From assembly GCA_029260575.1 (NCBI GenBank), contig JAJDDB010000009.1, forward strand, positions 62,001 to 126,000: 64,000 nt of DNA, written 5' to 3'. Shown here in pieces: positions 1-64,000 of the stretch. The position numbers and the translations under genes were made by a program. Below the pieces are notes generated by a model. That model ran no database searches. It saw nothing but the letters and a program-made list of their open reading frames with translations, and was not told the DNA's origin. The stretch's first letter is position 1, and each line of letters begins with the position of its first letter. This DNA is from Phycisphaerales bacterium. Lineage in GTDB: Bacteria; Planctomycetota; Phycisphaerae; Phycisphaerales; SM1A02.

Positions 1-152
1 TCCGCATGCGCGATGACATCGTCCTGTTGATAGTGGTGGCCGAGTATCAGCAGATCATTGCCGAGTTGGGCGCGCCGCTGGGCGATGGCGCGTGCCAGGT
101 CATGATCGGACATGGCCTGATATTTAGCGGACAGTGATGGTTGCCAGAGCAT
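1..152 (-). CDS. nadA: Quinolinate synthase NadA, N-terminal part (runs off the window)
   Basis: Only about 50 N-terminal codons are present; the gene continues beyond position 1. The translation contains LILGHHYQQDDVIAHA, which matches the start of the first NadA domain, where the His-His-Tyr segment lies near the substrate. NadA is a [4Fe-4S] enzyme that condenses iminoaspartate with dihydroxyacetone phosphate to quinolinate in NAD synthesis. The start at 152 gives MLWQPSLSAKYQAMSD; an internal ATG at 113 is the alternative, and neither has a convincing ribosome binding site. The cluster ligands and C-terminal domains are outside the window, so the call rests on the N-terminal motif alone. 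Confidence 0.8.
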   Translation of the reverse strand, partial: MLWQPSLSAKYQAMSDHDLARAIAQRRAQLGNDLLILGHHYQQDDVIAHA

Positions 153-166
153 GGCCAATGATAGAA

Positions 167-205
167 GGCAAATCTTGAAAGCCAAACGGCTGGAGAGCCA
201 AACAT
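167..205. repeat. Dispersed 39-base repeat, copy 1
   Basis: This segment matches 60043-60081 in the same orientation at 32 of 39 positions by eye. The core is two GCCAAAC heptamers 16 bases apart, followed by AT. It lies in the 63-base gap between the end of the FHA gene and the start of nadA. Its function is unknown. Confidence 0.6.
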
Positions 206-215
206 GCAGGCAAAT

Positions 216-593
216 TTACGATTCAGCGATTGTGCCGCGCATATGTTCGCCGCGTTTGCGGAGTATTGCGGAAACAGTCTTTGCGTCCGGTGAATCAACA
301 AGTGAATAGACGATTTCGGTGTCGCCGATGTGAATTGCATCGCCATTCGCAAGCGGGTGGTCCGCTTCGATTTTCTCGCCGTTGACCAGCACGCCGTTGG
401 AACTGCGGAAGTCAATTGCGGTGTGTCCGTTGCCATCAGGGTTGAGGCGAACTTGCATATGGTTGCGCGAGACTCTCGGGTCAAGAATCTGAAAGGTGCA
501 TTTGTCTTCGCGGCCGATGAGCACCAGTCGGTGGTTTTCCAGTGCGAATTGTTGCCCGGCTGCGGGGCCGTCGGTGATGATGAGCGTGGCCAT
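216..593 (-). CDS. FHA-domain protein
   Basis: This 125-residue protein is essentially one forkhead-associated domain, a phosphothreonine-binding fold. Visible landmarks are the GRE of strand 3-4 (IGREDKC), the SRNH motif (DPRVSRNHMQVRL) and the SSNGVLVNG segment. The chosen ATG at 593 is preceded by AGGGAGGAA at good spacing; longer reading frames upstream lack a better site. It has no signal peptide or membrane segment, so it is probably cytoplasmic. It stands 63 bases upstream of nadA on the same strand, with no obvious functional link. The phosphopeptide partner, and any Ser/Thr kinase, are not visible here. Confidence 0.85.
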   Translation of the reverse strand: MATLIITDGPAAGQQFALENHRLVLIGREDKCTFQILDPRVSRNHMQVRLNPDGNGHTAIDFRSSNGVLVNGEKIEADHPLANGDAIHIGDTEIVYSLVDSPDAKTVSAILRKRGEHMRGTIAES

Positions 594-1177
594 GTGCGAT
601 TCCTCCCTGTGGTGCGGTGCGGGTGCCATGATATCGAACCAATGGGTGCAGCACATGGTGAATCACCGAAAGCGATACGGCCAGACATGCGAATGATTTT
701 TGTGTAGCGGTCGGTGTCAGGGCGACTCGACCAACGATATGTGCGGCGCATCGCAGCAACGCGCGTCCAGGAGTGCAGGAAGTCTGCTCGTTAAGGGTGT
801 GCCAATCGTGAGCGTATGCGTACGAAGCAGCTGACGATTTTTCCGGTGAGACCTGCGTTCCAAACAGCAAGGCATGATTATGCCAGTAGAACATTGCAAA
901 GACCATCGGAATCGCAAGCTGCAATCGCACGGAACGTTGCTCAAGAATTTCGTCTACGACTCCAATCTTACGCAATGCCAACTGCATATTCTGTACCGCA
1001 CACATCAGACAGCGCGTGTTGCGAGATATCGTGCGTTACATAGGTGAACAGATTCGTGCCAACGCTCAGCAACAAAAAAACAACAACCTTTCGCTGTATG
1101 CGTGACATTCACAGCCATACGCGCAGGCGAGTATGATCGCGATCAAGTACTCCGAGACTTCGGTGTACGGGTGTCGC
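594..1177. other. Gene-free stretch
   Basis: This stretch separates the FHA gene from the PilZ gene, both on the minus strand. Open frames exist on both strands, but none has a recognisable domain, a ribosome binding site or a plausible composition. No tRNA or clear terminator was seen. It may hold the FHA promoter or an unrecognised RNA. Confidence 0.5.
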
Positions 1178-1540
1178 CTACGCCGCTTCACGAACCGACT
1201 GTTGTTGATTCTGCTGCTCAATCGCGGCAATGAATTGCACTGCGAGTATTGATTGCCCATCTTCGGAATCCAGACGGCGCACCACGCGCGATTCGATCAT
1301 TTCCTTGGCCTGAATCATGCCCTGGTGTTCGTGCATCGCGACGCCTATCAGGACATCATCGCCCGGTTTCAGATTGCTCGGCTGCAAGAGGCGAACCATG
1401 ATCCCGTGTTGGGACAAGTCGATTGTGGTGGCGGCGACATACCGGCCGGTGGTGCAATTCTTGATCTTGCATGGCCGCTGGACATTCACTCGCCGGCAGG
1501 CCCGGCGGTTCTGATCGTTGCTCGCAATGGTCGTATTCAT
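1178..1540 (-). CDS. PilZ-domain protein
   Basis: This is a 120-residue single-domain protein. The N-terminal RRACRR followed by V fits the first PilZ motif (RxxxR), and TIDLSQHGIMV fits the second (D/NxSxxG), both of which bind cyclic di-GMP in the family. A PGDDVLIGV turn and a closing VQFI strand complete the usual small barrel. It has no membrane segment or signal peptide. No diguanylate cyclase or phosphodiesterase lies nearby, but a second PilZ domain occurs at the C-terminus of the protein at 58331-60043. Binding of cyclic di-GMP is inferred from the motifs. Confidence 0.82.
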   Translation of the reverse strand: MNTTIASNDQNRRACRRVNVQRPCKIKNCTTGRYVAATTIDLSQHGIMVRLLQPSNLKPGDDVLIGVAMHEHQGMIQAKEMIESRVVRRLDSEDGQSILAVQFIAAIEQQNQQQSVREAA

Positions 1541-1696
1541 AGCTTGTCCGTGTCTTCAGTTGGCGGGAGCTACGGCTGATCGCCGTGATGGTGTTCTTAT
1601 CGAACGGAATCACGCGTGACTTGCCCGCCCAAGGTCCGAAAATCGCAATTGGGTGCTTCTGACGTCGTCAACCGGGTCGTCTATGCTTACCGGCCC

Positions 1697-2611
1697 ATGA
1701 ATCAGGTAATCCACGAAACTGCACCAGCCAAACTGAACCTGGCTCTGTCGGTCGGACCGCCACGTTCTGACGGCTTGCACCCCATCTGCTCCTGGATGGT
1801 GACGGTAAGTCTGCTGGATGAACTTGAGGTTCGCCCGCTGTTGGATGGCAGTCTGTCGCGGTATGCGATCTTCTGGCATGAAGACGCTCGAAAGCGGACG
1901 AATATCGACTGGCCGATCCGTAGTGATCTGGCGGTGCGGGCGCATCTAGCGTTGCAGAAACACGTGGGCAGAGAACTTCCGGTCCAGATGAAAATCGCCA
2001 AGCGCATTCCTATCGGCGGCGGTCTCGGCGGCGGGTCGTCGGATGCGGCTGCAATGCTTCGTGCGGTCAACAGCCTGTATGAACTTGACCTTTCGAATGA
2101 AAAGCTCGCGACGATTGGATCAAGTATCGGTTCTGATGTTGCGTTCTTCATAGCCGGCGGCAGCGCGAACGTCTCTGGAATCGGCGAAATCGTTCACCAG
2201 CATCAAGAGCGTCGGCAACTGCATGCAGTGATCGTGTTTCCGCAACAGTTGTGTGACACTGCTGCGGTGTATCGCCAGTTTGATGAAGGAAATTCAACGG
2301 CAGAGATTCGGGCGGAAGCGATCGAGAAATGTCGCGGTTCAGATTCGATGCAGGTCTTGTCCGAATCGCTGTTCAACGATCTGGCGGAACCCGCTCAGAA
2401 ACTTGAGCCGGTGCTTCGTGAGCATATACGGGAATCGAGTACGCTTGCTGAACGACCTGCGCATATCACCGGCAGCGGCTCGAGCCTGTTTATCATCTGC
2501 GATGATGCACTGCACGCTGAAGCGCTGGCGGAAACACTCGAAAAACAAATGACATTGCCCGCTGTCGCGGTCACCATGTATGAGCCCGTTCATGAACCAA
2601 TCGCACGTTGA
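1697..2611 (+). CDS. ispE: 4-diphosphocytidyl-2-C-methyl-D-erythritol kinase IspE
   Basis: This 304-residue GHMP kinase phosphorylates the 2-hydroxyl of CDP-methylerythritol in the MEP pathway of isoprenoid synthesis. The N-terminal APAKLNLAL carries the family lysine, the ATP loop is IPIGGGLGGGSSDAAA near residues 98-113, and GSDVAFF carries the catalytic aspartate. The ATG at 1697 puts the conserved N-terminus at the correct distance; a GTG at 1616 would add an unconserved tail. The lspA start overlaps its last codons, and lspA in turn overlaps the M3 peptidase gene, so the three are probably cotranscribed. Confidence 0.93.
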   Translation: MNQVIHETAPAKLNLALSVGPPRSDGLHPICSWMVTVSLLDELEVRPLLDGSLSRYAIFWHEDARKRTNIDWPIRSDLAVRAHLALQKHVGRELPVQMKIAKRIPIGGGLGGGSSDAAAMLRAVNSLYELDLSNEKLATIGSSIGSDVAFFIAGGSANVSGIGEIVHQHQERRQLHAVIVFPQQLCDTAAVYRQFDEGNSTAEIRAEAIEKCRGSDSMQVLSESLFNDLAEPAQKLEPVLREHIRESSTLAERPAHITGSGSSLFIICDDALHAEALAETLEKQMTLPAVAVTMYEPVHEPIAR

Positions 2612-3230
2612 AAAACCCTCACCAACTGCGTGCACGAAGCTCTGTGCCGGCCGAAGCCGTATTGCAATCCTACGTTTTGCGCTACTGGCAGTCGTGGTTT
2701 TCGCTGCGGATCTTGCGATCAAGCGTTATGTGTTTGCAGACATTTTCGGCCAACCGTTTACGTCGGAAGCTGTCGATACGTTTGATGAGACCGCACACGG
2801 TTATCGTGTGCTTGTGCCGAACCTGATGAATTTGAAGTTGACGCTGAATCGCGGCGCGGTGTTCGGAATCGGGCAGGGCGGCAGGTGGGTGTTCATTTTG
2901 ATCAGCATTCTGGCGGCGGGCATTATCGGGTACGTTTTTGCGCGCAGCAGCGCAAAAGCCCGCTGGCTGCATATCGCTCTGGCGCTTGTGCTCGGCGGTG
3001 CGCTTGGCAACATGTTCGATCGCATGGTCTTTGGAGCTGTGCGCGATATGTTCTGGATGTTTCCGTACGTGAAACTGCCGTTTGGCATTCGCTGGCCGGG
3101 CGGCTCCGATGAGTTGTATCCCTGGATTTACAACCTCGCAGATGTCGCGCTGTGCGGTGGTATCCTGTTGCTGTTTATCGTCATGTACTTCGGCCCCGCG
3201 CACCACCGCACGACTGAGACCAAACAATGA
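2580..3230 (+). CDS. lspA: Lipoprotein signal peptidase LspA
   Basis: This is a 216-residue inner-membrane aspartyl protease that cleaves prolipoprotein signal peptides at the lipobox. The conserved blocks are present: LNRGAVFGIGQG, then GGALGNMFDRMVFGAVRDM with one catalytic Asp, and YPWIYNLADVALCGG with the other. About 30 residues separate the two Asp blocks, so the loop is longer than in compact homologues such as E. coli. Four hydrophobic segments fit the family. The start overlaps the 3' end of ispE; an ATG 12 bases further in (2592) is equally possible. Its stop overlaps the next start as ATGA. Candidate clients in the window are the lipobox proteins at 21275 and 38237. Confidence 0.92.
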   Translation: MSPFMNQSHVEKPSPTACTKLCAGRSRIAILRFALLAVVVFAADLAIKRYVFADIFGQPFTSEAVDTFDETAHGYRVLVPNLMNLKLTLNRGAVFGIGQGGRWVFILISILAAGIIGYVFARSSAKARWLHIALALVLGGALGNMFDRMVFGAVRDMFWMFPYVKLPFGIRWPGGSDELYPWIYNLADVALCGGILLLFIVMYFGPAHHRTTETKQ

Positions 3231-4933
3231 CCACGACCCAAAGCCCATCGTCTGTTGTTCCTGAGAATCTCGATGCCACGCAGTGGGACAACATCAAGCC
3301 GTTATATGACGCGCTGCTGCAACGCCAATTGAAGTGCGAGGGGTGCCTGGAGTCGGTGGTTCTTGATCGCAGTGAACTAGACTCCGCTGTCAGCGAAGCA
3401 GCGGCAGTGCTGTACATCACCATGACGCGGCACACGGATGACGAACAGATCAAGCGTGCGTATCTCGCGTTTGTAGAAAACGTACAGCCGCACCTTCGGC
3501 GGATTGGTTTCGAGCTTGACAAGAAGATTGTCCAGTCCGAACACGTTGCCAGACTTGATCAACAACGCTACGGCGTAATGCTGCGCGATCTCACAGCCGA
3601 TGTTGAGATTTTCCGCCAGGAGAACGTGCCTTTACAAACCGAAGATACAAAGCTCGGCCAGCAGTATTCGGAAATTTGCGGGGCGATGACTGTCCACTTC
3701 CGCGGAACGGAATACACACTGCCGCAGATGGCTAAGTTCTTGGAAGAGACAGATCGTGACACGCGAGAGCAGGCATGGCGGGCAATCAGTGAGCGCAGGC
3801 ATCAGGACCAGGAAGCGCTGAGCGCAATCTTTGATCGCATGATTGCCCTTCGCCATGAAATCGCTCAAAACGCTGGATTTCCTGACTACCGGGCGTACAT
3901 GTTTAAAGCCAAGCATCGCTTTGATTACACGCCGCAGGATTGCGAGACGTTCCACGATGCGGTGCAGCGCGAGGTCGTGCCGTTGATGCGCGATATCAAC
4001 ACGCAACGGGCGACAGCGATGGGTCTTGAAGCGCTACGGCCATGGGATCTTTCTGTGGATGTCAAAGGCCGTGCGCCGCTGCGTCCGTTTGATGGTGCCG
4101 ATGAGCTGGTCAACAAATGCAGCAGGATGTTCCACAAGATGAATCCCGAGTTTGGCGCGATGTTTGATCGACTGCGCGAGGGCGATAGTCTTGATCTGGA
4201 ATCGCGCAAGGGCAAAGCTCCCGGCGGGTATCAATACAATCGAGACTACTCACGGCAGCCGTTTATCTTCATGAACGCAGCCGGCCTGCATCGGGATCTG
4301 ATGACCATGCTGCACGAAGCTGGTCATGCGTTTCATTCAATGCTCAGTGAGCATGATCCGCTGCTGCATTATCGCCATTCGCCGATTGAGTTTGCTGAAG
4401 TCGCATCGATCAGTATGGAGCTGTTGAGCTACCCGTACTTCAATGAGTTTTACAAGGATGCTGAAGCGGATCGCGCGCGACGTAATCATCTTGAGAAATT
4501 GGTGCAACTGCTGCCGTGGGTTGCGACGATCGATGCATATCAGCATTGGCTGTACACGAACCCAACGCATTCTCGGCAACAGCGTCAGGCACACTGGGAG
4601 TCGCTCGTCAAGCGCTTCGGATCAGATGTGTCCTGGGATGAGCTCGAAGAATTCCGAGCAGTTTCATGGCAGGCGCAACTGCATCTCTTTGAAGTGCCGT
4701 TCTACTACATCGAATATGCGATCGCGCAATTGGGCGCACAGCAAGTGTGGTTGCAGGCCAAGCGCGATGAGAAGGCAGCCGTACGAAATTATCAGCGGGC
4801 GCTGAAGCTCGGCGGTTCGCGGCCGTTGCCGGAGCTGTTTGACGCTGCTGAAGCGAGGTTCGATTTTGGAGCCGACATCGTGCGCGAATTGATGGCTGAT
4901 GTCCGCAAAGAGATTGAAAATCTGCCTGTATGA
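3227..4933 (+). CDS. M3-family oligoendopeptidase (PepF-like)
   Basis: This 568-residue zinc metallopeptidase has the thimet/PepF fold. The active site HEAGHAFHS lies near residue 362, giving HExxH plus the flanking M3 signature, and the third ligand Glu follows about 25 residues later in PIEFAEVASISMELL. The long helical N-terminal half and the C-terminal YYIEYAIAQLGA segment are typical. It has no signal peptide, so it probably trims peptides in the cytoplasm. It is translationally coupled to lspA by an ATGA overlap, which could tie it to clearance of cleaved signal peptides; that role is an inference. Confidence 0.9.
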   Translation: MTTTQSPSSVVPENLDATQWDNIKPLYDALLQRQLKCEGCLESVVLDRSELDSAVSEAAAVLYITMTRHTDDEQIKRAYLAFVENVQPHLRRIGFELDKKIVQSEHVARLDQQRYGVMLRDLTADVEIFRQENVPLQTEDTKLGQQYSEICGAMTVHFRGTEYTLPQMAKFLEETDRDTREQAWRAISERRHQDQEALSAIFDRMIALRHEIAQNAGFPDYRAYMFKAKHRFDYTPQDCETFHDAVQREVVPLMRDINTQRATAMGLEALRPWDLSVDVKGRAPLRPFDGADELVNKCSRMFHKMNPEFGAMFDRLREGDSLDLESRKGKAPGGYQYNRDYSRQPFIFMNAAGLHRDLMTMLHEAGHAFHSMLSEHDPLLHYRHSPIEFAEVASISMELLSYPYFNEFYKDAEADRARRNHLEKLVQLLPWVATIDAYQHWLYTNPTHSRQQRQAHWESLVKRFGSDVSWDELEEFRAVSWQAQLHLFEVPFYYIEYAIAQLGAQQVWLQAKRDEKAAVRNYQRALKLGGSRPLPELFDAAEARFDFGADIVRELMADVRKEIENLPV

Positions 4934-5114
4934 ACGCAGGCTGCAGGCAAATGAAGCTGCGAAGCTCACATTACTGAAATTTCATCGCACTAAAACCCCT
5001 GTGACTCGTATGACAGAATAAGAACTACCTGCCCGAAGCGTTGGACTGTTGAACAGTTCGTGCGGGTATTGCTTCTCCGCCGATCGCTTTGCAGACTGTG
5101 TACGGGGTTGCGTC

Positions 5115-5588
5115 GTGAATACACCAGTTGAGCAAACTGTAGTGCTCCGCGAGTTTCTCATCGGCAGGGACATCGACTGTCCGCGCTGCAAATACAACCT
5201 GCGTGATTGTTCGGGAACATTCTGCCCTGAGTGTGGCGTGCCGCTGGAATTGCACGTTGTCTCTGCATATCAACGTCTCGGTTGGTGGCTCGTTGGATTC
5301 ATCGCGCTGGCTACGCCGTTCGGATTCAATCTTGTGCTTGCGTTGATTGCTGCCTACGGCGCGTGGCAGTTGCGCAGCTCCTGGGGTTGGAACGACAGCG
5401 ATTCAATATTGCTTGGAGTCTTGTGCGGGGCAACGGTGATCGCCGGCGTAAGCCTCCTGATTCATACCTTTCGGCGTGGCAGTTTCCTGCGCAATCCGCC
5501 ACGCGTTCAAGTTCTGAAAACCATTGCCACGATTGTGTTCGCTGCTGCGCTCCAGGCTGCGGTTATTGCTGCGTTCAAACGTCTGTGA
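5115..5588 (+). CDS. Zinc-ribbon membrane protein of unknown function
   Basis: The protein has about 157 residues. Near its N-terminus is a four-Cys zinc ribbon, CPRCKYNLRDCSG followed by FCPECG, a pattern often seen in planctomycete membrane proteins. At least three hydrophobic segments follow (LVGFIALATPFGFNLVLAL, ILLGVLCGATVIAGVSLLI and the C-terminal IATIVFAAALQAAVIAAF). The GTG at 5115 has ACGGGG upstream and was preferred; a TTG at 5049 would add a Cys-rich tail of unclear value. It is followed at once by the two tandem Cys-motif proteins, so a joint unit is possible. I do not recognise a function. Confidence 0.65.
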   Translation: MNTPVEQTVVLREFLIGRDIDCPRCKYNLRDCSGTFCPECGVPLELHVVSAYQRLGWWLVGFIALATPFGFNLVLALIAAYGAWQLRSSWGWNDSDSILLGVLCGATVIAGVSLLIHTFRRGSFLRNPPRVQVLKTIATIVFAAALQAAVIAAFKRL

Positions 5589-5609
5589 ATACAAAGACGG
5601 AGATTGAGT

Positions 5610-6128
5610 ATGTCTCATACGATCAACCTGATTCAGGCTGCGCGCGTTGCATCGCCATGCGATGTGAAATGGGATGACATGGTCGGTGATGATCTCATGC
5701 GCCATTGCGGACAGTGTCAGCTCAACGTCTATAACTTTCGCAATATGACCAAGGCTCAGGCAAATGAATTGCTTGGAAATGCTGACGGGCGTATCTGCGG
5801 GCAGTTGTGGCGGCGTGCTGATGGAACTGTCATCACCAGTGACTGTCCGGGCGGTATGGCAGCGATTCGCAGACGTGTGTTTGCAACAGTTGCAAAGATC
5901 GTTGCGGCTGCGGTCATGCTCTGTACAGCCGTTGCGTGGGGACGAGCGCGAGATACTGATGGCAGGTATCAAAGGCAGACGGTGTATGGTCGGACGACGG
6001 ACCGCGTTGAGACGTGGTTGAACGGCCCGCCGCCGCGGCTGACCACTCCGTCGCAGATCATCGAAGGAGGAATGATCATGGTTAAACCTGTGCAATGTAT
6101 CTATGAGACAAACAATGGCGACCGATAA
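5610..6128 (+). CDS. Cys-motif domain membrane-anchored protein, paralogue 1
   Basis: This is a 172-residue protein with a domain I know from planctomycetes without an assigned function. Its key residues are SPCDVKWDDM, RHCGQCQLNVYN, then GRICGQLWRRADGTVITSDCP. The two CxxC-like patterns suggest metal or redox chemistry. A single hydrophobic segment (IVAAAVMLCTAVAWG, about residues 98-112) follows and probably anchors it, leaving a short Pro- and Arg-rich C-terminal tail. The ATG at 5610 is preceded by GACGGAG. It is a clear tandem duplicate of 6213-6725, sharing domain, anchor and the ETWLN tail motif. Confidence 0.75.
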   Translation: MSHTINLIQAARVASPCDVKWDDMVGDDLMRHCGQCQLNVYNFRNMTKAQANELLGNADGRICGQLWRRADGTVITSDCPGGMAAIRRRVFATVAKIVAAAVMLCTAVAWGRARDTDGRYQRQTVYGRTTDRVETWLNGPPPRLTTPSQIIEGGMIMVKPVQCIYETNNGDR

Positions 6129-6212
6129 CGCGATCTTCGCAATGTTCTGTAAGAACTCTTGCCTGTGTCCGTCTTGCCCTGTGAGAGTGCACAGCTTGAA
6201 CGGAGCACAGCC

Positions 6213-6725
6213 ATGAACGAGTCGAAAACTATAAGCCTGATTCAAACCGCGCGCATTGCCTCGCCGTGCGATATGAAGTGGGATGACATGGTCGGCGATG
6301 AACGCGTGAGGCACTGCGAAGCATGCGATCTTAACGTCTACAACATTGCTGCGATGACTGCCGACGAAGCCAATGCTCTGCTCGAGGGCGCAGAAGGACG
6401 TATCTGTGGGCGCCTGTGGCGGCGCTTCGATGGAACTGTAATCACCCGCGATTGCCCGGTTGGTTTGCAGATCATTCGGCGAAAGATGATTCTGACAACT
6501 GCGAAAGTTGCTGCTGCGATCATCGCACTCGGCAGTGTCCTGGCGTTCGGCAGATCGCGCGAGGTCGATCCCTGGCAGGGTCCGGATTCGACATACACGC
6601 AGACAAGAACGCGCATTGAAACGTGGCTCAACAACGCCCCGCCGCCTGTACCCGGTCGGATGATCATGGGCGATATGTGCGTGGCGCCGCCGCCAGTACC
6701 GACACTGCAGAACAACTCAGACTGA
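6213..6725 (+). CDS. Cys-motif domain membrane-anchored protein, paralogue 2
   Basis: This 170-residue protein is collinear with its upstream neighbour. It repeats SPCDMKWDDMVGD, RHCEACDLNVYN and GRICGRLWRRFDGTVITRDCP, a hydrophobic anchor (VAAAIIALGSVLAFGRS) and IETWLNNAPPP in the tail. All the cysteines of the shared domain are conserved between the copies, which suggests both are functional. The ATG at 6213 is preceded by GAACGGAG. The tails after the anchor differ and are Pro-rich. The biochemical role is unknown; metal binding through the Cys pairs is an inference. Confidence 0.75.
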   Translation: MNESKTISLIQTARIASPCDMKWDDMVGDERVRHCEACDLNVYNIAAMTADEANALLEGAEGRICGRLWRRFDGTVITRDCPVGLQIIRRKMILTTAKVAAAIIALGSVLAFGRSREVDPWQGPDSTYTQTRTRIETWLNNAPPPVPGRMIMGDMCVAPPPVPTLQNNSD

Positions 6726-6769
6726 CTTGTTGGAGTTGCCCGGAGTTTCCGTGAATGACCGCGCGGTCT

Positions 6770-8164
6770 TCACCCCGCCTGGCGGGTGATGAGCATGGCG
6801 AGTTCGAGTGCCTGTTCGTAATTCAGGCGCGGGTCGACTTGTGAGCGGTATGCCTGGCCGAGGTCGCCATCACTGAGGCCGCGCGCCCCGCCGGTGCATT
6901 CGGTGACGTTGTCGCCGGTGACTTCAACGTGTACGCCGCCGAGTATCGTGCCATGGTTTTCGTGAATCTCGAACGCAGCTTCGAGTTCCGCAAGGATGTG
7001 ATCAAATTTACGGGTCTTGATACCGTCGTCGGTCATCTGCGTATTACCGTGCATCGGATCGCAGCACCACAGCACGGTCTTGCCTGATTTCTTGACGACA
7101 TCAACCAACGCCGGCAGGTGTTTGACAATCTCATGCACGCCGAAACGATGTATGAGCGTAATGCGTCCTGGTTCATCATCCGGATGCAGAATGTCGAGTA
7201 GATCGCGCAAGCGATCAGGCGTGGTGATCGGGCCGATCTTGACGCCGATCGGGTTGCGCAGGCCGCGGAAATATTCGACGTGCGCGCCATCCGTTGTTGC
7301 AGTGCGCATACCGATCCAGGGGCAATGCGTGGACAGGTTGTACCAACCGGTGCGATGTGGAACCTGGCGTGTCTGCGCCTGTTCATACAGCAGGTGTAAC
7401 CCTTCGTGGCTGGTATAGAAATCCACGCGGTTCATGTCGGAGACGCTGATGCCGGCCAAGGTTTCCATGAAGCGCAGCGACTGGCCGATTGCTTCGACAA
7501 TGCGCTGGTATTCCGCAGCCCGTGGTGAGTGCTGCATGAAATCGAGATCCCAGTATTCGGGATGATGCAGATCAGCAAAGCCGCCATCGATCAGCGCGCG
7601 GATGAAGTTCAGCGTCAGTGCTGACCGTTCATAGGCTCGCAGTAACAATTGGGGATCGGGTTTGCGGGCTTCGGCGGTAAACTCAGCCTTGTTGACGCAG
7701 TCGCCGCGATAGCTCGGCAATGTGACGCCGTCGCGAGTTTCGGTATCACTGGAGCGAGGCTTGGCGTACTGGCCGGCAAATCGGCCGATGCGAATGACGC
7801 GCTTGCGCGTGCCGTGTACCAGTACAAGCGACATTTGTAGAAGAATTTTGAGCTTACTTGCTATCGATGCGGAATCGCACTCCACGAGACTCTCAGCACA
7901 ATCACCACCCTGCAGCAGAAACCTCTGGCCGTTCGCAGCTTCAGCAAGTTGCTGCTTGAGCGCTTCAACCTCCCAACTCGTCACCAACGGCGGCAACTGA
8001 GACAGTTGTTCCACAACCGTGTTGAGTGCGGATCCGTCGTCATAGCGCGGCTGCTGATCGGCCGGGCGCTGCTGCCAGGATGTGGGTGACCATGTGGGCA
8101 TGTACATCTTCAGGGTCATGGTATCGACGAACGAGCGCGCGGGCGTGACAGGCAATACCGACAT
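6770..8164 (-). CDS. Class II 3-deoxy-D-arabino-heptulosonate-7-phosphate (DAHP) synthase
   Basis: The enzyme condenses phosphoenolpyruvate and erythrose 4-phosphate, the first step of the shikimate pathway. At 464 residues it has the class II (plant/mycobacterial) length. Visible class II signatures are WSPTSWQQRPADQQPRY near the N-terminus, FLLQGGDCAES, RIGRFAGQYAKPRSSD, KIGPITTPD, LIHRFG and WCCDPMHGNT, the last two blocks carrying metal ligands. The annotated ATG at 8164 adds about 20 residues before the conserved start; internal ATGs at 8119, 8107 and 8101 are alternatives, none with a strong ribosome binding site. It is convergent with the Cys-motif genes. Confidence 0.93.
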   Translation of the reverse strand: MSVLPVTPARSFVDTMTLKMYMPTWSPTSWQQRPADQQPRYDDGSALNTVVEQLSQLPPLVTSWEVEALKQQLAEAANGQRFLLQGGDCAESLVECDSASIASKLKILLQMSLVLVHGTRKRVIRIGRFAGQYAKPRSSDTETRDGVTLPSYRGDCVNKAEFTAEARKPDPQLLLRAYERSALTLNFIRALIDGGFADLHHPEYWDLDFMQHSPRAAEYQRIVEAIGQSLRFMETLAGISVSDMNRVDFYTSHEGLHLLYEQAQTRQVPHRTGWYNLSTHCPWIGMRTATTDGAHVEYFRGLRNPIGVKIGPITTPDRLRDLLDILHPDDEPGRITLIHRFGVHEIVKHLPALVDVVKKSGKTVLWCCDPMHGNTQMTDDGIKTRKFDHILAELEAAFEIHENHGTILGGVHVEVTGDNVTECTGGARGLSDGDLGQAYRSQVDPRLNYEQALELAMLITRQAG

Positions 8165-8264
8165 CGTCCGGCCGGTAACTGCGGCGGGTTGTTCGTGTTG
8201 CGCCGGTTCCGGGTGTTGGGCTGAAGGCTGGCGATGCGGTCGCCGATGGTGGGGCAGTAATACT

Positions 8265-8337
8265 GGGGCTGTAGCTCAACCGGGAGAGCGCATCGTTCGC
8301 AACGATGAGGTCGAGGGTTCGATTCCCTCCTGCTCCA
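8265..8337 (+). tRNA. tRNA-Ala (CGC)
   Basis: A 73-base cloverleaf: acceptor GGGGCTG/CTGCTCC with the G3:U70 identity pair of alanine tRNA, D arm GCTC/GAGC, anticodon stem CATCG/CGATG with loop TTCGCAA (anticodon CGC), and T arm GAGGG-TTCGATT-CCCTC. One acceptor position (6:67) is T-T. The CCA end is not encoded. Confidence 0.93.
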
Positions 8338-8368
8338 CATAATGACGCGGCAGAGGAGAGTGAGATGC

Positions 8369-8393
8369 CCCCGGTTTCGGCCGGGGTTTCTTT
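8369..8393 (+). terminator. Rho-independent terminator after tRNA-Ala
   Basis: The stem is CCCCGG, the loop TTTCGG and the return strand CCGGGG, followed by TTTCTTT. It lies 32 bases after the tRNA-Ala. Confidence 0.75.
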
Positions 8394-8426
8394 ATGAACG
8401 GAGTTGGTGTGTCAATGTCAAAATGA

Positions 8427-8490
8427 AAAAACCCCGTCGCCAGAGCCCGGCACGCCCAGCCTGCTCTGTCACTGCGACGGGGACTTTTTC
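8427..8490. terminator. Bidirectional terminator between facing tRNA genes
   Basis: CCCCGTCGC at 8432-8440 pairs with GCGACGGGG at 8474-8482. A run of A lies on the left and a run of T on the right, and an inner CAGAGC/GCTCTG stem sits inside the loop. It can end transcription from either side: tRNA-Ala on plus, tRNA-Leu on minus. Confidence 0.75.
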
Positions 8491-8694
8491 TGTTTCTCAG
8501 GCCGGTTCGAACCCTCTGGAGGACATTTTGTTCGGGTGCCGATTGGCATAACCACACCGACAGCCGGCTCTTTCAGCACTTCGCATGGATGGCGTGCGCG
8601 GTTGCGACCGTCTGGAAATCCGAACGCGGCAAACCGAACAAGCGGTGTGCAGAGGCCAGCAAGGCCACCACACACGCGCCGATGAGTCTGCAAA

Positions 8695-8778
<84 letters not shown>

Positions 8779-8869
8779 AGACTTTCGAATCACGGTACGA
8801 TTATTCACCGAGTCTCGCTCTGATCAACCGAATGGATTCGATATCGCTCTTGCGAGCAGGACGACTCTC

Positions 8870-9682
8870 ATGAGATGGAACAACTTTGCTGGCACTGCCA
8901 TCATCCCCACACTGGCCCGGATCATCCTGGCTCTGGCCTTCGTGACAGCGGGATCTAGCAAGATCTTTGGCTCTGCGGAATTCAACGCTGATCAGGCTGA
9001 ATCCCTGCGCGAACTCGGCATCGATTTGAAGCCGACCGCCTCGACTGTGGCGTTCGTGACGCTGTTGCCACAGGATGCCGATCCTGATGATCCGGAAGTG
9101 ATCGACCAGAAGCCGCCGATCGACGAGCGCCCGTTCGATGACGAGCTGGACGCAGCAACTGCTACTCAGCCGCCGCCGGCCGACGATGTTGATGATGATG
9201 CTGTCGAAAAAGGCGATGACGATGCGCCTGGTGAAATTATCGAAATCCCTGTAATCGAAACCGGCACGACATACACCGGCGGCGCGATCAACCATCTTGT
9301 CTTGCTGCTAAATTCACAGGAAGTGCCACGGCCACGGCTCATGGCCTGGATTGCAGCACTGACGGAATTCGCCGGCGGGATTCTCATACTGATCGGTTTG
9401 TTCAGCCGTGTATGGGGTCTCGGACTTGCGATCACCATGGGGATGGCGTTTTACCTGACATCTATGCGTCCGTACTTCGTTGATGTTGGTCCGTTCGAGG
9501 CAGCCGGCAGCATGGAGTACGGCTGGCTGGTTTCTACGGTCTTCACCCAACTTGGGCTCGGCGTACTTGCCTTGACCGTTTTCCTCGTGGGACCCGGGCC
9601 GCTCAGTCTCGACCGACTGATCTTCCGGCCGCGCAAGCGTGAAGAAGCATTCGAGAATGTCGAGTCTCGGAACGAGCGTTGA
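8870..9682 (+). CDS. DoxX-like integral membrane protein with acidic insert
   Basis: This 270-residue protein opens with LARIILALAFVTAGSSKIFG, the usual first DoxX helix. Three more membrane segments follow, around residues 155-180 (MAWIAALTEFAGGILILIGL), 185-203 and 222-245. Between the first and second helix is an insert of about 95 residues rich in Asp and Glu, including DDVDDDAVEKGDDDAP, not found in short DoxX proteins. DoxX-family proteins are linked to quinone and redox membrane chemistry, but the role here is unknown. The ATG at 8870 was chosen because earlier in-frame codons run back through the tRNA-Leu gene. Confidence 0.75.
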   Translation: MRWNNFAGTAIIPTLARIILALAFVTAGSSKIFGSAEFNADQAESLRELGIDLKPTASTVAFVTLLPQDADPDDPEVIDQKPPIDERPFDDELDAATATQPPPADDVDDDAVEKGDDDAPGEIIEIPVIETGTTYTGGAINHLVLLLNSQEVPRPRLMAWIAALTEFAGGILILIGLFSRVWGLGLAITMGMAFYLTSMRPYFVDVGPFEAAGSMEYGWLVSTVFTQLGLGVLALTVFLVGPGPLSLDRLIFRPRKREEAFENVESRNER

Positions 9683-9838
9683 TCGATACGGTGTCGAGGG
9701 CAATTCAAACAGCCGGGCAGATGGCCAGTGTCGTTTCGATACCGGGCGCTACTTCAATGCGATGCGTCACGCCAGTTTGGGCGTTTCCGCCTGATTCTTC
9801 AGCAAACAGTGTCTGAGGTCGTATCCTAGAAGACGGAC

Positions 9839-10933
9839 ATGACATCGGATGCTGAAAACAACTTGCCCGCCCGCCAGTCTGCAGCCCATCACCAACCCGG
9901 CCGGGAGATTGTTGCGACTGTTGCGCCGTCAGCCGGTCACTCCACGCCGACTGACGATATCGTCGAGCAGCGTTTGCGCAACCTTGGCGGCGAAAGTGAA
10001 ACAGAGCGCAAGGTCAAGCGCATCGTGCCATTCGTTGCCTCTGCGATGGTGCATCTCGGTATCGTTCTGATTGCAGTCATTGCAGCCAGTACAGTTATCT
10101 TTCTGCAACGTGATGATCAGCCGACGCTCGTCGTCGCCAACTTTGACGATCTTCGCTACGATCCCATCATTCGCCGTGATGTTGAACAAAGCGATACGAC
10201 CGAACGGTTGGTGCAGGATCGTGTACCTGTTGAAGCGCTGACGCCGGCGATGACCGATCAATTGATGGATATTGAAGTTGATCCGTTGAGCGTGCTGTCC
10301 GATGCAGCGCCGCAGTCTGCGCTGGCTGATTTTGCTCCGGACACCACCACGAACCGCGTTGAGTTCAGCGGGTTGAGCAGCTCAAACGCCAAGCGCATCG
10401 TGTATGTCATTGATGCGTCGGGTTCGATGATTCGCTCACTGCAGATCGTCGTGCAGGAGCTTGCGCGGTCGATTGATGCGCTGTCGGCGCAGCAACAGGT
10501 AGGAATTGTGTTTTTTCAGGGCGAAGATGCACTTGTTGTTCCGCCAGAGTCCCAACTTGTTCCTGCTACGGGCGCGGAGAAGTTGCGCATGTTGCAGTGG
10601 ATTGATCAGAAGGTCTACCCAAGAGGGAGCAGCAATCCACTTGCAGCGATTCGCTATGCATTGGATCGCAAGCCGGATGTCATATTCATACTCAGTGAAA
10701 ACATCACCGGCGCAGGGCAGTACGAGATCGATCAGCGCGATCTGCTGGCAATGCTTGATGAACTCAATCCGGTCATTGACGAACAAACGGGTCGTCGGCA
10801 GACGCAGATCAACTGTATCCAGTTTCTGGAAACCGATCCGCTTGATACATTGCGGCAGGTCGCAGAGATTCACGGAGGGCCACGAGGGTACAAGTTTCTG
10901 GACCGAAAGGAATTGGGGCTGACCGGGCCATGA
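9839..10933 (+). CDS. Membrane-anchored von Willebrand factor A domain protein
   Basis: The protein has 364 residues. A charged N-terminal region of about 62 residues precedes one membrane helix (FVASAMVHLGIVLIAVIAASTVIFL, residues 65-89). A linker and a VWA domain (about 185-360) follow, so the domain probably faces the periplasm. The metal-ion-dependent adhesion site reads DASGS near residue 191. It overlaps the next gene as ATGA and heads a run with a TPR protein, ExbB/TolQ, two ExbD/TolR and a second TPR protein. The context suggests a scaffold or sensor on a proton-motive-force-driven machine; that is an inference. Confidence 0.82.
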   Translation: MTSDAENNLPARQSAAHHQPGREIVATVAPSAGHSTPTDDIVEQRLRNLGGESETERKVKRIVPFVASAMVHLGIVLIAVIAASTVIFLQRDDQPTLVVANFDDLRYDPIIRRDVEQSDTTERLVQDRVPVEALTPAMTDQLMDIEVDPLSVLSDAAPQSALADFAPDTTTNRVEFSGLSSSNAKRIVYVIDASGSMIRSLQIVVQELARSIDALSAQQQVGIVFFQGEDALVVPPESQLVPATGAEKLRMLQWIDQKVYPRGSSNPLAAIRYALDRKPDVIFILSENITGAGQYEIDQRDLLAMLDELNPVIDEQTGRRQTQINCIQFLETDPLDTLRQVAEIHGGPRGYKFLDRKELGLTGP

Positions 10934-12210
10934 AGTGTGAAAGAGTGTTGATGAGCGGGCCTCGGCTATATGCAAAACAGTTGTGTGTGGTTCTTGCGAT
11001 TCTGTGTGCAGCGTCAATTGCATCTGCGGACGCAATCACCTTCCGCGGGTCGACGATTCCACTGCGTGGTGTGACGGTGCAGGCCATCCGGGCTGGTGAT
11101 GTGTTTTATCTGGATCGTAACAATCGGCAGGCGCGGCGCGGATTGGACGAGATCAGCCAGCTTGGCTTTGATGAAATTCCGCAACTGGATCAGGCAGAAA
11201 AGGCGCTTGCGGACAGTGACCATGATGCGGCGCTGCGTTTGTTCTTGCAGGCGCTTATGACTGCAGACAGTACTGTTCAGCGGCTTTGGATTCACATGCG
11301 GCTCAGTCGTGTGCATGATTTTCGTGATGAGTACGTGCCGGCGGCGGGACACGCTGCTGCTGCAATGATGCTTGAACCGAACGCCTATTGGCGCATCCTC
11401 GAACCGACATGCCAGCCGATTGAACCGACGTATCCCCAAGCAGTCGAGGCAGATGATCTGCTGCGTGAGGCTGCCCGGCAGGTGACTGACGGCACACTGC
11501 AGCAGACTCTCGCGCGGATGCGAGAGGTTGTTTTACCGATCCGAAAGCGATTGGGTGATCAGTACAACGGACCTCCGATTGCGCACGGTTCGACGTGGTC
11601 GGGATTTTCCCGCAAGCAAATCGAAGCCGGGACGATTCTGCGCGATACCAGCAACGCCATTGCGGATGAGAAACCTGAACCAGTGGCCACTCCAAAGGCT
11701 GAATATGCGACTGATGCTGATGATGCTCAGACAGATTCGAAGCAACCAGATGCAGCATTTGATGCACCATCTGTGTCGCGGCGTCCTGATACTGGTCCGG
11801 CTCGCGTCGTCGACACCGAAGCATCGGACAAGGCTGCGGACGAAATCGATGATTTGCTCGAAGCTGGTGAATACGCGGCTGCGGTGAATCGATGTGAAGC
11901 AGCCGCGCGAGATGCTGGTGATCGCGATATTGCGCGGTTGCTATATCAATGGGGCAAAGCGCTTGCTGGCGCAGGGAAACCGCGTGACGCTGCTGTGATG
12001 TATACACGCTGCGCTGTACTGTTTCGAGGAACGGAGTACGGACTCGAAAGCCTGATCGAAACTGCAATGCTGTATCGAACTGAATTTCGGCAGATGGCAA
12101 CCAGCCACCGGCTCTTGCGTCGGGCGATTGAACTCGCTGATGTGCAGGGGCGCGAAACAGCAGCAGATAAAGCTCGCAAGTTGCTACGCGATTCAGGCAG
12201 CACGCCATGA
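10930..12210 (+). CDS. Exported tetratricopeptide-like protein
   Basis: This 426-residue protein has a hydrophobic signal segment (LCVVLAILCAASIASADA, ending near residue 34). Helical repeats follow around residues 60-130 and again at 305-420 (EAGEYAAAVNRCEAAARDA, LLYQWGKALAGAGKPRDAA), separated by a Pro/Asp-rich linker at about 240-300. The arrangement suggests a periplasmic TPR-type adaptor. Translation is coupled to the VWA gene by a 4-base ATGA overlap. Downstream, the ExbB-like gene begins within about 40 bases. No enzymatic motif is visible. Confidence 0.72.
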   Translation: MKCERVLMSGPRLYAKQLCVVLAILCAASIASADAITFRGSTIPLRGVTVQAIRAGDVFYLDRNNRQARRGLDEISQLGFDEIPQLDQAEKALADSDHDAALRLFLQALMTADSTVQRLWIHMRLSRVHDFRDEYVPAAGHAAAAMMLEPNAYWRILEPTCQPIEPTYPQAVEADDLLREAARQVTDGTLQQTLARMREVVLPIRKRLGDQYNGPPIAHGSTWSGFSRKQIEAGTILRDTSNAIADEKPEPVATPKAEYATDADDAQTDSKQPDAAFDAPSVSRRPDTGPARVVDTEASDKAADEIDDLLEAGEYAAAVNRCEAAARDAGDRDIARLLYQWGKALAGAGKPRDAAVMYTRCAVLFRGTEYGLESLIETAMLYRTEFRQMATSHRLLRRAIELADVQGRETAADKARKLLRDSGSTP

Positions 12211-12245
12211 CTGATTACGCGCACGGATACAAAGAAGGAGCGCGC

Positions 12246-13103
12246 ATGCAACGCAATGTCGGACGAGTAATACAGCTGGTGGCGATTCTCACGACATGCG
12301 TCGTGTTCTTTGGAACCAATGTGACTGCCAATGCGCAAGACAATGCGTTCAGTATTGAAGATGTCGCTGATCAAGACAGGGCAGCGGTCGGTGGCGGGTT
12401 AATAGAGAAATTCTTCATAACGCGTCGGACCGACGCAACAGGCGAACAGTCTGTCGAATGGCTCGGTAGCTTTATCATCTGGTTCTTGCTCTTGCTTTCG
12501 ATGTTGTCGATCGGACTGATCGGCCACATGGCTCTGACCAATCAACGCAAGGGCATCGTGCCCGAAGGTGTGGTGGACGAAGTCAAGCGTCTGCTTGGCG
12601 CAGGAAAGTACCGTGAAACATTGGCGCTAACGAAGAAGGATGAGAGTTTCTTCGGACAAGTGATGCATGCCGGCCTGCATGAAGCAAACCACGGTTTCGG
12701 CGCAGTTATTCGTGCGCTGGAACAATCATCTGACGAGCTTACGACGAATCGACTGCGACGAATCGAATATCTGAATGTGCTCGGGCAGGTCAGCCCGATG
12801 ATCGGGTTGTTCGGCACGGTGTATGGCATGATTCTTGCGTTTCAGGCGCTCGTGATGACCGGCGGAAATGCTGAACCGATCATGCTCGCTGGCGGTATTG
12901 CAACTGCGCTGGTGACCACATTCTGGGGTTTGGTTGTCGCCATTCCCGCACTGTCGGGCTACGCAATCATCCGCAACCGCATTGATGAATTGACTGCGGA
13001 AGCAACGCTGCGTGCCGAGGAGTTGCTAAACCAGTTTCGACCGAAAATGACGGGACGAAGCGCAAGTGAACCGAAACCGGCTGTTGCACCGCAGCCGCAT
13101 TAG
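12246..13103 (+). CDS. MotA/TolQ/ExbB-family proton channel subunit
   Basis: This is a 285-residue inner-membrane protein. An N-terminal signal-like helix (VIQLVAILTTCVVFFGTNVTANAQ) is followed by three channel helices: SFIIWFLLLLSMLSIGLIGHM, then after a cytoplasmic loop LGQVSPMIGLFGTVYGMILAF, and IATALVTTFWGLVVAIPALSGY. The last two carry the family motif with its proton-path Thr/Gly residues. The ATG at 12246 follows AAGAAGGAG at ideal spacing and was preferred to an ATG at 12207 that overlaps the upstream stop. With the two ExbD-like genes downstream it should form a proton-driven stator of the TolQR/ExbBD class. Confidence 0.9.
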   Translation: MQRNVGRVIQLVAILTTCVVFFGTNVTANAQDNAFSIEDVADQDRAAVGGGLIEKFFITRRTDATGEQSVEWLGSFIIWFLLLLSMLSIGLIGHMALTNQRKGIVPEGVVDEVKRLLGAGKYRETLALTKKDESFFGQVMHAGLHEANHGFGAVIRALEQSSDELTTNRLRRIEYLNVLGQVSPMIGLFGTVYGMILAFQALVMTGGNAEPIMLAGGIATALVTTFWGLVVAIPALSGYAIIRNRIDELTAEATLRAEELLNQFRPKMTGRSASEPKPAVAPQPH

Positions 13104-13124
13104 CCCCGCAAATGAAAAACTATT

Positions 13125-13146
13125 CCCCGCATCGGGAGATGCGAGG
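13125..13146. other. Hairpin in the ExbB-ExbD gap
   Basis: CCCCGCATC and GATGCGAGG can pair with one mismatch around a GGGA tetraloop, in the 82-base gap between the ExbB-like and first ExbD-like genes. No T run follows, so it may tune transcript stability instead of ending transcription. Confidence 0.35.
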
Positions 13147-13185
13147 TTTCGGGTGTGTTGCACGAATTGAGCTGCGAGTCGTTTC

Positions 13186-13653
13186 ATGAGCCACGTCTAT
13201 TCACGAGGAATGTCCGAAATACGGGCGAATCTCACGCCGATGATCGACGTGACGTTTCTGCTGATCGTATTTTTTGTGCTGGTGTCGCAGATTGTTGATG
13301 TCGAGCACGTGGAGATGAATCTGCCCAAGCCGAATGACCCGGCGAGCGAGAAGCCGAGCGAAGACCAGCGTGTTGTGATAAATGTGATGCCCGGCCCACT
13401 TGGCGAAGTTAATGGGTACAAGTTGGGAACTCGCGTGTACTCGGCTGACGAAGCGGGTATGGCTGGATTGACAGCGCGTCTTGCGCAGTTGTACGAAGCA
13501 AATCCCACGCTTGATGTCAATCTCCGTGCCGATCGAGCGACGCATTACAAATGGGTACAGGCTGCGATTCAGGCGGTCGGCGAAGCTGCAGGTCGCGTCA
13601 CTGCCCACGATGTGCAACCGCGCGTCAATCTGGCTGTGGAGCGCCAACAATGA
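13186..13653 (+). CDS. ExbD/TolR-family protein, first copy
   Basis: This 155-residue protein has a short cytoplasmic N-terminus, one membrane helix (MIDVTFLLIVFFVLVSQIV, residues 19-37) and a periplasmic domain. The Asp in LTPMIDVTF is the conserved proton-carrying residue of ExbD/TolR. The C-terminal part (DVNLRADRATHYKWVQAAIQAVGEA) fits the dimerising periplasmic fold. It overlaps the second ExbD-like gene as ATGA. Two ExbD-type subunits beside one ExbB-type subunit suggest a heteromeric stator. Confidence 0.9.
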   Translation: MSHVYSRGMSEIRANLTPMIDVTFLLIVFFVLVSQIVDVEHVEMNLPKPNDPASEKPSEDQRVVINVMPGPLGEVNGYKLGTRVYSADEAGMAGLTARLAQLYEANPTLDVNLRADRATHYKWVQAAIQAVGEAAGRVTAHDVQPRVNLAVERQQ

Positions 13654-14171
13654 GCTTTGATGTTGCGCACACTGACGAACAGATGATCGAGCATCGTGGG
13701 GCACGGCAGCGGCGATCGAACCGACCGGCGCGCCTCGGCCTGAATCTGACCGCAATGATTGACGTCGTCTTTCTGCTCTTGATCTATTTCCTGGTGGCAA
13801 CGAAATTCAAGCTTGGCGAAGAGATCTATCGAATGGATCTGCCGCAGCGCCAGCCCGCTCAGGCGGAGCGTGATCCGTTTCAACTTGATCGTGAACCGCT
13901 TCGCGTTGAGGTGACATCAATCGGGATTCGCCCGGATGATTACGCAGTTCGCATCGATGGGCCGTACCCGCAGCCTGCTACATTTGACGATCTGTTTGAC
14001 TTCCTCACACAACGCCAGATCAATGAAGCAGCGATCGGCGGTCTGTTCGAGCCGGATCATCCGATTATCATCGTCGCCAGCGGAACTACACGGTGGGAAC
14101 ACGTACTTGCCGGATTCAACGCCGCTGCTCGTGCGCGGTACACCAATATTATGTTCGCCAGGCCGAGATAA
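13650..14171 (+). CDS. ExbD/TolR-family protein, second copy
   Basis: This 173-residue protein has the same plan: a basic N-terminus of about 35 residues, then LNLTAMIDVVFLLLIYFLV with the conserved Asp, and a longer periplasmic domain ending WEHVLAGFNAAARARYTNIMF. Its ATG overlaps the stop of the first copy (ATGA), so translation is coupled. Sequence similarity to the first copy is confined mainly to the helix and domain ends, so this is an old divergence and not a recent duplication. The next gene starts on the base after its stop codon. Confidence 0.9.
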   Translation: MSFDVAHTDEQMIEHRGARQRRSNRPARLGLNLTAMIDVVFLLLIYFLVATKFKLGEEIYRMDLPQRQPAQAERDPFQLDREPLRVEVTSIGIRPDDYAVRIDGPYPQPATFDDLFDFLTQRQINEAAIGGLFEPDHPIIIVASGTTRWEHVLAGFNAAARARYTNIMFARPR

Positions 14172-16811
14172 ATGGGAATGCATAGAGTTCTTGGGAATCC
14201 GATTCGCAGATGCACGCTTTGTGTCATCGCAGCTGCGTGCATGATGTTCATTGCCATGCCCGGGCACGCGCAGTCACTTGATGAGTTGATTGATGAGCAA
14301 CAATACCTTGATGGCCTGAGTGAATTGAATCTCCCGGAAGTGCTGAATCATTACGTTGCGTCGCATCCCACCAATGATCCGGCTCGGCAGACGTATTTTC
14401 AGATTGCGCACCAGCGCATGGCAATGCGCCGCCCCGATGCGACACCTGCGCGCCGAACGCAACTTTTGCAGAACATTATTGACCTGCGCCAGGCGCTCAT
14501 TGATCTTCATCCCGATGATCCCCGGCGCACAATCTGGCTTAGTGATCAGGCAGCTGCATGGATGTTCGAAATGTTTAATGTCGAGGCGGCGGGATGGACA
14601 TCGGTTTTCGGATCGCCGATGCCGCAGCAGCGCCAGCGAGCTGCAGAGGCAGCATCAAAAGCGTATGAGTTGGCAAACCTGGCAAAAGAAGCTCTGGCCG
14701 CGACGTTGCTGCAGATTGAATCGCAACATGGATTTGTCGATGACGTTGCGGCCCAGCTGCAGCGACAGCGCTTTATTGAACGCGAGCGAAGACGACGTTT
14801 GCCGCTCGTTGGCGGGATAAGCGCAGTTGTACATACGGAACTGAGTGTGACCGATCCCGCAAAAGGTAAGCGTTTGTATGAAGAAGCAATTGACCAGTTG
14901 CAGGAGGCGGTCGAGCTGACAGATGGCTTGGCTGCGTGCCATGGACGGGTGTACCTTGCGCTAGCGTTCACACGGCTTGATCAGTTTGCTGAAGCGCACG
15001 CAGTGCTCGAGGCAGTTGAATCCGGGTCACAGTGCAACGCAGATCTCCAGACAATTGGCGGACTGGTAGGTGTAGAACTGGCGGGAGCCCGAGACGGCCC
15101 GGCAGGTGCGCTGCAAGAGATTGGCGACATGTTGCGGAAACGGTCCGGCACGATGTCGATGTTGCAACGCGTGTTATTGACGGATCAGCAATTCCTGTGG
15201 CGACGTGCAGCAACTGCTGAACTTGAAGGCGAACAACGAGAGGCACAATTAGCGTTGGCGTATCAAGCGTATCTTGACCTGTTGGATATGAATTTGGATG
15301 AACCTGCAGAGGTGGTTCGTTCGATCGTAGTGAGTCGAATTGCGAACGTTGTTGACGACTCGACACCAATTGCGCAGTTGCCGCCGTTGGTGGCTGTTGC
15401 ACTGGCAGAATCTCAGGCCCGCGACCCAGCCAGTCGATCCAAAGCGATTGTGCTGTTGCAGTCGGTGCTGGAGCGCACTGATATTGAAGCGGTCGACCGG
15501 GCCGCGGCGCTATTTAGCCTCGGGAGAACACTGTACGAAGATCAACGATCACTTGATGCTGCCCGTAGTTTCCTGGAGCTTGCGCGAGAGTATCCAACGG
15601 ACGGCCAGGCAGAGCGGTCGGCTGAACTTGCTGCAACACTGGCGTTTACTCTGTTTGAACGCCAGAAGAGCGTTACGGATGTACGTAATGTCTTGAATGA
15701 AGCGGTCACCCTCATTCGTGAGCAGTATCCAAACGTGCGCGGCATTGATCGCTGGCGCTATGTCGCCGGCGAGTTGGCAATTCATGAGCAGCGATACGAC
15801 GATGCAATGGCGCACTTCAAGTCAATCGGATCGACAGCAGAGCAGTATCACGATGCGCTGTTCATGCAGGGTAATGTCTCGCGCCTGGCAGCAGAAGCCG
15901 AATCTGATCAACTGAAGAAACTGACGCTCAATGAACAGGCTGTCGAAACTGTGCGAAACGTCCGAGAGCCGATTCAGCGGGTGATTGCGACGGATGGTGT
16001 TTCGGAATCTCGCCTTGCGGCATTGCAGTATTACGTTGTGTATCTGAATATTTTTGAAGCGAAGTCGCTGCTTGAGTTGACTGATGCGCAGCGCGCACTT
16101 GATTTGTTGTTGCAAGTTGAGTTGGATTCGATTGACGAACCGGAAGCGCGTGCGGATGTGCTGTTGGCACGAATTACCGCGTATCAGGCACTCGGCCGGG
16201 CAGGCGAGGCGCAGGATGAGGTCGGCAAGTACCTTGACGCAGCTCCGGATCAGGTAAGTCAGGTTCTGCCGCCGATGATGCTGGAAATTGAACGCGAGGT
16301 CCGCGAGCTTCTTGAGTTTGGACTGAAAGACGAAGCGACGGCACGAGCCCATCGCGAACTGCTGCCGATGGCAAACCTGCTTTCACAATGGTTGGTCAGC
16401 AATCCGCAGTGGCGAGGTGATGAATTTCGTTTGCGTCGCAGAATGTCCGCTGCATATGAACTCAGCGGTGAATTCGCAGCTGCGCTCACGGAGTATGAGC
16501 GGCTGTTGGTCCAGCATCCGAATCTCCTTGCATTGTTGCTCGGCAAGGCCGAATGCCTGTATCGACTCGGAAGCGAATCGCAGCTTGCAGAGGCAATTCA
16601 GCTCTATAAGCGAATCGGAGCGTCGGAGCGCGATCACAATTCACCCACATATTGGCAGTCGCAATTGCGCATGCTGCAGATTCTTGATGCGGTCGGACAG
16701 AACACGGAACAGATCGCGCCCCGCATCAAGCAGTTGGAGCAGCGCGACCCGGCGTTCGGCGGCACGCGCTGGCAGGCGGAATTCTATGCGCTGCGACGTA
16801 CGTATCGCTAA
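14172..16811 (+). CDS. Long exported TPR-repeat protein
   Basis: An 879-residue protein with a signal peptide (LCVIAAACMMFIAMPGHAQ, cleavage near residue 34). Almost the whole mature part is helical repeat; TPR-like units are seen around residues 235-290, 420-480 and 735-830 (AAYELSGEFAAALTEYERLLVQHP). No catalytic motif was found. The start follows directly on the stop of the second ExbD-like gene; an ATG two codons on is an alternative. As the last gene of the VWA-TPR-ExbB-ExbD-ExbD run it may be the periplasmic load or scaffold of that complex, an inference from position. Confidence 0.78.
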   Translation: MGMHRVLGNPIRRCTLCVIAAACMMFIAMPGHAQSLDELIDEQQYLDGLSELNLPEVLNHYVASHPTNDPARQTYFQIAHQRMAMRRPDATPARRTQLLQNIIDLRQALIDLHPDDPRRTIWLSDQAAAWMFEMFNVEAAGWTSVFGSPMPQQRQRAAEAASKAYELANLAKEALAATLLQIESQHGFVDDVAAQLQRQRFIERERRRRLPLVGGISAVVHTELSVTDPAKGKRLYEEAIDQLQEAVELTDGLAACHGRVYLALAFTRLDQFAEAHAVLEAVESGSQCNADLQTIGGLVGVELAGARDGPAGALQEIGDMLRKRSGTMSMLQRVLLTDQQFLWRRAATAELEGEQREAQLALAYQAYLDLLDMNLDEPAEVVRSIVVSRIANVVDDSTPIAQLPPLVAVALAESQARDPASRSKAIVLLQSVLERTDIEAVDRAAALFSLGRTLYEDQRSLDAARSFLELAREYPTDGQAERSAELAATLAFTLFERQKSVTDVRNVLNEAVTLIREQYPNVRGIDRWRYVAGELAIHEQRYDDAMAHFKSIGSTAEQYHDALFMQGNVSRLAAEAESDQLKKLTLNEQAVETVRNVREPIQRVIATDGVSESRLAALQYYVVYLNIFEAKSLLELTDAQRALDLLLQVELDSIDEPEARADVLLARITAYQALGRAGEAQDEVGKYLDAAPDQVSQVLPPMMLEIEREVRELLEFGLKDEATARAHRELLPMANLLSQWLVSNPQWRGDEFRLRRRMSAAYELSGEFAAALTEYERLLVQHPNLLALLLGKAECLYRLGSESQLAEAIQLYKRIGASERDHNSPTYWQSQLRMLQILDAVGQNTEQIAPRIKQLEQRDPAFGGTRWQAEFYALRRTYR

Positions 16812-16863
16812 GCCGTGTTGATGTGCAGGTTCAGGCTTCTTTGGTCTGCGATACACTGCCCAC

Positions 16864-17577
16864 ATGGTTATGAACGAAGCACAGCGCATCGAACGATTTG
16901 AATCTGCGTATAACCGCATCGACCATGGACTCGGCGATCTGCTGCGCGAGCAGGCAGACAAGCGCAAGCACGCATTTGCCTCGAAAGTTCGCATCGCTGC
17001 AAGTCGATATCGCAGGATCGCGCGACATAGTGATTTTCTGCTCGAGATCGGCGAGCTGCGTAATGCCGTCGTACACAACCGCACTGGTGATGATCTGTTC
17101 TTGGCGGTGCCGAGCGAATCAACAGTCGTCGAGCTCGAACGCATTGAGCAGGAAATTCTTGCGCCGGAGAATGTTGAGAAGCGATTCCTGAGGAAGGTGA
17201 TAGTGCTGCAGCCGACTCATTCGCTCGCGGAAGCGTTTGATCTGATTCGAGGCGATGGGTATTCGCGGTATCCCGTGTTTGAAGATGGGCGATTCATTGG
17301 CATGGTGACTTCCAACGGCTTCACGCGGTGGATTGCAGGGCAGATGAAAGGATCACGCATTGAGATCGATGCGTCGAAAGTTCAGATAGCCGACATTCTC
17401 GCGCTGGATCACCGACGGGATCGCGTGACATTTATCGCGCGCAGCGCACTTGTTGACGATGTCGAAGCGCTGTTCGCGCGCAACAAGTCACTGGAAGTTG
17501 TGCTGATCACCGAGCATGGCAGAGAAGATCAGACGCCGATCGGAATGATCTGTCCGGGCGATCTGGCGATGCGTTAA
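16864..17577 (+). CDS. HEPN-like plus tandem CBS-domain protein
   Basis: The protein has 237 residues. The N-terminal helical part (about 1-100) contains RNAVVH at residues 66-71, an Rx4H pattern in the sequence ELRNAVVHNR typical of HEPN domains. Two CBS motifs follow: VIVLQPTHSLAEAFDLIR with YSRYPVFEDGRFIGMVT, and VTFIARSALVDDVEALFA with VLITEHGREDQTPIGMI. CBS pairs commonly bind adenine nucleotides, so ligand-controlled HEPN activity is possible; it is not shown. It has no membrane segment. Its 3' end overlaps the convergent membrane-protein gene by four bases. Confidence 0.75.
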   Translation: MVMNEAQRIERFESAYNRIDHGLGDLLREQADKRKHAFASKVRIAASRYRRIARHSDFLLEIGELRNAVVHNRTGDDLFLAVPSESTVVELERIEQEILAPENVEKRFLRKVIVLQPTHSLAEAFDLIRGDGYSRYPVFEDGRFIGMVTSNGFTRWIAGQMKGSRIEIDASKVQIADILALDHRRDRVTFIARSALVDDVEALFARNKSLEVVLITEHGREDQTPIGMICPGDLAMR

Positions 17578-17978
17578 GTCGTTGAGGTTAAGTTTGTGCT
17601 GCGTTGTATGCCAAAGAGGTGCAATATCACGCCAGCGAAGGCGATCATGACGCCGATTGCAGTAACCGGTCGGAACGCGTTGACCGAATCCGCTTCGAGA
17701 ACAAACGCTACCAACAGTACGAGGGGCGAAATCAACAATCCGCACGACCCGATGGTTTGCATCGTGCACCGCCATCGCCGTGGGTGCGGTGTACGTGAGA
17801 CGCCGGCCATGATGTTTACCAGTCCCGCAAGCAATAAATAGATGTGATTGGCGCGGTGAGTGAAGCGAAGTGTCGCATCGCGTTCAATAATGGCTGGCAA
17901 TTCGAAGTGCAAATACACGCCGGTGCCGATGAACGCTGCGAGCGTAACGAGGCCGATGATGAGGTGCAGACGTGCCAT
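17574..17978 (-). CDS. Small four-helix membrane protein
   Basis: This 134-residue protein has four hydrophobic segments: LHLIIGLVTLAAFIGTGVYL, IYLLLAGLVNIMAGV, GLLISPLVLLVAFVL and IGVMIAFAGVILHLFGI. A conserved-looking HRANHIY lies before the second. The family is not one I can name with confidence; it resembles small uncharacterised membrane proteins. The ATG at 17978 is well placed before the first helix. It is convergent with the HEPN-CBS gene and overlaps it by four bases. Confidence 0.65.
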   Translation of the reverse strand: MARLHLIIGLVTLAAFIGTGVYLHFELPAIIERDATLRFTHRANHIYLLLAGLVNIMAGVSRTPHPRRWRCTMQTIGSCGLLISPLVLLVAFVLEADSVNAFRPVTAIGVMIAFAGVILHLFGIQRSTNLTSTT

Positions 17979-18064
17979 GTGAATTGTGCAACAGAATAGC
18001 GTGTAAGTATCGATGCTGAAGACACAGGCAGCGATCCCGGCATCTGGAGATGTCGGGCTTTGGG

Positions 18065-18817
18065 TTACTGCATCATGCGAAGTTCATCGCGCAGGATCGC
18101 AGCCAGTTCGAAATTTTCAGCATCAATAGCGGCCTGCATGCGCTCCTCAAGTTCAACTCGTTGGCTGGCAGGGAGTTTTGGGACGAGCGCATCGCGCATA
18201 CCTCGTAGCAGTGCAGCTTCGTTGGATTTCTCATACGCATCTGCGTTGCCGTGCTCATTGAAAATGTCACGAAGTTGATCAAGAGCCTGATCAAGAGCCG
18301 CCAAGGCGTGGCGCGGCTGCTTGGCTGCTATCGCCTGTTCGGCAAGGGCGCGGGCGCGCATCGTTATAATCTGTGGGCGGAACTGTTCGAGCAGAATGCG
18401 ATCATTCGGCTCTGCGGAGTAGTCCCGGCAGAGATCCAGTATCTCAAGGTTGTGCTGCGTGTCGCGCACGACGAGCTCAAATTCACCTATAGCAAACAGC
18501 GCTACATAGCGGTGATAAAACTGCACCGCTTCCTGTCGAAGGGCGCGGCATTGTTCCACTGAGAGCACAAAACCGACGGGAAGGCCGGCGTGTTGTTCAT
18601 ATTGCTCGAGTCGGTCTCGATGGAGATCGAGCTGCGTGGGATGTTCGCCTTGCACGAGGCCGTCGGGGCGACCATCGAGGTCCATCTGGAGAATGCCGAG
18701 TTCAACACGGACCTGAATTTTCCTGGCGCCGTCCTTGCCGGTAATCAGGCGTACATTGATTCTTCCGGGCTCGATTGGCCATGACCTGAGAAGTTCAGTG
18801 AGGTCCGTTGAATCCAC
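18065..18817 (-). CDS. UVR-motif C-terminal protein of unknown function
   Basis: A 250-residue soluble protein. Its last 35 residues (QRVELEERMQAAIDAENFELAAILRDEL) match the UvrB/UvrC interaction motif, a short helical hairpin also found in ClpC-type and McsA proteins. The rest is charged and helical (VEQCRALRQEAVQFYHRYVALFAIGEFELVVRDT) without a known domain. The start is GTG at 18817, supported by an AGGAG about eight bases upstream. A short open frame ends just before it. It is not UvrB or UvrC, since no helicase or nuclease part is present. Confidence 0.7.
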   Translation of the reverse strand: MDSTDLTELLRSWPIEPGRINVRLITGKDGARKIQVRVELGILQMDLDGRPDGLVQGEHPTQLDLHRDRLEQYEQHAGLPVGFVLSVEQCRALRQEAVQFYHRYVALFAIGEFELVVRDTQHNLEILDLCRDYSAEPNDRILLEQFRPQIITMRARALAEQAIAAKQPRHALAALDQALDQLRDIFNEHGNADAYEKSNEAALLRGMRDALVPKLPASQRVELEERMQAAIDAENFELAAILRDELRMMQ

Positions 18818-18833
18818 GTTGGCAGGCTCCTGA

Positions 18834-19028
18834 TCAAGTATCGGTCGTGGTGGTTGGGGCGGGCAGCGCGATCTGTAGGAACCCCTGTTGCTGGCTCACA
18901 GCCATGGCGGTTAAGGCCGCAGGAAGTCCAACCGACATCTGAACCGTGGCTTCATCGTTTGCAAGCCATGGGCTTATAGGCTCTTTCGTGACTGAATCGT
19001 TGCTGCGTCGCGTCTCGAACGGTAGCAT
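18834..19028 (-). CDS. Possible small protein, unrecognised
   Basis: A 64-codon frame ends 16 bases before the GTG of the UVR-motif gene, on the same strand. The C-terminal half (MSVGLPAALTAMAVSQQQGF) has a believable composition; it faintly recalls short YjfB-type motility proteins, but not enough to name it. An internal ATG at 18938 would give 34 residues. It may equally be leader sequence. Confidence 0.25.
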   Translation of the reverse strand: MLPFETRRSNDSVTKEPISPWLANDEATVQMSVGLPAALTAMAVSQQQGFLQIALPAPTTTTDT

Positions 19029-19079
19029 CTTCAGCAGCGGTCCGGCAACTTCCGGTCGGACAAGCTATTGAGGGTGGGA

Positions 19080-19100
19080 ACCGTTCGGCCATTCCGAACG
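19080..19100. other. Perfect 8-bp hairpin or inverted repeat upstream of the sigma factor gene
   Basis: CCGTTCGG and CCGAACGG are separated by CCATT, about 128 bases before the sigma factor start. It could be an operator or a 5'-leader structure. No T run follows, so it is not a simple terminator. Confidence 0.45.
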
Positions 19101-19227
19101 GATGATTAGGTGGGAAGAGGCATTTCAGCGGCTCTGGAGCAGCCAACGACGCATCAACTGAATTGAAACGTGCTCGGTTCCTCGTTGTGGGGGGATCGGC
19201 TCTGTCGACGACTGTCGGCATGTAAGG

Positions 19228-20178
19228 ATGGGTATGGCGCGAGAAGCCCTGCAATCCGATCTGCAACTGTATCTGCGGCAAATCAATGAGACGCCGTTGC
19301 TTACAGCTTTGCAAGAACGCGAGCTTGGCTGGCGGATCATTAACGACAATGACCATGGCGCGAAGGAGCACATGGTTAAGGCGAACCTGCGCCTGGTCGT
19401 GTCCATCAGCAAAAACTACGCACACCGCGGACTTCCGTTGACCGACCTCATCGAAGAAGGCAACATTGGATTGATCCGTGCAGTGGAGGGTTTCGACCCG
19501 GCCCAGGGCGCGCGATTTTCGACCTATGCATCATGGTGGATCAAGCAGGCGATCAAGCGCACGCTCATCAATGCGACGCAGCCGATTCACATTCCCGCGT
19601 ACATGGTCGAACTGATCGCGCGCTGGAAGGACGCCATTCGCCGGCTGCAGGAGCAGTCGGGTCGGCATCCGACCAATTCGGAGCTTGCAGCGGAGATGGA
19701 ATTGCCAGTGAAGAAACTGGCGATCATTCGTCGTGCAATGAAAGCGCTGCATTCGTCCGGCCAGGCCCCGACGGGTGAAGACGGCGAGCCGATGGATTTT
19801 GCTGATCTGTTTCCCGACTTCCGCTGCAATCAACCGGAACATAGCGTGGAGCGCAATGAAGAGTTTGACACGATTCTCAAACTGCTTGATGCCATTGATG
19901 AGCGCGATGCGCGAGTTTTGAAGTTGCGTTTCGGACTCGAAGGCAAGGAGCCGCTGACGCTCAAACAGATCGGCGAAGAGGTTGGCCTGACCCGCGAGCG
20001 CGTGCGGCAGATCGAGATGGAAGCGCTCAAGAAGTTGGCCAGCCAGTTGTCTGATGATCGCCCCAGCCGGTTCTTTAAGACCAACCGCACGAATGGCAAC
20101 GGCCATGCAAACGGCCACGTCAACGGAAACGGTGCAACTGGGCAATCGACACCTCCGCCGCGCGCCAAGGCTGGGTAA
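19228..20178 (+). CDS. Sigma-70-family RNA polymerase sigma factor (RpoD/RpoS-like)
   Basis: A 316-residue sigma factor without the acidic region 1.1. Region 1.2 reads [15 protein letters not shown]. Region 2 holds [19 protein letters not shown] and [16 protein letters not shown], the core-binding and -10-reading helices. Region 3 follows ([20 protein letters not shown]). Region 4.2 reads [21 protein letters not shown], the -35 reader. The C-terminus is an unusual low-complexity tail rich in Asn, Gly and His (about residues 290-316). Its length and lack of region 1.1 fit a group 2 factor or a short principal factor; the window cannot decide. The start at 19228 has a second ATG two codons later. 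Confidence 0.92.
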
Positions 20179-20184
20179 TTGCCA

Positions 20185-21249
20185 CTACATCTTGTGAGAT
20201 GACACTATCGAAGTGTCGAGCCATGCGATGAATTGTGCTGCACGATTTTCGTCCATCCATTCTGCAAGTTGTTCCTGATGTTCCTGTCCATCCGCATCGC
20301 GCCAATGCAGCATTGGCGCGTACGTTTCATTGGATTTGCCGGAGTGGGTGACACGCTTAACGCGCGTCCGGGTAACCTGATCGACGCTGCACCAGACATC
20401 ACCGGTACGACCGAAAGTCTGTGGCAGTGTCACAGTGCCTGCTTTATGGTTGATGACCAGATCCTTCGCGCCGGTGTGAACGATGAACGATCGCCAGAAA
20501 TACGCGACTACCGCTGCGCCGCCAGTCAGCGCCCAGACGATCTTCAGTACTGTTGGATGTGGATCCAAGCCGGACGAAAATACAACAACGAATACACTGG
20601 CAAACGACACACCGAGTGCTGCAACAACAGCGGTAGGTAGCGGCGCAAATCGTGGCATGCGCACGATGGTTCGATATCGTCTGCGCGTGATCTTGACGCC
20701 GACTGCGTCCGCTCCAGTCAGCCGCCTGCGAATGATGCCGCCGAGGTTTATCCACAGCAGGAACATGACACAGTTGAAGGGCGTGAAGAACAACAACAAT
20801 GCGTGTTCGGTGTTGCCGACGCCGACTTCGAGAACTGCATCGTTCGGCTTGCGTGGGTTGTAATTCACCGGGACTTCGCTGCCAGTTGGATATCGTGCGA
20901 CAACACGGGTGGCGTAGCCGCGATCAGAACTGCTGAAGCTGCCGTACCGATGCCCGGTTTCGGAGTATGTGGTGCCATCGACGTTGTATCGGAATTCGAC
21001 GATCGGCCGATACGTTGTATCGCCCTCAGAGTCGGTGCTCCGCTTGATTGAACTCGCAACTATTTCACCACGCACTATCGGATATGACTCGGCTTGGAAT
21101 TGTTTGTACAAGACGAAGCCGATCAATCCGTCAAACACGCCAACGATGAGCGTCCAGACGATAGTGAAGGCCATGAGGGTACCTCTGCCGGGCCGCCGAA
21201 GGGCGGAGCGTCGAGAATTCTTTCCTGGCTGTTTCGACGATGCGGACAT
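20185..21249 (-). CDS. DUF3592-like membrane protein
   Basis: This 354-residue protein has a basic N-terminus and a first helix (FTIVWTLIVGVFDGLIGFVLY). A beta-rich extracytoplasmic part (YPIVRGEIVASSIKRSTDSEGDTTYRP) ends in VPVNYNPRKPNDAVLE, the hallmark of DUF3592. Three more hydrophobic segments and a C-terminal beta-rich domain (VWCSVDQVTRTRVKRV) follow. The function of the family is unknown. The ATG at 21249 leaves only 25 bases to the divergent M61 gene; an internal ATG at 21174 is possible and would free space for promoters. It is convergent with the sigma factor gene. Confidence 0.75.
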   Translation of the reverse strand: MSASSKQPGKNSRRSALRRPGRGTLMAFTIVWTLIVGVFDGLIGFVLYKQFQAESYPIVRGEIVASSIKRSTDSEGDTTYRPIVEFRYNVDGTTYSETGHRYGSFSSSDRGYATRVVARYPTGSEVPVNYNPRKPNDAVLEVGVGNTEHALLLFFTPFNCVMFLLWINLGGIIRRRLTGADAVGVKITRRRYRTIVRMPRFAPLPTAVVAALGVSFASVFVVVFSSGLDPHPTVLKIVWALTGGAAVVAYFWRSFIVHTGAKDLVINHKAGTVTLPQTFGRTGDVWCSVDQVTRTRVKRVTHSGKSNETYAPMLHWRDADGQEHQEQLAEWMDENRAAQFIAWLDTSIVSSHKM

Positions 21250-21274
21250 GCTCTATAACGGAGTGTATCCAATC

Positions 21275-23266
21275 ATGAAAGGACGAACGATGCAGGGTGA
21301 AGCTATGCGATTGCACCGCCGAATGATGGTCGTGCTGGCAATGCTATCTATGCTGTCAGTCTCCGCGTGTAGCGCGATGCAGAAAACTGACCGCGCGCCG
21401 CATCCTCGACCGCGCGTTGACAGCGCTGCATCCGGCAAGATTCGATACGAGGTGTTCATTGAGCAGCCGCAGACGCAAACGTTGCAAGTAGTGATGCATG
21501 TGCAGGGCTGGAATGATGATGCACTTGTCATTGCGATGCCGGTGTGGCGGCCGGGCAAGTACCGTGTGCTTGATCAGGCCCGATCGATCCGGCAGATCAG
21601 CGCAGTCGACCAGTCAGGTCGTACATTGCCAATGGCAAAGATCAGTAAAGCCCAGTGGCGCATCAAGAGTGGAGGCGCGACGGCCATCGCAGTTCATTAT
21701 GAGCTGTTTGCAGATGCGCTGCGTGATCGGACGCTGCATATTGACGATACGCATGCGTTTCTCTCTGGCGAGTCCGTGTTTCTGTACGTGGAAGAACTTC
21801 GATCGAAGCCAACAACGGTTGGTTTTCATGTCCCCGCAACGTGGCACATCGCAACTGGTCTTGATGCAATTGATGCGGAAAATGCGGTGCCCGCGCACCG
21901 GTTTGCTGCTGCGGACTACGACGAACTCATTGATAGTCCGTTTGAAATCGGAACGCACGAGCGCTTGACATTCGAATTCGAGGACAAACAACACGACATC
22001 GTCATATGGGGCGACTGTCACTACGACGGCCAGAGGCTCGTCAACAACTTTGCTGCGATTGTGCGCGAACAGACAGAAATCTTCGGCGGCGCGCCTTACG
22101 AAAGATTTGTCTTTCAGATTCACTGCGCTGAAGGGTTCAGCGGCGGCACCGAGCATCGACACTCCACAATTATGCAGGTTTTTCCCGCGCGACTGGAGGG
22201 CAGCGAGGACAACGACTCCGGGTACAAAGTGTTTCTTGGACTCGTATCACATGAGATGTTTCATACATGGAACGTCAAGAGTTTCATCCCTGCTGACCTG
22301 GTGCCGTACGACTATCAAACTGAAAACTACACGGATTTGTTGTGGGTCGTGGAGGGGACGACGAGTTACTACGACGACCTGACGCTGGCGCGAGCGCAGT
22401 TGCTGACAGAATCGGAATATATGAAGAGGATTGTGGATCAGTACACCAGTTACCGACAACGGCCCGGGCGCAACCTGCAGAGTCTTGCCGAGTCGTCTTT
22501 CGACGCGTGGATCAAGTACACGCAGCCGACGGCTGACAGTACCAATTCGACGGTGTCGTTCTATCGCAAAGGCGCACTCGTGAGCCTGATGCTGGATATG
22601 GAAATTCGCAGGCGCACTAAAGGACAGGCAAGCCTCGATATGGTGATGCGATGGTTGTACGAGAACTTTCCACGCGATTCTTCCGGCTACAATTCCGAAA
22701 ATCTTGAATCTCTGCTGGCGGAGAGATTCGGATCCGACTTCACGGGCTTCTTGAACGACTATGTGCGGGGGACTGTTGAGCTTGATCTCAACAGCGCACT
22801 GTCTGTCGTCGGGTTTGAACTCGTGCAAGGCGATGCCGAAACGAAGGACGACGAATCAGAGCCGGGCGCGAACGCCAATGCAGACAAACAGAACGAGCCA
22901 AAGCCGTACCTCGGCGTGCATCTTGCAGGCAACACCGTACGAAGCATCTTGACGGATGGCCCGGCCAATACAGCAGGTATTGTGGTCGGTGATGAGATCA
23001 TGGCGATCAATGGCAGACGTGTGCGCGGCGGCAACATTGACGCTCGACTCAAGCATTACAAACCGGGAGATGAAATCGAGATCACTGTGTTTCGCAGAGA
23101 TACATTGCGCACTGTGCGTTTGGCACTCGTCGCTGATCCGAACGTGACGTGGAAGATTCAGCGCGTCGCTGAGCCCACCGACCAGCAGAAGGCGAACTAT
23201 GAATCGTGGATGGAGCAGCCGTGGGATACGGACGCCTCAAATGATGATGCCGAAGACACAAAGTAA
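21275..23266 (+). CDS. M61-family peptidase with PDZ domain, probable lipoprotein
   Basis: A 663-residue protein resembling M61 glycyl-aminopeptidase-type proteases. The signal segment ends in a lipobox-like LSVSAC (Cys near residue 30), so the protein is probably lipid-anchored. The catalytic site is HEMFHTWN (HExxH), followed about 30 residues later by WVVEGTTSYYDDL with the third Glu ligand. A C-terminal PDZ domain starts near residue 545 (YLGVHLAGNTVRSILTDGPA, then GDEIMAINGRRV). The start is uncertain: ATGs at 21275, 21290 and 21305 are in frame, and the last two would still leave the lipobox. It meets gcvT tail to tail 17 bases away. Confidence 0.88.
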   Translation: MKGRTMQGEAMRLHRRMMVVLAMLSMLSVSACSAMQKTDRAPHPRPRVDSAASGKIRYEVFIEQPQTQTLQVVMHVQGWNDDALVIAMPVWRPGKYRVLDQARSIRQISAVDQSGRTLPMAKISKAQWRIKSGGATAIAVHYELFADALRDRTLHIDDTHAFLSGESVFLYVEELRSKPTTVGFHVPATWHIATGLDAIDAENAVPAHRFAAADYDELIDSPFEIGTHERLTFEFEDKQHDIVIWGDCHYDGQRLVNNFAAIVREQTEIFGGAPYERFVFQIHCAEGFSGGTEHRHSTIMQVFPARLEGSEDNDSGYKVFLGLVSHEMFHTWNVKSFIPADLVPYDYQTENYTDLLWVVEGTTSYYDDLTLARAQLLTESEYMKRIVDQYTSYRQRPGRNLQSLAESSFDAWIKYTQPTADSTNSTVSFYRKGALVSLMLDMEIRRRTKGQASLDMVMRWLYENFPRDSSGYNSENLESLLAERFGSDFTGFLNDYVRGTVELDLNSALSVVGFELVQGDAETKDDESEPGANANADKQNEPKPYLGVHLAGNTVRSILTDGPANTAGIVVGDEIMAINGRRVRGGNIDARLKHYKPGDEIEITVFRRDTLRTVRLALVADPNVTWKIQRVAEPTDQQKANYESWMEQPWDTDASNDDAEDTK

Positions 23267-23283
23267 CTTTCCACCGCCAGCAC

Positions 23284-24417
23284 TTACTTCGCTTTGTAGA
23301 ACGGCAGGGCGGTTATCGCTGCATCGACCAACGTTGAACCGAGATTCACCTGTACCTGTCCGCCGTTGGAAATGAGCGCTGCATCGATATACGCCATGGC
23401 AATTGGTTTCTCGAGTGTCGGAGAGAAACATCCGCTGGTGACAACGCCGACATCGCGGCCGTCGTGAACAACGATCATATCCTGGCGGGCGCTGCGTTTG
23501 CCGGTCAGTACAAGTCCTGTGAGTTGTCGTTTCGGTCCGTCGGCAGCAATTTTCTGTAGCGCATCTTGGCCGATGAAACGCGGTATCTCTTGGTTGTCTT
23601 CGCCCTTGTTGAGCTTGACCGCAAAGTTGAGGCCGGCAGAGATCGGGTCAATGTCTTCGGTAATCTCGTGGCCGTACAGCGCCATGCCCGCTTCGAGGCG
23701 CAGCGTGTCGCGTGCGCCAAGCCCGGCCGGCTTGATCGTCGCATCATCTCCGCCCATTTGTTTAATGAGCATCTTGACCGCTTTGGAGGCGATGCCCGCC
23801 GGGAATATGACTTCAACGCCGTCCTCGCCGGTATAGCCGGTTCGACTGATGAAGAATTTCTGGAACAAGACGCTCTTGGTCGTGAAGCGGTAGCGCTTCA
23901 GCTTGGGAATCTCACTGGAGACGCTCTTGAATAGGTCAATGACCTTTGGCCCCTGAATGGCGATCATCGCAGTCGATTCTGTCTGATCCTTCAACTGAAA
24001 CGTGTCATCATTCTTGACCGTAGCGAAATGCTCAAGCAATTTGGCGCGATTGCTTGCGTTACAAACCATGAGATACTCAGCATCGTCGATGCAGTACACG
24101 AGCACATCATCGTGGCACCCGCCCGATTGGTTGCAGACAATCGAATACCGTGCCTGCCCGGATTCCATACCGTGAATCTGCCGGGTGCAGACACGGTCGA
24201 GGAATCGACACGCGTCCTTGCCGGCAAATCGCAGTCGTCCCATGTGACTGACATCAAACAGCCCGCCTGAGGAACGAACCTGTCGATGTTCATCCATGAT
24301 GGAGCCGTAGTGCAGGGGCATCTCCCAGCCGGCGAAGGGAACCATCTTCGCGCCGTGGTCAATGTGGAACTGGTGAAACGGTGTGGTGTGCATCGATTGG
24401 GTCATCATGGTTGACAT
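23284..24417 (-). CDS. gcvT: Glycine cleavage system T protein (aminomethyltransferase)
   Basis: This 377-residue protein transfers the methylene group from the aminomethyl-lipoyl H protein to tetrahydrofolate. It has the family blocks MVPFAGWEMPLHYGS, GLFDVSHMGRL, YSIVCNQSGGCHDDVLVY, ISRTGYTGEDGVEV (the folate-site region), GLGARDTLRLEAGMALYGHE with the catalytic Asp/Arg, and SGCFSPTLEKPIAMAYI near the C-terminus. The ATG at 24417 gives the standard N-terminus; further in-frame extension has only a TTG. No gcvH or gcvP gene is adjacent, and no glycine riboswitch was recognised upstream. Confidence 0.93.
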   Translation of the reverse strand: MSTMMTQSMHTTPFHQFHIDHGAKMVPFAGWEMPLHYGSIMDEHRQVRSSGGLFDVSHMGRLRFAGKDACRFLDRVCTRQIHGMESGQARYSIVCNQSGGCHDDVLVYCIDDAEYLMVCNASNRAKLLEHFATVKNDDTFQLKDQTESTAMIAIQGPKVIDLFKSVSSEIPKLKRYRFTTKSVLFQKFFISRTGYTGEDGVEVIFPAGIASKAVKMLIKQMGGDDATIKPAGLGARDTLRLEAGMALYGHEITEDIDPISAGLNFAVKLNKGEDNQEIPRFIGQDALQKIAADGPKRQLTGLVLTGKRSARQDMIVVHDGRDVGVVTSGCFSPTLEKPIAMAYIDAALISNGGQVQVNLGSTLVDAAITALPFYKAK

Positions 24418-24551
24418 GGTGTGAAGGTATCCAGAGCATCGCCTGTTGGCTACGCGGCGCGGCAATCATAGCGGCCGATAACCTTGAGTGTGAGTGCAGT
24501 ATGACGAGTTCATGCCATCTCGTAAACATTGATATAACCACGACTTGTCGT

Positions 24552-24579
24552 TTGTGTGGCGATGATGCCGTGCTATAGT
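24552..24579 (+). promoter_or_regulatory. Candidate sigma-70 promoter for the sorting-tail protein
   Basis: TTGTGT at 24552-24557 and TATAGT at 24574-24579 are 16 bases apart, which resembles a housekeeping promoter. The next plus-strand gene starts at 24750, leaving a leader of about 160 bases with no other recognised feature. Confidence 0.4.
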
Positions 24580-24749
24580 TTGGAAGTGGTGCTGGACGTT
24601 GCGCTACTGAGAAGAGAGACCGCGACTCAACAGAAGATCAACTGCAGATGCGCCGCCGTTGTGGTGATATTGCACACAGTTGTCGTCATCGCAGGCGTGA
24701 TGCGAGCCAGCGGTCAACAGGTGTTCGGGTGAAGAGAAGAGAGACGCAC

Positions 24750-25337
24750 ATGATTCGGAAACGATTTATACCGGGGCTTGCACTGGTTGCCGCGCTCGTA
24801 CTCTGTGTCTCGACAGCGAACGCCGATCTGGTTTCTGATACGCCGATTACTGTTCCTGCTGATAACTCCCAGGCGTTCGTGGAGTTCATCAGCCAGACGG
24901 CAGCGTACGAAGGCAATCTCTACTTCCTGGGGACTGGCACTCCCGATCAAGTGCTGAATCCTGCACCCAACACCGATGCAGCGAACCTGGGCCAGTTCCT
25001 GTTCAACAACCATGCTGCCACTCCAGGCGACACCACGATGTTGATCGGGACGTTCGACCAAGGCGACATTCTGCACCTTGCCTACGACATCGTGCATCCC
25101 GTTGATGTCGCCGATGAACTGTTCCGAACCGATGTCGACGATGATCAGAAGTATTTTTCGATCGACGTCGAAACGGGGATAATCGGCATTGAGGACCTGC
25201 GCAAGCCGCAAAGCGATCTGGATTACGACGACATCCTTTTCCGTCTGTATTTCGTGCAGATTCCGTCACCTGGAGTGTTGGCGCTGCTCGGTGTTGCGGG
25301 GCTGACAGGTGGACGGCGGCGCCGGCGTCAGTCGTAG
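24750..25337 (+). CDS. Exported DUF4114-like protein with PEP-CTERM-type sorting tail
   Basis: A 195-residue protein with a signal peptide (GLALVAALVLCVSTANA). The body ends in DLDYDDILFRLYF, resembling the acidic loop of DUF4114 domains that may bind calcium. The tail is IPSPGVLALLGVAGLTGGRRRRRQS: a Pro motif, a hydrophobic helix and an Arg cluster, the tripartite layout recognised by exosortases in planctomycetes, with PSP where PEP is usual. It is therefore likely processed and displayed at the cell surface or outer membrane. The ATG at 24750 follows a GA-rich AGAGAAGAGAG. No exosortase gene lies in the window. Confidence 0.78.
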   Translation: MIRKRFIPGLALVAALVLCVSTANADLVSDTPITVPADNSQAFVEFISQTAAYEGNLYFLGTGTPDQVLNPAPNTDAANLGQFLFNNHAATPGDTTMLIGTFDQGDILHLAYDIVHPVDVADELFRTDVDDDQKYFSIDVETGIIGIEDLRKPQSDLDYDDILFRLYFVQIPSPGVLALLGVAGLTGGRRRRRQS

Positions 25338-25548
25338 TTCATGTCGTATAACGAACCGATCGATCGCGCAATCGGTCATGTGGCGACCAGTGCTCTTCGC
25401 ACTTCAATGACCCTGTAACGAATCGCAGCCTCATTGCAGCGGGCGGCTTGCGCATCAGCGCGGTCGGGTTGTTGGCACTGTGCGTGGCCGGTATGCTCCC
25501 GGATCGATGCGCCGAAATGTGCTGGATGTGTTCGGAGGGGTGCGGACG

Positions 25549-27942
25549 GTGAACGGGTGGGTCTCCGCCCGCGCGCCACGCTGTCTTGCGCGGATCGTTG
25601 TACTTACATTGGTTTTCTGTCTGTTGGAGCCCAAGGCTGCTTTGGGGCAGGATGACGCCCAACTGATGGATCGGCCGATCGCAGCTGTTCAGCTCACAGG
25701 CCTGCAGCGCATCACCGAACAGGAAGTTCGCAACAACATTCGAGCCCAGGTCGGCTCGCCGTATGACCCGGAGATGATCCGTGGCGATGTGCGCCGGCTT
25801 GAGGCGCTGGGGTTGTTTCGGTACGTGGATGTGTTTGCAGAGCTGCGCGACGATGGTACGGTCGATCTGACGTATGCCCTGACCGAGCAGCCGCTGATTC
25901 GTGAAGTGCAGACGGTGGACAACAAGCTGATCACCGACCAGGCGCTGTTGGCGGTTGTGCCGCTGCTGCGAGGCGGGCCGCGTGATGATTTCCTGATCGA
26001 AACCGCCAAGCGCAACATTCAGGATCTGTATCGCAATCGCGGTCACTACCTCACGACAGTTGAAGTTGACGAATCCGAGCTTGATGAAACGGGCATCCTG
26101 ATCTTTCGAATCATTGAAGGGCCGCGCGTCAAAGTGCGGGCTATCGAATTCGAAGGAAATGAGGCGATCAGCGCAAAGCAACTGCGATCACAAGTTGATA
26201 CGAAGACGGCGGTCCCAATCTTTGAAAAGGGCGCGCTCGATGAAGATCAACTTGATGAAGACGTCGCATCACTGGACGCGTACTACAAGGATCGCGGCTA
26301 TCTCGATGTACGTGTCGATCGGCGCATCGAACTGAGTCCGGACAACCGTGAAGCCAAAGTTGTCTTCCTGGTGCGCGAGGGCGCGGTGTACACGTTGGGT
26401 ACAATTCAGGTGCGCAGGCTTCCTGACGGCAGCGAGCCAACCGTTTATGCTTCTCAGCAATTGATGGCAATCCTTGAGATTCGTCAGGGTGATGTCTACA
26501 GCCAGGACAAGGTTCGCAAGTCCGTTCGCGCAGTTGAAGATGCATACGGTCTGCTGGGCTACCACGGCGTGGTGGTGCAGACGTTTGAACTGCGCCAGCC
26601 GGATCGCCCGGTTGTTGATTTGGCACTTGATATCAACGAAGGCCAGTTCGTCATGGTCGGAATGGTGCGCATCTTGGGCAACTTCCTGACCAAGGACAAG
26701 ATCATTCGCAGGGAAACGGAACTGCGGCCCAACCGCCCGCTGGACGGAACGGAGATCAGTCACACGAAAGAGCGCCTCCGGACAACGCGACTCTTCGGCC
26801 GGCCGATCGGCGTGACAGTGCAGTCTGCGGACCCAATGGACAATCTCTATCGCGATGTGCTCATTGAGATTAAAGAACAGAATACAGGATCGGTGAATTT
26901 CGGTATTGCGGTTGGTTCGGACTCGGGAGTGTTCGGTGAAATTTCCGTCGATCAGCGCAACTTTGATATCGCAGATATGCCCGAGTCATTTGAGGAATTG
27001 ATTCGTGGCAGAGCGTTCCGCGGCGCGGGACAGCGCTTCCAGATGGTCTTTCGTCCCGGCGATGAGATCTTTCAGTACTCGGTATCCGTGACGGAGCCCA
27101 ATCTCTTTGAGAGTGAATACTCGCTGCGCATTGGTGGCTCGTTCTTCCGGCGCGTCTTCCAGGACTTCGATGAACAGCGCATCTCCGCAGAGTTCGGCAT
27201 CAGCAGAAAACTTGGCGACATCTGGGTCGCAAGCCTGAATGGGCGCGTTTCGGAAGTTCGCCTGGAGAACATCGAAAGGGATGCTCCCACGGAGATCTTC
27301 GCTGATGCTGGTCCGGACATGCTGACCGGCCTGAGTCTTTCTCTTACACGAACCACAATCACGACGATCCGTCGGCCAGGCCGCGGCAGCCAACTTGAAT
27401 TGGCATACGAACGCGTCGGTGCGCTCGGCGGCGATTTTCAGTTCAACAAGATCGGCGGCGAGTACACTGTGTTTCTCACGCTGTACGAAGATTTTCTTGA
27501 GCGCAAGACGACGCTGCGTTTAAATACTCGGGCTGCGTATGCGTTTGGTGACGATCGTCCGCCGACATATGAACAGTACTATCTCGGCGGTCGTTCACTG
27601 CGCGGATTGGATTTCCGGGAAGTCAGTCCTAAGGGCATTCGCGCTGACAATGGCGCAGTGAGTGATGAGGCGGTTGGTGGCGAGTGGCTATTCTTTGCCG
27701 GCGCACAACTGGAACATCCACTGCTGGAAGAGACCGTCACCGGCGTGCTGTTCGTGGACAGCGGAACTGTGCTCGATGAGGTGTCCTTCGACAAGTATCG
27801 CCTGTCGGTAGGTGTTGGATTGCGCTTGTATATCGAACAGTTCGGTCCACTGCCAATCGCTTTCGATTTCGGCTTCCCGCTGCTCAAGGAAGACGAAGAT
27901 GAGGAGCAATTATTCAGCTTCAGCGCTGAAATACCGTTCTAG
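25549..27942 (+). CDS. bamA: Outer-membrane assembly protein BamA (Omp85 family)
   Basis: A 797-residue protein with a signal peptide (ARIVVLTLVFCLLEPKAALG), about five POTRA domains in the N-terminal half, and a C-terminal barrel. POTRA signatures include VQLTGLQRITEQEVRNNI, VRAIEFEGNEAISAKQLRSQ and VGMVRILGNFLTKDKIIRRE. The barrel shows YYLGGRSLRGLDFR, where the RGxxxR-like motif of loop 6 sits, and ends in aromatic Phe. The GTG at 25549 has GGAGGGG eight bases upstream and gives a clean signal peptide, so it was preferred to ATGs at 25480-25507. It begins the cluster bamA, two ompH-like genes, lpxD, lpxC-fabZ and lpxA. Confidence 0.93.
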   Translation: MNGWVSARAPRCLARIVVLTLVFCLLEPKAALGQDDAQLMDRPIAAVQLTGLQRITEQEVRNNIRAQVGSPYDPEMIRGDVRRLEALGLFRYVDVFAELRDDGTVDLTYALTEQPLIREVQTVDNKLITDQALLAVVPLLRGGPRDDFLIETAKRNIQDLYRNRGHYLTTVEVDESELDETGILIFRIIEGPRVKVRAIEFEGNEAISAKQLRSQVDTKTAVPIFEKGALDEDQLDEDVASLDAYYKDRGYLDVRVDRRIELSPDNREAKVVFLVREGAVYTLGTIQVRRLPDGSEPTVYASQQLMAILEIRQGDVYSQDKVRKSVRAVEDAYGLLGYHGVVVQTFELRQPDRPVVDLALDINEGQFVMVGMVRILGNFLTKDKIIRRETELRPNRPLDGTEISHTKERLRTTRLFGRPIGVTVQSADPMDNLYRDVLIEIKEQNTGSVNFGIAVGSDSGVFGEISVDQRNFDIADMPESFEELIRGRAFRGAGQRFQMVFRPGDEIFQYSVSVTEPNLFESEYSLRIGGSFFRRVFQDFDEQRISAEFGISRKLGDIWVASLNGRVSEVRLENIERDAPTEIFADAGPDMLTGLSLSLTRTTITTIRRPGRGSQLELAYERVGALGGDFQFNKIGGEYTVFLTLYEDFLERKTTLRLNTRAAYAFGDDRPPTYEQYYLGGRSLRGLDFREVSPKGIRADNGAVSDEAVGGEWLFFAGAQLEHPLLEETVTGVLFVDSGTVLDEVSFDKYRLSVGVGLRLYIEQFGPLPIAFDFGFPLLKEDEDEEQLFSFSAEIPF

Positions 27943-28213
27943 ATCGATTGCGAAGCGTGTTGCATGGCGCTTTGGGCGGAATATTGAGGCGAGCCCGAGG
28001 TGTGGGCTATCCTGTATGCCCGCGTGCTGGCCGGAATGTTCTGATGCTGCCGATGTCTTAGAAGTGGACCATGTTGCAGCAGCGGTCATGGGGATCGTGC
28101 CAAAACGTCGAATGTGAGTTTCCCGTCAGTCCATGACACGTGAATATCTGATCACCACAGCCAAACGCCCTATGGAATCGGTGTAGGTGATGGTGAATGA
28201 AGTGAGAACGACT

Positions 28214-28873
28214 ATGAGCAACAGAACGACGAAACAATCGATGGTATTTGCCGGCTTTGTGGCCGCTGGTGTTTTAATGGTGTTTGCGTACCAGGCAGGC
28301 GCACAGCGCGGCACCAGGGCCCGGCCTACAGCAGTCGCCACGGTGAACCTGACCAAAGTTCTTGAGGGCCTTGAAGAGCGAGCCGCAGCGGAGCGCGATC
28401 TCGAAGCCATGCAGCTTGAATTCAAGAAGCAGGATGAAGCCAGGATGGCGGAGATTGATGAGATGGAAGCGACGCTTGAAGACATTATTGATGCGCAGGC
28501 GAAGCTCAAGAAGCGCGATGACATCGATCTGAAGACCCTTGAGTTTCTCTCCTGGCGACGCGTCAAGGCGGAGCAACTCGATGTGGAGATGGCGCTGCTG
28601 CTTCAGGATCTGTACCGCAAGATTGCGACATCAATCGACGAGCAGGGCAAGGCAAATGGGTATGACCTTGTGCTTGTTGATGATTCATCGAGTGATTTCT
28701 CATACAACCCCGATGCGCGGGTAAGTCGGGAGATTCAGGTTCGCCAACAGATTGTCAGCAGGCGAATGCTCTGGGGTGCCGAAGAGATCGACATGACTGA
28801 AGACCTGATCGTGCGCATGAATAATGCATTCCAATCAGGCAGCATGGCGACAGGCAACGGGCAATCGCCGTAA
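28214..28873 (+). CDS. OmpH/Skp-like periplasmic chaperone, first copy
   Basis: A 219-residue protein with an N-terminal hydrophobic segment (MVFAGFVAAGVLMVFAYQAGA). The opening strand VATVNLTKVLEGLEER is characteristic of OmpH/Skp, and a long charged coiled coil (about residues 55-150) follows. The C-terminal strand region reads GYDLVLVDDSSSDFSY. Skp carries unfolded outer-membrane proteins to the Bam complex, which fits its place after bamA. The signal segment lacks a clear cleavage site and may stay as an anchor. The ATG at 28214 was preferred; ATG 28190 would add eight residues. The body is longer than E. coli Skp. Confidence 0.8.
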   Translation: MSNRTTKQSMVFAGFVAAGVLMVFAYQAGAQRGTRARPTAVATVNLTKVLEGLEERAAAERDLEAMQLEFKKQDEARMAEIDEMEATLEDIIDAQAKLKKRDDIDLKTLEFLSWRRVKAEQLDVEMALLLQDLYRKIATSIDEQGKANGYDLVLVDDSSSDFSYNPDARVSREIQVRQQIVSRRMLWGAEEIDMTEDLIVRMNNAFQSGSMATGNGQSP

Positions 28874-28936
28874 CCAGGCGCTGCATGGATCGATTTGTAC
28901 TGACCGAGACCGCGATCAATCGCGAGGAATGATTTC

Positions 28937-29536
28937 ATGAGCAACAAACGAAGTGGAACACGAACAGTCCTGATCGTTGCAATAGCGCTTGCAATGATTG
29001 CCGGCTACCAGGCGCTTGCAATGTGGCAGAACGTCACGAACCGTCCTGCCAATGTCGTGTGGATCGACATCGAGCGGGTCTTTGAAAACCTGCAGATTCG
29101 CGCCATGGCAGATCAGGAACTCAATGCGTTGGCGGGGAGTTTTGACGACGCAGCACAGGCAAAACGTCAGAAGATCGTGACCCAGGAAGAGGAACTGGAG
29201 ATTCTGGCCAAGGGATCGGAAACGTACGCGCAGGCAGAACAGGAACTCCTGCAATTGGGCTATGAGTATCGTGGCTATCTGGAATTTGCCAAGCAGAAAC
29301 TTGAGCGACGTAAGGCCCGCATCCTCGGTGAGATTTATGAACAAATTCGCGAAGGCGCTAAGGAATTGTCGCAGCAACACGGATTCGACTACGTGATGGT
29401 CAACGACTCGCTGGGTTCACTTGCGGCGAATTCCGAAGCAGAGATGAACCGTCAGATATCAGCGCGGCGCATGCTCTTTGCGACCAATGAATTTGATGCT
29501 ACCGATCTGCTGATCGAACGCATGAACAACAGATGA
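28937..29536 (+). CDS. OmpH/Skp-like periplasmic chaperone, second copy
   Basis: A 199-residue relative of the preceding gene. It has a hydrophobic N-terminus (VLIVAIALAMIAGYQALAM), the strand VVWIDIERVFENLQIR, a coiled coil from about residue 55 to 150, and HGFDYVMVNDSLGSLAAN near the C-terminus. Both copies end with a similar REIQVRQQIVSRRML / RQISARRMLFATNEFD segment, showing common origin. The ATG is preceded by GAGGAATG. It overlaps lpxD as ATGA, so chaperone and lipid A synthesis are translationally linked. Confidence 0.8.
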   Translation: MSNKRSGTRTVLIVAIALAMIAGYQALAMWQNVTNRPANVVWIDIERVFENLQIRAMADQELNALAGSFDDAAQAKRQKIVTQEEELEILAKGSETYAQAEQELLQLGYEYRGYLEFAKQKLERRKARILGEIYEQIREGAKELSQQHGFDYVMVNDSLGSLAANSEAEMNRQISARRMLFATNEFDATDLLIERMNNR

Positions 29537-30606
29537 CCACAACCGGCCCGAGCTATTCGACAGCCGAGCTTTCGCAGCGCCTCGGCGGCACACTGCGCGG
29601 CGCTGGCGATGTCTTCATAGTTGGAATCAACGCACTCGACGCAGCCCGGCCGGATGAGATCACGTTTATTGCAGATGACCCACATGCGCGCCGGTGGGGC
29701 GACAGCAACGCTGGCGCTGTCGTCATCACCGCAGGTCTTGAGTCGGTATTGGCTGATGACACCAAGCCGGTCATAGCTGTCGACAACGCGGAATTGGCAA
29801 CGATCACGCTGCTGACACTGTTCGCGCCGCCGCCGGATATTCCGGATGTCGGCATCCACACGACGGCGTTTGTGGAGCCGTCAGCATCGCTCGGCGACGG
29901 CGTGCGCATTGGACCGCTTGTTTCAGTGGGGCGACGCGTAGTGTTGGGCGCGAATGTCATCATCCAGGCTGGTGCACAGATCTGTTCAGATGTTCGGATT
30001 GGTGATGGTAGTATTATTCACAGCAACACAGTCATTCGAGATCGATGCACCCTCGGGCAGAATGTTGTCCTGCACCAGAACGTATCGATTGGGGCTGATG
30101 GGTTTGGGTTTCGACCCGCCCCGGACGGCAGCGGACTCATCAAAGTCCCCCAGATTGGCACTGTGGAGATCGGCAACGATGTCGAAATTGGCTCAGGTAC
30201 ATGTATTGACCGGGGAAAATTCGGCGCTACTGTCATCGACTCGGGCACCAAGATCGATAATCTCGTACACATTGCCCACAATTGCCGAATTGGAAAAAGC
30301 TGTATCATCTTGGCATTGACGGGTTTAGCTGGTTCTGTAGAGATTGGAGACGGGGCGATTCTCGGGGGCCACGTCGCAGTGAGGGATCACCTGAAGATCG
30401 GTCATATGGCCCGTGTGGGGGCGAAATCAGGGGTGATTGAGGATGTCCCGGAGGGGGCTTCGGTGCTTGGCACTCCGGCAACATCGACAAGAGAAACATT
30501 GCGTCAGTGGGCAGCGATTCGTAAGCTACCCGATCACTTGCGGGGCGGCCGAGGCTTGAGCCCGGCTCCAACGAAGCCCCAGCGGTCGGCCGAGACGGCC
30601 GAATGA
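29533..30606 (+). CDS. lpxD: UDP-3-O-acyl-glucosamine N-acyltransferase LpxD
   Basis: A 357-residue left-handed beta-helix acyltransferase that adds the second acyl chain in lipid A synthesis. It has an N-terminal uridine-binding domain (INALDAARPDEITFIADD). Hexapeptide repeats run from about residue 105 to 315 (PSASLGDGVRIGPLVSVG, VRIGDGSIIHSNTVI). The catalytic region GADGFGFRPAPDG is followed by DNLVHIAHNCRIG with the active-site His. The C-terminal tail after residue 330 is longer and more basic than usual. Its start overlaps the second ompH-like stop. Confidence 0.93.
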   Translation: MTTTGPSYSTAELSQRLGGTLRGAGDVFIVGINALDAARPDEITFIADDPHARRWGDSNAGAVVITAGLESVLADDTKPVIAVDNAELATITLLTLFAPPPDIPDVGIHTTAFVEPSASLGDGVRIGPLVSVGRRVVLGANVIIQAGAQICSDVRIGDGSIIHSNTVIRDRCTLGQNVVLHQNVSIGADGFGFRPAPDGSGLIKVPQIGTVEIGNDVEIGSGTCIDRGKFGATVIDSGTKIDNLVHIAHNCRIGKSCIILALTGLAGSVEIGDGAILGGHVAVRDHLKIGHMARVGAKSGVIEDVPEGASVLGTPATSTRETLRQWAAIRKLPDHLRGGRGLSPAPTKPQRSAETAE

Positions 30607-30625
30607 GACTGAACGAACTTCTTTC

Positions 30626-31984
30626 ATGGTCCAGACTGCCAACGAACCTGTGACTGCTCAGGCGGTTGATGCACAGTGCCAGCACACACTTGCCGGTCCG
30701 GTCGAAGTGACCGGCAAGGGATTGCTGCTCGGCGAAGATGCAAGAATCGTCATAGAGCCGGCTCCTCCCAATCACGGGATTGTTTTCGAACGCACAGACC
30801 TTGATCCACCTGTTCGGCTCCCAGCACGAGCAACCAACATAGCCCGGCGGGCTCGGCGGACGACACTGAAGATCGGCCAGGTATCGATTGAGACCGTTGA
30901 GCATTGCATGAGCGCGTTCGCCGGCCTTCGGATCGACAACGTGCTTGTCAAGGTCGAAGGCCCGGAGTTGCCATGCGGTGACGGCTCAGCAGCTCCATTC
31001 GTGGAGCCGATGCTGGCGGTTGGGCTCGTCGAGCAGAACGCTCCACGGAAGAGCTTCAAGCTTCTCGAGCCGATTCTCGTGCAGCAAGGCGACGCCATGC
31101 TGGCGGCCTTCCCGTGCGATGATCAGAATTTTGAAGTCGTCTTTGATCTTGATTATGGCCCGAACTCGGACCGCATCAAACGCCAGACGTTTTCATTCCA
31201 GTTCAACAATGGCGAGTACATTCACGAAATCAGCCGTGCCCGCACGTACAGCCTCAAGGAAGAAGCTCAGGCCTTGTGGGAGCGGGGCATGTGCAGGCAT
31301 CTGACACCAAAGGACGTGCTTGTCATCGGCGAGGATGGACCGATCGACAATGCCTACCGCTTCGAGAACGAGCCGGTCCGGCACAAGATTGTCGATCTGC
31401 TGGGCGACCTGTACATGGTCGGATGCGAGATTCAGGCCCGGTTCTTTGCCCATAAATCAGGTCACGAGCTGAATCGTCAGATGTGCCTGCGGATTTTGGA
31501 TCAAATGGAGTCCGCCAACCGCCGATCGGCCCTGAATCGATCAGCAGCGATGGACATCAGGTCGATCCAGCGGATTATGCCCCATCGATATCCCATGCTG
31601 CTGGTGGATCGCGTTCTGGAATTAGAGGGCGATCGCAAAGCCATTGGGGTTAAGAACGTCAGTATCAATGAGCCGTTCTTTGCGGGTCATTACCCGGGAA
31701 CACCGATTATGCCGGGAGTGCTCATCGTTGAAGCCATGGCCCAGCTTGGTGGTCTATTGATGAGCCAGAAGCTCGAGCATACGGGAAAGATCGCAGTGTT
31801 ATTGAGTTTGGATCGAGTCAAACTTCGTCGGCCGGTTATGCCGGGCGATCAGCTTGTACTCGAAGCGGAGGCGGTGCGTGCCAGGCCACGAACGTGCGCC
31901 GTCAAATGTCGGGCCCTTGTCAGCGACAAAGTTGCCGCTGAGGCCCAGATCCGGTTCATGATGGTTGACGCCGAACAGGATTGA
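30626..31984 (+). CDS. Fused LpxC deacetylase - FabZ dehydratase
   Basis: A 452-residue bifunctional protein. Residues 1 to about 300 are LpxC, the zinc deacetylase committing UDP-acyl-GlcNAc to lipid A, with VEHCMSAFAGL, HEISRARTY and RHKIVDLLGDLYMVG supplying zinc and catalytic residues, and KSGHELN near its end. Residues from about 308 are FabZ, the 3-hydroxyacyl-ACP dehydratase, with MPHRYPMLLVDRV and GHYPGTPIMPGVLIVEAMAQ. This fusion is known from Bacteroidetes and some planctomycetes. It couples supply of the hydroxyacyl chain to its use. It lies between lpxD and lpxA. Confidence 0.94.
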   Translation: MVQTANEPVTAQAVDAQCQHTLAGPVEVTGKGLLLGEDARIVIEPAPPNHGIVFERTDLDPPVRLPARATNIARRARRTTLKIGQVSIETVEHCMSAFAGLRIDNVLVKVEGPELPCGDGSAAPFVEPMLAVGLVEQNAPRKSFKLLEPILVQQGDAMLAAFPCDDQNFEVVFDLDYGPNSDRIKRQTFSFQFNNGEYIHEISRARTYSLKEEAQALWERGMCRHLTPKDVLVIGEDGPIDNAYRFENEPVRHKIVDLLGDLYMVGCEIQARFFAHKSGHELNRQMCLRILDQMESANRRSALNRSAAMDIRSIQRIMPHRYPMLLVDRVLELEGDRKAIGVKNVSINEPFFAGHYPGTPIMPGVLIVEAMAQLGGLLMSQKLEHTGKIAVLLSLDRVKLRRPVMPGDQLVLEAEAVRARPRTCAVKCRALVSDKVAAEAQIRFMMVDAEQD

Positions 31985-32017
31985 CCTGAGTGACCAGCTA
32001 AGTTTGAGGCATCGTTT

Positions 32018-32872
32018 ATGCCGATAATTCATCCGACAGCCATCATCGATCCTTCCGCACACCTTGCGGACACAGCTGAGATCGGCCCCTATTGCGTGGT
32101 CGGTCCAGATGTGCGAATTGGTGATCGAACCGTTTTGTATAACCATGTGACCATTGCTGCGCTGACGACGATCGGTGAAGACAATGTCTTCTATCCGTTC
32201 ACTGTCATCGGTGCGGACCCGCAAGATCGGAAGTTTCGCGGTGAGCCGACGACGTGCGTCATCGGTGACCGCAACGCGATTCGCGAGCATGTCACCATCC
32301 ACCGTGGAACAGCCAATGGCGGGGGCGTGACATCACTTGGTTCTGACAACCTGATCATGGTCGCTGTGCATGTGGCGCATGATTGCCAGCTGCACAACAA
32401 CGTCGTCATTGCCAACCAGGTCATGCTTGCCGGGCATGTGGTCATTCAAGATGGTGCAAATATCGGCGGCGGCGCGGGTTTGCACCACTTTACGACCGTC
32501 GGTCGGTGTGCATTTGTCGGCGGCCTTGCACGCATCAGCAAGGATGTCCCGCCGTACATGATCGTTGAAGGCAACCCTGCTGAAGTGCGCGCGGTCAATT
32601 CGATAGCTATGACCCGTTTCGGGTACAGCGCCGAGCATATTGAGGCTGTGAAGGAAGCGTTCAAACGGCTCTACAGAGACAACGGCGCTCCGATGCAGGA
32701 AAAAATTTCGGAGTTGCGCAAGCAATACGGAACCGTGCCGGCGGTCGTTGAGTTATGCGATGCGCTCCGTGCGATGTCCGATGGCGTGCATGGAAGAGCA
32801 ATGGAAGTCTTCCGTCATGACAACAAGCGGGCTGTCGTCACCGAACCGGCATTCGTTCCGGCGCGCCACTGA
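32018..32872 (+). CDS. lpxA: UDP-N-acetylglucosamine acyltransferase LpxA
   Basis: A 284-residue hexapeptide-repeat acyltransferase catalysing the first step of lipid A synthesis. Repeats run from residue 1 to about 190 (IHPTAIIDPSAHLADTAEIG, YCVVGPDVRIGD). The segment VAHDCQLHNNVVIANQVMLAGHV carries the catalytic His. GAGLHHFTTVGRCAFVGG and the C-terminal helical domain with RFGYSAEHIEAVKEAFKRLYR follow. The protein is slightly longer than E. coli LpxA because of its C-terminus. It is the last gene of the bamA-lpxA cluster. No lpxB or lpxK is in the window. Confidence 0.94.
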   Translation: MPIIHPTAIIDPSAHLADTAEIGPYCVVGPDVRIGDRTVLYNHVTIAALTTIGEDNVFYPFTVIGADPQDRKFRGEPTTCVIGDRNAIREHVTIHRGTANGGGVTSLGSDNLIMVAVHVAHDCQLHNNVVIANQVMLAGHVVIQDGANIGGGAGLHHFTTVGRCAFVGGLARISKDVPPYMIVEGNPAEVRAVNSIAMTRFGYSAEHIEAVKEAFKRLYRDNGAPMQEKISELRKQYGTVPAVVELCDALRAMSDGVHGRAMEVFRHDNKRAVVTEPAFVPARH

Positions 32873-32903
32873 TCAGATTCCTATCTTGAGATGAATCGAT
32901 GAT

Positions 32904-33197
32904 TCAATAATCATCTTCATCTTCGACAAGCGTCAGATCGGCATCATCGTAATCGTCGTCTTCCTCATCATCATCGAGGAAATCGTCGTCGTCGAAGTCT
33001 TCATCGTAGTCGTCATCATCGAAATCCTCATCAGCATCATCGTCGTCATTGGCGACGTTTACAGTGACGATGGCAGTTCTCGCCTTGGGCGGGTGCTGCC
33101 CATTCGGCTCGTCGAGCAGGCCAACAGCATCAGTCATCGTGTCAGCGAAAAGAGAATTTGGATCAGTGAATTCGATTGATGAAGTGCAATTCTGCAT
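32904..33197 (-). CDS. Asp-rich small acidic protein
   Basis: A 97-residue protein whose C-terminal half is almost entirely Asp and Glu with scattered aromatic residues (for example DDDYDEDFDDDDFLDDDEED), encoded by GAT/GAC-rich low-complexity DNA. The N-terminal half (FTDPNSLFADTMTDAVGLLDEP) has ordinary composition. It has no signal peptide or recognised domain. The ATG at 33197 is preceded by GAGAGG. Such tails can bind basic proteins or divalent cations, but no role is known. It is convergent with lpxA and follows the large beta-propeller gene on the same strand. Confidence 0.6.
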   Translation of the reverse strand: MQNCTSSIEFTDPNSLFADTMTDAVGLLDEPNGQHPPKARTAIVTVNVANDDDDADEDFDDDDYDEDFDDDDFLDDDEEDDDYDDADLTLVEDEDDY

Positions 33198-33350
33198 CGG
33201 CAACCTCTCCGGCTGTCGGTGTTTTGAACAGAACTGCGATAATTGTCAAGCGGAATCCGGACAACATAAATTTTTTTGTGAGCCGCTCTCGCCACCACAT
33301 CAATACCCGGCAGCCGTGATCGCATGATTCCCAACAACATTCGATTGTGT

Positions 33351-36300
33351 TCAGGGCTGCGCAGTCTCAGCCGGCATTGGCACCAGCCGGGTGATGGAGT
33401 CCGAAAGCCCAAGCAGCAGCATCCCATCCACCGCACGGATGAACTCGATGCGCACGGTATGTGCAGGAAGCTTGTACGACTCACCGAGCAATTTGCAGTT
33501 GGGACTCAGTTGGTAGATTTGGTAGACGTACTGTAGCCGCCTACCAGCCGCATCAGGCGCTCGTGCCTGGCTGCTTGACGTGCTGATGACGAATAGCCGA
33601 TCACTCGTCGGAATCAGCCACCGGTAGTCACGTTCGCCCTGCACCACATCCTGCCCGAAGATTCGTCCTGATGTTGAATACCGAACGACGCGCTGTGGAT
33701 ACAGCGCGTATATCCGATCTTCAACGATGACCACATCCTGCAATTCGTACGGGTCCCAGCCATCAGAGCGCAGCGGACCGTCAAACGGCGGCGTCAGGGC
33801 ACCTGAATCCAGGTCGGCTGCGCGAAGTTGCCGGCTGCGCTCCTGAAAGACAATCGTGTTTCCGACCAGCCAACCCGCCATCGTGTCTGTAGCGTCGTAT
33901 GCAGAGTTCGTCCACGCTGGTCGGCCGGTGAGGACATCGACCGCAGCAATGCCTGCATCGCTGCCATACACAGCCCTCCCGAGCGGACCGATCTGTATCC
34001 ACGCAGCGGGTTCATTGTCCACCAGCGGCAACGAATGCATTGTTCTGCCGGTCTGCGGGTCCAGCACCAACATCGTCGCCACGTTGCGCTCCCGGCCGCT
34101 GCGGCTTTTGTTTACACCGCTCAGCACCAACGCTGAATTCGTGAGCACCACATGATGCACCTGATCCATCGTCACACCAAGCTTCCATGTCGGATCCGGT
34201 CCGGCGCTGATATCAAACGACACGACCTGTCCGATGCGCCGCACCACCACCAACTGATTGCCACACAGCAGCGGCAGCGCTTCCGCCGGATCAAACGACG
34301 AACCATCCGGCATCTGCTCATTCAAGCCCGTCGCCCGGATCATGCCATGCCTGGCATCACCCAGCAGTTCGTCCAGCGATGCTGTCATCCAACGAACTGC
34401 CCCATCAGCCGGTTCCACCATCACAACACGCCCATCCGGTTTGTTGTCATGTTTCCACAACACAATGCCATCCGCATCGTGACTCAAGACAGCCGTGGCC
34501 GGTTGCGCAAGATCAAGACTCCAACGTGGTTCCAGTGAATCGCTGCCATATAGACTGATCACCGATCCGAGCGCGACAACAAACGCATCGTTCGATTGCC
34601 CGCCATGCGCCAGCGGATGCATCGGCACCAGCCCGCCATCAATCTGCCCCACCGGATCGCTCGGCGAACCAACACTCGCAAGACGCACTGCGTTTTCAGC
34701 ACTTCCAAAGATGCGCAGCCATTCGCTGGCCGGTATCGGCCCGGCAACGCTGCGCAGTCGAATGTCACCAAAACGCTCTTGCACGTATTCAAGAATTGCT
34801 CTGCCATCACGATTCCACTCGGCCTGCTGGCACAGATCAACAGCAGCCCCGAGTAGCGCAGCCCCAGCAGGTGCTCGTTCGGTGATTCGGTATTGCCCAA
34901 TTAATACAGTAAGAGCTTCGCGGCGTGCTCCGCGCGTCAGCAAATCGTCGACAACTCGCTGTGTTGCTACAACTGCAGTTGGCGCAAATGGGAATTCAGA
35001 TGCCAGTTCCCGCAATGCATCAATATCGATCTGCGGATGCCCAAGCAGGTCATCAAGGCGCCGCTGCGCGAAATCCGACTGGGCTGCGTAGATGCGATCG
35101 CCGTGGCGATTCATAAGCTCACGAAGTTTCGCAGCAGCCCAGTATGCAGCCGGGCGATGCAGACGCGCCTCAGCACGCTGAACATGCGCGAGCTGATCAT
35201 CGGACATTATCTGCTGATAGATTTCTACAGCCTGTCCGAAATCGTGTTCCCCAAGCCAGTCGCCGTAGGCAAGCAGATAGTCGATGCGCTGCTCCGCACT
35301 CTGCGCGACAGCCCCGAGAACGACGTACAGCGCTTCTGCCTGCTGCGGCGAATCCGCCAAATGCTGGCGATCAATGCTCAGCAGCAGACCAAACAGTTCC
35401 TGCTGCGCCATCGCGCTGCGGCTCGGATCAGGATCAGTCTGCACGCAATGATGCGCGAGATCTGCTGCAGAAAGCGCAAGGCCCATTTCTCCAACACGGA
35501 TCGCCAGCCGCAGCAGTGATAATGCCGGTGCCGGATCGTCGGGCCGAGCGGCCATGCGGGCGCGAAGCATTTCCTGCGCTCGCTCGAAAGACATGTACGC
35601 ATCAAGCTGATCACTGCCAGCAAAAAAGAGTTGGGCATCGACCAGGACCGGATTTCCACCAGTGAGCGCAAGTCTGTGGTCGATCTGGCCGGTCTCCGCA
35701 TCAACGAAGAGCACGCCTTGCAGAGACGGCGCGATCAACATGCCATCGGCCAGTTGCACTCGTCCACGCAAATCCAAGCGTTGCACCGTGTTGTTTGTGA
35801 CCATCGTTCGGTCATCAACCATTCGACTTGTAGCAGGTGGTGGAAGCGTCCAAAGTGATCGTGTCAAAGCGTCAATCGGGAATGCGCGTATGTCTCTGCC
35901 GACCGCGTACACCTGCTTTTCATCTGCAAGCAAGTAGTGCACCTCACCCCATGCATCGTTGCTTGAAGCGGGAAATGTCTGCAGAACATCGCCGGAGTGC
36001 TTATCCAGCAACACGACACGGCGTTGATCGGGCTGCAGCGCAACCACACCAGCCTGCGTGACGACCGGCGCAGAAAACTCCCAAGGTCTGCGCATCTGAT
36101 CCTGGAATGGAATATTGATTGGTACGCCGAACTGGCGCATCCACGTTATCTCACCGGTGGTGGAATCAAGCCGCGCCATCGCTCCGATCGGCGTTGCGAC
36201 ATACAGCCAGCCGTGGTCATACGCCGGTGCGGAGATCGGCCGACCCGCACGATGCAAGCCACCGCTGGATGTCAGATACCGCGTCCAACGCATGCGACCC

Positions 36301-37607
36301 GTTTCAAGATCGAGCGCAATGCAATACGTGCTGGCAAGACGTTGCGGGCTGACCTTACGTGCAAGCAGAAACACAGATCCATCAACGATAATCGGCATCC
36401 CGTGCGGATACAGATCGTTGATCTCCACATCGAGGTCGAACCCGTCGAGTTTCGTCTCCCAGCGGACTTTTCCGGTGAAGCGGTCCATGCAGACAACAGC
36501 GCCCGTACCCGAGCGATGATCGCTGTGCGCGTGGCCGGTAAACGATACAAGTGCGCTGCCATGCACTGCGATGATGTTCAGATCAAGCGGCGGATCATTG
36601 TCTCGATCGAGCAGTGAAAGCGATGGCGAATCGACAAAAGTCCAGCGGACATCGCCCATATAGCGGTCAAGAGCCGTGATGCGATAGCCTTCGTTGACGT
36701 AGACGTAATCTCCGCAGACAGTTGCTGCTGCGGTCATGAGATCCGATTCACGCCGGCGTTGGTCCAGTACCGGACTGTGCCGTGATTCGGGAATGGCAGG
36801 ATCGACAAACCGCCGAAACAGCAGCGATTCATCAAGTCTGCGCGTCCAGATCGGTTGAGCGATGAGATCCCGAACGGTGTCCGGCGTCGCACGGGTCAGA
36901 ACGTTCTGGCCGGTTTGTGGCGTAGGTGCTGCATTGCCTGCAATGATTTCGTCAAGGGCGAGCAACAACGCCGGGCCAGGGTCAGCTGACAGATCGAGTT
37001 GTGCGCGCGCGTTCTGCATGGTGGCAGCGTCCCCAAGGTAATGCGCAGCAATCGCGCGCATGTATTGGGCATGAGCCGCAGGCGCCCCCACGCAGGCAGG
37101 GTGTTGCAGCGCCTGATTCAACCACAGAAGCGCCGCATCAAAATGTGCCGATTCAAACTGCTCCTGGGCAAGACTGAGCATCGCGCGCAAGCCAGGTTCT
37201 GTCAGTGGGCGTGTGACAGCAAGACGTTCGTGCTGTCTCGACTCGAGCATACGAATTGCTTGCGGAGTCGCTATAAGTTGATAGCGTTCCAGCAGTGATT
37301 GATTGCTGCGCAGATTGCGAAGCACACGTCGGCGCACGGAGATGTATTGGTCCGTTGCGCCTTCTGTGACCGGGACGAGTTTCATCGGGTACTCATCAAG
37401 TAACGATTGAAAAAGTCGAATTGCTTCGCCGGGATTGTCACGAATTTGATCTTCAGCTTGCCGCAGCAATGCCAGGGCAGCCGGCGAATCGTTGACATAC
37501 ACCGGATTGTCCTGCGCTCGCGCTGGTGGCGTGAAGATGGTGGCAAAGACCATCAACGTCACGAGCATCGTCAGAGTTACGGGACGATTTGTTGTGAATC
37601 TGTGCAT
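33351..37607 (-). CDS. Giant exported beta-propeller/TPR protein
   Basis: A 1418-residue protein with a signal peptide (LTMLVTLMVFATIFTPPARAQ). A short TPR-like part follows (residues 45-180: ALALLRQAEDQIRDNPGEAIRLFQSLL). A PQQ-like beta-propeller spans about 290-690, with repeats such as VVCMDRFTGKVRWE, CIALDLETGRMRWTR and MARLDSTTGEITWMR. Helical repeats fill about 700-960, and a second propeller runs from about 1010 to 1410 (MLVLDPQTGRTMHSL, IAAVDVLTGRPAW). The repeat strands resemble BamB-type scaffold propellers, but the size and double layout are unlike BamB. No enzymatic residues could be assigned. Confidence 0.78.
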   Translation of the reverse strand: MHRFTTNRPVTLTMLVTLMVFATIFTPPARAQDNPVYVNDSPAALALLRQAEDQIRDNPGEAIRLFQSLLDEYPMKLVPVTEGATDQYISVRRRVLRNLRSNQSLLERYQLIATPQAIRMLESRQHERLAVTRPLTEPGLRAMLSLAQEQFESAHFDAALLWLNQALQHPACVGAPAAHAQYMRAIAAHYLGDAATMQNARAQLDLSADPGPALLLALDEIIAGNAAPTPQTGQNVLTRATPDTVRDLIAQPIWTRRLDESLLFRRFVDPAIPESRHSPVLDQRRRESDLMTAAATVCGDYVYVNEGYRITALDRYMGDVRWTFVDSPSLSLLDRDNDPPLDLNIIAVHGSALVSFTGHAHSDHRSGTGAVVCMDRFTGKVRWETKLDGFDLDVEINDLYPHGMPIIVDGSVFLLARKVSPQRLASTYCIALDLETGRMRWTRYLTSSGGLHRAGRPISAPAYDHGWLYVATPIGAMARLDSTTGEITWMRQFGVPINIPFQDQMRRPWEFSAPVVTQAGVVALQPDQRRVVLLDKHSGDVLQTFPASSNDAWGEVHYLLADEKQVYAVGRDIRAFPIDALTRSLWTLPPPATSRMVDDRTMVTNNTVQRLDLRGRVQLADGMLIAPSLQGVLFVDAETGQIDHRLALTGGNPVLVDAQLFFAGSDQLDAYMSFERAQEMLRARMAARPDDPAPALSLLRLAIRVGEMGLALSAADLAHHCVQTDPDPSRSAMAQQELFGLLLSIDRQHLADSPQQAEALYVVLGAVAQSAEQRIDYLLAYGDWLGEHDFGQAVEIYQQIMSDDQLAHVQRAEARLHRPAAYWAAAKLRELMNRHGDRIYAAQSDFAQRRLDDLLGHPQIDIDALRELASEFPFAPTAVVATQRVVDDLLTRGARREALTVLIGQYRITERAPAGAALLGAAVDLCQQAEWNRDGRAILEYVQERFGDIRLRSVAGPIPASEWLRIFGSAENAVRLASVGSPSDPVGQIDGGLVPMHPLAHGGQSNDAFVVALGSVISLYGSDSLEPRWSLDLAQPATAVLSHDADGIVLWKHDNKPDGRVVMVEPADGAVRWMTASLDELLGDARHGMIRATGLNEQMPDGSSFDPAEALPLLCGNQLVVVRRIGQVVSFDISAGPDPTWKLGVTMDQVHHVVLTNSALVLSGVNKSRSGRERNVATMLVLDPQTGRTMHSLPLVDNEPAAWIQIGPLGRAVYGSDAGIAAVDVLTGRPAWTNSAYDATDTMAGWLVGNTIVFQERSRQLRAADLDSGALTPPFDGPLRSDGWDPYELQDVVIVEDRIYALYPQRVVRYSTSGRIFGQDVVQGERDYRWLIPTSDRLFVISTSSSQARAPDAAGRRLQYVYQIYQLSPNCKLLGESYKLPAHTVRIEFIRAVDGMLLLGLSDSITRLVPMPAETAQP

Positions 37608-37732
37608 AGTGTGAGATCAATCAGAGTCGTATGACGATCGTGGATGTTCTTGCAACAGTATCGTAGATCGACCGATTCAAGCCGTACGCCTCTCCTGCCG
37701 AATATTCTCTGACGCAGTGTTACGTGCCCACA

Positions 37733-37740
37733 GGGGGGGG
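37733..37740 (+). repeat. G8 homopolymer just before a start codon
   Basis: Eight consecutive G lie three bases before the ATG at 37744. The tract occupies the ribosome-binding position, so a slippage event would change the spacing or strength of initiation without shifting the reading frame. Confidence 0.6.
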
Positions 37741-37743
37741 ACG

Positions 37744-38181
37744 ATGAACGGGATCGCAACTGCTCCGATACAACTTGATATACCGAATCCTGCCCGTCGG
37801 GTTTTCAGCCGCCCACGCCGTGTGCTTGTGTTGCTGACCGGGATCATCATTCTCAGCCTGGCAGATCTCGTTATCACGATGGTGCATCTGAAGAGTACGG
37901 GCATGGCTGAGGCAAACCCTATTGCGAGATTCGTGATCGGCTTCAGCCAGTCGCCCCTCTCGCTGATTTGCTTCAAAGCACTCAGTGTAATGATCTGTGT
38001 CGTGCTGCTTTTCAAAGTCCGAAGGACGTTGCAAGGCGAAATTGCGGCTTGGTGTGCGATGCTGATTCTGTCCGCCATGAGCGTGATGTGGTTTCACTAC
38101 GCACGGCAGTATGAAAGCACAATCGATCTGCAGGTGGCCCAGACAGAGCTCGGAAGCAATCTGTGGGTCCACCTTGACTGA
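37744..38181 (+). CDS. Small DUF5658-like membrane protein
   Basis: A 145-residue protein with three or four hydrophobic segments: VLVLLTGIIILSLADLVITM, LICFKALSVMICVVLLFKV and AAWCAMLILSAMSVMWFHY. The pattern D-L-x-x-T followed by AEANPIARFVI is typical of DUF5658, whose role is unknown. The ATG at 37744 was chosen because it directly follows the G8 tract, the only Shine-Dalgarno-like sequence. It is divergent from the giant propeller gene and precedes the LEA-type lipoprotein gene. Confidence 0.7.
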   Translation: MNGIATAPIQLDIPNPARRVFSRPRRVLVLLTGIIILSLADLVITMVHLKSTGMAEANPIARFVIGFSQSPLSLICFKALSVMICVVLLFKVRRTLQGEIAAWCAMLILSAMSVMWFHYARQYESTIDLQVAQTELGSNLWVHLD

Positions 38182-38236
38182 CGTGAGCACAGTGCGGCTG
38201 TTGGACCTGCACATCCCTCGGCGATAGATTGCCGGT

Positions 38237-38719
38237 ATGAATTACATGCGACAGGCCATTGCGTGCGCCAGTATTCTTTTTGCGCTTGGCGTCACTGGGG
38301 GATGCGCTTCGTTCAACGCGCCGCAGATTCAGGTGCAATCTGTCAGCGTTACCGAGACAACAGACGATGCGCTGACGATCGCGTTCGATCTGATATTGAC
38401 AAACCGCAATGATGCCCCGGTCGAATTGATCGAGTTTGAGTACAACCTGGAGGTTGACGGCCGATCTGTGTACAGCGGCCGGCGCGATGCGCAGGCAACT
38501 GTCCCTGCGGGGGGAACATGGTCGCTTCGCGTTCCGGCGGTCATACCGTTCTCGGACGTTGGTTTTTCAACTTCGACAATGCCTGAGCAGGTGCAATACG
38601 ACGTCGGTGGATCGTTGCTGTACATCTCGCCGGGTGCGCTTGCGGAAGTATTGATGGACGCAGGTATTTATCGACCCACAACAGGCTTTGGCGCAGCAGG
38701 CTCGTTGACCTTGCGCTGA
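38237..38719 (+). CDS. LEA-type (water-stress/hypersensitive domain) lipoprotein
   Basis: A 160-residue protein with a lipoprotein signal (IACASILFALGVTGGCAS; lipobox Cys near residue 23). It carries one LEA14-like immunoglobulin-type beta domain: LTIAFDLILTNRNDAPVELI followed by FEYNLEVDGRSVYSG. This domain occurs in LEA14/Yqi-type proteins of bacteria and plants and has no known catalytic role. It is probably matured by LspA and anchored in a membrane. A start at 38246 three codons on is possible. Confidence 0.8.
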   Translation: MNYMRQAIACASILFALGVTGGCASFNAPQIQVQSVSVTETTDDALTIAFDLILTNRNDAPVELIEFEYNLEVDGRSVYSGRRDAQATVPAGGTWSLRVPAVIPFSDVGFSTSTMPEQVQYDVGGSLLYISPGALAEVLMDAGIYRPTTGFGAAGSLTLR

Positions 38720-38989
38720 ACATACGTCCGAGAAATCGAATTCGCAGTTCGGTCAGCAGCGTATCTGGTTTTCCCAGATGGTACAGATGCGCCAAGTGCG
38801 GCGGCCTGCGCGCACGTATTCAGAGGAACCATTGGTTCTTGGGCCGGCGTAATTGGACGATGAAAAGTGACGATAGTGCAGGTGAACGCGCCGGTTGGCG
38901 CCTGGCGTCCGAATGCCAGTGCTGCGGCGTGTCGTTCTCTGTGACGCGCTGGGCGAAGCAGAGTTGATCTTGAAGAAACGGGGTCATTG

Positions 38990-40045
38990 ATGAACGTCGA
39001 AGACATTCTGCGTACCGCGCAAGAACACAACGCCTCGGATATTCACCTTGTCAGTGGGCACCCGCCCATGATGCGCGTGAACACTGTCATTACACCCATG
39101 GACTATCCGATACTGACGCCTGAGAGCGTTCGCTCCGCGCTGGCCAAAATGGTCAAGCCCGAACAACTCGCTGTTTTCGATGAAGTGAAGGATCTGGACT
39201 TTTCGTTTGAAGTACCCAACCTGTCACGATACCGCGTCAACGCCCACTCACAGCGGCAGTGCATCGGCATGGCTCTTCGTTCGATCAAGACCAAGGTGCC
39301 TGCGCTGGAAGACCTGAATCTGCCGGAAGTCATCAGCCGCCTGACGTATTTGCCGCGCGGACTCGTCCTCGTCACCGGCGACACCGGTTCTGGTAAGACC
39401 ACGACTCTGGCTGCCATGATCCAGGCAATGAACGACCGATACCGCAAGCACATCATTACGCTTGAGGATCCGGTTGAATACACGTTTGAATCAAACAAGT
39501 GTTTGCTCGAACAGCGTGAACTCGGCGCTGACATGCCGAGCTTCTCATCCGGCCTCAAGCATGCATTGCGTCAGGACCCGGACATCGTGCTCGTCGGCGA
39601 AATGCGTGATCTGGAGACATCGCAGCTGGCAATCTCTGCTGCTGAAACCGGTCACCTTGTGTTCTCGACGCTCCACACTGTCAACGCCGCTCAGACCGTC
39701 GAACGAATCATCGATATGTATCCCGCAGGACAACAAAACCAGATTCGATCCATGCTGGCCAATACATTGCAGGCAGTTATCAGCCAGACGTTGTTCAGCC
39801 GCATCGATCAGCCGGGCATGGTTCCTGCGGTCGAGGTCATGTTATGTACGCCTGCGGTGCGCAACCTTATTCGTGAATGTAGAACGTTCGAAATTCCGAA
39901 CGTTATTGATACCAATCGCCAGGTCGGAATGGTGAGTCTGGATAATGCTATTGCGGAGTTGTACTTCAACGGCTTTGTCAGTCGTGAAGATGCAATCGCG
40001 CAGTCGGCGTTTCCCGACAAGCTGGAACGGCAGCTCGCAGCATGA
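38990..40045 (+). CDS. PilT-like type IV pilus/type II secretion ATPase
   Basis: A 351-residue hexameric ATPase. The N-terminal PAS-like part is DIHLVSGHPPMMRVN. Walker A is GDTGSGKTTTLAAM, the Asp box is ITLEDPVEY, Walker B is DPDIVLVGEMRDLET, and the His box is AAETGHLVFSTLHT. The C-terminal AIRNLI/GM region (TPAVRNLIRECRTFEIPNVI) supports PilT, the retraction motor, over PilB/GspE, which would also have an extra N-terminal domain and a four-Cys zinc motif. The ATG at 38990 is preceded by AAACGGGG. The pilC/gspF-like and pseudopilin genes follow. Confidence 0.9.
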   Translation: MNVEDILRTAQEHNASDIHLVSGHPPMMRVNTVITPMDYPILTPESVRSALAKMVKPEQLAVFDEVKDLDFSFEVPNLSRYRVNAHSQRQCIGMALRSIKTKVPALEDLNLPEVISRLTYLPRGLVLVTGDTGSGKTTTLAAMIQAMNDRYRKHIITLEDPVEYTFESNKCLLEQRELGADMPSFSSGLKHALRQDPDIVLVGEMRDLETSQLAISAAETGHLVFSTLHTVNAAQTVERIIDMYPAGQQNQIRSMLANTLQAVISQTLFSRIDQPGMVPAVEVMLCTPAVRNLIRECRTFEIPNVIDTNRQVGMVSLDNAIAELYFNGFVSREDAIAQSAFPDKLERQLAA

Positions 40046-40155
40046 TTCCGCCTGCTGTCGACTCCTGGCTGTTGGCAGGGTCGGCAGTGTGGCAGATGTT
40101 CAGAACAGCGTATTACTTTTTCTCAGCCAGCAGTCATTAGTGAAGAGCCTTCAAC

Positions 40156-41385
40156 ATGCCGCAGTATCGCTACCAGGCAAAACACGCATCCGGCCAGGTA
40201 CAGGCAGGTGTATTGGCCGCGGACAACGCCACCACGGCGGCGGCGATCCTGCGCAATCAAGGCCACCACGTTCTCCAACTGGTTCCCGTGCAGAGCGGAG
40301 CACAATTCAAGAGCGGCTTGCTCAAAGCGCTGAATTATTCCAGCGGCCCCAGTCAGAAAGATGTCCTGGACTTTACGACGCAGCTTGCGGTCATGGTTCG
40401 CGCGGGTATTGGTCTGCGCGGCGCGCTTGAGGGCATTGCCGAACAGGTGTCGAACCCGAAATTCAAGAAGATCCTGCTGGCGATCAAGACCGACATTGAA
40501 TCAGGCCGGCAGTTTTCTGAAGCGATCGAGAAATATCCCAAGCAATTTGGTTCGTTGTATGTGAACATGGTTCGCGCATCTGAAATGTCAGGTTCGTTTG
40601 CGAAAATGCTTGATCGTATTGCTGCGTACATCGGCCAACAAATAGAAACGCGAAAGATGGTCGTTGGTGCGAGCATTTATCCGGGCGTCATTGCAGCCAT
40701 GGCCATCGGCGTCACGATTTTCCTGTTGACGTTTGTGTTGCCGCGATTCGCAGGTGTCTTCCAGGGCAAAGAATCCGTTCTGCCGTGGCCGACAAAATTC
40801 CTGATGGGCGCGTCGGATTGGATGGTCGCGTACTGGTGGACACTGATTATCGGCGGCGTTCTTGCAGGCGTGGGATTCGCAATGTTCATCAAGACCGAAG
40901 TCGGCCGATTCTGGTGGGACAAAACCAAGATTACCATTCCGTTGTTTCAGCGGATGTTCCGTGCGCTGTATGTCAGCCGTTCGCTACACACAATGGGTGA
41001 ACTGCTTAACGCTGGTGTGCCGATGCTTGACACACTTGCCATTACCGGAGACATCTCGGGCAACGTGCTCTACAAGAAAATGTGGCGCAATGTGTACTCG
41101 GCGGTGAAACAGGGTAAGAAAGTGCAGAGCCAGCTCGTGCGCAGCAGTTTACTGCCTAAATCTGTTGTTCAGATGGTTGGAGCCGGTGAAGAGTCCGGCC
41201 GGCTTGGCGAAGTGCTCGAAGAAATTTCCGCGTACTACAACAAAGCGTTACGTGATGCCATCAAGACTGTCACCGGCATGATTGAACCCATCATGATCAT
41301 CATCATGGGTTCCATTGTCGGCTTCATCGCGATGGCAATCATTCTCCCGATCTTCAAGATGAGTTCGCTCGTCTCGAACCACTAA
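40156..41385 (+). CDS. PilC/GspF-family inner-membrane assembly protein
   Basis: A 409-residue polytopic protein with two GspF domains. The N-terminal MPQYRYQAKHASGQVQAGVL is typical. Domain 1 includes LDFTTQLAVMVRAGIGLRGAL and domain 2 LYVSRSLHTMGELLNAGVPMLDTL. Membrane helices lie near residues 175-200, 220-245 and 375-402. It forms the platform on which PilT/PilB-type ATPases act during pilus or pseudopilus assembly. It starts 110 bases after the pilT-like gene and is followed by three pseudopilin-like genes. Confidence 0.92.
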   Translation: MPQYRYQAKHASGQVQAGVLAADNATTAAAILRNQGHHVLQLVPVQSGAQFKSGLLKALNYSSGPSQKDVLDFTTQLAVMVRAGIGLRGALEGIAEQVSNPKFKKILLAIKTDIESGRQFSEAIEKYPKQFGSLYVNMVRASEMSGSFAKMLDRIAAYIGQQIETRKMVVGASIYPGVIAAMAIGVTIFLLTFVLPRFAGVFQGKESVLPWPTKFLMGASDWMVAYWWTLIIGGVLAGVGFAMFIKTEVGRFWWDKTKITIPLFQRMFRALYVSRSLHTMGELLNAGVPMLDTLAITGDISGNVLYKKMWRNVYSAVKQGKKVQSQLVRSSLLPKSVVQMVGAGEESGRLGEVLEEISAYYNKALRDAIKTVTGMIEPIMIIIMGSIVGFIAMAIILPIFKMSSLVSNH

Positions 41386-41413
41386 GAACCTGCGGAGGCA
41401 TGTCGAGGGACAT

Positions 41414-42007
41414 ATGACCAGGCGAATCGAATCCGTACGACAGCGACTGCGAAGTATCGGCAGGCGTCCCGCGCGCCGACGGACCGCTGGCTTTACGCTG
41501 ATCGAAACGGCACTGACAACGGTCATTATCGGCGTAGGTGTGCTTGCGATCGTCTCTGCGCAGCAGGCGCTGCACCAGAAGAACCGTTGGTCCACCCATG
41601 CGAGTATCGCACAGCGACTCGGCAACGAGATTCGAGAGATGACCTTGAATCTCCCGCGCCATGATCCGGTGACCGGACAAGCAATCTGGGGGCCGGAAGT
41701 CGCAACCGAACCTTCTTTCGATTTCTACGATGACATTGATGACTTTGACGGCCCCGCAGGCACCGGCCTGATCTTCTCTGAAGGTCTTGGCAACGGGCCG
41801 ATCAATGCCCGCCGCGAGATTATTTCGGACATGGTCGGCTGGTCGCAGATTGTCACCGTCGACAATGTTAACCCCTTTGATATCACAGAAGTGGTTGCGG
41901 ACAACAGCACAGACATGTTGCGCGTCACCGTCACTGTGACGTATCAGGGACCAATGGACGCAGATCCGAGTGAGATGACGACGGTGACGTGGGTTGCTCC
42001 GAATTGA
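41414..42007 (+). CDS. Type IV pilin-like (PilV/GspI-type) pseudopilin
   Basis: A 197-residue protein with a basic leader of about 30 residues ending in the prepilin peptidase site, GFTLIETALTTVIIGVGVLA (cleavage after Gly; Glu at +5). The hydrophobic helix is followed by a soluble domain with an acidic loop (FYDDIDDFDGPAGT). The C-terminus (VTVTYQGPMDADPSEMTTVTWVAP) is typical of minor pseudopilins. A prepilin peptidase gene is not in the window. It lies between pilC/gspF and the EF-hand-rich pseudopilin-like gene. Confidence 0.85.
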   Translation: MTRRIESVRQRLRSIGRRPARRRTAGFTLIETALTTVIIGVGVLAIVSAQQALHQKNRWSTHASIAQRLGNEIREMTLNLPRHDPVTGQAIWGPEVATEPSFDFYDDIDDFDGPAGTGLIFSEGLGNGPINARREIISDMVGWSQIVTVDNVNPFDITEVVADNSTDMLRVTVTVTYQGPMDADPSEMTTVTWVAPN

Positions 42008-42081
42008 TATGAAACTGCAGCGCCGGACCGATTTCGGCTGGCGGTAGTACGGTGTGCTGCGGAGGCGGAGAGGATTCAGCA

Positions 42082-44541
42082 ATGGCTGGACAATTTAATC
42101 GTGGACGATGTCGGCTGTCGACTCGAACATCCGAGCGAAAACGCCGGGGTGTGTCGTCCGTTTTGGCCATGATGTTTCTGGTGATATTCGGCTCATTGGC
42201 CGTGGCAATGGCTGTTGTCGCACAAGGAAACCTGCGAACCGCGGACTCTGCGCTGAAAGTCTCGCGGGCGATGAGTGCTGCAGATACCGGCCTTGTGTTC
42301 GCCGCCCGAACGCTCGAAGAGCAGGGGCGACGGTTCGTCATTGAGAAAGGCGTTGTCGATTCAGACTACGCCACTGAGCTTTGGCTCGGGACGTATAACG
42401 AGGGCGCCGACGGCACAGTGACGGTTCTTTCGCCGACAGGATTTGTTGAGAGCACGCCGGCGGACGCTTTGATTGATGCCATGGCAAACGCGCACGCAGC
42501 ATCAACTCATACGATCACGATCGCCGGCGACATCACCGAGCCGGCTGTGGACACCACTTTTGGCACGCTGCGCATTCCGCCCATTGCAGTCGGTCAGGAC
42601 AGTGGTGGTAATCCTGATCCCAGCGGGCCGTTCTTTCGACTGAAGTATGAACTGCTCAATACGGCCGATTCAACGGACCCCGATGTACGTGTCACCAGCC
42701 AAGGTGTGGATGGTGGCATAACGCGCACGTTGCAGATGGACTTTCACATCGAGAAGAAGATTGAATATGCGGTAATCAGCCCGAACCGAATCATGGTCGG
42801 CAAGAATGTGCGCATTGAAGGGCCGCTTGGTTCGCGATACGGGCTCGTCGCAGGTGAACTGGACACCGCAAACGGCGATCCGCTCGTGATGCGCAGCGAT
42901 TTCTATTATCTCGATGCCACACTTGATGCGAATCTCGACATCCTTTCCCAGCAGATAATCGATTACGACGCAGATGGTGATGCGCGACTTCGACCGGATC
43001 ACCCGACCGAAGCCAATGGCGTCGACGGCTACGCAGCGCTCAATGACTACGATGGTGATGAATACGTCACCGACTTCGACTTATTTCTTGAGCACTTCGA
43101 CACCAACTCAGACAAGAACGTCTGCTACGACCCGGCTCTCGCTGCGGCGGCTGGTCTTGGGTTCTTCCCCAACGAGTTTGACGCTATAGATGACCAGATG
43201 GCCCGTCTCATCGACGAGGCATTTCCGGACCGCAACGGTGATGGTGTAATCACGTTCGAAGACAACCAGCTTGGTTATCAGGATGGTGTTCTTGACGACA
43301 AGGATTTGTATGCAAAGGTGACCGGTCGACTGGCGTTCGCAATCCAGCGATCGCCTTGGGACACCGCCAACGGCGCAAGCTATCAAACAGTTGTCGCCGG
43401 GCCGATCCGTGCAGAACTCGATCAGGCACCATCAGAGTTTGACGTTCCGGATGAAGAGCTGCTGGAGATCACCACAGCGATGTTCCTGGACAGCCAGACA
43501 TGGTTTGACACCGCAGCCAGCGGCCAGACGTTTGATGCGCCCGCACTTGACGGCACCGATGGTCAGGTTCTTGCAGGGATCAACAACGGCGGCACGTTTA
43601 CGACCGCTGCAGCAAACGACTGGGAAGCAGTGCCATTCGGGGCGGTCGGCGCGTACGACTACTATCGCCGGCCGGTCTATGACGGCATGACGTTCGCCAA
43701 TGTGCGCATTCCGGCCGGTTGCAACGGCCTCTTTTCAAACTGCACGTTTGTTGGTGTCACGTTTATCGAAACGGAAGAGAGCGCTGTGCATCCGAACTGG
43801 AATTACGCTGGTTCGAAAGTGCCGGCTGATCCCGGCGATCCTGCTTCGGCGCTCAATCCCGGCGACTGGGACATTCCCGCAGAACTTTCGGGCAATCCGG
43901 TCTCGGATACACGGCCGTTGTCGAATAACATTCGTTTTCACAATTGCGTCTTCCTCGGTTCGTTAACCGGAAACACGCCCGGCGAGTACACACACTGGCG
44001 CAACAAAGTGCAGTTCACAGGCACGACGCGCTTTTACATCGACGCAGACGATCCGGACATTGATGCAGATAATGACGTCGCCACCGCAGCATCGATTTCA
44101 GCCACGCTAGGCGCGATGGATGCTGATGATGTCGAAGAAATGAAGAAGAGTTCAATCATGCTTCCCGGTTGGTCGGTGGATGTCGGCAGCTTCGACAATG
44201 CAACACCGAAGGTCAAGCTCAGCGGCACGATTATTGCGGGTATTCTCGATGTGCGTGGAACGGTGGATGTGCATGGCACGCTCCTGATGACATACCGACC
44301 GATTTCCGGCGAAGGTCCGTTGTTCTACGGCGGGCAGACCGATGCATTCAACACCACAATCGGCTACTTCGGTCCGATCGACGGCGACAGCGAAGGTATT
44401 GATCCCAGTGATCCGTCCTTCAACGGCTTTGGTGAAATTACGTTGCGGTACGACGCTGATGCCAAACTGCCGGATGGCATTCCGTGGCCGGTCCGCGTCA
44501 CAAGTGAGCCTGCGACCTATGTGGAAGGAGGTTCGATGTGA
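42082..44541 (+). CDS. Very large PilX-like minor pseudopilin with EF-hand repeats
   Basis: An 819-residue protein. Its N-terminus (RRGVSSVLAMMFLVIFGSLA) is a PilX-type leader and helix without the usual FTLIE. The body is far larger than normal minor pilins. Around residues 295-410 it carries several calcium-loop-like motifs: DYDADGDARL, DYDGDEYVTDFD, DTNSDKN and DRNGDGVITFED. The C-terminal part has repeat-like beta sequence (GTIIAGILDVRGTVDVHGTLLM) resembling bactofilin or right-handed helix strands. The ATG at 42082 follows GGAGAGGA. It overlaps the next pseudopilin gene as GTGA, so it is likely built into the same filament tip. Confidence 0.75.
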   Translation: MAGQFNRGRCRLSTRTSERKRRGVSSVLAMMFLVIFGSLAVAMAVVAQGNLRTADSALKVSRAMSAADTGLVFAARTLEEQGRRFVIEKGVVDSDYATELWLGTYNEGADGTVTVLSPTGFVESTPADALIDAMANAHAASTHTITIAGDITEPAVDTTFGTLRIPPIAVGQDSGGNPDPSGPFFRLKYELLNTADSTDPDVRVTSQGVDGGITRTLQMDFHIEKKIEYAVISPNRIMVGKNVRIEGPLGSRYGLVAGELDTANGDPLVMRSDFYYLDATLDANLDILSQQIIDYDADGDARLRPDHPTEANGVDGYAALNDYDGDEYVTDFDLFLEHFDTNSDKNVCYDPALAAAAGLGFFPNEFDAIDDQMARLIDEAFPDRNGDGVITFEDNQLGYQDGVLDDKDLYAKVTGRLAFAIQRSPWDTANGASYQTVVAGPIRAELDQAPSEFDVPDEELLEITTAMFLDSQTWFDTAASGQTFDAPALDGTDGQVLAGINNGGTFTTAAANDWEAVPFGAVGAYDYYRRPVYDGMTFANVRIPAGCNGLFSNCTFVGVTFIETEESAVHPNWNYAGSKVPADPGDPASALNPGDWDIPAELSGNPVSDTRPLSNNIRFHNCVFLGSLTGNTPGEYTHWRNKVQFTGTTRFYIDADDPDIDADNDVATAASISATLGAMDADDVEEMKKSSIMLPGWSVDVGSFDNATPKVKLSGTIIAGILDVRGTVDVHGTLLMTYRPISGEGPLFYGGQTDAFNTTIGYFGPIDGDSEGIDPSDPSFNGFGEITLRYDADAKLPDGIPWPVRVTSEPATYVEGGSM

Positions 44542-45203
44542 TTCACCGAACGCCTCGTTCATCTCGTACACCCGGGAGCCGCAATCGACGCGGCTTCAAC
44601 CTGGTTGAAATGCTGATCGCGCTGGCTATCACCGGCGCGCTCATGGCCGCCACTATGGTCGCGCTCGATGCGTCATTCGACGCGTATCAGCGCACGACCG
44701 AAGTTGCATCCACACACACCATCGGCAGACTTGCGATGCATCGTATGTTGACTCTGGTGCGGTCCGGAACAGAGTTTGGACCGTTCCCGGTCAACCCGAA
44801 CACGATTACTGTTGAAAGTGACTTCATTGAGTTTCGGGCAATGCCGACATCGGCGTACCCAGCCGGGCAGATTATGGCTCTCGTCTGGGTTGCCAATCCA
44901 CGGCCGGCGGAATATCCCGCAGCTGACTATCCGGAAATGGAAGCACTGTATGTTGTCACCGACCCCGGTGATCCGTCCGAGCAGGTTTTTCTGCTGCTTG
45001 AGAATGTCGTGCAACGGACGAATGTTGCAGACCCCATTCAGCTACCGTTCACTATGGAATATGAAAAGGGTCGCGAGCTTTATCGAGCGACAATCGACCT
45101 GACGATTCAACCGGATGACAACCAAAGCCTTTCCATGGAAGGCGACAACCAGGATTTCATACGCCTCGTTGCATCAGCCATGCCGCGATCCTCGGCGTAT
45201 TAA
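44538..45203 (+). CDS. PilW/GspJ-type pseudopilin
   Basis: A 221-residue protein with prepilin leader and site GFNLVEMLIALAITGALM (Glu at +5). A helix and a soluble beta-rich domain (VESDFIEFRAMPTSAY, MEALYVVTDPGDPSEQ) follow. The start is GTG at 44538, overlapping the upstream stop as GTGA and preceded by GGAAGGAGG. This PilW/GspJ type often sits next to PilX/GspK types, as here. It is the last gene of the cluster; a strong terminator follows. Confidence 0.85.
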   Translation: MIHRTPRSSRTPGSRNRRGFNLVEMLIALAITGALMAATMVALDASFDAYQRTTEVASTHTIGRLAMHRMLTLVRSGTEFGPFPVNPNTITVESDFIEFRAMPTSAYPAGQIMALVWVANPRPAEYPAADYPEMEALYVVTDPGDPSEQVFLLLENVVQRTNVADPIQLPFTMEYEKGRELYRATIDLTIQPDDNQSLSMEGDNQDFIRLVASAMPRSSAY

Positions 45204-45231
45204 CTTCCGAGTTCAACTCGTTTGAATTGCG

Positions 45232-45263
45232 AAAGGGCGCGAAACATGTTTTCGCGCCCTTTT
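45232..45263. terminator. Bidirectional terminator between pseudopilin and queD-like genes
   Basis: GGGCGCGAAA and TTTCGCGCCC pair around a short loop, with an A run before and TTTT after. It serves the pseudopilin operon on plus and the queD-like gene on minus, whose stop lies two bases beyond. Confidence 0.85.
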
Positions 45264-45264
45264 C

Positions 45265-45627
45265 TTATGGTCGATACGTCGCCCGACAGTCGGGCGCTTC
45301 CGTCACGCTTAGCGCGGCGAGCCTGACATGCGGCGGCAGCTTCGATTGCAACTGAGTTCCGATATGCCTGGCTACATGTTCCGCTGTTGGATTCAGCGCG
45401 TTGAACGGAGCTGTCGCATTGAGATCTGTGTTGTTCAGCGGCCCGGTGATCGCCTGCAGTTGTCGTTGTAACACGTGAAAGTCACATACCAACCCATCAT
45501 CATCAAGCGAATCTGCAGCGACTGTCGCGGTGACGCGCCAGTTATGGCCGTGCACCGGCTCGCGTTGCTCGGCAATTACTATTGCGTGGGCGGCGCAGAA
45601 TTCTGTTTCAAGAGTCAATTCGAACAC
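45265..45627 (-). CDS. 6-pyruvoyl-tetrahydropterin synthase family protein (QueD-like)
   Basis: A 120-residue protein of the PTPS/QueD fold. Zinc-binding His residues appear in FCAAHAI and VHGHNW; GLVCDFHVLQRQL and NPTAEHVARHIG are the following blocks, and LSVTEAPDCRATY ends the domain with the conserved Glu. In QueD and PTPS-I the catalytic Cys lies four residues before HGH; here that stretch reads REPVHGH, so the Cys is missing and a Glu is nearby, reminiscent of PTPS-III-type folate enzymes. The start appears to be GTG at 45627 without a clear ribosome binding site. Confidence 0.8.
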   Translation of the reverse strand: MFELTLETEFCAAHAIVIAEQREPVHGHNWRVTATVAADSLDDDGLVCDFHVLQRQLQAITGPLNNTDLNATAPFNALNPTAEHVARHIGTQLQSKLPPHVRLAALSVTEAPDCRATYRP

Positions 45628-45722
45628 GGCCGGTAGTGTAACCGTCTTACGAGCTGGTATCGCTGCGGGTCCGACGAATCGTTGATCGATTGACGCCCGC
45701 GGATCCGCTATTCTCTTGTGCT

Positions 45723-47138
45723 ATGGCATCCACGACGACCACCCCCAATCCGGCTGCAACCGAAGCACCACTGATGATTTCCGTCTCCGGCGTGCGCGGA
45801 ATCGTCGGTGCAACGATGACGCCTGTTGTCGCAGCGCAGTTCGCCGCCGCATTCGGAACGTGGCTCAAGCGGCGAAGCCCCGGCGATGATTTTGTCGTAT
45901 GTCTGGGGCGCGACAGCCGACCGTCGGGTTTGATGATCAACCGGGCTGCTTCCTCCGGCCTGATGTCCATCGGCGCGACGGTTATTGATCTTGGCGTTGT
46001 CGCCACGCCGACCGTTGGCATCATGATCGACCGGCACAACGCAGCCGGCGGGATGATGATTACCGCTTCGCACAATCCGATTCAGTGGAATGGGATGAAA
46101 TCGCTGAATAGTGATGGCCTTGCACCGCCGGTCGACGAAGCGTCGCAGATCATCGAGCGTTTTCACAAGCGAGATTTCGAGTACGTGTCGGTTCATAAGC
46201 TGCAACAATCACGCATTGACGATCGGGGCAATGCACTGCATGTCGAGAAGGTTCTGGCGGCTATTGACCCGGAGCCGATTCGCAGCGCGCGATTCAAAGT
46301 TGTTCTGGATTCTGTGAACGGAGCAGGATGTGTCGCTGGGCGATCGCTGCTAGAGCAGCTCGGTTGCGAGATTGTGCACATCAACGGCGACCCCACCGGT
46401 CAGTTTGCACATACACCTGAGCCCGTGAAAGAGAATCTAACGCAGCTCGCTACAGTTGTGGCCAAAGAAGGCGCAGCCGTTGGTTTTGCACAGGATCCAG
46501 ATGCTGATCGCCTGGCGATTGTCGATGAAAATGGAACGTATATCGGCGAGGAATACACCTTGGCGCTGGCGGCTTGGCGCGTGTTTAAACGTAGCGGCGG
46601 CGGCGCTACGGCGGCAAATCTGTCCACGAGCCGAATGATTGATGATGTCGCAGCAAAATTCCCGGGGAGCAGTGTCGAACGCACCGCAGTCGGCGAGGCA
46701 AATGTTGTCGCTTCGCTGAAATCGAAGCACGGCGTGATCGGCGGCGAAGGCAACGGCGGCGTGATCTATCCACCAGTGTGTTGGGTGCGCGATTCGCTGG
46801 GCGCGATGGCGCTAGTACTCGCACTCATGGCAGACAAGGCAACAACAGTTAGCGAGCTTGTTGCAGAATTGCCGAAATACGCAATGGTGAAAACGAAATA
46901 CGATCTTTCGAATATTGGCGGCGCTGCTGTTGTACCCGCAATGTTGCAACGCGTGGCTGAGCAATACGCCAACGAGCGCATGAACGCATCCGATGGTGTG
47001 CGTGTGGATTTTGCAGACGGCTGGGTACACCTTCGGCCGAGCAATACGGAGCCAATTGTGCGCCTGATTGCCGAAGCGGAATCCGAAACACGAGCGAACG
47101 AATTGGTCAAATCATTTGCAGCTTGCGCGGGACTATGA
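45723..47138 (+). CDS. Phosphohexomutase (phosphoglucosamine/phosphomannomutase family)
   Basis: A 471-residue alpha-D-phosphohexomutase. Blocks in order are ISVSGVRGIVGATM, the phosphoserine loop TASHNPIQWNG, the metal loop DPDADRLAIVD, the sugar loop GEGNGGVIYP and the phosphate loop RPSNTEPIVRLIAEAES. The order and spacing suit GlmM or ManB/PgcA; the sugar loop GEGNGG is closer to GlmM-type and archaeal mutases. GlmM would feed UDP-GlcNAc, the substrate of LpxA, but specificity cannot be proven from sequence. The ATG at 45723 was taken over a longer frame from 45690. A bidirectional terminator follows. Confidence 0.88.
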   Translation: MASTTTTPNPAATEAPLMISVSGVRGIVGATMTPVVAAQFAAAFGTWLKRRSPGDDFVVCLGRDSRPSGLMINRAASSGLMSIGATVIDLGVVATPTVGIMIDRHNAAGGMMITASHNPIQWNGMKSLNSDGLAPPVDEASQIIERFHKRDFEYVSVHKLQQSRIDDRGNALHVEKVLAAIDPEPIRSARFKVVLDSVNGAGCVAGRSLLEQLGCEIVHINGDPTGQFAHTPEPVKENLTQLATVVAKEGAAVGFAQDPDADRLAIVDENGTYIGEEYTLALAAWRVFKRSGGGATAANLSTSRMIDDVAAKFPGSSVERTAVGEANVVASLKSKHGVIGGEGNGGVIYPPVCWVRDSLGAMALVLALMADKATTVSELVAELPKYAMVKTKYDLSNIGGAAVVPAMLQRVAEQYANERMNASDGVRVDFADGWVHLRPSNTEPIVRLIAEAESETRANELVKSFAACAGL

Positions 47139-47230
47139 AGAGCCGTATGGTGGCGATGTTCATTGCACACAAAGATGAATGTGACAGACGGAGTACGCCA
47201 CGAGCTTCGACATCAGTCAGCAGAAAGCGA

Positions 47231-47256
47231 AAACCCGGCGGGGCGCGCCGGGTTTT
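47231..47256. terminator. Bidirectional terminator between mutase and hpf genes
   Basis: AAACCCGGCG and CGCCGGGTTT pair around GGGCG, with A and T runs outside. It lies between the plus-strand mutase gene and the minus-strand hpf gene. Confidence 0.8.
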
Positions 47257-47328
47257 CTCGTGAGGGGAATCTGAAGGTAGGAGAATCTGGAGGAGAAGCA
47301 GAAGGAGTTGGTACGAAGTCGCGACCGA

Positions 47329-47649
47329 TCAGGCTGCTCGTTGGCGAGTGCGACGTCGCTGCAGGTATCGGCGAACGGCTTGCTTGGCTCGACCTGCTGC
47401 GCGATTCACGACCTGGTAGACATCACGATCGCGATCTTCGATAAACAGTTGTTTACCTGACTTGAGTTCGATGCTCAGTTGCACGTGCTTGGCAGTGTTG
47501 TTTCGCGAACCATTGACACCGTTGAATCGCAGGACCACTGATCGGATGGCATGGTTGGCACGTTGTAGCGCCGTTGAAATTCGTTTCTCGACATGTATCC
47601 GTAGCGCATCGGTCGTCACAATATTCTGACTGTGTATGTGCAACTGCAT
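47329..47649 (-). CDS. hpf: Ribosome hibernation promoting factor (HPF/YfiA family)
   Basis: A 106-residue short HPF-type protein. It shows MQLHIHSQNIVTTDALRIHV, the family N-terminus, then HVQLSIELKSGKQLFIEDRDRDVYQVVNRAAGRAKQAVRRYL, the conserved C-terminal helix and basic patch. HPF binds the 30S decoding centre and inactivates ribosomes in slow growth. It lacks the C-terminal dimerisation domain of long HPF. The ATG at 47649 has an AAGGAGG eight bases upstream. It lies 46 bases after the dksA-like gene and is probably cotranscribed with it. Confidence 0.9.
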   Translation of the reverse strand: MQLHIHSQNIVTTDALRIHVEKRISTALQRANHAIRSVVLRFNGVNGSRNNTAKHVQLSIELKSGKQLFIEDRDRDVYQVVNRAAGRAKQAVRRYLQRRRTRQRAA

Positions 47650-47695
47650 GAAAACGGCCTCCTTGTTGCAAGAGGTTGAGTGTGTGAAGAAGCAG

Positions 47696-47968
47696 TTATG
47701 CTGCGAGGTATTGGTCGTGCAGGTGTTGGCATTCAATACAGCGCAGAGCCTCCGGCCGGGCGTCCAGCCGTGCATTTGCAATGCGTTCATTACAGTCGAT
47801 ACACGTTCCGTAGGTGCCGACATCCATTCGACTGAGTGCCTCAAGAGCATCAATCACTCTCGAGCGATTCATGATCGTGCCGGTTGTCGCAAGAGCGATA
47901 AGCGATTGCCGCCGTTGGTCTCGTTTGCTCATTCGTTTGGGCCTCCGGTTCATCTTTCTAGTGGTCAT
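47696..47968 (-). CDS. TraR/DksA-family C4 zinc-finger protein
   Basis: A 90-residue protein with a basic N-terminus (MTTRKMNRRPKRMSKRDQ), a short helix, and a four-Cys zinc finger (CIDCNERI ... RCIECQ, a C-x2-C-x17-C-x2-C spacing) in the DksA/TraR family. DksA-type proteins bind the RNA polymerase secondary channel and adjust transcription with ppGpp. This copy is much shorter than E. coli DksA and lacks most of the coiled coil, so it is closer to TraR. The ATG at 47968 is preceded by GGAG. A sigma-54-like promoter lies 76 bases upstream of the start. Confidence 0.85.
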   Translation of the reverse strand: MTTRKMNRRPKRMSKRDQRRQSLIALATTGTIMNRSRVIDALEALSRMDVGTYGTCIDCNERIANARLDARPEALRCIECQHLHDQYLAA

Positions 47969-48043
47969 CTGAATTCTCCATGATCGAGCGACCTTGTAAT
48001 CCACCGACGGCTCTGTCGATCCGCCGGTTGCTTGTAGATACAT

Positions 48044-48060
48044 AAACAATTGGCGTGCCA
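48044..48060 (-). promoter_or_regulatory. Candidate sigma-54 promoter for dksA-hpf
   Basis: On the minus strand the sequence reads TGGCACG, four bases, then TTGTTT. It matches the sigma-54 consensus TGGCACG-N4-TTGC except for T in place of C in the -12 element. It lies about 76 bases before the dksA-like start and next to an NtrC-type activator gene. TGGCACG also sits inside the inverted repeat TTGGCgtGCCAA. Confidence 0.5.
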
Positions 48061-48223
48061 AAACCAGGACGGTCGCCGAGCAGCCCACAAGCTATGTGTT
48101 GACATGGGTTTACGGATGTGTCGCTTCGCCGGCGATGGTTTTGCCAGCGAACATGGATTTCACATAATGCCCAATTATTGATCTTTATGATCGTAATCTG
48201 GCGACACTCGATGGGCAGCAAGA

Positions 48224-49642
48224 CTATGCGGCTGTTATCGAAATTCCAAGCTGGTCCATCTTCTTGCGAAGAGTCGTACGGCTGATGCCGAGTTGTCGGG
48301 CTGCTGGAGCGACTTTGCCGCGGTGGCGGTTCAATGCGGCGCGAATGACAGCAGCTTCAATCTGTTTGACAGCGTCCGCATGTACTTTGCCATGAGATGC
48401 TGGGGAGTTGAGCAACTGCTGGGCCAGTGCAGAAAGCGGATCTGAGGCGGCCGGCGAATGCGTTGCTTCAACAGGCGTCGTCGGGCCTATGGCTTCAGAA
48501 TTCAGCCGAATGGAATCCGGGAGGAATTCCGGGCGAAGCACCGGCCCGCGGGCCATGACCAGCGCAGCCTTGATGGCGTTTTCAAGCTCGCGAACATTGC
48601 CCGGCCAACGATAACGAAGCAATACGCGCAATGTTTCCGGCGCGAATGCGCGCACCTGTGTATCGATTTCGGTTCGAAAACGCTCAACAAAGTAATGCGC
48701 GAGCAACACTGCATCCACCTCGCGCTCGCGCAGTGGCGGCACATGAATCGTCGCCACGTTTAGGCGATAAAATAGATCCTGACGAAACTTGCGTTCGCCG
48801 ATGAGTTGTTCGAGCGGTTGGTGTGTCGCGGCAATGATGCGCACATCACAGGTGATGGTTTGCGATCCGCCGAGGCGCTGGAAGGACTGATCCTGCAGAA
48901 CGCGTAGCATCTTTGCCTGGGTGGGCAGGGGAATGTCGCCAATCTCATCGAGAAAGAGTGTGCCGCTGTCACATTGTTCGAATTTGCCGATGCGTCGATG
49001 GTCAGCGCCGGTAAATGCGCCCTTTTCGTGGCCGAAGAGTTCACTCTCCAGTAGCGTTTCGGGAATGGCGGCGCAATTTACAGCAAGAAACTGCTTGGCC
49101 CGCCGAGGGCTGTGATGCAGGATTGCTCGCGCGACTAGTTCTTTGCCCGTTCCACTTTCACCGGTGATGAGCACGTTTATTTCGCGGGGCGCAATCAGGC
49201 CGATGGATTTGTACATCTCCTGCATCGCAGGTGACTGACCGACGATCTGATCCACCTCGCGCCGGCGTTTGGATGGCTTTTCATAAACCGCAGGCACGCG
49301 GATGTCATGGCTGACACGTATCGCAGATTCAAGTTGCGTCACCAAATGTTCAGCATTGATCGGCGTGACGACAAAGTCGATAGCGCCTTTCTTGATTGCA
49401 TCAATCGCGCGCTGGCTGTCTGCAGATGTGCCATACAGCAGCGTGCATGTGCGCGGTGTCCGCTTGCGAACTGCAGCAAAATCATCGCCGCTGCAGATAA
49501 CGAGGTCCGACTGCTCCACGGTTGCCTCAGGTGCATTGAGTGTCCGGGCGATCCGGATATCGACATTCAACGCGTTGCACGCTGCTGAGAATGCTCGTTG
49601 AATGGTCTGATCATTCGAGATGAGCAGGATTTGAACAGTCAT
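48224..49642 (-). CDS. NtrC-type sigma-54 activator with degenerate receiver
   Basis: A 472-residue protein. The N-terminal receiver-like domain (1-115) lacks the usual phosphoacceptor Asp (the site reads DLVICSGDD) and the conserved Lys (FVVTPIN in place of FLxKP). The AAA+ domain (about 130-370) has Walker A GESGTGKE, the sigma-54 contact loop GAFTGA, Walker B LFLDEIGD and an intact arginine-finger region (RKFRQDLFYRLN). A Fis-type helix-turn-helix ends the protein (APAARQLGISRTTLRKKM). The ATG at 49642 was used; no strong ribosome binding site is seen. It is a likely regulator of the sigma-54-like promoter near dksA, an inference from proximity. Confidence 0.88.
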   Translation of the reverse strand: MTVQILLISNDQTIQRAFSAACNALNVDIRIARTLNAPEATVEQSDLVICSGDDFAAVRKRTPRTCTLLYGTSADSQRAIDAIKKGAIDFVVTPINAEHLVTQLESAIRVSHDIRVPAVYEKPSKRRREVDQIVGQSPAMQEMYKSIGLIAPREINVLITGESGTGKELVARAILHHSPRRAKQFLAVNCAAIPETLLESELFGHEKGAFTGADHRRIGKFEQCDSGTLFLDEIGDIPLPTQAKMLRVLQDQSFQRLGGSQTITCDVRIIAATHQPLEQLIGERKFRQDLFYRLNVATIHVPPLREREVDAVLLAHYFVERFRTEIDTQVRAFAPETLRVLLRYRWPGNVRELENAIKAALVMARGPVLRPEFLPDSIRLNSEAIGPTTPVEATHSPAASDPLSALAQQLLNSPASHGKVHADAVKQIEAAVIRAALNRHRGKVAPAARQLGISRTTLRKKMDQLGISITAA

Positions 49643-49696
49643 TGTGTGCCGCAATGGTACCGCAGGGGAAGTCTCTCTTCCTCGGCTGCATCGCGA

Positions 49697-50260
49697 TTAT
49701 GTGTGGTGCGGGCCCGCCACGGATTCATGCACTTTCCAAGTCATTGGCTCGGTTGTGCAGTCAATATGCACCACGAAAAACCCGCCGCGATGATCGCGCA
49801 CCAGCGGCCACATCACAGCCCGATCAGTTTCAGGTATGTCCAACGCCTCGACGGCTTCGATCTTGACCCATCGCATAACGCCTTCATCGAATTCCATGAT
49901 TGGAATCTCAGCATGGTCGATCGGCCGCGTGACTTCAAAGAGGAAAATGAGCCAGTGTGTGGAATGTTCATAGCCGGTTTCGGAAACGATGCCGACCATG
50001 CGAACATCTTCAGACTTCAATTGCAGGCCGGCCTCTTCGAAGATCTCTCGCATAGCGCAATCGTGCGGACCTTCGCCATCATGTACTTCGAGTTTGCCGC
50101 CGATCGGCGAAAACTTCCCGGCGTTGGGTTTCTTCGCGCGGTGCAGCAACAGAATCCTGCCGTCCTCGTCGTATAGATAGCACAGCACCGCAATGCGGTA
50201 GGGCATAGCACGCAGGTCGTGCGGGTCAATGTGCTGGGCAGCGGATTCCGGTGTCATCAT
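49697..50260 (-). CDS. Nudix hydrolase
   Basis: A 187-residue protein with a Nudix box beginning GGKLEVHDGEGP and continuing DCAMREIFEEAGLQL, with the REIFEEAG core. The box has two extra residues between the Gly and the first Glu, a variant found in some Nudix subfamilies. The N-terminal strand reads YRIAVLCYLYDEDGRILLLHRAKKPNAGKFSPIGG. Nudix enzymes hydrolyse nucleoside diphosphates linked to another moiety; the substrate is not evident. The two N-terminal Met codons (50260, 50257) are equivalent. It lies between the NtrC-type gene and dapA on the same strand. Confidence 0.85.
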   Translation of the reverse strand: MMTPESAAQHIDPHDLRAMPYRIAVLCYLYDEDGRILLLHRAKKPNAGKFSPIGGKLEVHDGEGPHDCAMREIFEEAGLQLKSEDVRMVGIVSETGYEHSTHWLIFLFEVTRPIDHAEIPIMEFDEGVMRWVKIEAVEALDIPETDRAVMWPLVRDHRGGFFVVHIDCTTEPMTWKVHESVAGPHHT

Positions 50261-50284
50261 GTGGGCAATCGTTGGTCCGGGTAT

Positions 50285-51208
50285 TCAGGAAGGTGCTGGT
50301 TGGTGATGAAGTTCGTACGGCGCCAGCGCACGCGAGATTGATTCGACGACAATCGATGGCGGTTCGGTCAACGGCAAACGGAGTAAACCAGAATCTCTGC
50401 CGAGCAATTTCATGGCGGTCTTCACGACGACAGGATTCGTATCCAGCGTCAGCAGCGCTCGAGCCAGTGGCAGCACATCTTCATGAATCTCTCGTGCGAG
50501 ATTCCAGTCGTCGGCTGCGATTGCATCACATAGCGCCGCGACGCGCTTCGGCAGCAGATTGCTGAGCACTGAAATAACGCCAGCTGCGCCGATGCTGCTG
50601 AGCGGCAACGTCAGCGGATCATCGCCGGACAGAATTGTGAGGTCAGTCCGTTCATGCACCATTGCTGCAAACCCGACATCGCCTGTCGCTTCCTTGATTG
50701 CGATGATGTTCGGATGCGATGCCAATTGTTCGATTGTTTCGAGCGTCAGGGCAACAGATGTTCTGCCGGGGATGTTGTACAACACGATCGGTAACGGGCA
50801 TGAATCAGCGATTGCCATGAAGTGGCGATACAAACCGGCCTGTGACGGCTTGTTGTAGTACGGCGTGACCTGTAGCGAGCCATCAGCGCCCGTATCATGC
50901 GCAAAACGGTGGAGTTCAACCGCATGAGCAGTGTTGTTGGAGCCGGCACCGGCTATGACTTTCAAATCCAACGGCGTGGCGATTTCGATGGTCTTTTCGA
51001 CCACAGCACGATGTTCAGCATCCGAAAGTGTCGGCGATTCGCCGGTCGTGCCGCACGGCACGACCCCTCTTACGCCGCCTTCGGCCTGGAACCTGATGTG
51101 CTGAGCCAACCGGCCGAGGTCGACAGTCGCAGCGTCCGGCCGTGCGAACGGCGTAACCAGCGCCGTGAATGCGCCATGAAAGAGGGTTTGATCGTGTGCT
51201 GAGGACAT
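50285..51208 (-). CDS. dapA: 4-hydroxy-tetrahydrodipicolinate synthase DapA
   Basis: A 307-residue TIM-barrel aldolase of the lysine/diaminopimelate pathway, joining aspartate semialdehyde and pyruvate. It shows GVVPCGTTGESPTL near residues 48-61, VTPYYNKPSQ, the catalytic Tyr in VLYNIPGRTSV, and the Schiff-base Lys in IIAIKEATGDV. GDDPLTLPLSSIGAAGVISV follows. Length and blocks fit DapA; close relatives such as N-acetylneuraminate lyase share the fold but usually differ around GGxTGE and the Tyr. The ATG at 51208 is preceded by TCCTCA-complementary GAGGA on the coding strand. Confidence 0.9.
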   Translation of the reverse strand: MSSAHDQTLFHGAFTALVTPFARPDAATVDLGRLAQHIRFQAEGGVRGVVPCGTTGESPTLSDAEHRAVVEKTIEIATPLDLKVIAGAGSNNTAHAVELHRFAHDTGADGSLQVTPYYNKPSQAGLYRHFMAIADSCPLPIVLYNIPGRTSVALTLETIEQLASHPNIIAIKEATGDVGFAAMVHERTDLTILSGDDPLTLPLSSIGAAGVISVLSNLLPKRVAALCDAIAADDWNLAREIHEDVLPLARALLTLDTNPVVVKTAMKLLGRDSGLLRLPLTEPPSIVVESISRALAPYELHHQPAPS

Positions 51209-51280
51209 AGCAGCGACTCCATGGTCGTGTTGTGAACAGCAGTGTACGGGCTGGGCGGAAGTCAGACAGGTAACCGGCGG

Positions 51281-52030
51281 TCAGCGATCCGCAGCTTCGC
51301 GCATCAGCCGTTTCATCTCAGCGACTGCACTACGGATTCCCACGTACATCGATCGGGCCACGATCGAATGGCCGATGTGCAGTTCCCGGATTCCTTCGAG
51401 CGCGGCGATCGGCTGCACATTGTAGTAATTCAACCCGTGGCCGGCATTGAACCGCATCCCTGTCTGGCGAATCTGCCGGCCGGCGGCATCTATGCGATCC
51501 AGTTCGCTGCGCACCTTTGGATGTTCAGCATCCCGGCCGGTCTGATGAAAAATCTCAGCGTACGTGCCTGTATGAATCTCGCAAACCGAGAAGCCGCATT
51601 CCGCAGCAGTGTCGATCTGTTCGGGCTCAGGATCAATAAACGCGCTGACTGTCAGTCCCGCATCCCGCAGCCGCGTGACTGCACGCGCCATGTGGTCTTT
51701 TTGGCCGGCGACATCGAGTCCACCCTCCGTGGTGACTTCTTGGCGGCCCTCCGGGACAAGCATGACCATCTGCGGGGTCGATTCGATCGCCAGATTGATC
51801 ATCTCATCGGTGGCTGCCATCTCCAGATTCAACTTGATATGTACGAGTTCTGTCAGTCGACGGACATCATGATCCTGAATGTGTCTGCGATCCTCGCGCA
51901 GATGAACTGTTATTCCGTCGGCTCCGCCAAGCTGTGCTTCAACAGCAGCCCAGACTGGGTCCGGCTCCCAGGTCCGCCGGGCCTGCCGGACTGTGGCTAC
52001 ATGGTCAATGTTCACGCCGAGTTCGATCAT
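51281..52030 (-). CDS. pdxJ: Pyridoxine 5'-phosphate synthase PdxJ
   Basis: A 249-residue TIM-barrel enzyme that joins 1-deoxyxylulose 5-phosphate and aminoacetone phosphate to pyridoxine 5'-phosphate. It opens with MIELGVNIDHVATVRQARRT, carries GADGITVHLREDRRHIQD, LVPEGRQEVTTEGGLD and FNAGHGLNYYNV, and ends with HIGHSIVARSMYVGIRSAV, all standard PdxJ blocks including the catalytic His and Glu residues. It is divergent from phoU with about 140 bases between the starts. The other pyridoxine genes (pdxA, serC) are not present in the window. Confidence 0.95.
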   Translation of the reverse strand: MIELGVNIDHVATVRQARRTWEPDPVWAAVEAQLGGADGITVHLREDRRHIQDHDVRRLTELVHIKLNLEMAATDEMINLAIESTPQMVMLVPEGRQEVTTEGGLDVAGQKDHMARAVTRLRDAGLTVSAFIDPEPEQIDTAAECGFSVCEIHTGTYAEIFHQTGRDAEHPKVRSELDRIDAAGRQIRQTGMRFNAGHGLNYYNVQPIAALEGIRELHIGHSIVARSMYVGIRSAVAEMKRLMREAADR

Positions 52031-52169
52031 TATTCAAAGCGTAGTGTGGCTGCGGATATCGAACAACCGATGAGAAATGTCAACTCTCTGCTGGCATCGA
52101 GCGCGTGGTGGTGTCAGATGTCGATGGTTATACTGCATGTTGCAGGGGCCATTCCGGCGAGGCCGACTG

Positions 52170-52856
52170 ATGTCAACCGAGCAATTCGACCACAAGCTTG
52201 CGCAGTTGAAAAACGACCTGGTGACACAGGGCGGACGTGTGGTCGAGGTCACGCTTGGTGCAGTTGAAGCTTATTTTGAGAGCGATCAGGCCAAGGCGCA
52301 TCGCGTTCTTGATGGCGATTCGGTTATCGACCGGGTTGATGTCGAGATCGAACGCGCCTGCGTCCCGATCCTGATGATGGGCGTGGCGGATGAATACCGC
52401 GTTCGATCGGTGCTGACCTTTGTCAAGATCAACAATGAAATGGAGCGGGCGGCGGACTGTGCAGTGAATATCGCAGAAGTCGTCCTCCTGGATTCCACCG
52501 GCGATGAAGCGATTCCCAAGACGTTCCGAGTGATGGCCAACAGCGTCATCGGCATGCTTCGCGATGCCAGCCGGGCCCTGGACTCGATGGATCGGGACTT
52601 GGCTGAGCGGGTGCTCGGGTATGACGATGCCGTGGATCGCTTCAAACGCGAGATCAGCCTGGATGCACAGATACGTGTTGCTGCGGGCGAATTCAGCGTC
52701 GAGTTTGCATTTCGGCTGCGGCGCGTTGTTGCCAATCTTGAACGTATTGCTGACCACTGCACGAATATCTGCGAGCAGGTGATTTATCTGAAGACGGGCA
52801 TGGTCGTTCGCCATCTGCCCGAGGGCTGGTCCAAACCCGCGCCGCCAGAGCTTTGA
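52170..52856 (+). CDS. phoU: Phosphate signalling protein PhoU
   Basis: A 228-residue protein of two related three-helix bundles. The metal-binding signatures appear as EMERAADCAVNIAEVV in the first half and NLERIADHCTNICEQVIY in the second, matching the E/DxxxD-type motif of PhoU. PhoU links the Pst phosphate transporter to the PhoR/PhoB two-component system and restrains phosphate uptake. No pst or pho genes are adjacent. The ATG at 52170 places the start directly before FDHKLAQLKNDLV; an upstream extension is not conserved. Confidence 0.9.
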   Translation: MSTEQFDHKLAQLKNDLVTQGGRVVEVTLGAVEAYFESDQAKAHRVLDGDSVIDRVDVEIERACVPILMMGVADEYRVRSVLTFVKINNEMERAADCAVNIAEVVLLDSTGDEAIPKTFRVMANSVIGMLRDASRALDSMDRDLAERVLGYDDAVDRFKREISLDAQIRVAAGEFSVEFAFRLRRVVANLERIADHCTNICEQVIYLKTGMVVRHLPEGWSKPAPPEL

Positions 52857-52970
52857 AAAGCTGTTGATGTTTGAATTGAAACTGCCCGATGATCGCAACG
52901 GCGTCATCGTTTGGCGGTGCTACTATGGTGTACCCTTTCACGCCCGAAAGATCATGCACACACGTTTTCA

Positions 52971-54425
52971 ATGAGTTCACAATCTACAGGTGCAAAGACG
53001 GTTGATCGTGTAGCGGATGTTCGCGGGAGGCTTGCTGCGCACGATCAGGAACACGTTCTACAGTTCTGGGACGAATTGTCCGCCGATGCGCAGGAATCGC
53101 TGCTCGCGCAGATCGAAGCGATTGATTTGGAGCATCTCGATACGCTGATCGGCACGTATGTGCGGGCGGAATCGTCCGTTGCCACGCCTGGTGATCTCGA
53201 ACCTGCGCCGTACTATGCGAACGACTCCGGCGGTTCATACGATCCCGATGCGTATTGTCAGACCGGCGACGAGTTGCTGCGTGCGGGAACCGTCGCAGCA
53301 TTTACAGTTGCTGGCGGTCAGGGAACCAGGCTTGGGTGGAACGGACCCAAGGGCACGTTTCCGGGCACACCGGTAACAGGCAAGCCGCTGTTTCGCTGTT
53401 TTGCCGAGCAGATTCTTGCGGCCCAGCAGCGCTACGATGTGAAAATTCCGTGGTATTTGATGACCAGCCCACTGAATGACGCTGATACGCGGGCGTTCTT
53501 CCAGGACAACAATTACTTCGGGCTCAACCGCACCAACATTTTCACATTCCCGCAAGGCACGATGCCTTCGCTGTCGCTGCCGGATGGCAAACTGTTGTTG
53601 GCGGGCAGAGGTGAACTCGCGGTGAATCCGGACGGGCACGGCGGCTCGATCAAAGCATTGCACGCCAGCGGCGCGCTGGAAGACATGACAGCCCGCGGCA
53701 TTCAATACATCAGCTACTTCCAGGTTGACAATCCGCTTGTGCATGTGATTGATCCGTTGTTTCTCGGTCTGCATGCAAGTGCGCCGGACAGCAGTGGTGA
53801 AGTATCAAGCAAGATGGTTGCCAAGACTGATCCCACTGAAAAGGTCGGCGTATTTTGTCAAAGTGCCGGCCGTACAACTGTTTTCGAGTATTCCGATTTG
53901 CCGGACGATCTCGCACAGCAGAAGAAGCCGAACGGTGAATTGCGTTTCAATGCCGGGTCCATTGCGATTCACCTGTTGTCGGTGAAGTTTGTGCAGCAAC
54001 TTACTTCCGATTCGGGCACATTCGGATTGCCGCTGCATCGTGCGGTGAAGAAGGTTCCGTATATCGATCCAGCAACCGGCACACGCGTCGAACCAACCGA
54101 ACCGAATGCTGTGAAGCTCGAGACTTTTGTCTTCGATGCGGTCCCGCTTGCAGAATCATCGATCGTGCTTGAAACCAGACGCGAAGAGGAATTCGCGCCG
54201 ATCAAGAATGCGACTGGAAGCGATTCGCCTGCCACGTCTTTTCAGCTTCAGTCCAACTATTACGGCCGGTGGCTGGAGCAGGCTGGTGTGCATGTCGCCC
54301 GAACCGAATCGGGCGATGTCGCAGCTCGTATCGAAATTTCACCGTTGACCGCTGATCGCCCGCTGGCCCTTGAGAATGCGGATCTTCCGGAACAGGTTGG
54401 CCCGGGCGACAACATCGCAATCTAG
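52971..54425 (+). CDS. UDP-sugar pyrophosphorylase (UDPGP type 1/UAP1-like)
   Basis: A 484-residue nucleotidyltransferase. The UTP-binding loop is GGQGTRLGWNGPKGTFPG near residue 118. Blocks PWYLMTSPLNDADTRAFFQ, FPQGTMPSLSLPDGKLLL, NPDGHGGSIKAL and SYFQVDNPLVHVIDPLFLG follow in the UAP1 order, with KVGVFCQSAG and FVFDAVPLAESS near the C-terminus. It probably makes UDP-N-acetylglucosamine, an entry substrate for LpxA, though UDP-glucose is possible. It is unrelated to bacterial GlmU. Its last codons lie nine bases from the convergent glycerate kinase gene. Confidence 0.88.
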   Translation: MSSQSTGAKTVDRVADVRGRLAAHDQEHVLQFWDELSADAQESLLAQIEAIDLEHLDTLIGTYVRAESSVATPGDLEPAPYYANDSGGSYDPDAYCQTGDELLRAGTVAAFTVAGGQGTRLGWNGPKGTFPGTPVTGKPLFRCFAEQILAAQQRYDVKIPWYLMTSPLNDADTRAFFQDNNYFGLNRTNIFTFPQGTMPSLSLPDGKLLLAGRGELAVNPDGHGGSIKALHASGALEDMTARGIQYISYFQVDNPLVHVIDPLFLGLHASAPDSSGEVSSKMVAKTDPTEKVGVFCQSAGRTTVFEYSDLPDDLAQQKKPNGELRFNAGSIAIHLLSVKFVQQLTSDSGTFGLPLHRAVKKVPYIDPATGTRVEPTEPNAVKLETFVFDAVPLAESSIVLETRREEEFAPIKNATGSDSPATSFQLQSNYYGRWLEQAGVHVARTESGDVAARIEISPLTADRPLALENADLPEQVGPGDNIAI

Positions 54426-54434
54426 GGTCATTCA

Positions 54435-55565
54435 TCATTCACGTTGATCACGATCATTGCCAAACGCCTGCACGACTTGAGCTGTTAGCTCGCGAATGCA
54501 TTGAGTTGTCTTGTTGTACGCTCGTTGCTCGCCAAAACACTCGACCAGCGAATAACTCACCGTTACAGGGCCTGGTGGATCGTAGCTTGTAAGGCATTGC
54601 TCCCAGCCGTCGCCACGACTGCCGGCAATGACAATTGTCGGACAGCCGTTTGTCTGCGCCACATTGGCAACACCGATGACCGCCTTGCCTGACAGTGATT
54701 GTGCATCCAAACGACCTTCACCTGTGAGTACCAGATCAGCACCTCGGCAGCGTGTCGCAAAATCAACAGCGTCGAGCACCAGGTCAATGCCCCGCTCAAG
54801 CGCAGCCCCGCACAATGCGACGAGTCCGAAGCCGGCGCCGCCAGCTGCGCCTGCTCCTGCAAATGTCGGATCAACACTCGTCAACGACGCGAGATGGGCC
54901 AGCGCCGCATCAAGTTCGCGCACCTGTTGGGGCATTGCGCCTTTTTGTGGCCCGTACACCGCAGCAGCGCCGGCTATGCCGAGCAGCGGGTTGGTGACAT
55001 CACATGCAACGCGCAGGCCCGGCAATTCCGGAACAGGCTCGATTCGAGCGATCGATTGCAGCGAACCGCCAGTTAGCGGAGTGGTGATCAACGCTCCCGC
55101 ATCATCGAAAAAGCGAACACCCAACGCTTGTGCAAGGCCCGCGCCGCCGTCACACGTCGCGCTGCCGCCGATGCAGACTATGACGGATCGGCAGCCAGCC
55201 TGAATTGCTCCGCGGATCAGTTCACCAGTGCCGAATGTGGTTGTCAAAGTCGGGTTGCGCAGATCCTCTGGAAGCAACGTCAAGCCGGAAGCACGTGCCA
55301 ATTCAACAATGCCGATGCCGGAATCGGTGATGCCGAAGTCCGCCTTGATCGGCTCGCATCTCGGGCCGGTGACGAATAGACGACAGGCAGATCCGTCCTG
55401 AGCCGCCAGCAACGCGCTCATTGTTCCTTCTCCGCCATCGCCCACCGGACAGATGTCGATCTCGATGTCCGCTGCGACATCGCGGATACCTGCAGCCAAA
55501 GCGAGTGCAACGTCCGCAGCAGGCAGTGTTTCCTTGAAACTATCCGGCGCGCAAACGATCTTCAT
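54435..55565 (-). CDS. Glycerate kinase (GlxK/GarK family)
   Basis: A 376-residue class I glycerate kinase that phosphorylates D-glycerate, usually to 2-phosphoglycerate in this family. It opens with MKIVCAPDSFKETLPAADVA and holds ICPVGDGGEGTMSALL, GIVELARASGL, FGTGELIRGAI, IGGSATCDGGAGLAQALG and LTGEGRLDAQSLSGKAVIGVA. The ATG at 55565 starts the conserved region; upstream in-frame sequence is not conserved. The gene is convergent with the UDP-sugar pyrophosphorylase gene and divergent from the DedA gene. Confidence 0.9.
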   Translation of the reverse strand: MKIVCAPDSFKETLPAADVALALAAGIRDVAADIEIDICPVGDGGEGTMSALLAAQDGSACRLFVTGPRCEPIKADFGITDSGIGIVELARASGLTLLPEDLRNPTLTTTFGTGELIRGAIQAGCRSVIVCIGGSATCDGGAGLAQALGVRFFDDAGALITTPLTGGSLQSIARIEPVPELPGLRVACDVTNPLLGIAGAAAVYGPQKGAMPQQVRELDAALAHLASLTSVDPTFAGAGAAGGAGFGLVALCGAALERGIDLVLDAVDFATRCRGADLVLTGEGRLDAQSLSGKAVIGVANVAQTNGCPTIVIAGSRGDGWEQCLTSYDPPGPVTVSYSLVECFGEQRAYNKTTQCIRELTAQVVQAFGNDRDQRE

Positions 55566-55672
55566 CTTCTCAACCGATAGAAAGTGAGAGACCATCAACT
55601 TTGATTCGGGGGACGCTGAATCGTGCGAACTCGCACCATACAATGGGTGTAGGTTTGGCAAGAGGGCTGCTT

Positions 55673-56395
55673 ATGGAAGAATTCATCGTTGAGAACATAG
55701 CGGTTTACGGCCCCTTTGCCGTGTTCTTCCTGCTGATGCTCTCCGGCATCGGCTTGTCGGTCAGTGAAGACCTGATCATTATTCCAGCTGGCGTGTTGGT
55801 GGGTTCTGGTGAACTCGGATTCTGGCCGACGCTTATCGCTTCGTACATCGGCGTCGTCGGTTCAGACTGTCTGTGGTTTGGTATCTGCTCGCGGTATGGA
55901 ACGCCGTTTCTTCACAAACGCTGGCTCAAGAGACTCATCCACCCTAGGCGACTGCTGGAAGCGAAACATGAAATGGAGCGCCGCGGTGCGTGGATGATCG
56001 TCTTCGCACGCTTCATTCCCGGCAGCCGTACGACAGCAATAACCGTTGCAGGCATGCTGCACATGCCGTTCTGGAGGTTCGCAGCCGTTACTGCTGCGTG
56101 CGTGTGTCTGACCGCGCCGCTGCAGATCGGCCTCGGTGTACTCATCGAACGCGGGATCAGTACACATGAGAAGGCAGATCTCTGGCAGGCTGTCGTGGGA
56201 GCCATCATGCTTGTTATTGCAGCATCGATGGTGCTGAATTTTGTTCGGCGACGATTGAAACGAAACAGTCGACCACCGCGGGCCAAAGTCCGCTGGCTGA
56301 AACGATTTCGTGTCCCTCGCCGGCGTCGACATGACACAGCCACGTCGAACCGGCCGCTGCGCGGAGCGGCACCGAAAGCTGATTCGTCGTCATAG
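55673..56395 (+). CDS. DedA-family membrane protein
   Basis: A 240-residue integral membrane protein with the SNARE-associated/DedA (VTT) domain. Its N-terminal helix is followed by SEDLIIIPAGVLVG, the Glu-rich reentrant segment, then SYIGVVGSDCLWFGICSRYG. FARFIPGSRTTAITVAGMLHMPFWRF carries the conserved R and G residues of the family. Members include undecaprenyl phosphate and lipid flippases. The C-terminal 45 residues are very basic and probably cytoplasmic. The ATG at 55673 is preceded by AGAGGG; ATG 55643 would add ten residues. Confidence 0.85.
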   Translation: MEEFIVENIAVYGPFAVFFLLMLSGIGLSVSEDLIIIPAGVLVGSGELGFWPTLIASYIGVVGSDCLWFGICSRYGTPFLHKRWLKRLIHPRRLLEAKHEMERRGAWMIVFARFIPGSRTTAITVAGMLHMPFWRFAAVTAACVCLTAPLQIGLGVLIERGISTHEKADLWQAVVGAIMLVIAASMVLNFVRRRLKRNSRPPRAKVRWLKRFRVPRRRRHDTATSNRPLRGAAPKADSSS

Positions 56396-56435
56396 CCCGT
56401 TGCACACCCCGTCACGGGCATGTACCACAACCACA

Positions 56436-56906
56436 TCAGCCGACATTCTCGTATTCCTTCAGATACCCGACAAATTGTTGTCGATGTTCCTGTTCGTCAG
56501 CCAGCAATGTGATTGCCAGATCCTGCGTGACGTAGTCGACGCCGTCGCATTCCTTGATGATGTTTTCGTAGCCGGCAATTGCTTGCTCTTCCGCTTCGAT
56601 AACACCTTTGATGACATCGATAACATCCGTAGAATCAGCCGGTGGCTGCAGAGAATACTGTGACCACGTGAGATTCTGCGAGCCTGGTACGGTTCCGCCG
56701 ATGACCTTGATCCGCCGGGCCAATTGCTGGGCGTGGCCGAGCTCTTCGGTAACATCTTCAGCCAATGACTGCTTGATCCGTTCCGCACGAACGCCATCGA
56801 GATTGACTGAATTGGCCAGGTAATTCAACACGGTCTCGATTTCATCGTTGTAGGCATTGATCAGCAGATCAACAATCTTCTCGTTCGTGGCAGCGTCAGC
56901 AGGCAT
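56436..56906 (-). CDS. Ferritin-like diiron protein (bacterioferritin/Dps-like)
   Basis: A 156-residue four-helix-bundle protein. Candidate iron ligands are E in NDEIETVLNYL, ExxH in EELGHAQQLA, E in EAEEQAIAGYENI and ExxH in DEQEHRQQFVGYL, in the usual ferritin-like order. This suits iron storage, a ferroxidase, or DNA-protecting Dps-type function; the subfamily cannot be fixed. It has no signal peptide. The ATG at 56906 is preceded by AAAGGA. It is divergent from the kinase-like/transferase-like fusion gene, and no ferredoxin or rubredoxin gene is adjacent. Confidence 0.8.
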   Translation of the reverse strand: MPADAATNEKIVDLLINAYNDEIETVLNYLANSVNLDGVRAERIKQSLAEDVTEELGHAQQLARRIKVIGGTVPGSQNLTWSQYSLQPPADSTDVIDVIKGVIEAEEQAIAGYENIIKECDGVDYVTQDLAITLLADEQEHRQQFVGYLKEYENVG

Positions 56907-57025
56907 GGCCGTCTGGTCCTTTCGCAGTTGTGAAGTGAGGGAAGAACTCGATTGTAGACCCGCTATGGCGGTGCGGCTGACTGCTGGATATCTTGAGGGG
57001 CAGCACAACAAATGGAGCGATGCAA

Positions 57026-58159
57026 ATGCGAGCGGTGGTGACTGGACAAATCGGGATTGACAAGAAGCCGTACCTGAATGCCGTGGCTGAGCTTGCCGGC
57101 CAGCGGGGCGAACGGCTGGACGTCTTTCATGTCGGCAACATGATGTATGACGAGGCCACGGACATTCGCTCGGGTCGGATTCTCGACTTGCCGATCAGCC
57201 GGCTCAAATCGCTGCGCCGAGCTGCGTTCAAGGACATTATTTCGCAGACGCAGCCGACTGAAGCGCATCGCAATTTCATGGTGAACACCCATGCAACGTT
57301 TCGCTGGCGGCACGGCCTGTTCAGTGCGTTCGACTTTGATCAGATGAAACTGCTCCAGCCGGACATGTTCATATGCCTCGTCGACAATGTTGAGGTCGTG
57401 CATCAGCGCTTGCATGCGGAACACGACATCGATGCATCGTTGAAGGACTGCATGGTCTGGCGCGAGGAAGAGATTCTTGCGACTGAACTTATTTCAGAGG
57501 CAATGGGCTGTCACAATCAGTTCTATATCCTCAGTCGCGGCCGACATGTTGACACACTCGAAACGTGTCTGCGACTCGTGCTGCGTGAAGACATGCGCAA
57601 GGTGTATCCGAGTTTTCCGATGAGTCATGTCATGGACATGCCAGATGTTCTTGCGGAAATCGATGCATTCCGCGCCGAGCTGGCTGAGCACTTCATTACG
57701 TTCGATCCTGCGGATGTGGATGAGAAGCTACTTCTGGATCGCGGCATCGAAGCTGCCAAGCAGGGTAAAGATTGGCTTGATGTCGCACCGCATAACTTCG
57801 GCGGTCGATCCGAAGCCCCACCGCTTCGCGTTTCCGTCCGCGAGATTCTTGAAATCGCAGGCGATGTGGACGGCCAGATCTACATGCGCGATTTCAAACT
57901 GATCGATCAGTCCGACATGATCGTCAGCTACATCCCGGAACTGGCCGGCGGCATCCCGGGGCTCTCCAGCGGAGTTGAGCGCGAATTGCAACACGCATTC
58001 GAGCACACCAAGGAAGTCTACGTCGTATGGAAGCCGGCCAAAGCGCCGAGTCCATTCATTACTGAAACCGCGACAAAGATCTTTGCATCCGTCGAAGAGG
58101 CCCTTACACACTTTGAGGACAAGGGCATGTTTGCCCAGCAATCATTATTCGGTCACTAA
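57026..58159 (+). CDS. Archaeal-type adenylate kinase-like domain fused to a deoxyribosyltransferase-like domain
   Basis: A 377-residue protein. The N-terminal 190 residues follow the layout of archaeal AdkA: VVTGQIGIDKKP where the P loop should be, then VFHVGNMMYDEATDI, THATFRWRHGLFSAF and LQPDMFICLVDNVE. The P loop is GxxxxxKKP, so the usual Ser/Thr after Lys is lost and phosphoryl transfer is doubtful. The C-terminal 100 residues resemble nucleoside 2-deoxyribosyltransferase: LIDQSDMIVSYIPELAGG, then SSGVERELQHAFEHTKEVYVVW. I know of no assigned function. The ATG at 57026 follows GGAG. Confidence 0.65.
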   Translation: MRAVVTGQIGIDKKPYLNAVAELAGQRGERLDVFHVGNMMYDEATDIRSGRILDLPISRLKSLRRAAFKDIISQTQPTEAHRNFMVNTHATFRWRHGLFSAFDFDQMKLLQPDMFICLVDNVEVVHQRLHAEHDIDASLKDCMVWREEEILATELISEAMGCHNQFYILSRGRHVDTLETCLRLVLREDMRKVYPSFPMSHVMDMPDVLAEIDAFRAELAEHFITFDPADVDEKLLLDRGIEAAKQGKDWLDVAPHNFGGRSEAPPLRVSVREILEIAGDVDGQIYMRDFKLIDQSDMIVSYIPELAGGIPGLSSGVERELQHAFEHTKEVYVVWKPAKAPSPFITETATKIFASVEEALTHFEDKGMFAQQSLFGH

Positions 58160-58330
58160 GCGCCCCGTGTTACCGGACCGTACGCCGGGTGATTCGACAC
58201 GACATTCTGACTGCATCGATTGTGTCGGTTGTCCGATCCCGCCACGACGCTGCTCCGCTTATCCGCATGCTCTGATTGTTCGATGAGGAGCGAAGCCGGT
58301 GCATCGATCCCGGCTGAGGGGCAGTCGAAC

Positions 58331-60043
58331 ATGTGGAATGCAGTTCCGTTCAAATCAGCGTTTGAGTATCCACCTGCGTGGTTGTGCGGAGCTGTCATCG
58401 GCGGCGCGATCGTCTGGGCAGGCGCGCTTGCAATACCTGCGGTAATCGCTGCAGCAATAGTTGGCCTGCTCACGACCGCACTCATCGGCTGGGTTGTTGC
58501 TTCCGCAAATCATATCAATGAACTCAAAGACGAGTTGTGCACCATGCGCCGCCTCGAAGAGATGCTTCGAACAACACTTGATTCAGCAGCCGCTGTCACT
58601 TGGCGATGTGACGATGCCTTGCGCTGGCAATTCGTGAATTCGAATTGGTCGTGTATGACGGGTCAGCGCGAAGAAGATGCACTTGACCGCGGCTGGCGGC
58701 AGATGATCCACGCAGAAGATCTCTCGCAGTATGAGACGTCACTCAAGCTTGCGACTATGGAGCAGGCAGAGGGTGAGGTTGAATATCGAGTGCGTAGTGA
58801 TGATTGCGGCTGGCTGAACATATTTGAACGATTCGTGCCGCATCTCGACAATGATGGCGAATTTGCCGGCCTCATCGGCGTAGGCGTCGATTTCACGGCC
58901 CGCAAACGCCTTGAAGCAGATCAACGACAACAGATCGAAGATCAGCAGCGCGTGATTGCGGCGCTGAATCAGCGCAGCGATGGCCTTGCAGCTATGCATG
59001 CGCAGATGCAGCAGCGTCGCGATGAAGCTATCCAGCAGCAACAGAACGTCTGTGAGTATCTCGCAGCCCTCTCCGGCGATCTGCGTGAACCTGTCATGGA
59101 AATCCGCGATGCGGCTGGTTTGCTCAACCAGGCACAACTCGAAGAGCAACAGCGGATTGATGTTGTGCGTCTCAACAACGCAGCAGGACGTTTGGATACG
59201 ATTCTTGAACGCTCCATCGAATTGACCGCACTCGATGAGCAGGCAGCCGGCGGCATTGATATACAGGAATGCGATTTGCGTTCAATCATCGGGCAGGTGA
59301 CTGATCACCTCAGAGACGATGCCCGCGAACAGAATGTCAGCTTGTCTGCTGCGGTGCATGGCTCGGTGCCCGCATTGGTCAAAAGCGATCCCTATCGACT
59401 TCGTCGCGTGCTGCTCATGTTGTGGAGCGGCGCACTTGAAAATTCGCGCAAGGGTTCGCTTACACTCGATGTAACATGTGAAAGTAAGAGCGGCAGCACT
59501 GCACATCTACTGTTCTCGATCATGCTTCCGGCAAAAAGTCTGACGCAGGATTCGCTGGACCGCGCGTTCTATCCCGAACAGGCAATGGATTGTGAAGGCG
59601 GCGGCATGGGCCTGGGCAGATGTCAGCGCCTCGCAGAACATCTTGGCGGGCAGATTGGCATTGAGCGGGATGAGAATGGTGCTGCCAACTTCTGGTTCAA
59701 GCTGAACGTTCCGGCTGTGGATGCAAGCCTTGATGGGCGGCGCTCACACAACAGACTCGCACAGGAATCAATCCGAAGCAGCGTTGGCATGGTGCTCGAT
59801 CTGTCCAAAGGCGGTATGCGTGTGCAAAGCCGCAAACTGCCGGAAGAGGATGTCCTGGACGTCGAGTTGGCTGATGATGAAGACACGATGTTGCTGCGAG
59901 CTGCGATTGCATGGTCACGCAAGACCGGATTTCGTCGGTTCGAGATCGGCTTTAAATTTGTCGATCTCACGGGAGAACTCGAAGCACGTCTGACCAATCT
60001 CGCAACCCGCAATCGCGTCCGTCGAACCTTCGAAGCAGCGTAG
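58331..60043 (+). CDS. PAS - pseudo-histidine kinase - PilZ signalling protein
   Basis: A 570-residue protein. Two membrane helices occupy about residues 15-57, a PAS domain about 75-190 (WRCDDALRWQFVNSNWSCMTG), and a coiled coil follows. A HisKA-like helix around residue 248 reads SGDLREP, where a kinase has SHELRTP, so the phosphorylated His is missing. The ATPase-like domain keeps a G box (GGGMGLGRCQRLAEHLGG) but its N box is poor. A PilZ domain from about residue 468 (RRSHNR, DLSKGGMRV) ends it. It is likely a cyclic di-GMP-responsive membrane protein, not a kinase. ATG 58331 follows GAGGGG. Confidence 0.78.
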   Translation: MWNAVPFKSAFEYPPAWLCGAVIGGAIVWAGALAIPAVIAAAIVGLLTTALIGWVVASANHINELKDELCTMRRLEEMLRTTLDSAAAVTWRCDDALRWQFVNSNWSCMTGQREEDALDRGWRQMIHAEDLSQYETSLKLATMEQAEGEVEYRVRSDDCGWLNIFERFVPHLDNDGEFAGLIGVGVDFTARKRLEADQRQQIEDQQRVIAALNQRSDGLAAMHAQMQQRRDEAIQQQQNVCEYLAALSGDLREPVMEIRDAAGLLNQAQLEEQQRIDVVRLNNAAGRLDTILERSIELTALDEQAAGGIDIQECDLRSIIGQVTDHLRDDAREQNVSLSAAVHGSVPALVKSDPYRLRRVLLMLWSGALENSRKGSLTLDVTCESKSGSTAHLLFSIMLPAKSLTQDSLDRAFYPEQAMDCEGGGMGLGRCQRLAEHLGGQIGIERDENGAANFWFKLNVPAVDASLDGRRSHNRLAQESIRSSVGMVLDLSKGGMRVQSRKLPEEDVLDVELADDEDTMLLRAAIAWSRKTGFRRFEIGFKFVDLTGELEARLTNLATRNRVRRTFEAA

Positions 60044-60081
60044 GAAAAGCTGGAAAGCCAAACGACCGAACAGCCAAACAT
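60043..60081. repeat. Dispersed 39-base repeat, copy 2
   Basis: It matches 167-205 at 32 of 39 positions, with both GCCAAAC heptamers kept at 16-base spacing. It starts on the last base of the stop codon of the PAS/PilZ gene and lies in the 148 bases before truA. Confidence 0.6.
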
Positions 60082-60191
60082 CGATGTTGTGTCGCAGCAG
60101 CCTTGATGTTGCTCTTGGTGTGTACACTTCTCGGCTTGAATAGCCTGACCACCGAGAATAGTCTGGCTGTCCCAATGTCTGGCTTTACTCG

Positions 60192-60992
60192 ATGCGGTAC
60201 AAACTCACCATTGCCTACGACGGCACTGATTTTCACGGCTGGCAGAAACAGCATCCTCCTGATGCAGATGTTCCTCTGCGCACTGTGCAGCAAGTTGTTG
60301 AAGATGTGATCAAGCATGTCGTCCGCGAAGATGTCACGCTTTTGGGCGCATCACGAACCGACTCCGGCGTGCATGCCCGTGGGCAGATCGGCGCGTTTTC
60401 GTGCTGGACGATGATTCCGACCGAGCGGATGCTGATGGCAATCAACAGCCGCCTTCCTGGTGATGTGCGCATTACCAATGTTGACCCGATTGACGAATCG
60501 TTCAACCCAATCAGTGACTGCACCAGCAAAGGGTATCGATACAACATCAAACATGGTTGTATGGACAACATCACTGCGCCGCTATTTGACCGAAATTACG
60601 TGTATTGGACTCGGTATGTGCTTGATGTCGCTGCGATGCTGACAGCAGCACAATTAATAATTGGCAAACATGATTTCACAAGTTTCACGCGTCTGCATCA
60701 CGGAAGGGATTCAACCGTACGCACTGTCCTGGCCTGCGAAGTCGTTGCGACTGATGCGCACCACTGCCATATCGATGTGTCCGGTACCGGGTTTCTCTAC
60801 AACATGGTGCGCATCATTGCCGGGACACTGCTCGAAGTCGGTAAAGGCAAGATCGATGCGCACACGATTCCAAAGATTCTCGAAGCCCGTGATCGAACTG
60901 CAGCGGGGCCGACATTGCCGCCGGAGGGATTGTGTCTGATGTGGGTGCGTTACGACAACGGTCCAGATCCATCCGTTCAGGACGGTGCTTGA
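60192..60992 (+). CDS. truA: tRNA pseudouridine synthase TruA
   Basis: A 266-residue enzyme that forms pseudouridine at positions 38-40 of tRNA anticodon stem-loops. It begins RYKLTIAYDGTDFHGWQKQ, carries the catalytic Asp in GASRTDSGVHARGQIG, and shows GKHDFTSFTR and HIDVSGTGFLYNMVRIIAGTLLEVGKGK near the C-terminus, all standard TruA blocks. It is of usual length. The 3' end overlaps the convergent VOC-protein gene by 16 bases. Confidence 0.95.
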   Translation: MRYKLTIAYDGTDFHGWQKQHPPDADVPLRTVQQVVEDVIKHVVREDVTLLGASRTDSGVHARGQIGAFSCWTMIPTERMLMAINSRLPGDVRITNVDPIDESFNPISDCTSKGYRYNIKHGCMDNITAPLFDRNYVYWTRYVLDVAAMLTAAQLIIGKHDFTSFTRLHHGRDSTVRTVLACEVVATDAHHCHIDVSGTGFLYNMVRIIAGTLLEVGKGKIDAHTIPKILEARDRTAAGPTLPPEGLCLMWVRYDNGPDPSVQDGA

Positions 60993-61357
60993 TACAGCGC
61001 GCAGACCGCGCCTGCGGGATCCTTGATAATTGCGTAACGTTGATTGCCTTCGCCCTTTGGTCCTGCAAGCACCGAGCCGCCGAGCTTTCTGACACTTGCG
61101 ATGGATACATCGATGTCGGCAACGAGGAAATACACGATCCATGCGGATGGAATGTCTTCATTCGTGCCGCGTTTGTGGCACACGCCTGCGATCGGTTCAC
61201 CGCTCGGCGGCATCATGTTGAAGTCACTGTACCCGCCCATGTCCACCGGGTCAGCAGTCCAGCCGATGACTGATGCATAGAAATCGCGCACGATCTCAGC
61301 GTCTTCGACAGTGAGATCCAGCCAGCCAATCGTGCCATGCTTTGGTGGATGAGTCAT
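60977..61357 (-). CDS. VOC-superfamily (glyoxalase-fold) protein
   Basis: A 126-residue single VOC module pair. It begins GTIGWLDLTVEDAEIVRDFYASVIGW, the first beta-alpha-beta motif, continues DFNMMPPSGEPIAGVCHKRG, and has YFLVADIDVSIASVRKLGG and IIKDPAGAVCALYQ in the second motif. Members of this type include glyoxalase- and extradiol-dioxygenase-like proteins of unknown substrate. Its 3' end overlaps truA by 16 bases on the opposite strand. Confidence 0.85.
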   Translation of the reverse strand: MTHPPKHGTIGWLDLTVEDAEIVRDFYASVIGWTADPVDMGGYSDFNMMPPSGEPIAGVCHKRGTNEDIPSAWIVYFLVADIDVSIASVRKLGGSVLAGPKGEGNQRYAIIKDPAGAVCALYQAPS

Positions 61358-61393
61358 GAATTCTGCTCCATCAGTACGGTGAACGCATCTAGT

Positions 61394-61582
61394 TCAGTGG
61401 TCGTAGATTCGTGAGATCAACATGACTCTGGTCTCTTTCAAGTCATCCGTCGTTCGCTCAACTTGGTGAGTATTCCACTCGATAAGCGCAATACCTTTTT
61501 CTGCGTTGACCTCCAAGACTGTTCCACTTCCAAATCCTGCGCTTTCGTTTCGATGTGCGACTCGATCACCGGTGCCAAGCAT
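61394..61582 (-). CDS. Small conserved-looking protein, SH3-like
   Basis: A 62-residue protein. GDRVAHRNESAGFGSGTVLE and GIALIEWNTHQVERTTDDLK suggest a small beta barrel of the SH3/KOW type. The ATG at 61582 has AAAGGA eight bases upstream, which supports translation. It lies between the VOC gene and the SRPBCC gene, all on the minus strand. The function is unknown. Confidence 0.6.
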   Translation of the reverse strand: MLGTGDRVAHRNESAGFGSGTVLEVNAEKGIALIEWNTHQVERTTDDLKETRVMLISRIYDH

Positions 61583-61617
61583 TGCGCAATCCTTTCACTT
61601 TGAATGAACTTGAATGT

Positions 61618-62079
61618 TCATGTCCTCGCGTTTTCCAGGTACTTCTGAATCGAATCAAACGTATCGTGCCAGCCCATCTCGCAGCCGGCGTAAAAGTCAT
61701 CTGCTTCCGGGCCGGCGGGAAAGCCATCTTGTCTCACCGACAGAATACTGCCGTTGGCATCAGTCGGCCGAACCATAAACTCTGTGATGAAATCCGCTTC
61801 GAATGGTAGCGGGGCATGACTGGATTCGTATTGGTAGTTACTGAATACGATTCGCCGCGGTGGGTCAAACACGCGCATCGTGGCAGCCGTGACGTACTCC
61901 GGATTGTCCTCATTGTCGCCCCACGCAGCTGACCACATGCCACCTTGCTTCGGAATGACAATTACCCGGGCGGCGCCCCACCAACGGCAAATGTCGCTGG
62001 GTGTGTGCAACAGGGCAAAAACACGCTCAGGCGGCGCAGCAAGTTCAATTTTGTGTTCATGGCATCGGAAAGCAGTCAT
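61618..62079 (-). CDS. SRPBCC (AHSA1-type) protein
   Basis: A 153-residue protein of the START/SRPBCC fold, with HEHKIELAAPPERVFALL, DICRWWGAARV, GGMWSAAWGDN, and the C-terminal helix segment DDFYAGCEMGWHDTFDSIQKYL. AHSA1-type proteins bind hydrophobic ligands or, in eukaryotes, activate Hsp90; in bacteria the role is rarely known. Often such genes follow an ArsR regulator; here an interrupted frame lies upstream instead, ending with an ATGA overlap. Confidence 0.85.
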   Translation of the reverse strand: MTAFRCHEHKIELAAPPERVFALLHTPSDICRWWGAARVIVIPKQGGMWSAAWGDNEDNPEYVTAATMRVFDPPRRIVFSNYQYESSHAPLPFEADFITEFMVRPTDANGSILSVRQDGFPAGPEADDFYAGCEMGWHDTFDSIQKYLENART

Positions 62080-62327
62080 CGCGCGACTTCCAATCTTTGG
62101 AATGAATCATCAGATGACGAATCGAATGTTGCGGAGCAGCGTTTGAAGAATTCTTCCGCTTCAGCCATCGTCGCCGGGTAGTGACGGTGAGGTATGTCAT
62201 ACGGCAGTGACCCGATTCGTCAGCCATGCTCGAAGAGATCAGTCGCAATCCACAATGCATTTACTTCGCGGTTGGGTGGACCCGTAAATTTGTGCTTCAC
62301 TCGATACGCCGGTTTGCAGCAGTCCGG
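62076..62327 (-). pseudogene. Interrupted reading frame upstream of the SRPBCC gene
   Basis: In one minus-strand frame, a 35-codon stretch ending VNALWIATDLFEHG (62223-62327) is broken by TGA at 62220-62222. It continues for 47 codons (RIGSLPYDIPHRHYP ... LEVAR) to a TGA that overlaps the SRPBCC start. A further in-frame TGA lies at 62328-62330. The composition on both sides is protein-like. It may be a decayed gene; recoding of TGA is conceivable but I have no evidence such as a selenocysteine element. No family was recognised. Confidence 0.35.
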
Positions 62328-62330
62328 TCA

Positions 62331-62509
62331 GGGGCGTTCATTTGTCGCAGCCGGTCGCGTTGGATGCTTGAACGATCTGCGGCATGCAACACAATCGAAG
62401 GGCGCGAGTTGGGTTGCCTTGCGGGACAAATCAGCTCCTGCTCGGTTTCAACAATCGCTACGAGAATACCATATGCATTTGCTCCACACTACGATGCTGA
62501 TACTCGCTC
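62331..62509. other. Leader region before the glycosyltransferase gene
   Basis: No gene is recognised here. Together with the interrupted frame next to it, it makes a 430-base gap between the minus-strand SRPBCC gene and the plus-strand glycosyltransferase gene. It should hold at least one promoter. Confidence 0.4.
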
Positions 62510-63673
62510 ATGCGCATCATGCACATCTCAACCCGATTGATTCTCGGCGGCTCTCAGGAAAACACCGTCTTGTCCTGCGAAGGGCAGGCAGATCACGGTC
62601 ATGATGTCGCGCTTGTTTTCGGCCCTATCTTCGGTCCTGAAGGTTCAATGCTCGATCGTGTCAAACGACATGGCGGAATCGAGGCAATTGAAACCCCGAA
62701 TCTTGTGCGAGAACTGTCACTTTCTAGAGATCCGAAATGCTATCGCGATCTGTGCAAACTCATTGTTGCGTGGAAGCCGGATGTTGTACACACGCATTCG
62801 TCCAAAGCGGGAATACTCGGCCGAATGGCCGGGTGGGCAGAACGTGTCCCTTGTGTCGTGCACACGGTACATGGGCCACCGTTTCATGCGTATGAGAAGA
62901 AGTGGCGCAACGGCCTGTACATCGCAGCTGAACGTTACGCAGCCGGCAAATGCCATCGCATCATCTGCGTCGCAAAGGCAATGCGCGATCAATTCCTTGC
63001 AGCGAAAGTCGCCGTTCCCGAAAAATACGAAGTGGTGTATTCTGGAATGGAAGTCGATCACTATCTGAATCCTCAACACACTCGCGCCGATGTTCGCCGT
63101 GAGTTGGGCATCGACGAGAGCGACTTCGTCATCGGGACAATCGCCCGCCTGGCTGAGCACAAAGGCCATGATGACTTGCTCGATGCACTGAGCAGTACCA
63201 TGCGGGATAACCAGTCCATTCGTCTGCTTTGGGTTGGTGATGGTTGGTGGGCCAAGCGTCTGAAACAACGAATCGATGATGCAGGGTTACGACAACAGGT
63301 CACGTTGACCGGCCTCGTTTCGCCTGAAGAAATCCCCAGATATCTCCAGGCGATGGACGTGCTGGCGCATCCCAGTTATCGCGAGGGTCTGCCTCGAACT
63401 GTTGTGCAGGCACTTCTCAGTGGCATTGCAACAGTTGCCTATGATGTGGATGGCACCCGAGAAGTCTGCATCACCGGCGAGACTGGTCGTCTCGTGCCGC
63501 CTGGCGATCAAGTGCAGCTGTGTGAAGCGCTGCTCTGGATGCACGACCATCCGAAGCAACGGCAGGCAATGGGGCAAGCTGGGCGGGACAAATGCCGACA
63601 ACAGTTTGATGCTGCGGTCATGGTCTTGGAATTGGAACGCGTGTATGGACAAGTGCTCGGTACGAAACCGTGA
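62510..63673 (+). CDS. Family 4 glycosyltransferase
   Basis: A 387-residue GT-B fold enzyme. The N-terminal domain shows MRIMHISTRLILGGSQENTV and VVHTHSSKAGILGRMA; the C-terminal domain shows IGTIARLAEHKGHDDLLDAL, LLWVGDGWWAKRLK, VTLTGLVSPEEIPRYLQAMDV and HPSYREGLPRTVVQALLSG, with the GT4 E-x7-E motif reduced to EGLPRTVVQA. It transfers a sugar from a nucleotide donor to an unknown acceptor, probably in surface polysaccharide. Its 3' end overlaps the next gene by 29 bases. Confidence 0.9.
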   Translation: MRIMHISTRLILGGSQENTVLSCEGQADHGHDVALVFGPIFGPEGSMLDRVKRHGGIEAIETPNLVRELSLSRDPKCYRDLCKLIVAWKPDVVHTHSSKAGILGRMAGWAERVPCVVHTVHGPPFHAYEKKWRNGLYIAAERYAAGKCHRIICVAKAMRDQFLAAKVAVPEKYEVVYSGMEVDHYLNPQHTRADVRRELGIDESDFVIGTIARLAEHKGHDDLLDALSSTMRDNQSIRLLWVGDGWWAKRLKQRIDDAGLRQQVTLTGLVSPEEIPRYLQAMDVLAHPSYREGLPRTVVQALLSGIATVAYDVDGTREVCITGETGRLVPPGDQVQLCEALLWMHDHPKQRQAMGQAGRDKCRQQFDAAVMVLELERVYGQVLGTKP

Positions 63674-64000
63674 CACGAAACGAGGTCGAAAACTGCAATC
63701 TACATGTGCAGCTTTGATCGTGGTTCTCGCAGCATGTACGCAGTCAGCAGCTGCTCAATTTTTTGAATTCGAACAATCGGCCAGTCCGCCCCAGCTCGAT
63801 GAATTTACCTATTGCGCCGAATTAATCGGAACACTCGAATCCGAGATCGCTGCATTCATTGGCAGCGAGCGCGATGCTGACCCGGTTGAACAGGTTGTGC
63901 TGCGTGCTTCTGTTAACGTACGAATCATCGCAGCAGATGTACTCGCCGCTGGCGACGCTGGAGGTCCCAAGGGATCCATTGCTGTTCTCTTTGGCATGAC
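63645..64000 (+). CDS. Exported protein, N-terminal part (runs off the window)
   Basis: The ATG at 63645 opens a frame that stays open to the window end (118 codons). It encodes a basic N-region (KRGRKL), a hydrophobic core (CAALIVVLAACTQSAAAQ) typical of a signal peptide, and then an ordinary soluble sequence (FEFEQSASPPQLDEFTYCAE, GTLESEIAAFIGSE). The start lies inside the glycosyltransferase gene in another frame, giving a 29-base overlap. Two Cys lie near the start (residue 4 and in CAALIV); a lipobox-like LAAC is possible. No domain is recognised. Confidence 0.6.
   Translation, partial: MDKCSVRNRDTKRGRKLQSTCAALIVVLAACTQSAAAQFFEFEQSASPPQLDEFTYCAELIGTLESEIAAFIGSERDADPVEQVVLRASVNVRIIAADVLAAGDAGGPKGSIAVLFGM

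Follow-up and report, generated by a model that had tools for sequence, protein, structure and literature searches.

What can a histidine kinase do once its phospho-acceptor histidine is gone and a receptor domain for a second messenger is fused to its end? The question is raised by an open reading frame at positions 58331-60043 (plus strand) of the window, i.e. the whole 64,000-nucleotide stretch of Phycisphaerales DNA analysed here. The frame starts with ATG and is translated without internal stop into 570 amino acids, and a GAGGGG ends 9 nt 5' of the ATG. Shuffled sequences gave more promoter- and terminator-like sites than the actual one, and a PHROGs search returned three families, none with a named function. 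The original prediction saw here a PilZ-tailed pseudo-histidine kinase that may convert a PAS signal and cyclic di-GMP (c-di-GMP) into a response without autophosphorylation; such a conversion is plausible. Pseudo-histidine kinases are a known kind of protein, and those that we met in print are single cases. The variant with a PilZ domain is new: among the open-licence PMC papers searched, we recognised no account of a pseudo-histidine kinase fused to PilZ. The losses described below recur throughout a family of 19 proteins, 11 of which keep the c-di-GMP domain; this connects second-messenger with two-component signalling in a form open to test, in a lineage so far unstudied.

The predicted protein opens with a hydrophobic hairpin (aa 13-57, positions 58367-58501, plus strand as for all its features) which reads as two probable membrane helices with a helical linker behind; the AlphaFold2 model has helices at aa 16-30 and 32-85, with low to middling pLDDT. 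A PAS domain follows (aa 83-193, 58577-58909), recognised in the model and by Pfam (PAS_3 at aa 101-184, E 3.9e-11; PAS_4, E 2.5e-6). The pseudo-DHp (HisKA-like) helix pair occupies aa 232-306 (59024-59248; model helices 188-267 and 272-306), with a sub-threshold HisKA match at aa 243-303 (16.1 bits vs a cut-off of 26.9), and the pseudo-CA (HATPase_c-like) domain, also seen in the model, occupies aa 312-462 (59264-59716), with HATPase_c at aa 353-460 just above threshold (27.7 bits vs 26.4). The predicted C-terminal PilZ domain was confirmed at aa 466-569 (59726-60037) by Pfam (aa 486-557, 34.7 bits vs a curated cut-off of 22.5) and by a separate model of aa 466-570. The full-length model, built from a 32-row alignment, reached a mean pLDDT of 82.8 and a pTM of 0.42, with pLDDT below 50 at residues 1-15, 418-421, 467-478 (the RRxxxR linker) and 568-570. 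Foldseek matched it to PAS-linked kinases, GacS (7z8n), RetS (6dk7) and DivL (4q20); the isolated core aligned with RetS 6dk7 at a TM-score of 0.66 by target and an rmsd of 5.5, and matched DivL 4q20 as well. We regard the protein as probably membrane-anchored and dimeric.

Within this core, the H box at aa 248-254 (59072-59092) reads SGDLREP in place of SHELRTP, so that Gly249 stands where the phospho-His should be, just as had been predicted. The N box (aa 359-371), described as poor, is in fact lost: it reads MLWSGALEN, the Asn being replaced by Gly367. The decay is wider than the prediction had it, as the D box (aa 399-403), which it did not list, has also lost its Asp. The G box (aa 423-428, GGGMGLG) is intact. 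With a histidine kinase core fold and a replaced catalytic His, the window protein is by fold and sequence a pseudo-histidine kinase of the DivL kind.

We then asked how far these features extend beyond one protein. With profile A4 and 5 candidates scored per genome, at least 18 full homologues were found in 15 of 181 genomes and 9 of 45 genera of the same taxonomic family. These counts are lower bounds, since profile A1 had missed three type II members (L114-L116) that were found by the PilZ profile. A sample of 301 genomes of the order (A4, 3 candidates per genome) added one new member, L131 (L131:5221-8064, minus strand), from genome G843 of a sister family. In a sample of 298 genomes of the class (A1, 4 candidates per genome), the window's match was the only one among those listed to reach the PilZ end, and a scan of genome contigs gave one locus, its match confined to aa 243-460. 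The 19 members, all with intact open reading frames, comprise 11 type I proteins (G000, G020, G021, G036, G104, G105, G012, G023, G100, G101 and G102) and 8 type II proteins (second copies in G100-G102, the copy in G103, and those in G106, G003, G024 and G843), some carrier genomes thus having an additional, doubly decayed paralogue. These pseudo-histidine kinases thus form a family confined to one lineage.

The catalytic positions were compared with those of 54 distinct ordinary kinases caught by the same searches, a control set biased towards the profiles' nearest kinases. It was composed of 55 kinase rows from the searched loci (L020 left out) and three fetched sequences, from which four repeats were dropped. 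The His, both N-box Asn, the D-box Asp, both D-box Gly and the three G-box Gly columns were each canonical in 54/54 controls. By contrast, the DHp-CA alignment of the 18 proteins found in the window's own taxonomic family contained no His at the phospho-acceptor column, which was filled by Gln (4), Lys (4), Ser (3), Gly (2), Asp (2), Thr (2) and Arg (1). Both N-box Asn and the D-box Asp were likewise absent from all 18, the D-box Gly columns were kept in 1 and 0 members, and the G-box Gly columns in 5, 7 and 7. The original prediction had looked to orthologues with conserved PilZ residues for a general loss of the His, and this was found in 11/11 of them (Gly, Asp, Gln, Ser three times, Thr, Arg, Gln three times). 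The loss of the N and D boxes is a further argument against autophosphorylation. Judged by its sequence, the kinase part of the window protein is dead; the protein should neither autophosphorylate nor turn over ATP, and autokinase activity is almost certainly absent.

The member from the sister family refines this statement. In L131, alone among the 19, the phospho-acceptor position is a His (LAHAMRPQ), although canonical N, D and G boxes are missing and the PilZ motif is decayed; including this protein, the N-box Asn and the D-box Asp are missing from 19/19. Loss of the His is thus true for all members found in the window's family and not for every known member. In 9 of 19 members, an Asn directly precedes the place of the canonical second N-box Asn; it was discounted as a shifted N box, judged by the neighbouring AxKF anchor.

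Could the family consist of true histidine kinases which use a different phospho-acceptor? In favour, the position is filled by Ser, Thr, Asp, Lys, Gln, Arg or Gly, and in L131 by His. None of them is conserved, however, and the N and D boxes are gone. A nearby conserved His would have spoken against the pseudo-kinase reading, yet within 30 columns of the phospho-His position there was none: only 5 of 18 rows had any His there, three of these rows being near-identical. The best-filled His columns (10/18 and 9/18) were rejected as alternative acceptors, as both lie in the CA domain and not in the H box; they map to window residues 399, the place of the lost D-box Asp, and 390. We consider a different phospho-acceptor very improbable indeed.

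The kept G box raises another possibility, namely that the CA domain still senses ATP, so that the protein would report on nucleotide state as well as c-di-GMP. The G box stood as predicted in the window protein and failed as a family trait, being kept in 7 of 18 members (the window protein and six others). In favour of the possibility, HATPase_c exceeded its Pfam cut-off in exactly these seven among 18 of the 19 members (all but L091) scanned, and DivL, a pseudokinase, bound TNP-ATP weakly, at 57 uM, while showing no autokinase activity (PMC4211667). Against this, the N-box Asn and the D-box Asp are missing throughout and the G box is lost in the other 11 of 18, which makes ATP binding or sensing doubtful; we hold this reading to be improbable. 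HisKA also exceeded its cut-off in 7 of the same 18 scanned members, so that loss of the His by itself does not abolish a HisKA match. A PAS match in Pfam was present in 7/7 scanned type II members vs 3/11 of type I; with 8 of 11 type I proteins lacking it, PAS input is not common to type I.

A protein with a dead core may also be an evolutionary relic heading for loss, with no signalling role outside its PilZ domain. The kinase core does diverge fast, on long branches, and some carriers have the second, doubly decayed paralogue mentioned above. On the other hand, the frames are open in all 19 members, and dN/dS was below 1 in 40/40 values (ten close pairs in four regions, the DHp and CA included; range 0 to 0.64), although dS of merely 0.01-0.21 in these pairs makes single values rough. 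In genus g37, dN/dS was 0 to 0.07 for PilZ and 0.39 to 0.51 for CA. The gene is not decaying, and a relic has little to recommend it as an explanation. In a tree of the kinase core built on all columns, a single branch (SH-aLRT 100) split the 18 members from the 54 controls, with 1 label change. When the H, N, D and G box columns were dropped and all 54 controls kept, 2 changes were needed; leaving out also L004, L007 and L008, three long-branch own-genome controls, gave 1 change with a support of 98. These were quick trees with long branches, and L131 was in none of the kinase or PilZ trees. In the PilZ tree (40 domains), the fused rows did not form one clade: the fused label needs 4 changes and the starred branches force at least 2, with the standalone L006 and L120 placed among fused rows. 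Support in this tree is poor and the branch of L006 very long, so that one fusion event is, from the PilZ side, neither demonstrated nor excluded.

The PilZ domain is the best conserved part of the type I members. With one row taken from each of seven type I genera, pairwise identity averaged 48.3% in PilZ, 27.1% in DHp and 29.6% in CA, with 19 of 101, 3 of 79 and 6 of 154 positions invariant, respectively. Both binding motifs, RRxxxR (RRSHNR in the window protein, aa 470-475, 59738-59755) and [DN]xSxxG (DLSKGG, aa 490-495, 59798-59815), the latter in the form [DN]LSxGG, are kept in 11/11 type I members, the window's included. The spacer between them is 14 residues in the window protein. In the one canonical PilZ compared, a small standalone protein encoded elsewhere in the window at 1190-1570 on the minus strand (motif at 1403-1507), it is 24 residues. 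When modelled alone (aa 466-570), the PilZ domain had a pLDDT of 84.2, with the RxxxR loop below 50. The model aligned with YcgR in complex with c-di-GMP (5y6g; Z 11.4, rmsd 2.4, 94 residues) and with Alg44 (4rt1; Z 10.0, rmsd 2.5, 85 residues), although the best Foldseek E-value was only 2e-3. A phmmer search with the PilZ sequence alone gave no PDB chain, while the fold searches did give matches. The shared fold does not in itself show c-di-GMP binding, since 3dsg, titled as a trivial c-di-GMP binder, aligns too (Z 6.7). By motif and by modelled fold, the type I PilZ is canonical, and it quite probably binds c-di-GMP. At E <= 1e-10, a 12-row PilZ profile found matches in 22 of 392 genomes of a phylum sample (the window's included), all of the same order, and at E <= 1e-12 in 23 of the 181 genomes of the taxonomic family.

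Type II differs at precisely these motifs. ELG replaces [DN]xS in 8/8 proteins and [DN]xSxxG is found in none of them; RxxxR is complete in L114 alone, while the second Arg of the motif persists in 19/19 members. PilZ exceeded its Pfam cut-off in 11/11 type I and 2/7 scanned type II members. According to a review, c-di-GMP is not bound by PilZ of P. aeruginosa, in which key DxSxxG residues are missing (PMC12564702). With [DN]xSxxG lost in 8 of 19 members, c-di-GMP cannot be the family-wide input. In type II, ligand binding was probably lost after catalysis, and the passage from type I to type II would thus form a natural series in which first catalysis and then, probably, ligand binding went.

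How, then, would such a protein act? Nearest in their working are RetS and DivL. RetS is a hybrid kinase with a 7TM sensor, a histidine kinase core and two receivers; it keeps its own H-box His and is not known to have a PilZ domain. The window protein, with the order hairpin, PAS, kinase core and PilZ, is not its orthologue, even though searches with the isolated core, by fold as by sequence, place RetS among the best matches. DivL, too, is not known to have a PilZ domain, and YcgR, Alg44, MapZ and HapZ, which share the PilZ fold and the RxxxR and [DN]xSxxG motifs with the window protein, are not known to be fused to a kinase core. The RetS core of Pseudomonas aeruginosa (PDB 6dk7, 6dk8 and 7n0e) works by binding the DHp of another kinase, blocking GacS through a DHp-DHp heterodimer (PMC12148439). 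DivL of Caulobacter (PDB 4q20), which matched by fold, likewise combines PAS with a kinase core whose phospho-His is replaced, by Tyr550, and it senses DivK~P (PMC4211667). The position is one conserved Tyr there, whereas the window family has a variable residue and has lost the N and D boxes as well. A further precedent is an evolved pseudokinase form of ChrS, which pairs with HrrS (PMC9491836). In CckA and RavS c-di-GMP acts on the kinase core too; these are, however, active kinases, and the ligand binds mainly via PAS-B in CckA and requires Arg656 of the CA region in RavS, not a PilZ domain (PMC4853435 and PMC6707612). The PilZ protein HapZ works in trans with the histidine kinase SagS (PMC12564702).

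By analogy with RetS-GacS and DivL-DivK~P, we propose that the protein is a membrane-held, dimeric dead kinase whose conformation would be set by its PAS and PilZ inputs and read by a partner. PAS input and c-di-GMP would reshape the four-helix bundle, and the output would be contact with another protein: most likely, the dead DHp/CA would pair with an active histidine kinase or attach to a response regulator; c-di-GMP might in this way adjust a phosphorelay in which the protein itself takes no chemical part. The family most likely acts by protein contact, gated in type I by c-di-GMP, and a pseudo-histidine kinase working as a c-di-GMP-gated binding protein is the best explanation, to which we assign a probability of about 0.5. 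That the contact is made with a two-component partner is a tentative suggestion. More speculative still is the full picture of a new class of signalling protein, confined to this lineage: a c-di-GMP receptor on a histidine kinase chassis, whose dead kinase would heterodimerise with active kinases, so that c-di-GMP tunes phosphorelays with no phosphate being passed, type II having later lost ligand binding too and become a pure pseudo-receptor.

Among the scanned genes that each synteny group of type I loci has in common, neither a response regulator nor an active kinase was adjacent. Two genera do have an intact HAMP-HisKA-HATPase kinase at a distance of about 7 kb (L086:476-2086 and L087:248-1888, both on the minus strand); the two are 72% identical, have SHELRTP and the N, D and G boxes, and are candidate partners. 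Genomes G000, G020 and G021 share a neighbourhood of a VTT-domain protein, an AAA_17 protein, the pseudokinase, a gene which we take to be TruA-like, a glycosyltransferase, a PIG-L deacetylase, a GNAT protein and a dUTPase. The upstream neighbour in the window (57023-58159, plus strand; AAA_17 match) is 77-80% identical across three genera, far better conserved than the pseudokinase. The type I loci of g37, g13, g24 and g57 have a second common neighbourhood, with a pyridoxamine-phosphate oxidase and a large Met-zincin protein in 4/4, and further genes, UPF0047 and an H+-pyrophosphatase among them, in some.

The glycosyltransferase close downstream in the first group bears on the main rival, according to which the PilZ domain provides the output and the dead kinase serves merely as a dimeric stalk that transmits the signal: the bundle would set the PilZ, which, with or without c-di-GMP, would dock outside two-component signalling. 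YcgR and Alg44, which dock on targets such as a flagellar part or a glycan synthase, are precedents. The PilZ is indeed C-terminal and best conserved, DHp and CA have been free to diverge (27-30% identity), and HATPase_c falls under its Pfam cut-off in 11 of 18 members scanned. However, the glycosyltransferase is absent from the genes common to the other synteny group, and DHp-CA homology, with the few invariant scaffold residues A331, G375, G440 and W455, is traceable in every member found, though a plain coiled coil would serve a stalk as well. The results fit either reading; we rate this rival as somewhat less likely than a gated binding protein whose kinase core makes the contact.

A supply of the second messenger is at hand. 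Above the cut-offs, the window's genome gives 6 matches to GGDEF and 9 to PilZ, the pseudokinase PilZ included, and each of the 15/15 family carriers has 2 to 10 GGDEF matches at E <= 1e-20. Since 174 of 181 genomes of the taxonomic family have at least one GGDEF match, this supply is permissive and not discriminating.

Short-spacer PilZ domains also occur in other settings. In G009, a 448-codon frame (L120:1942-3285, minus strand) reads as a hydrophobic hairpin, a coiled coil and a short-spacer PilZ, with no evident HATPase core; it is possibly the same design minus the kinase core. Further carriers in the order (L124:2892-5000, plus strand; L127:2395-4374, minus strand; L123; L126) read as a PilZ N-terminal to a membrane GGDEF-EAL protein and as one C-terminal to a chemoreceptor-like protein, and two PilZ copies are found within one frame among them.
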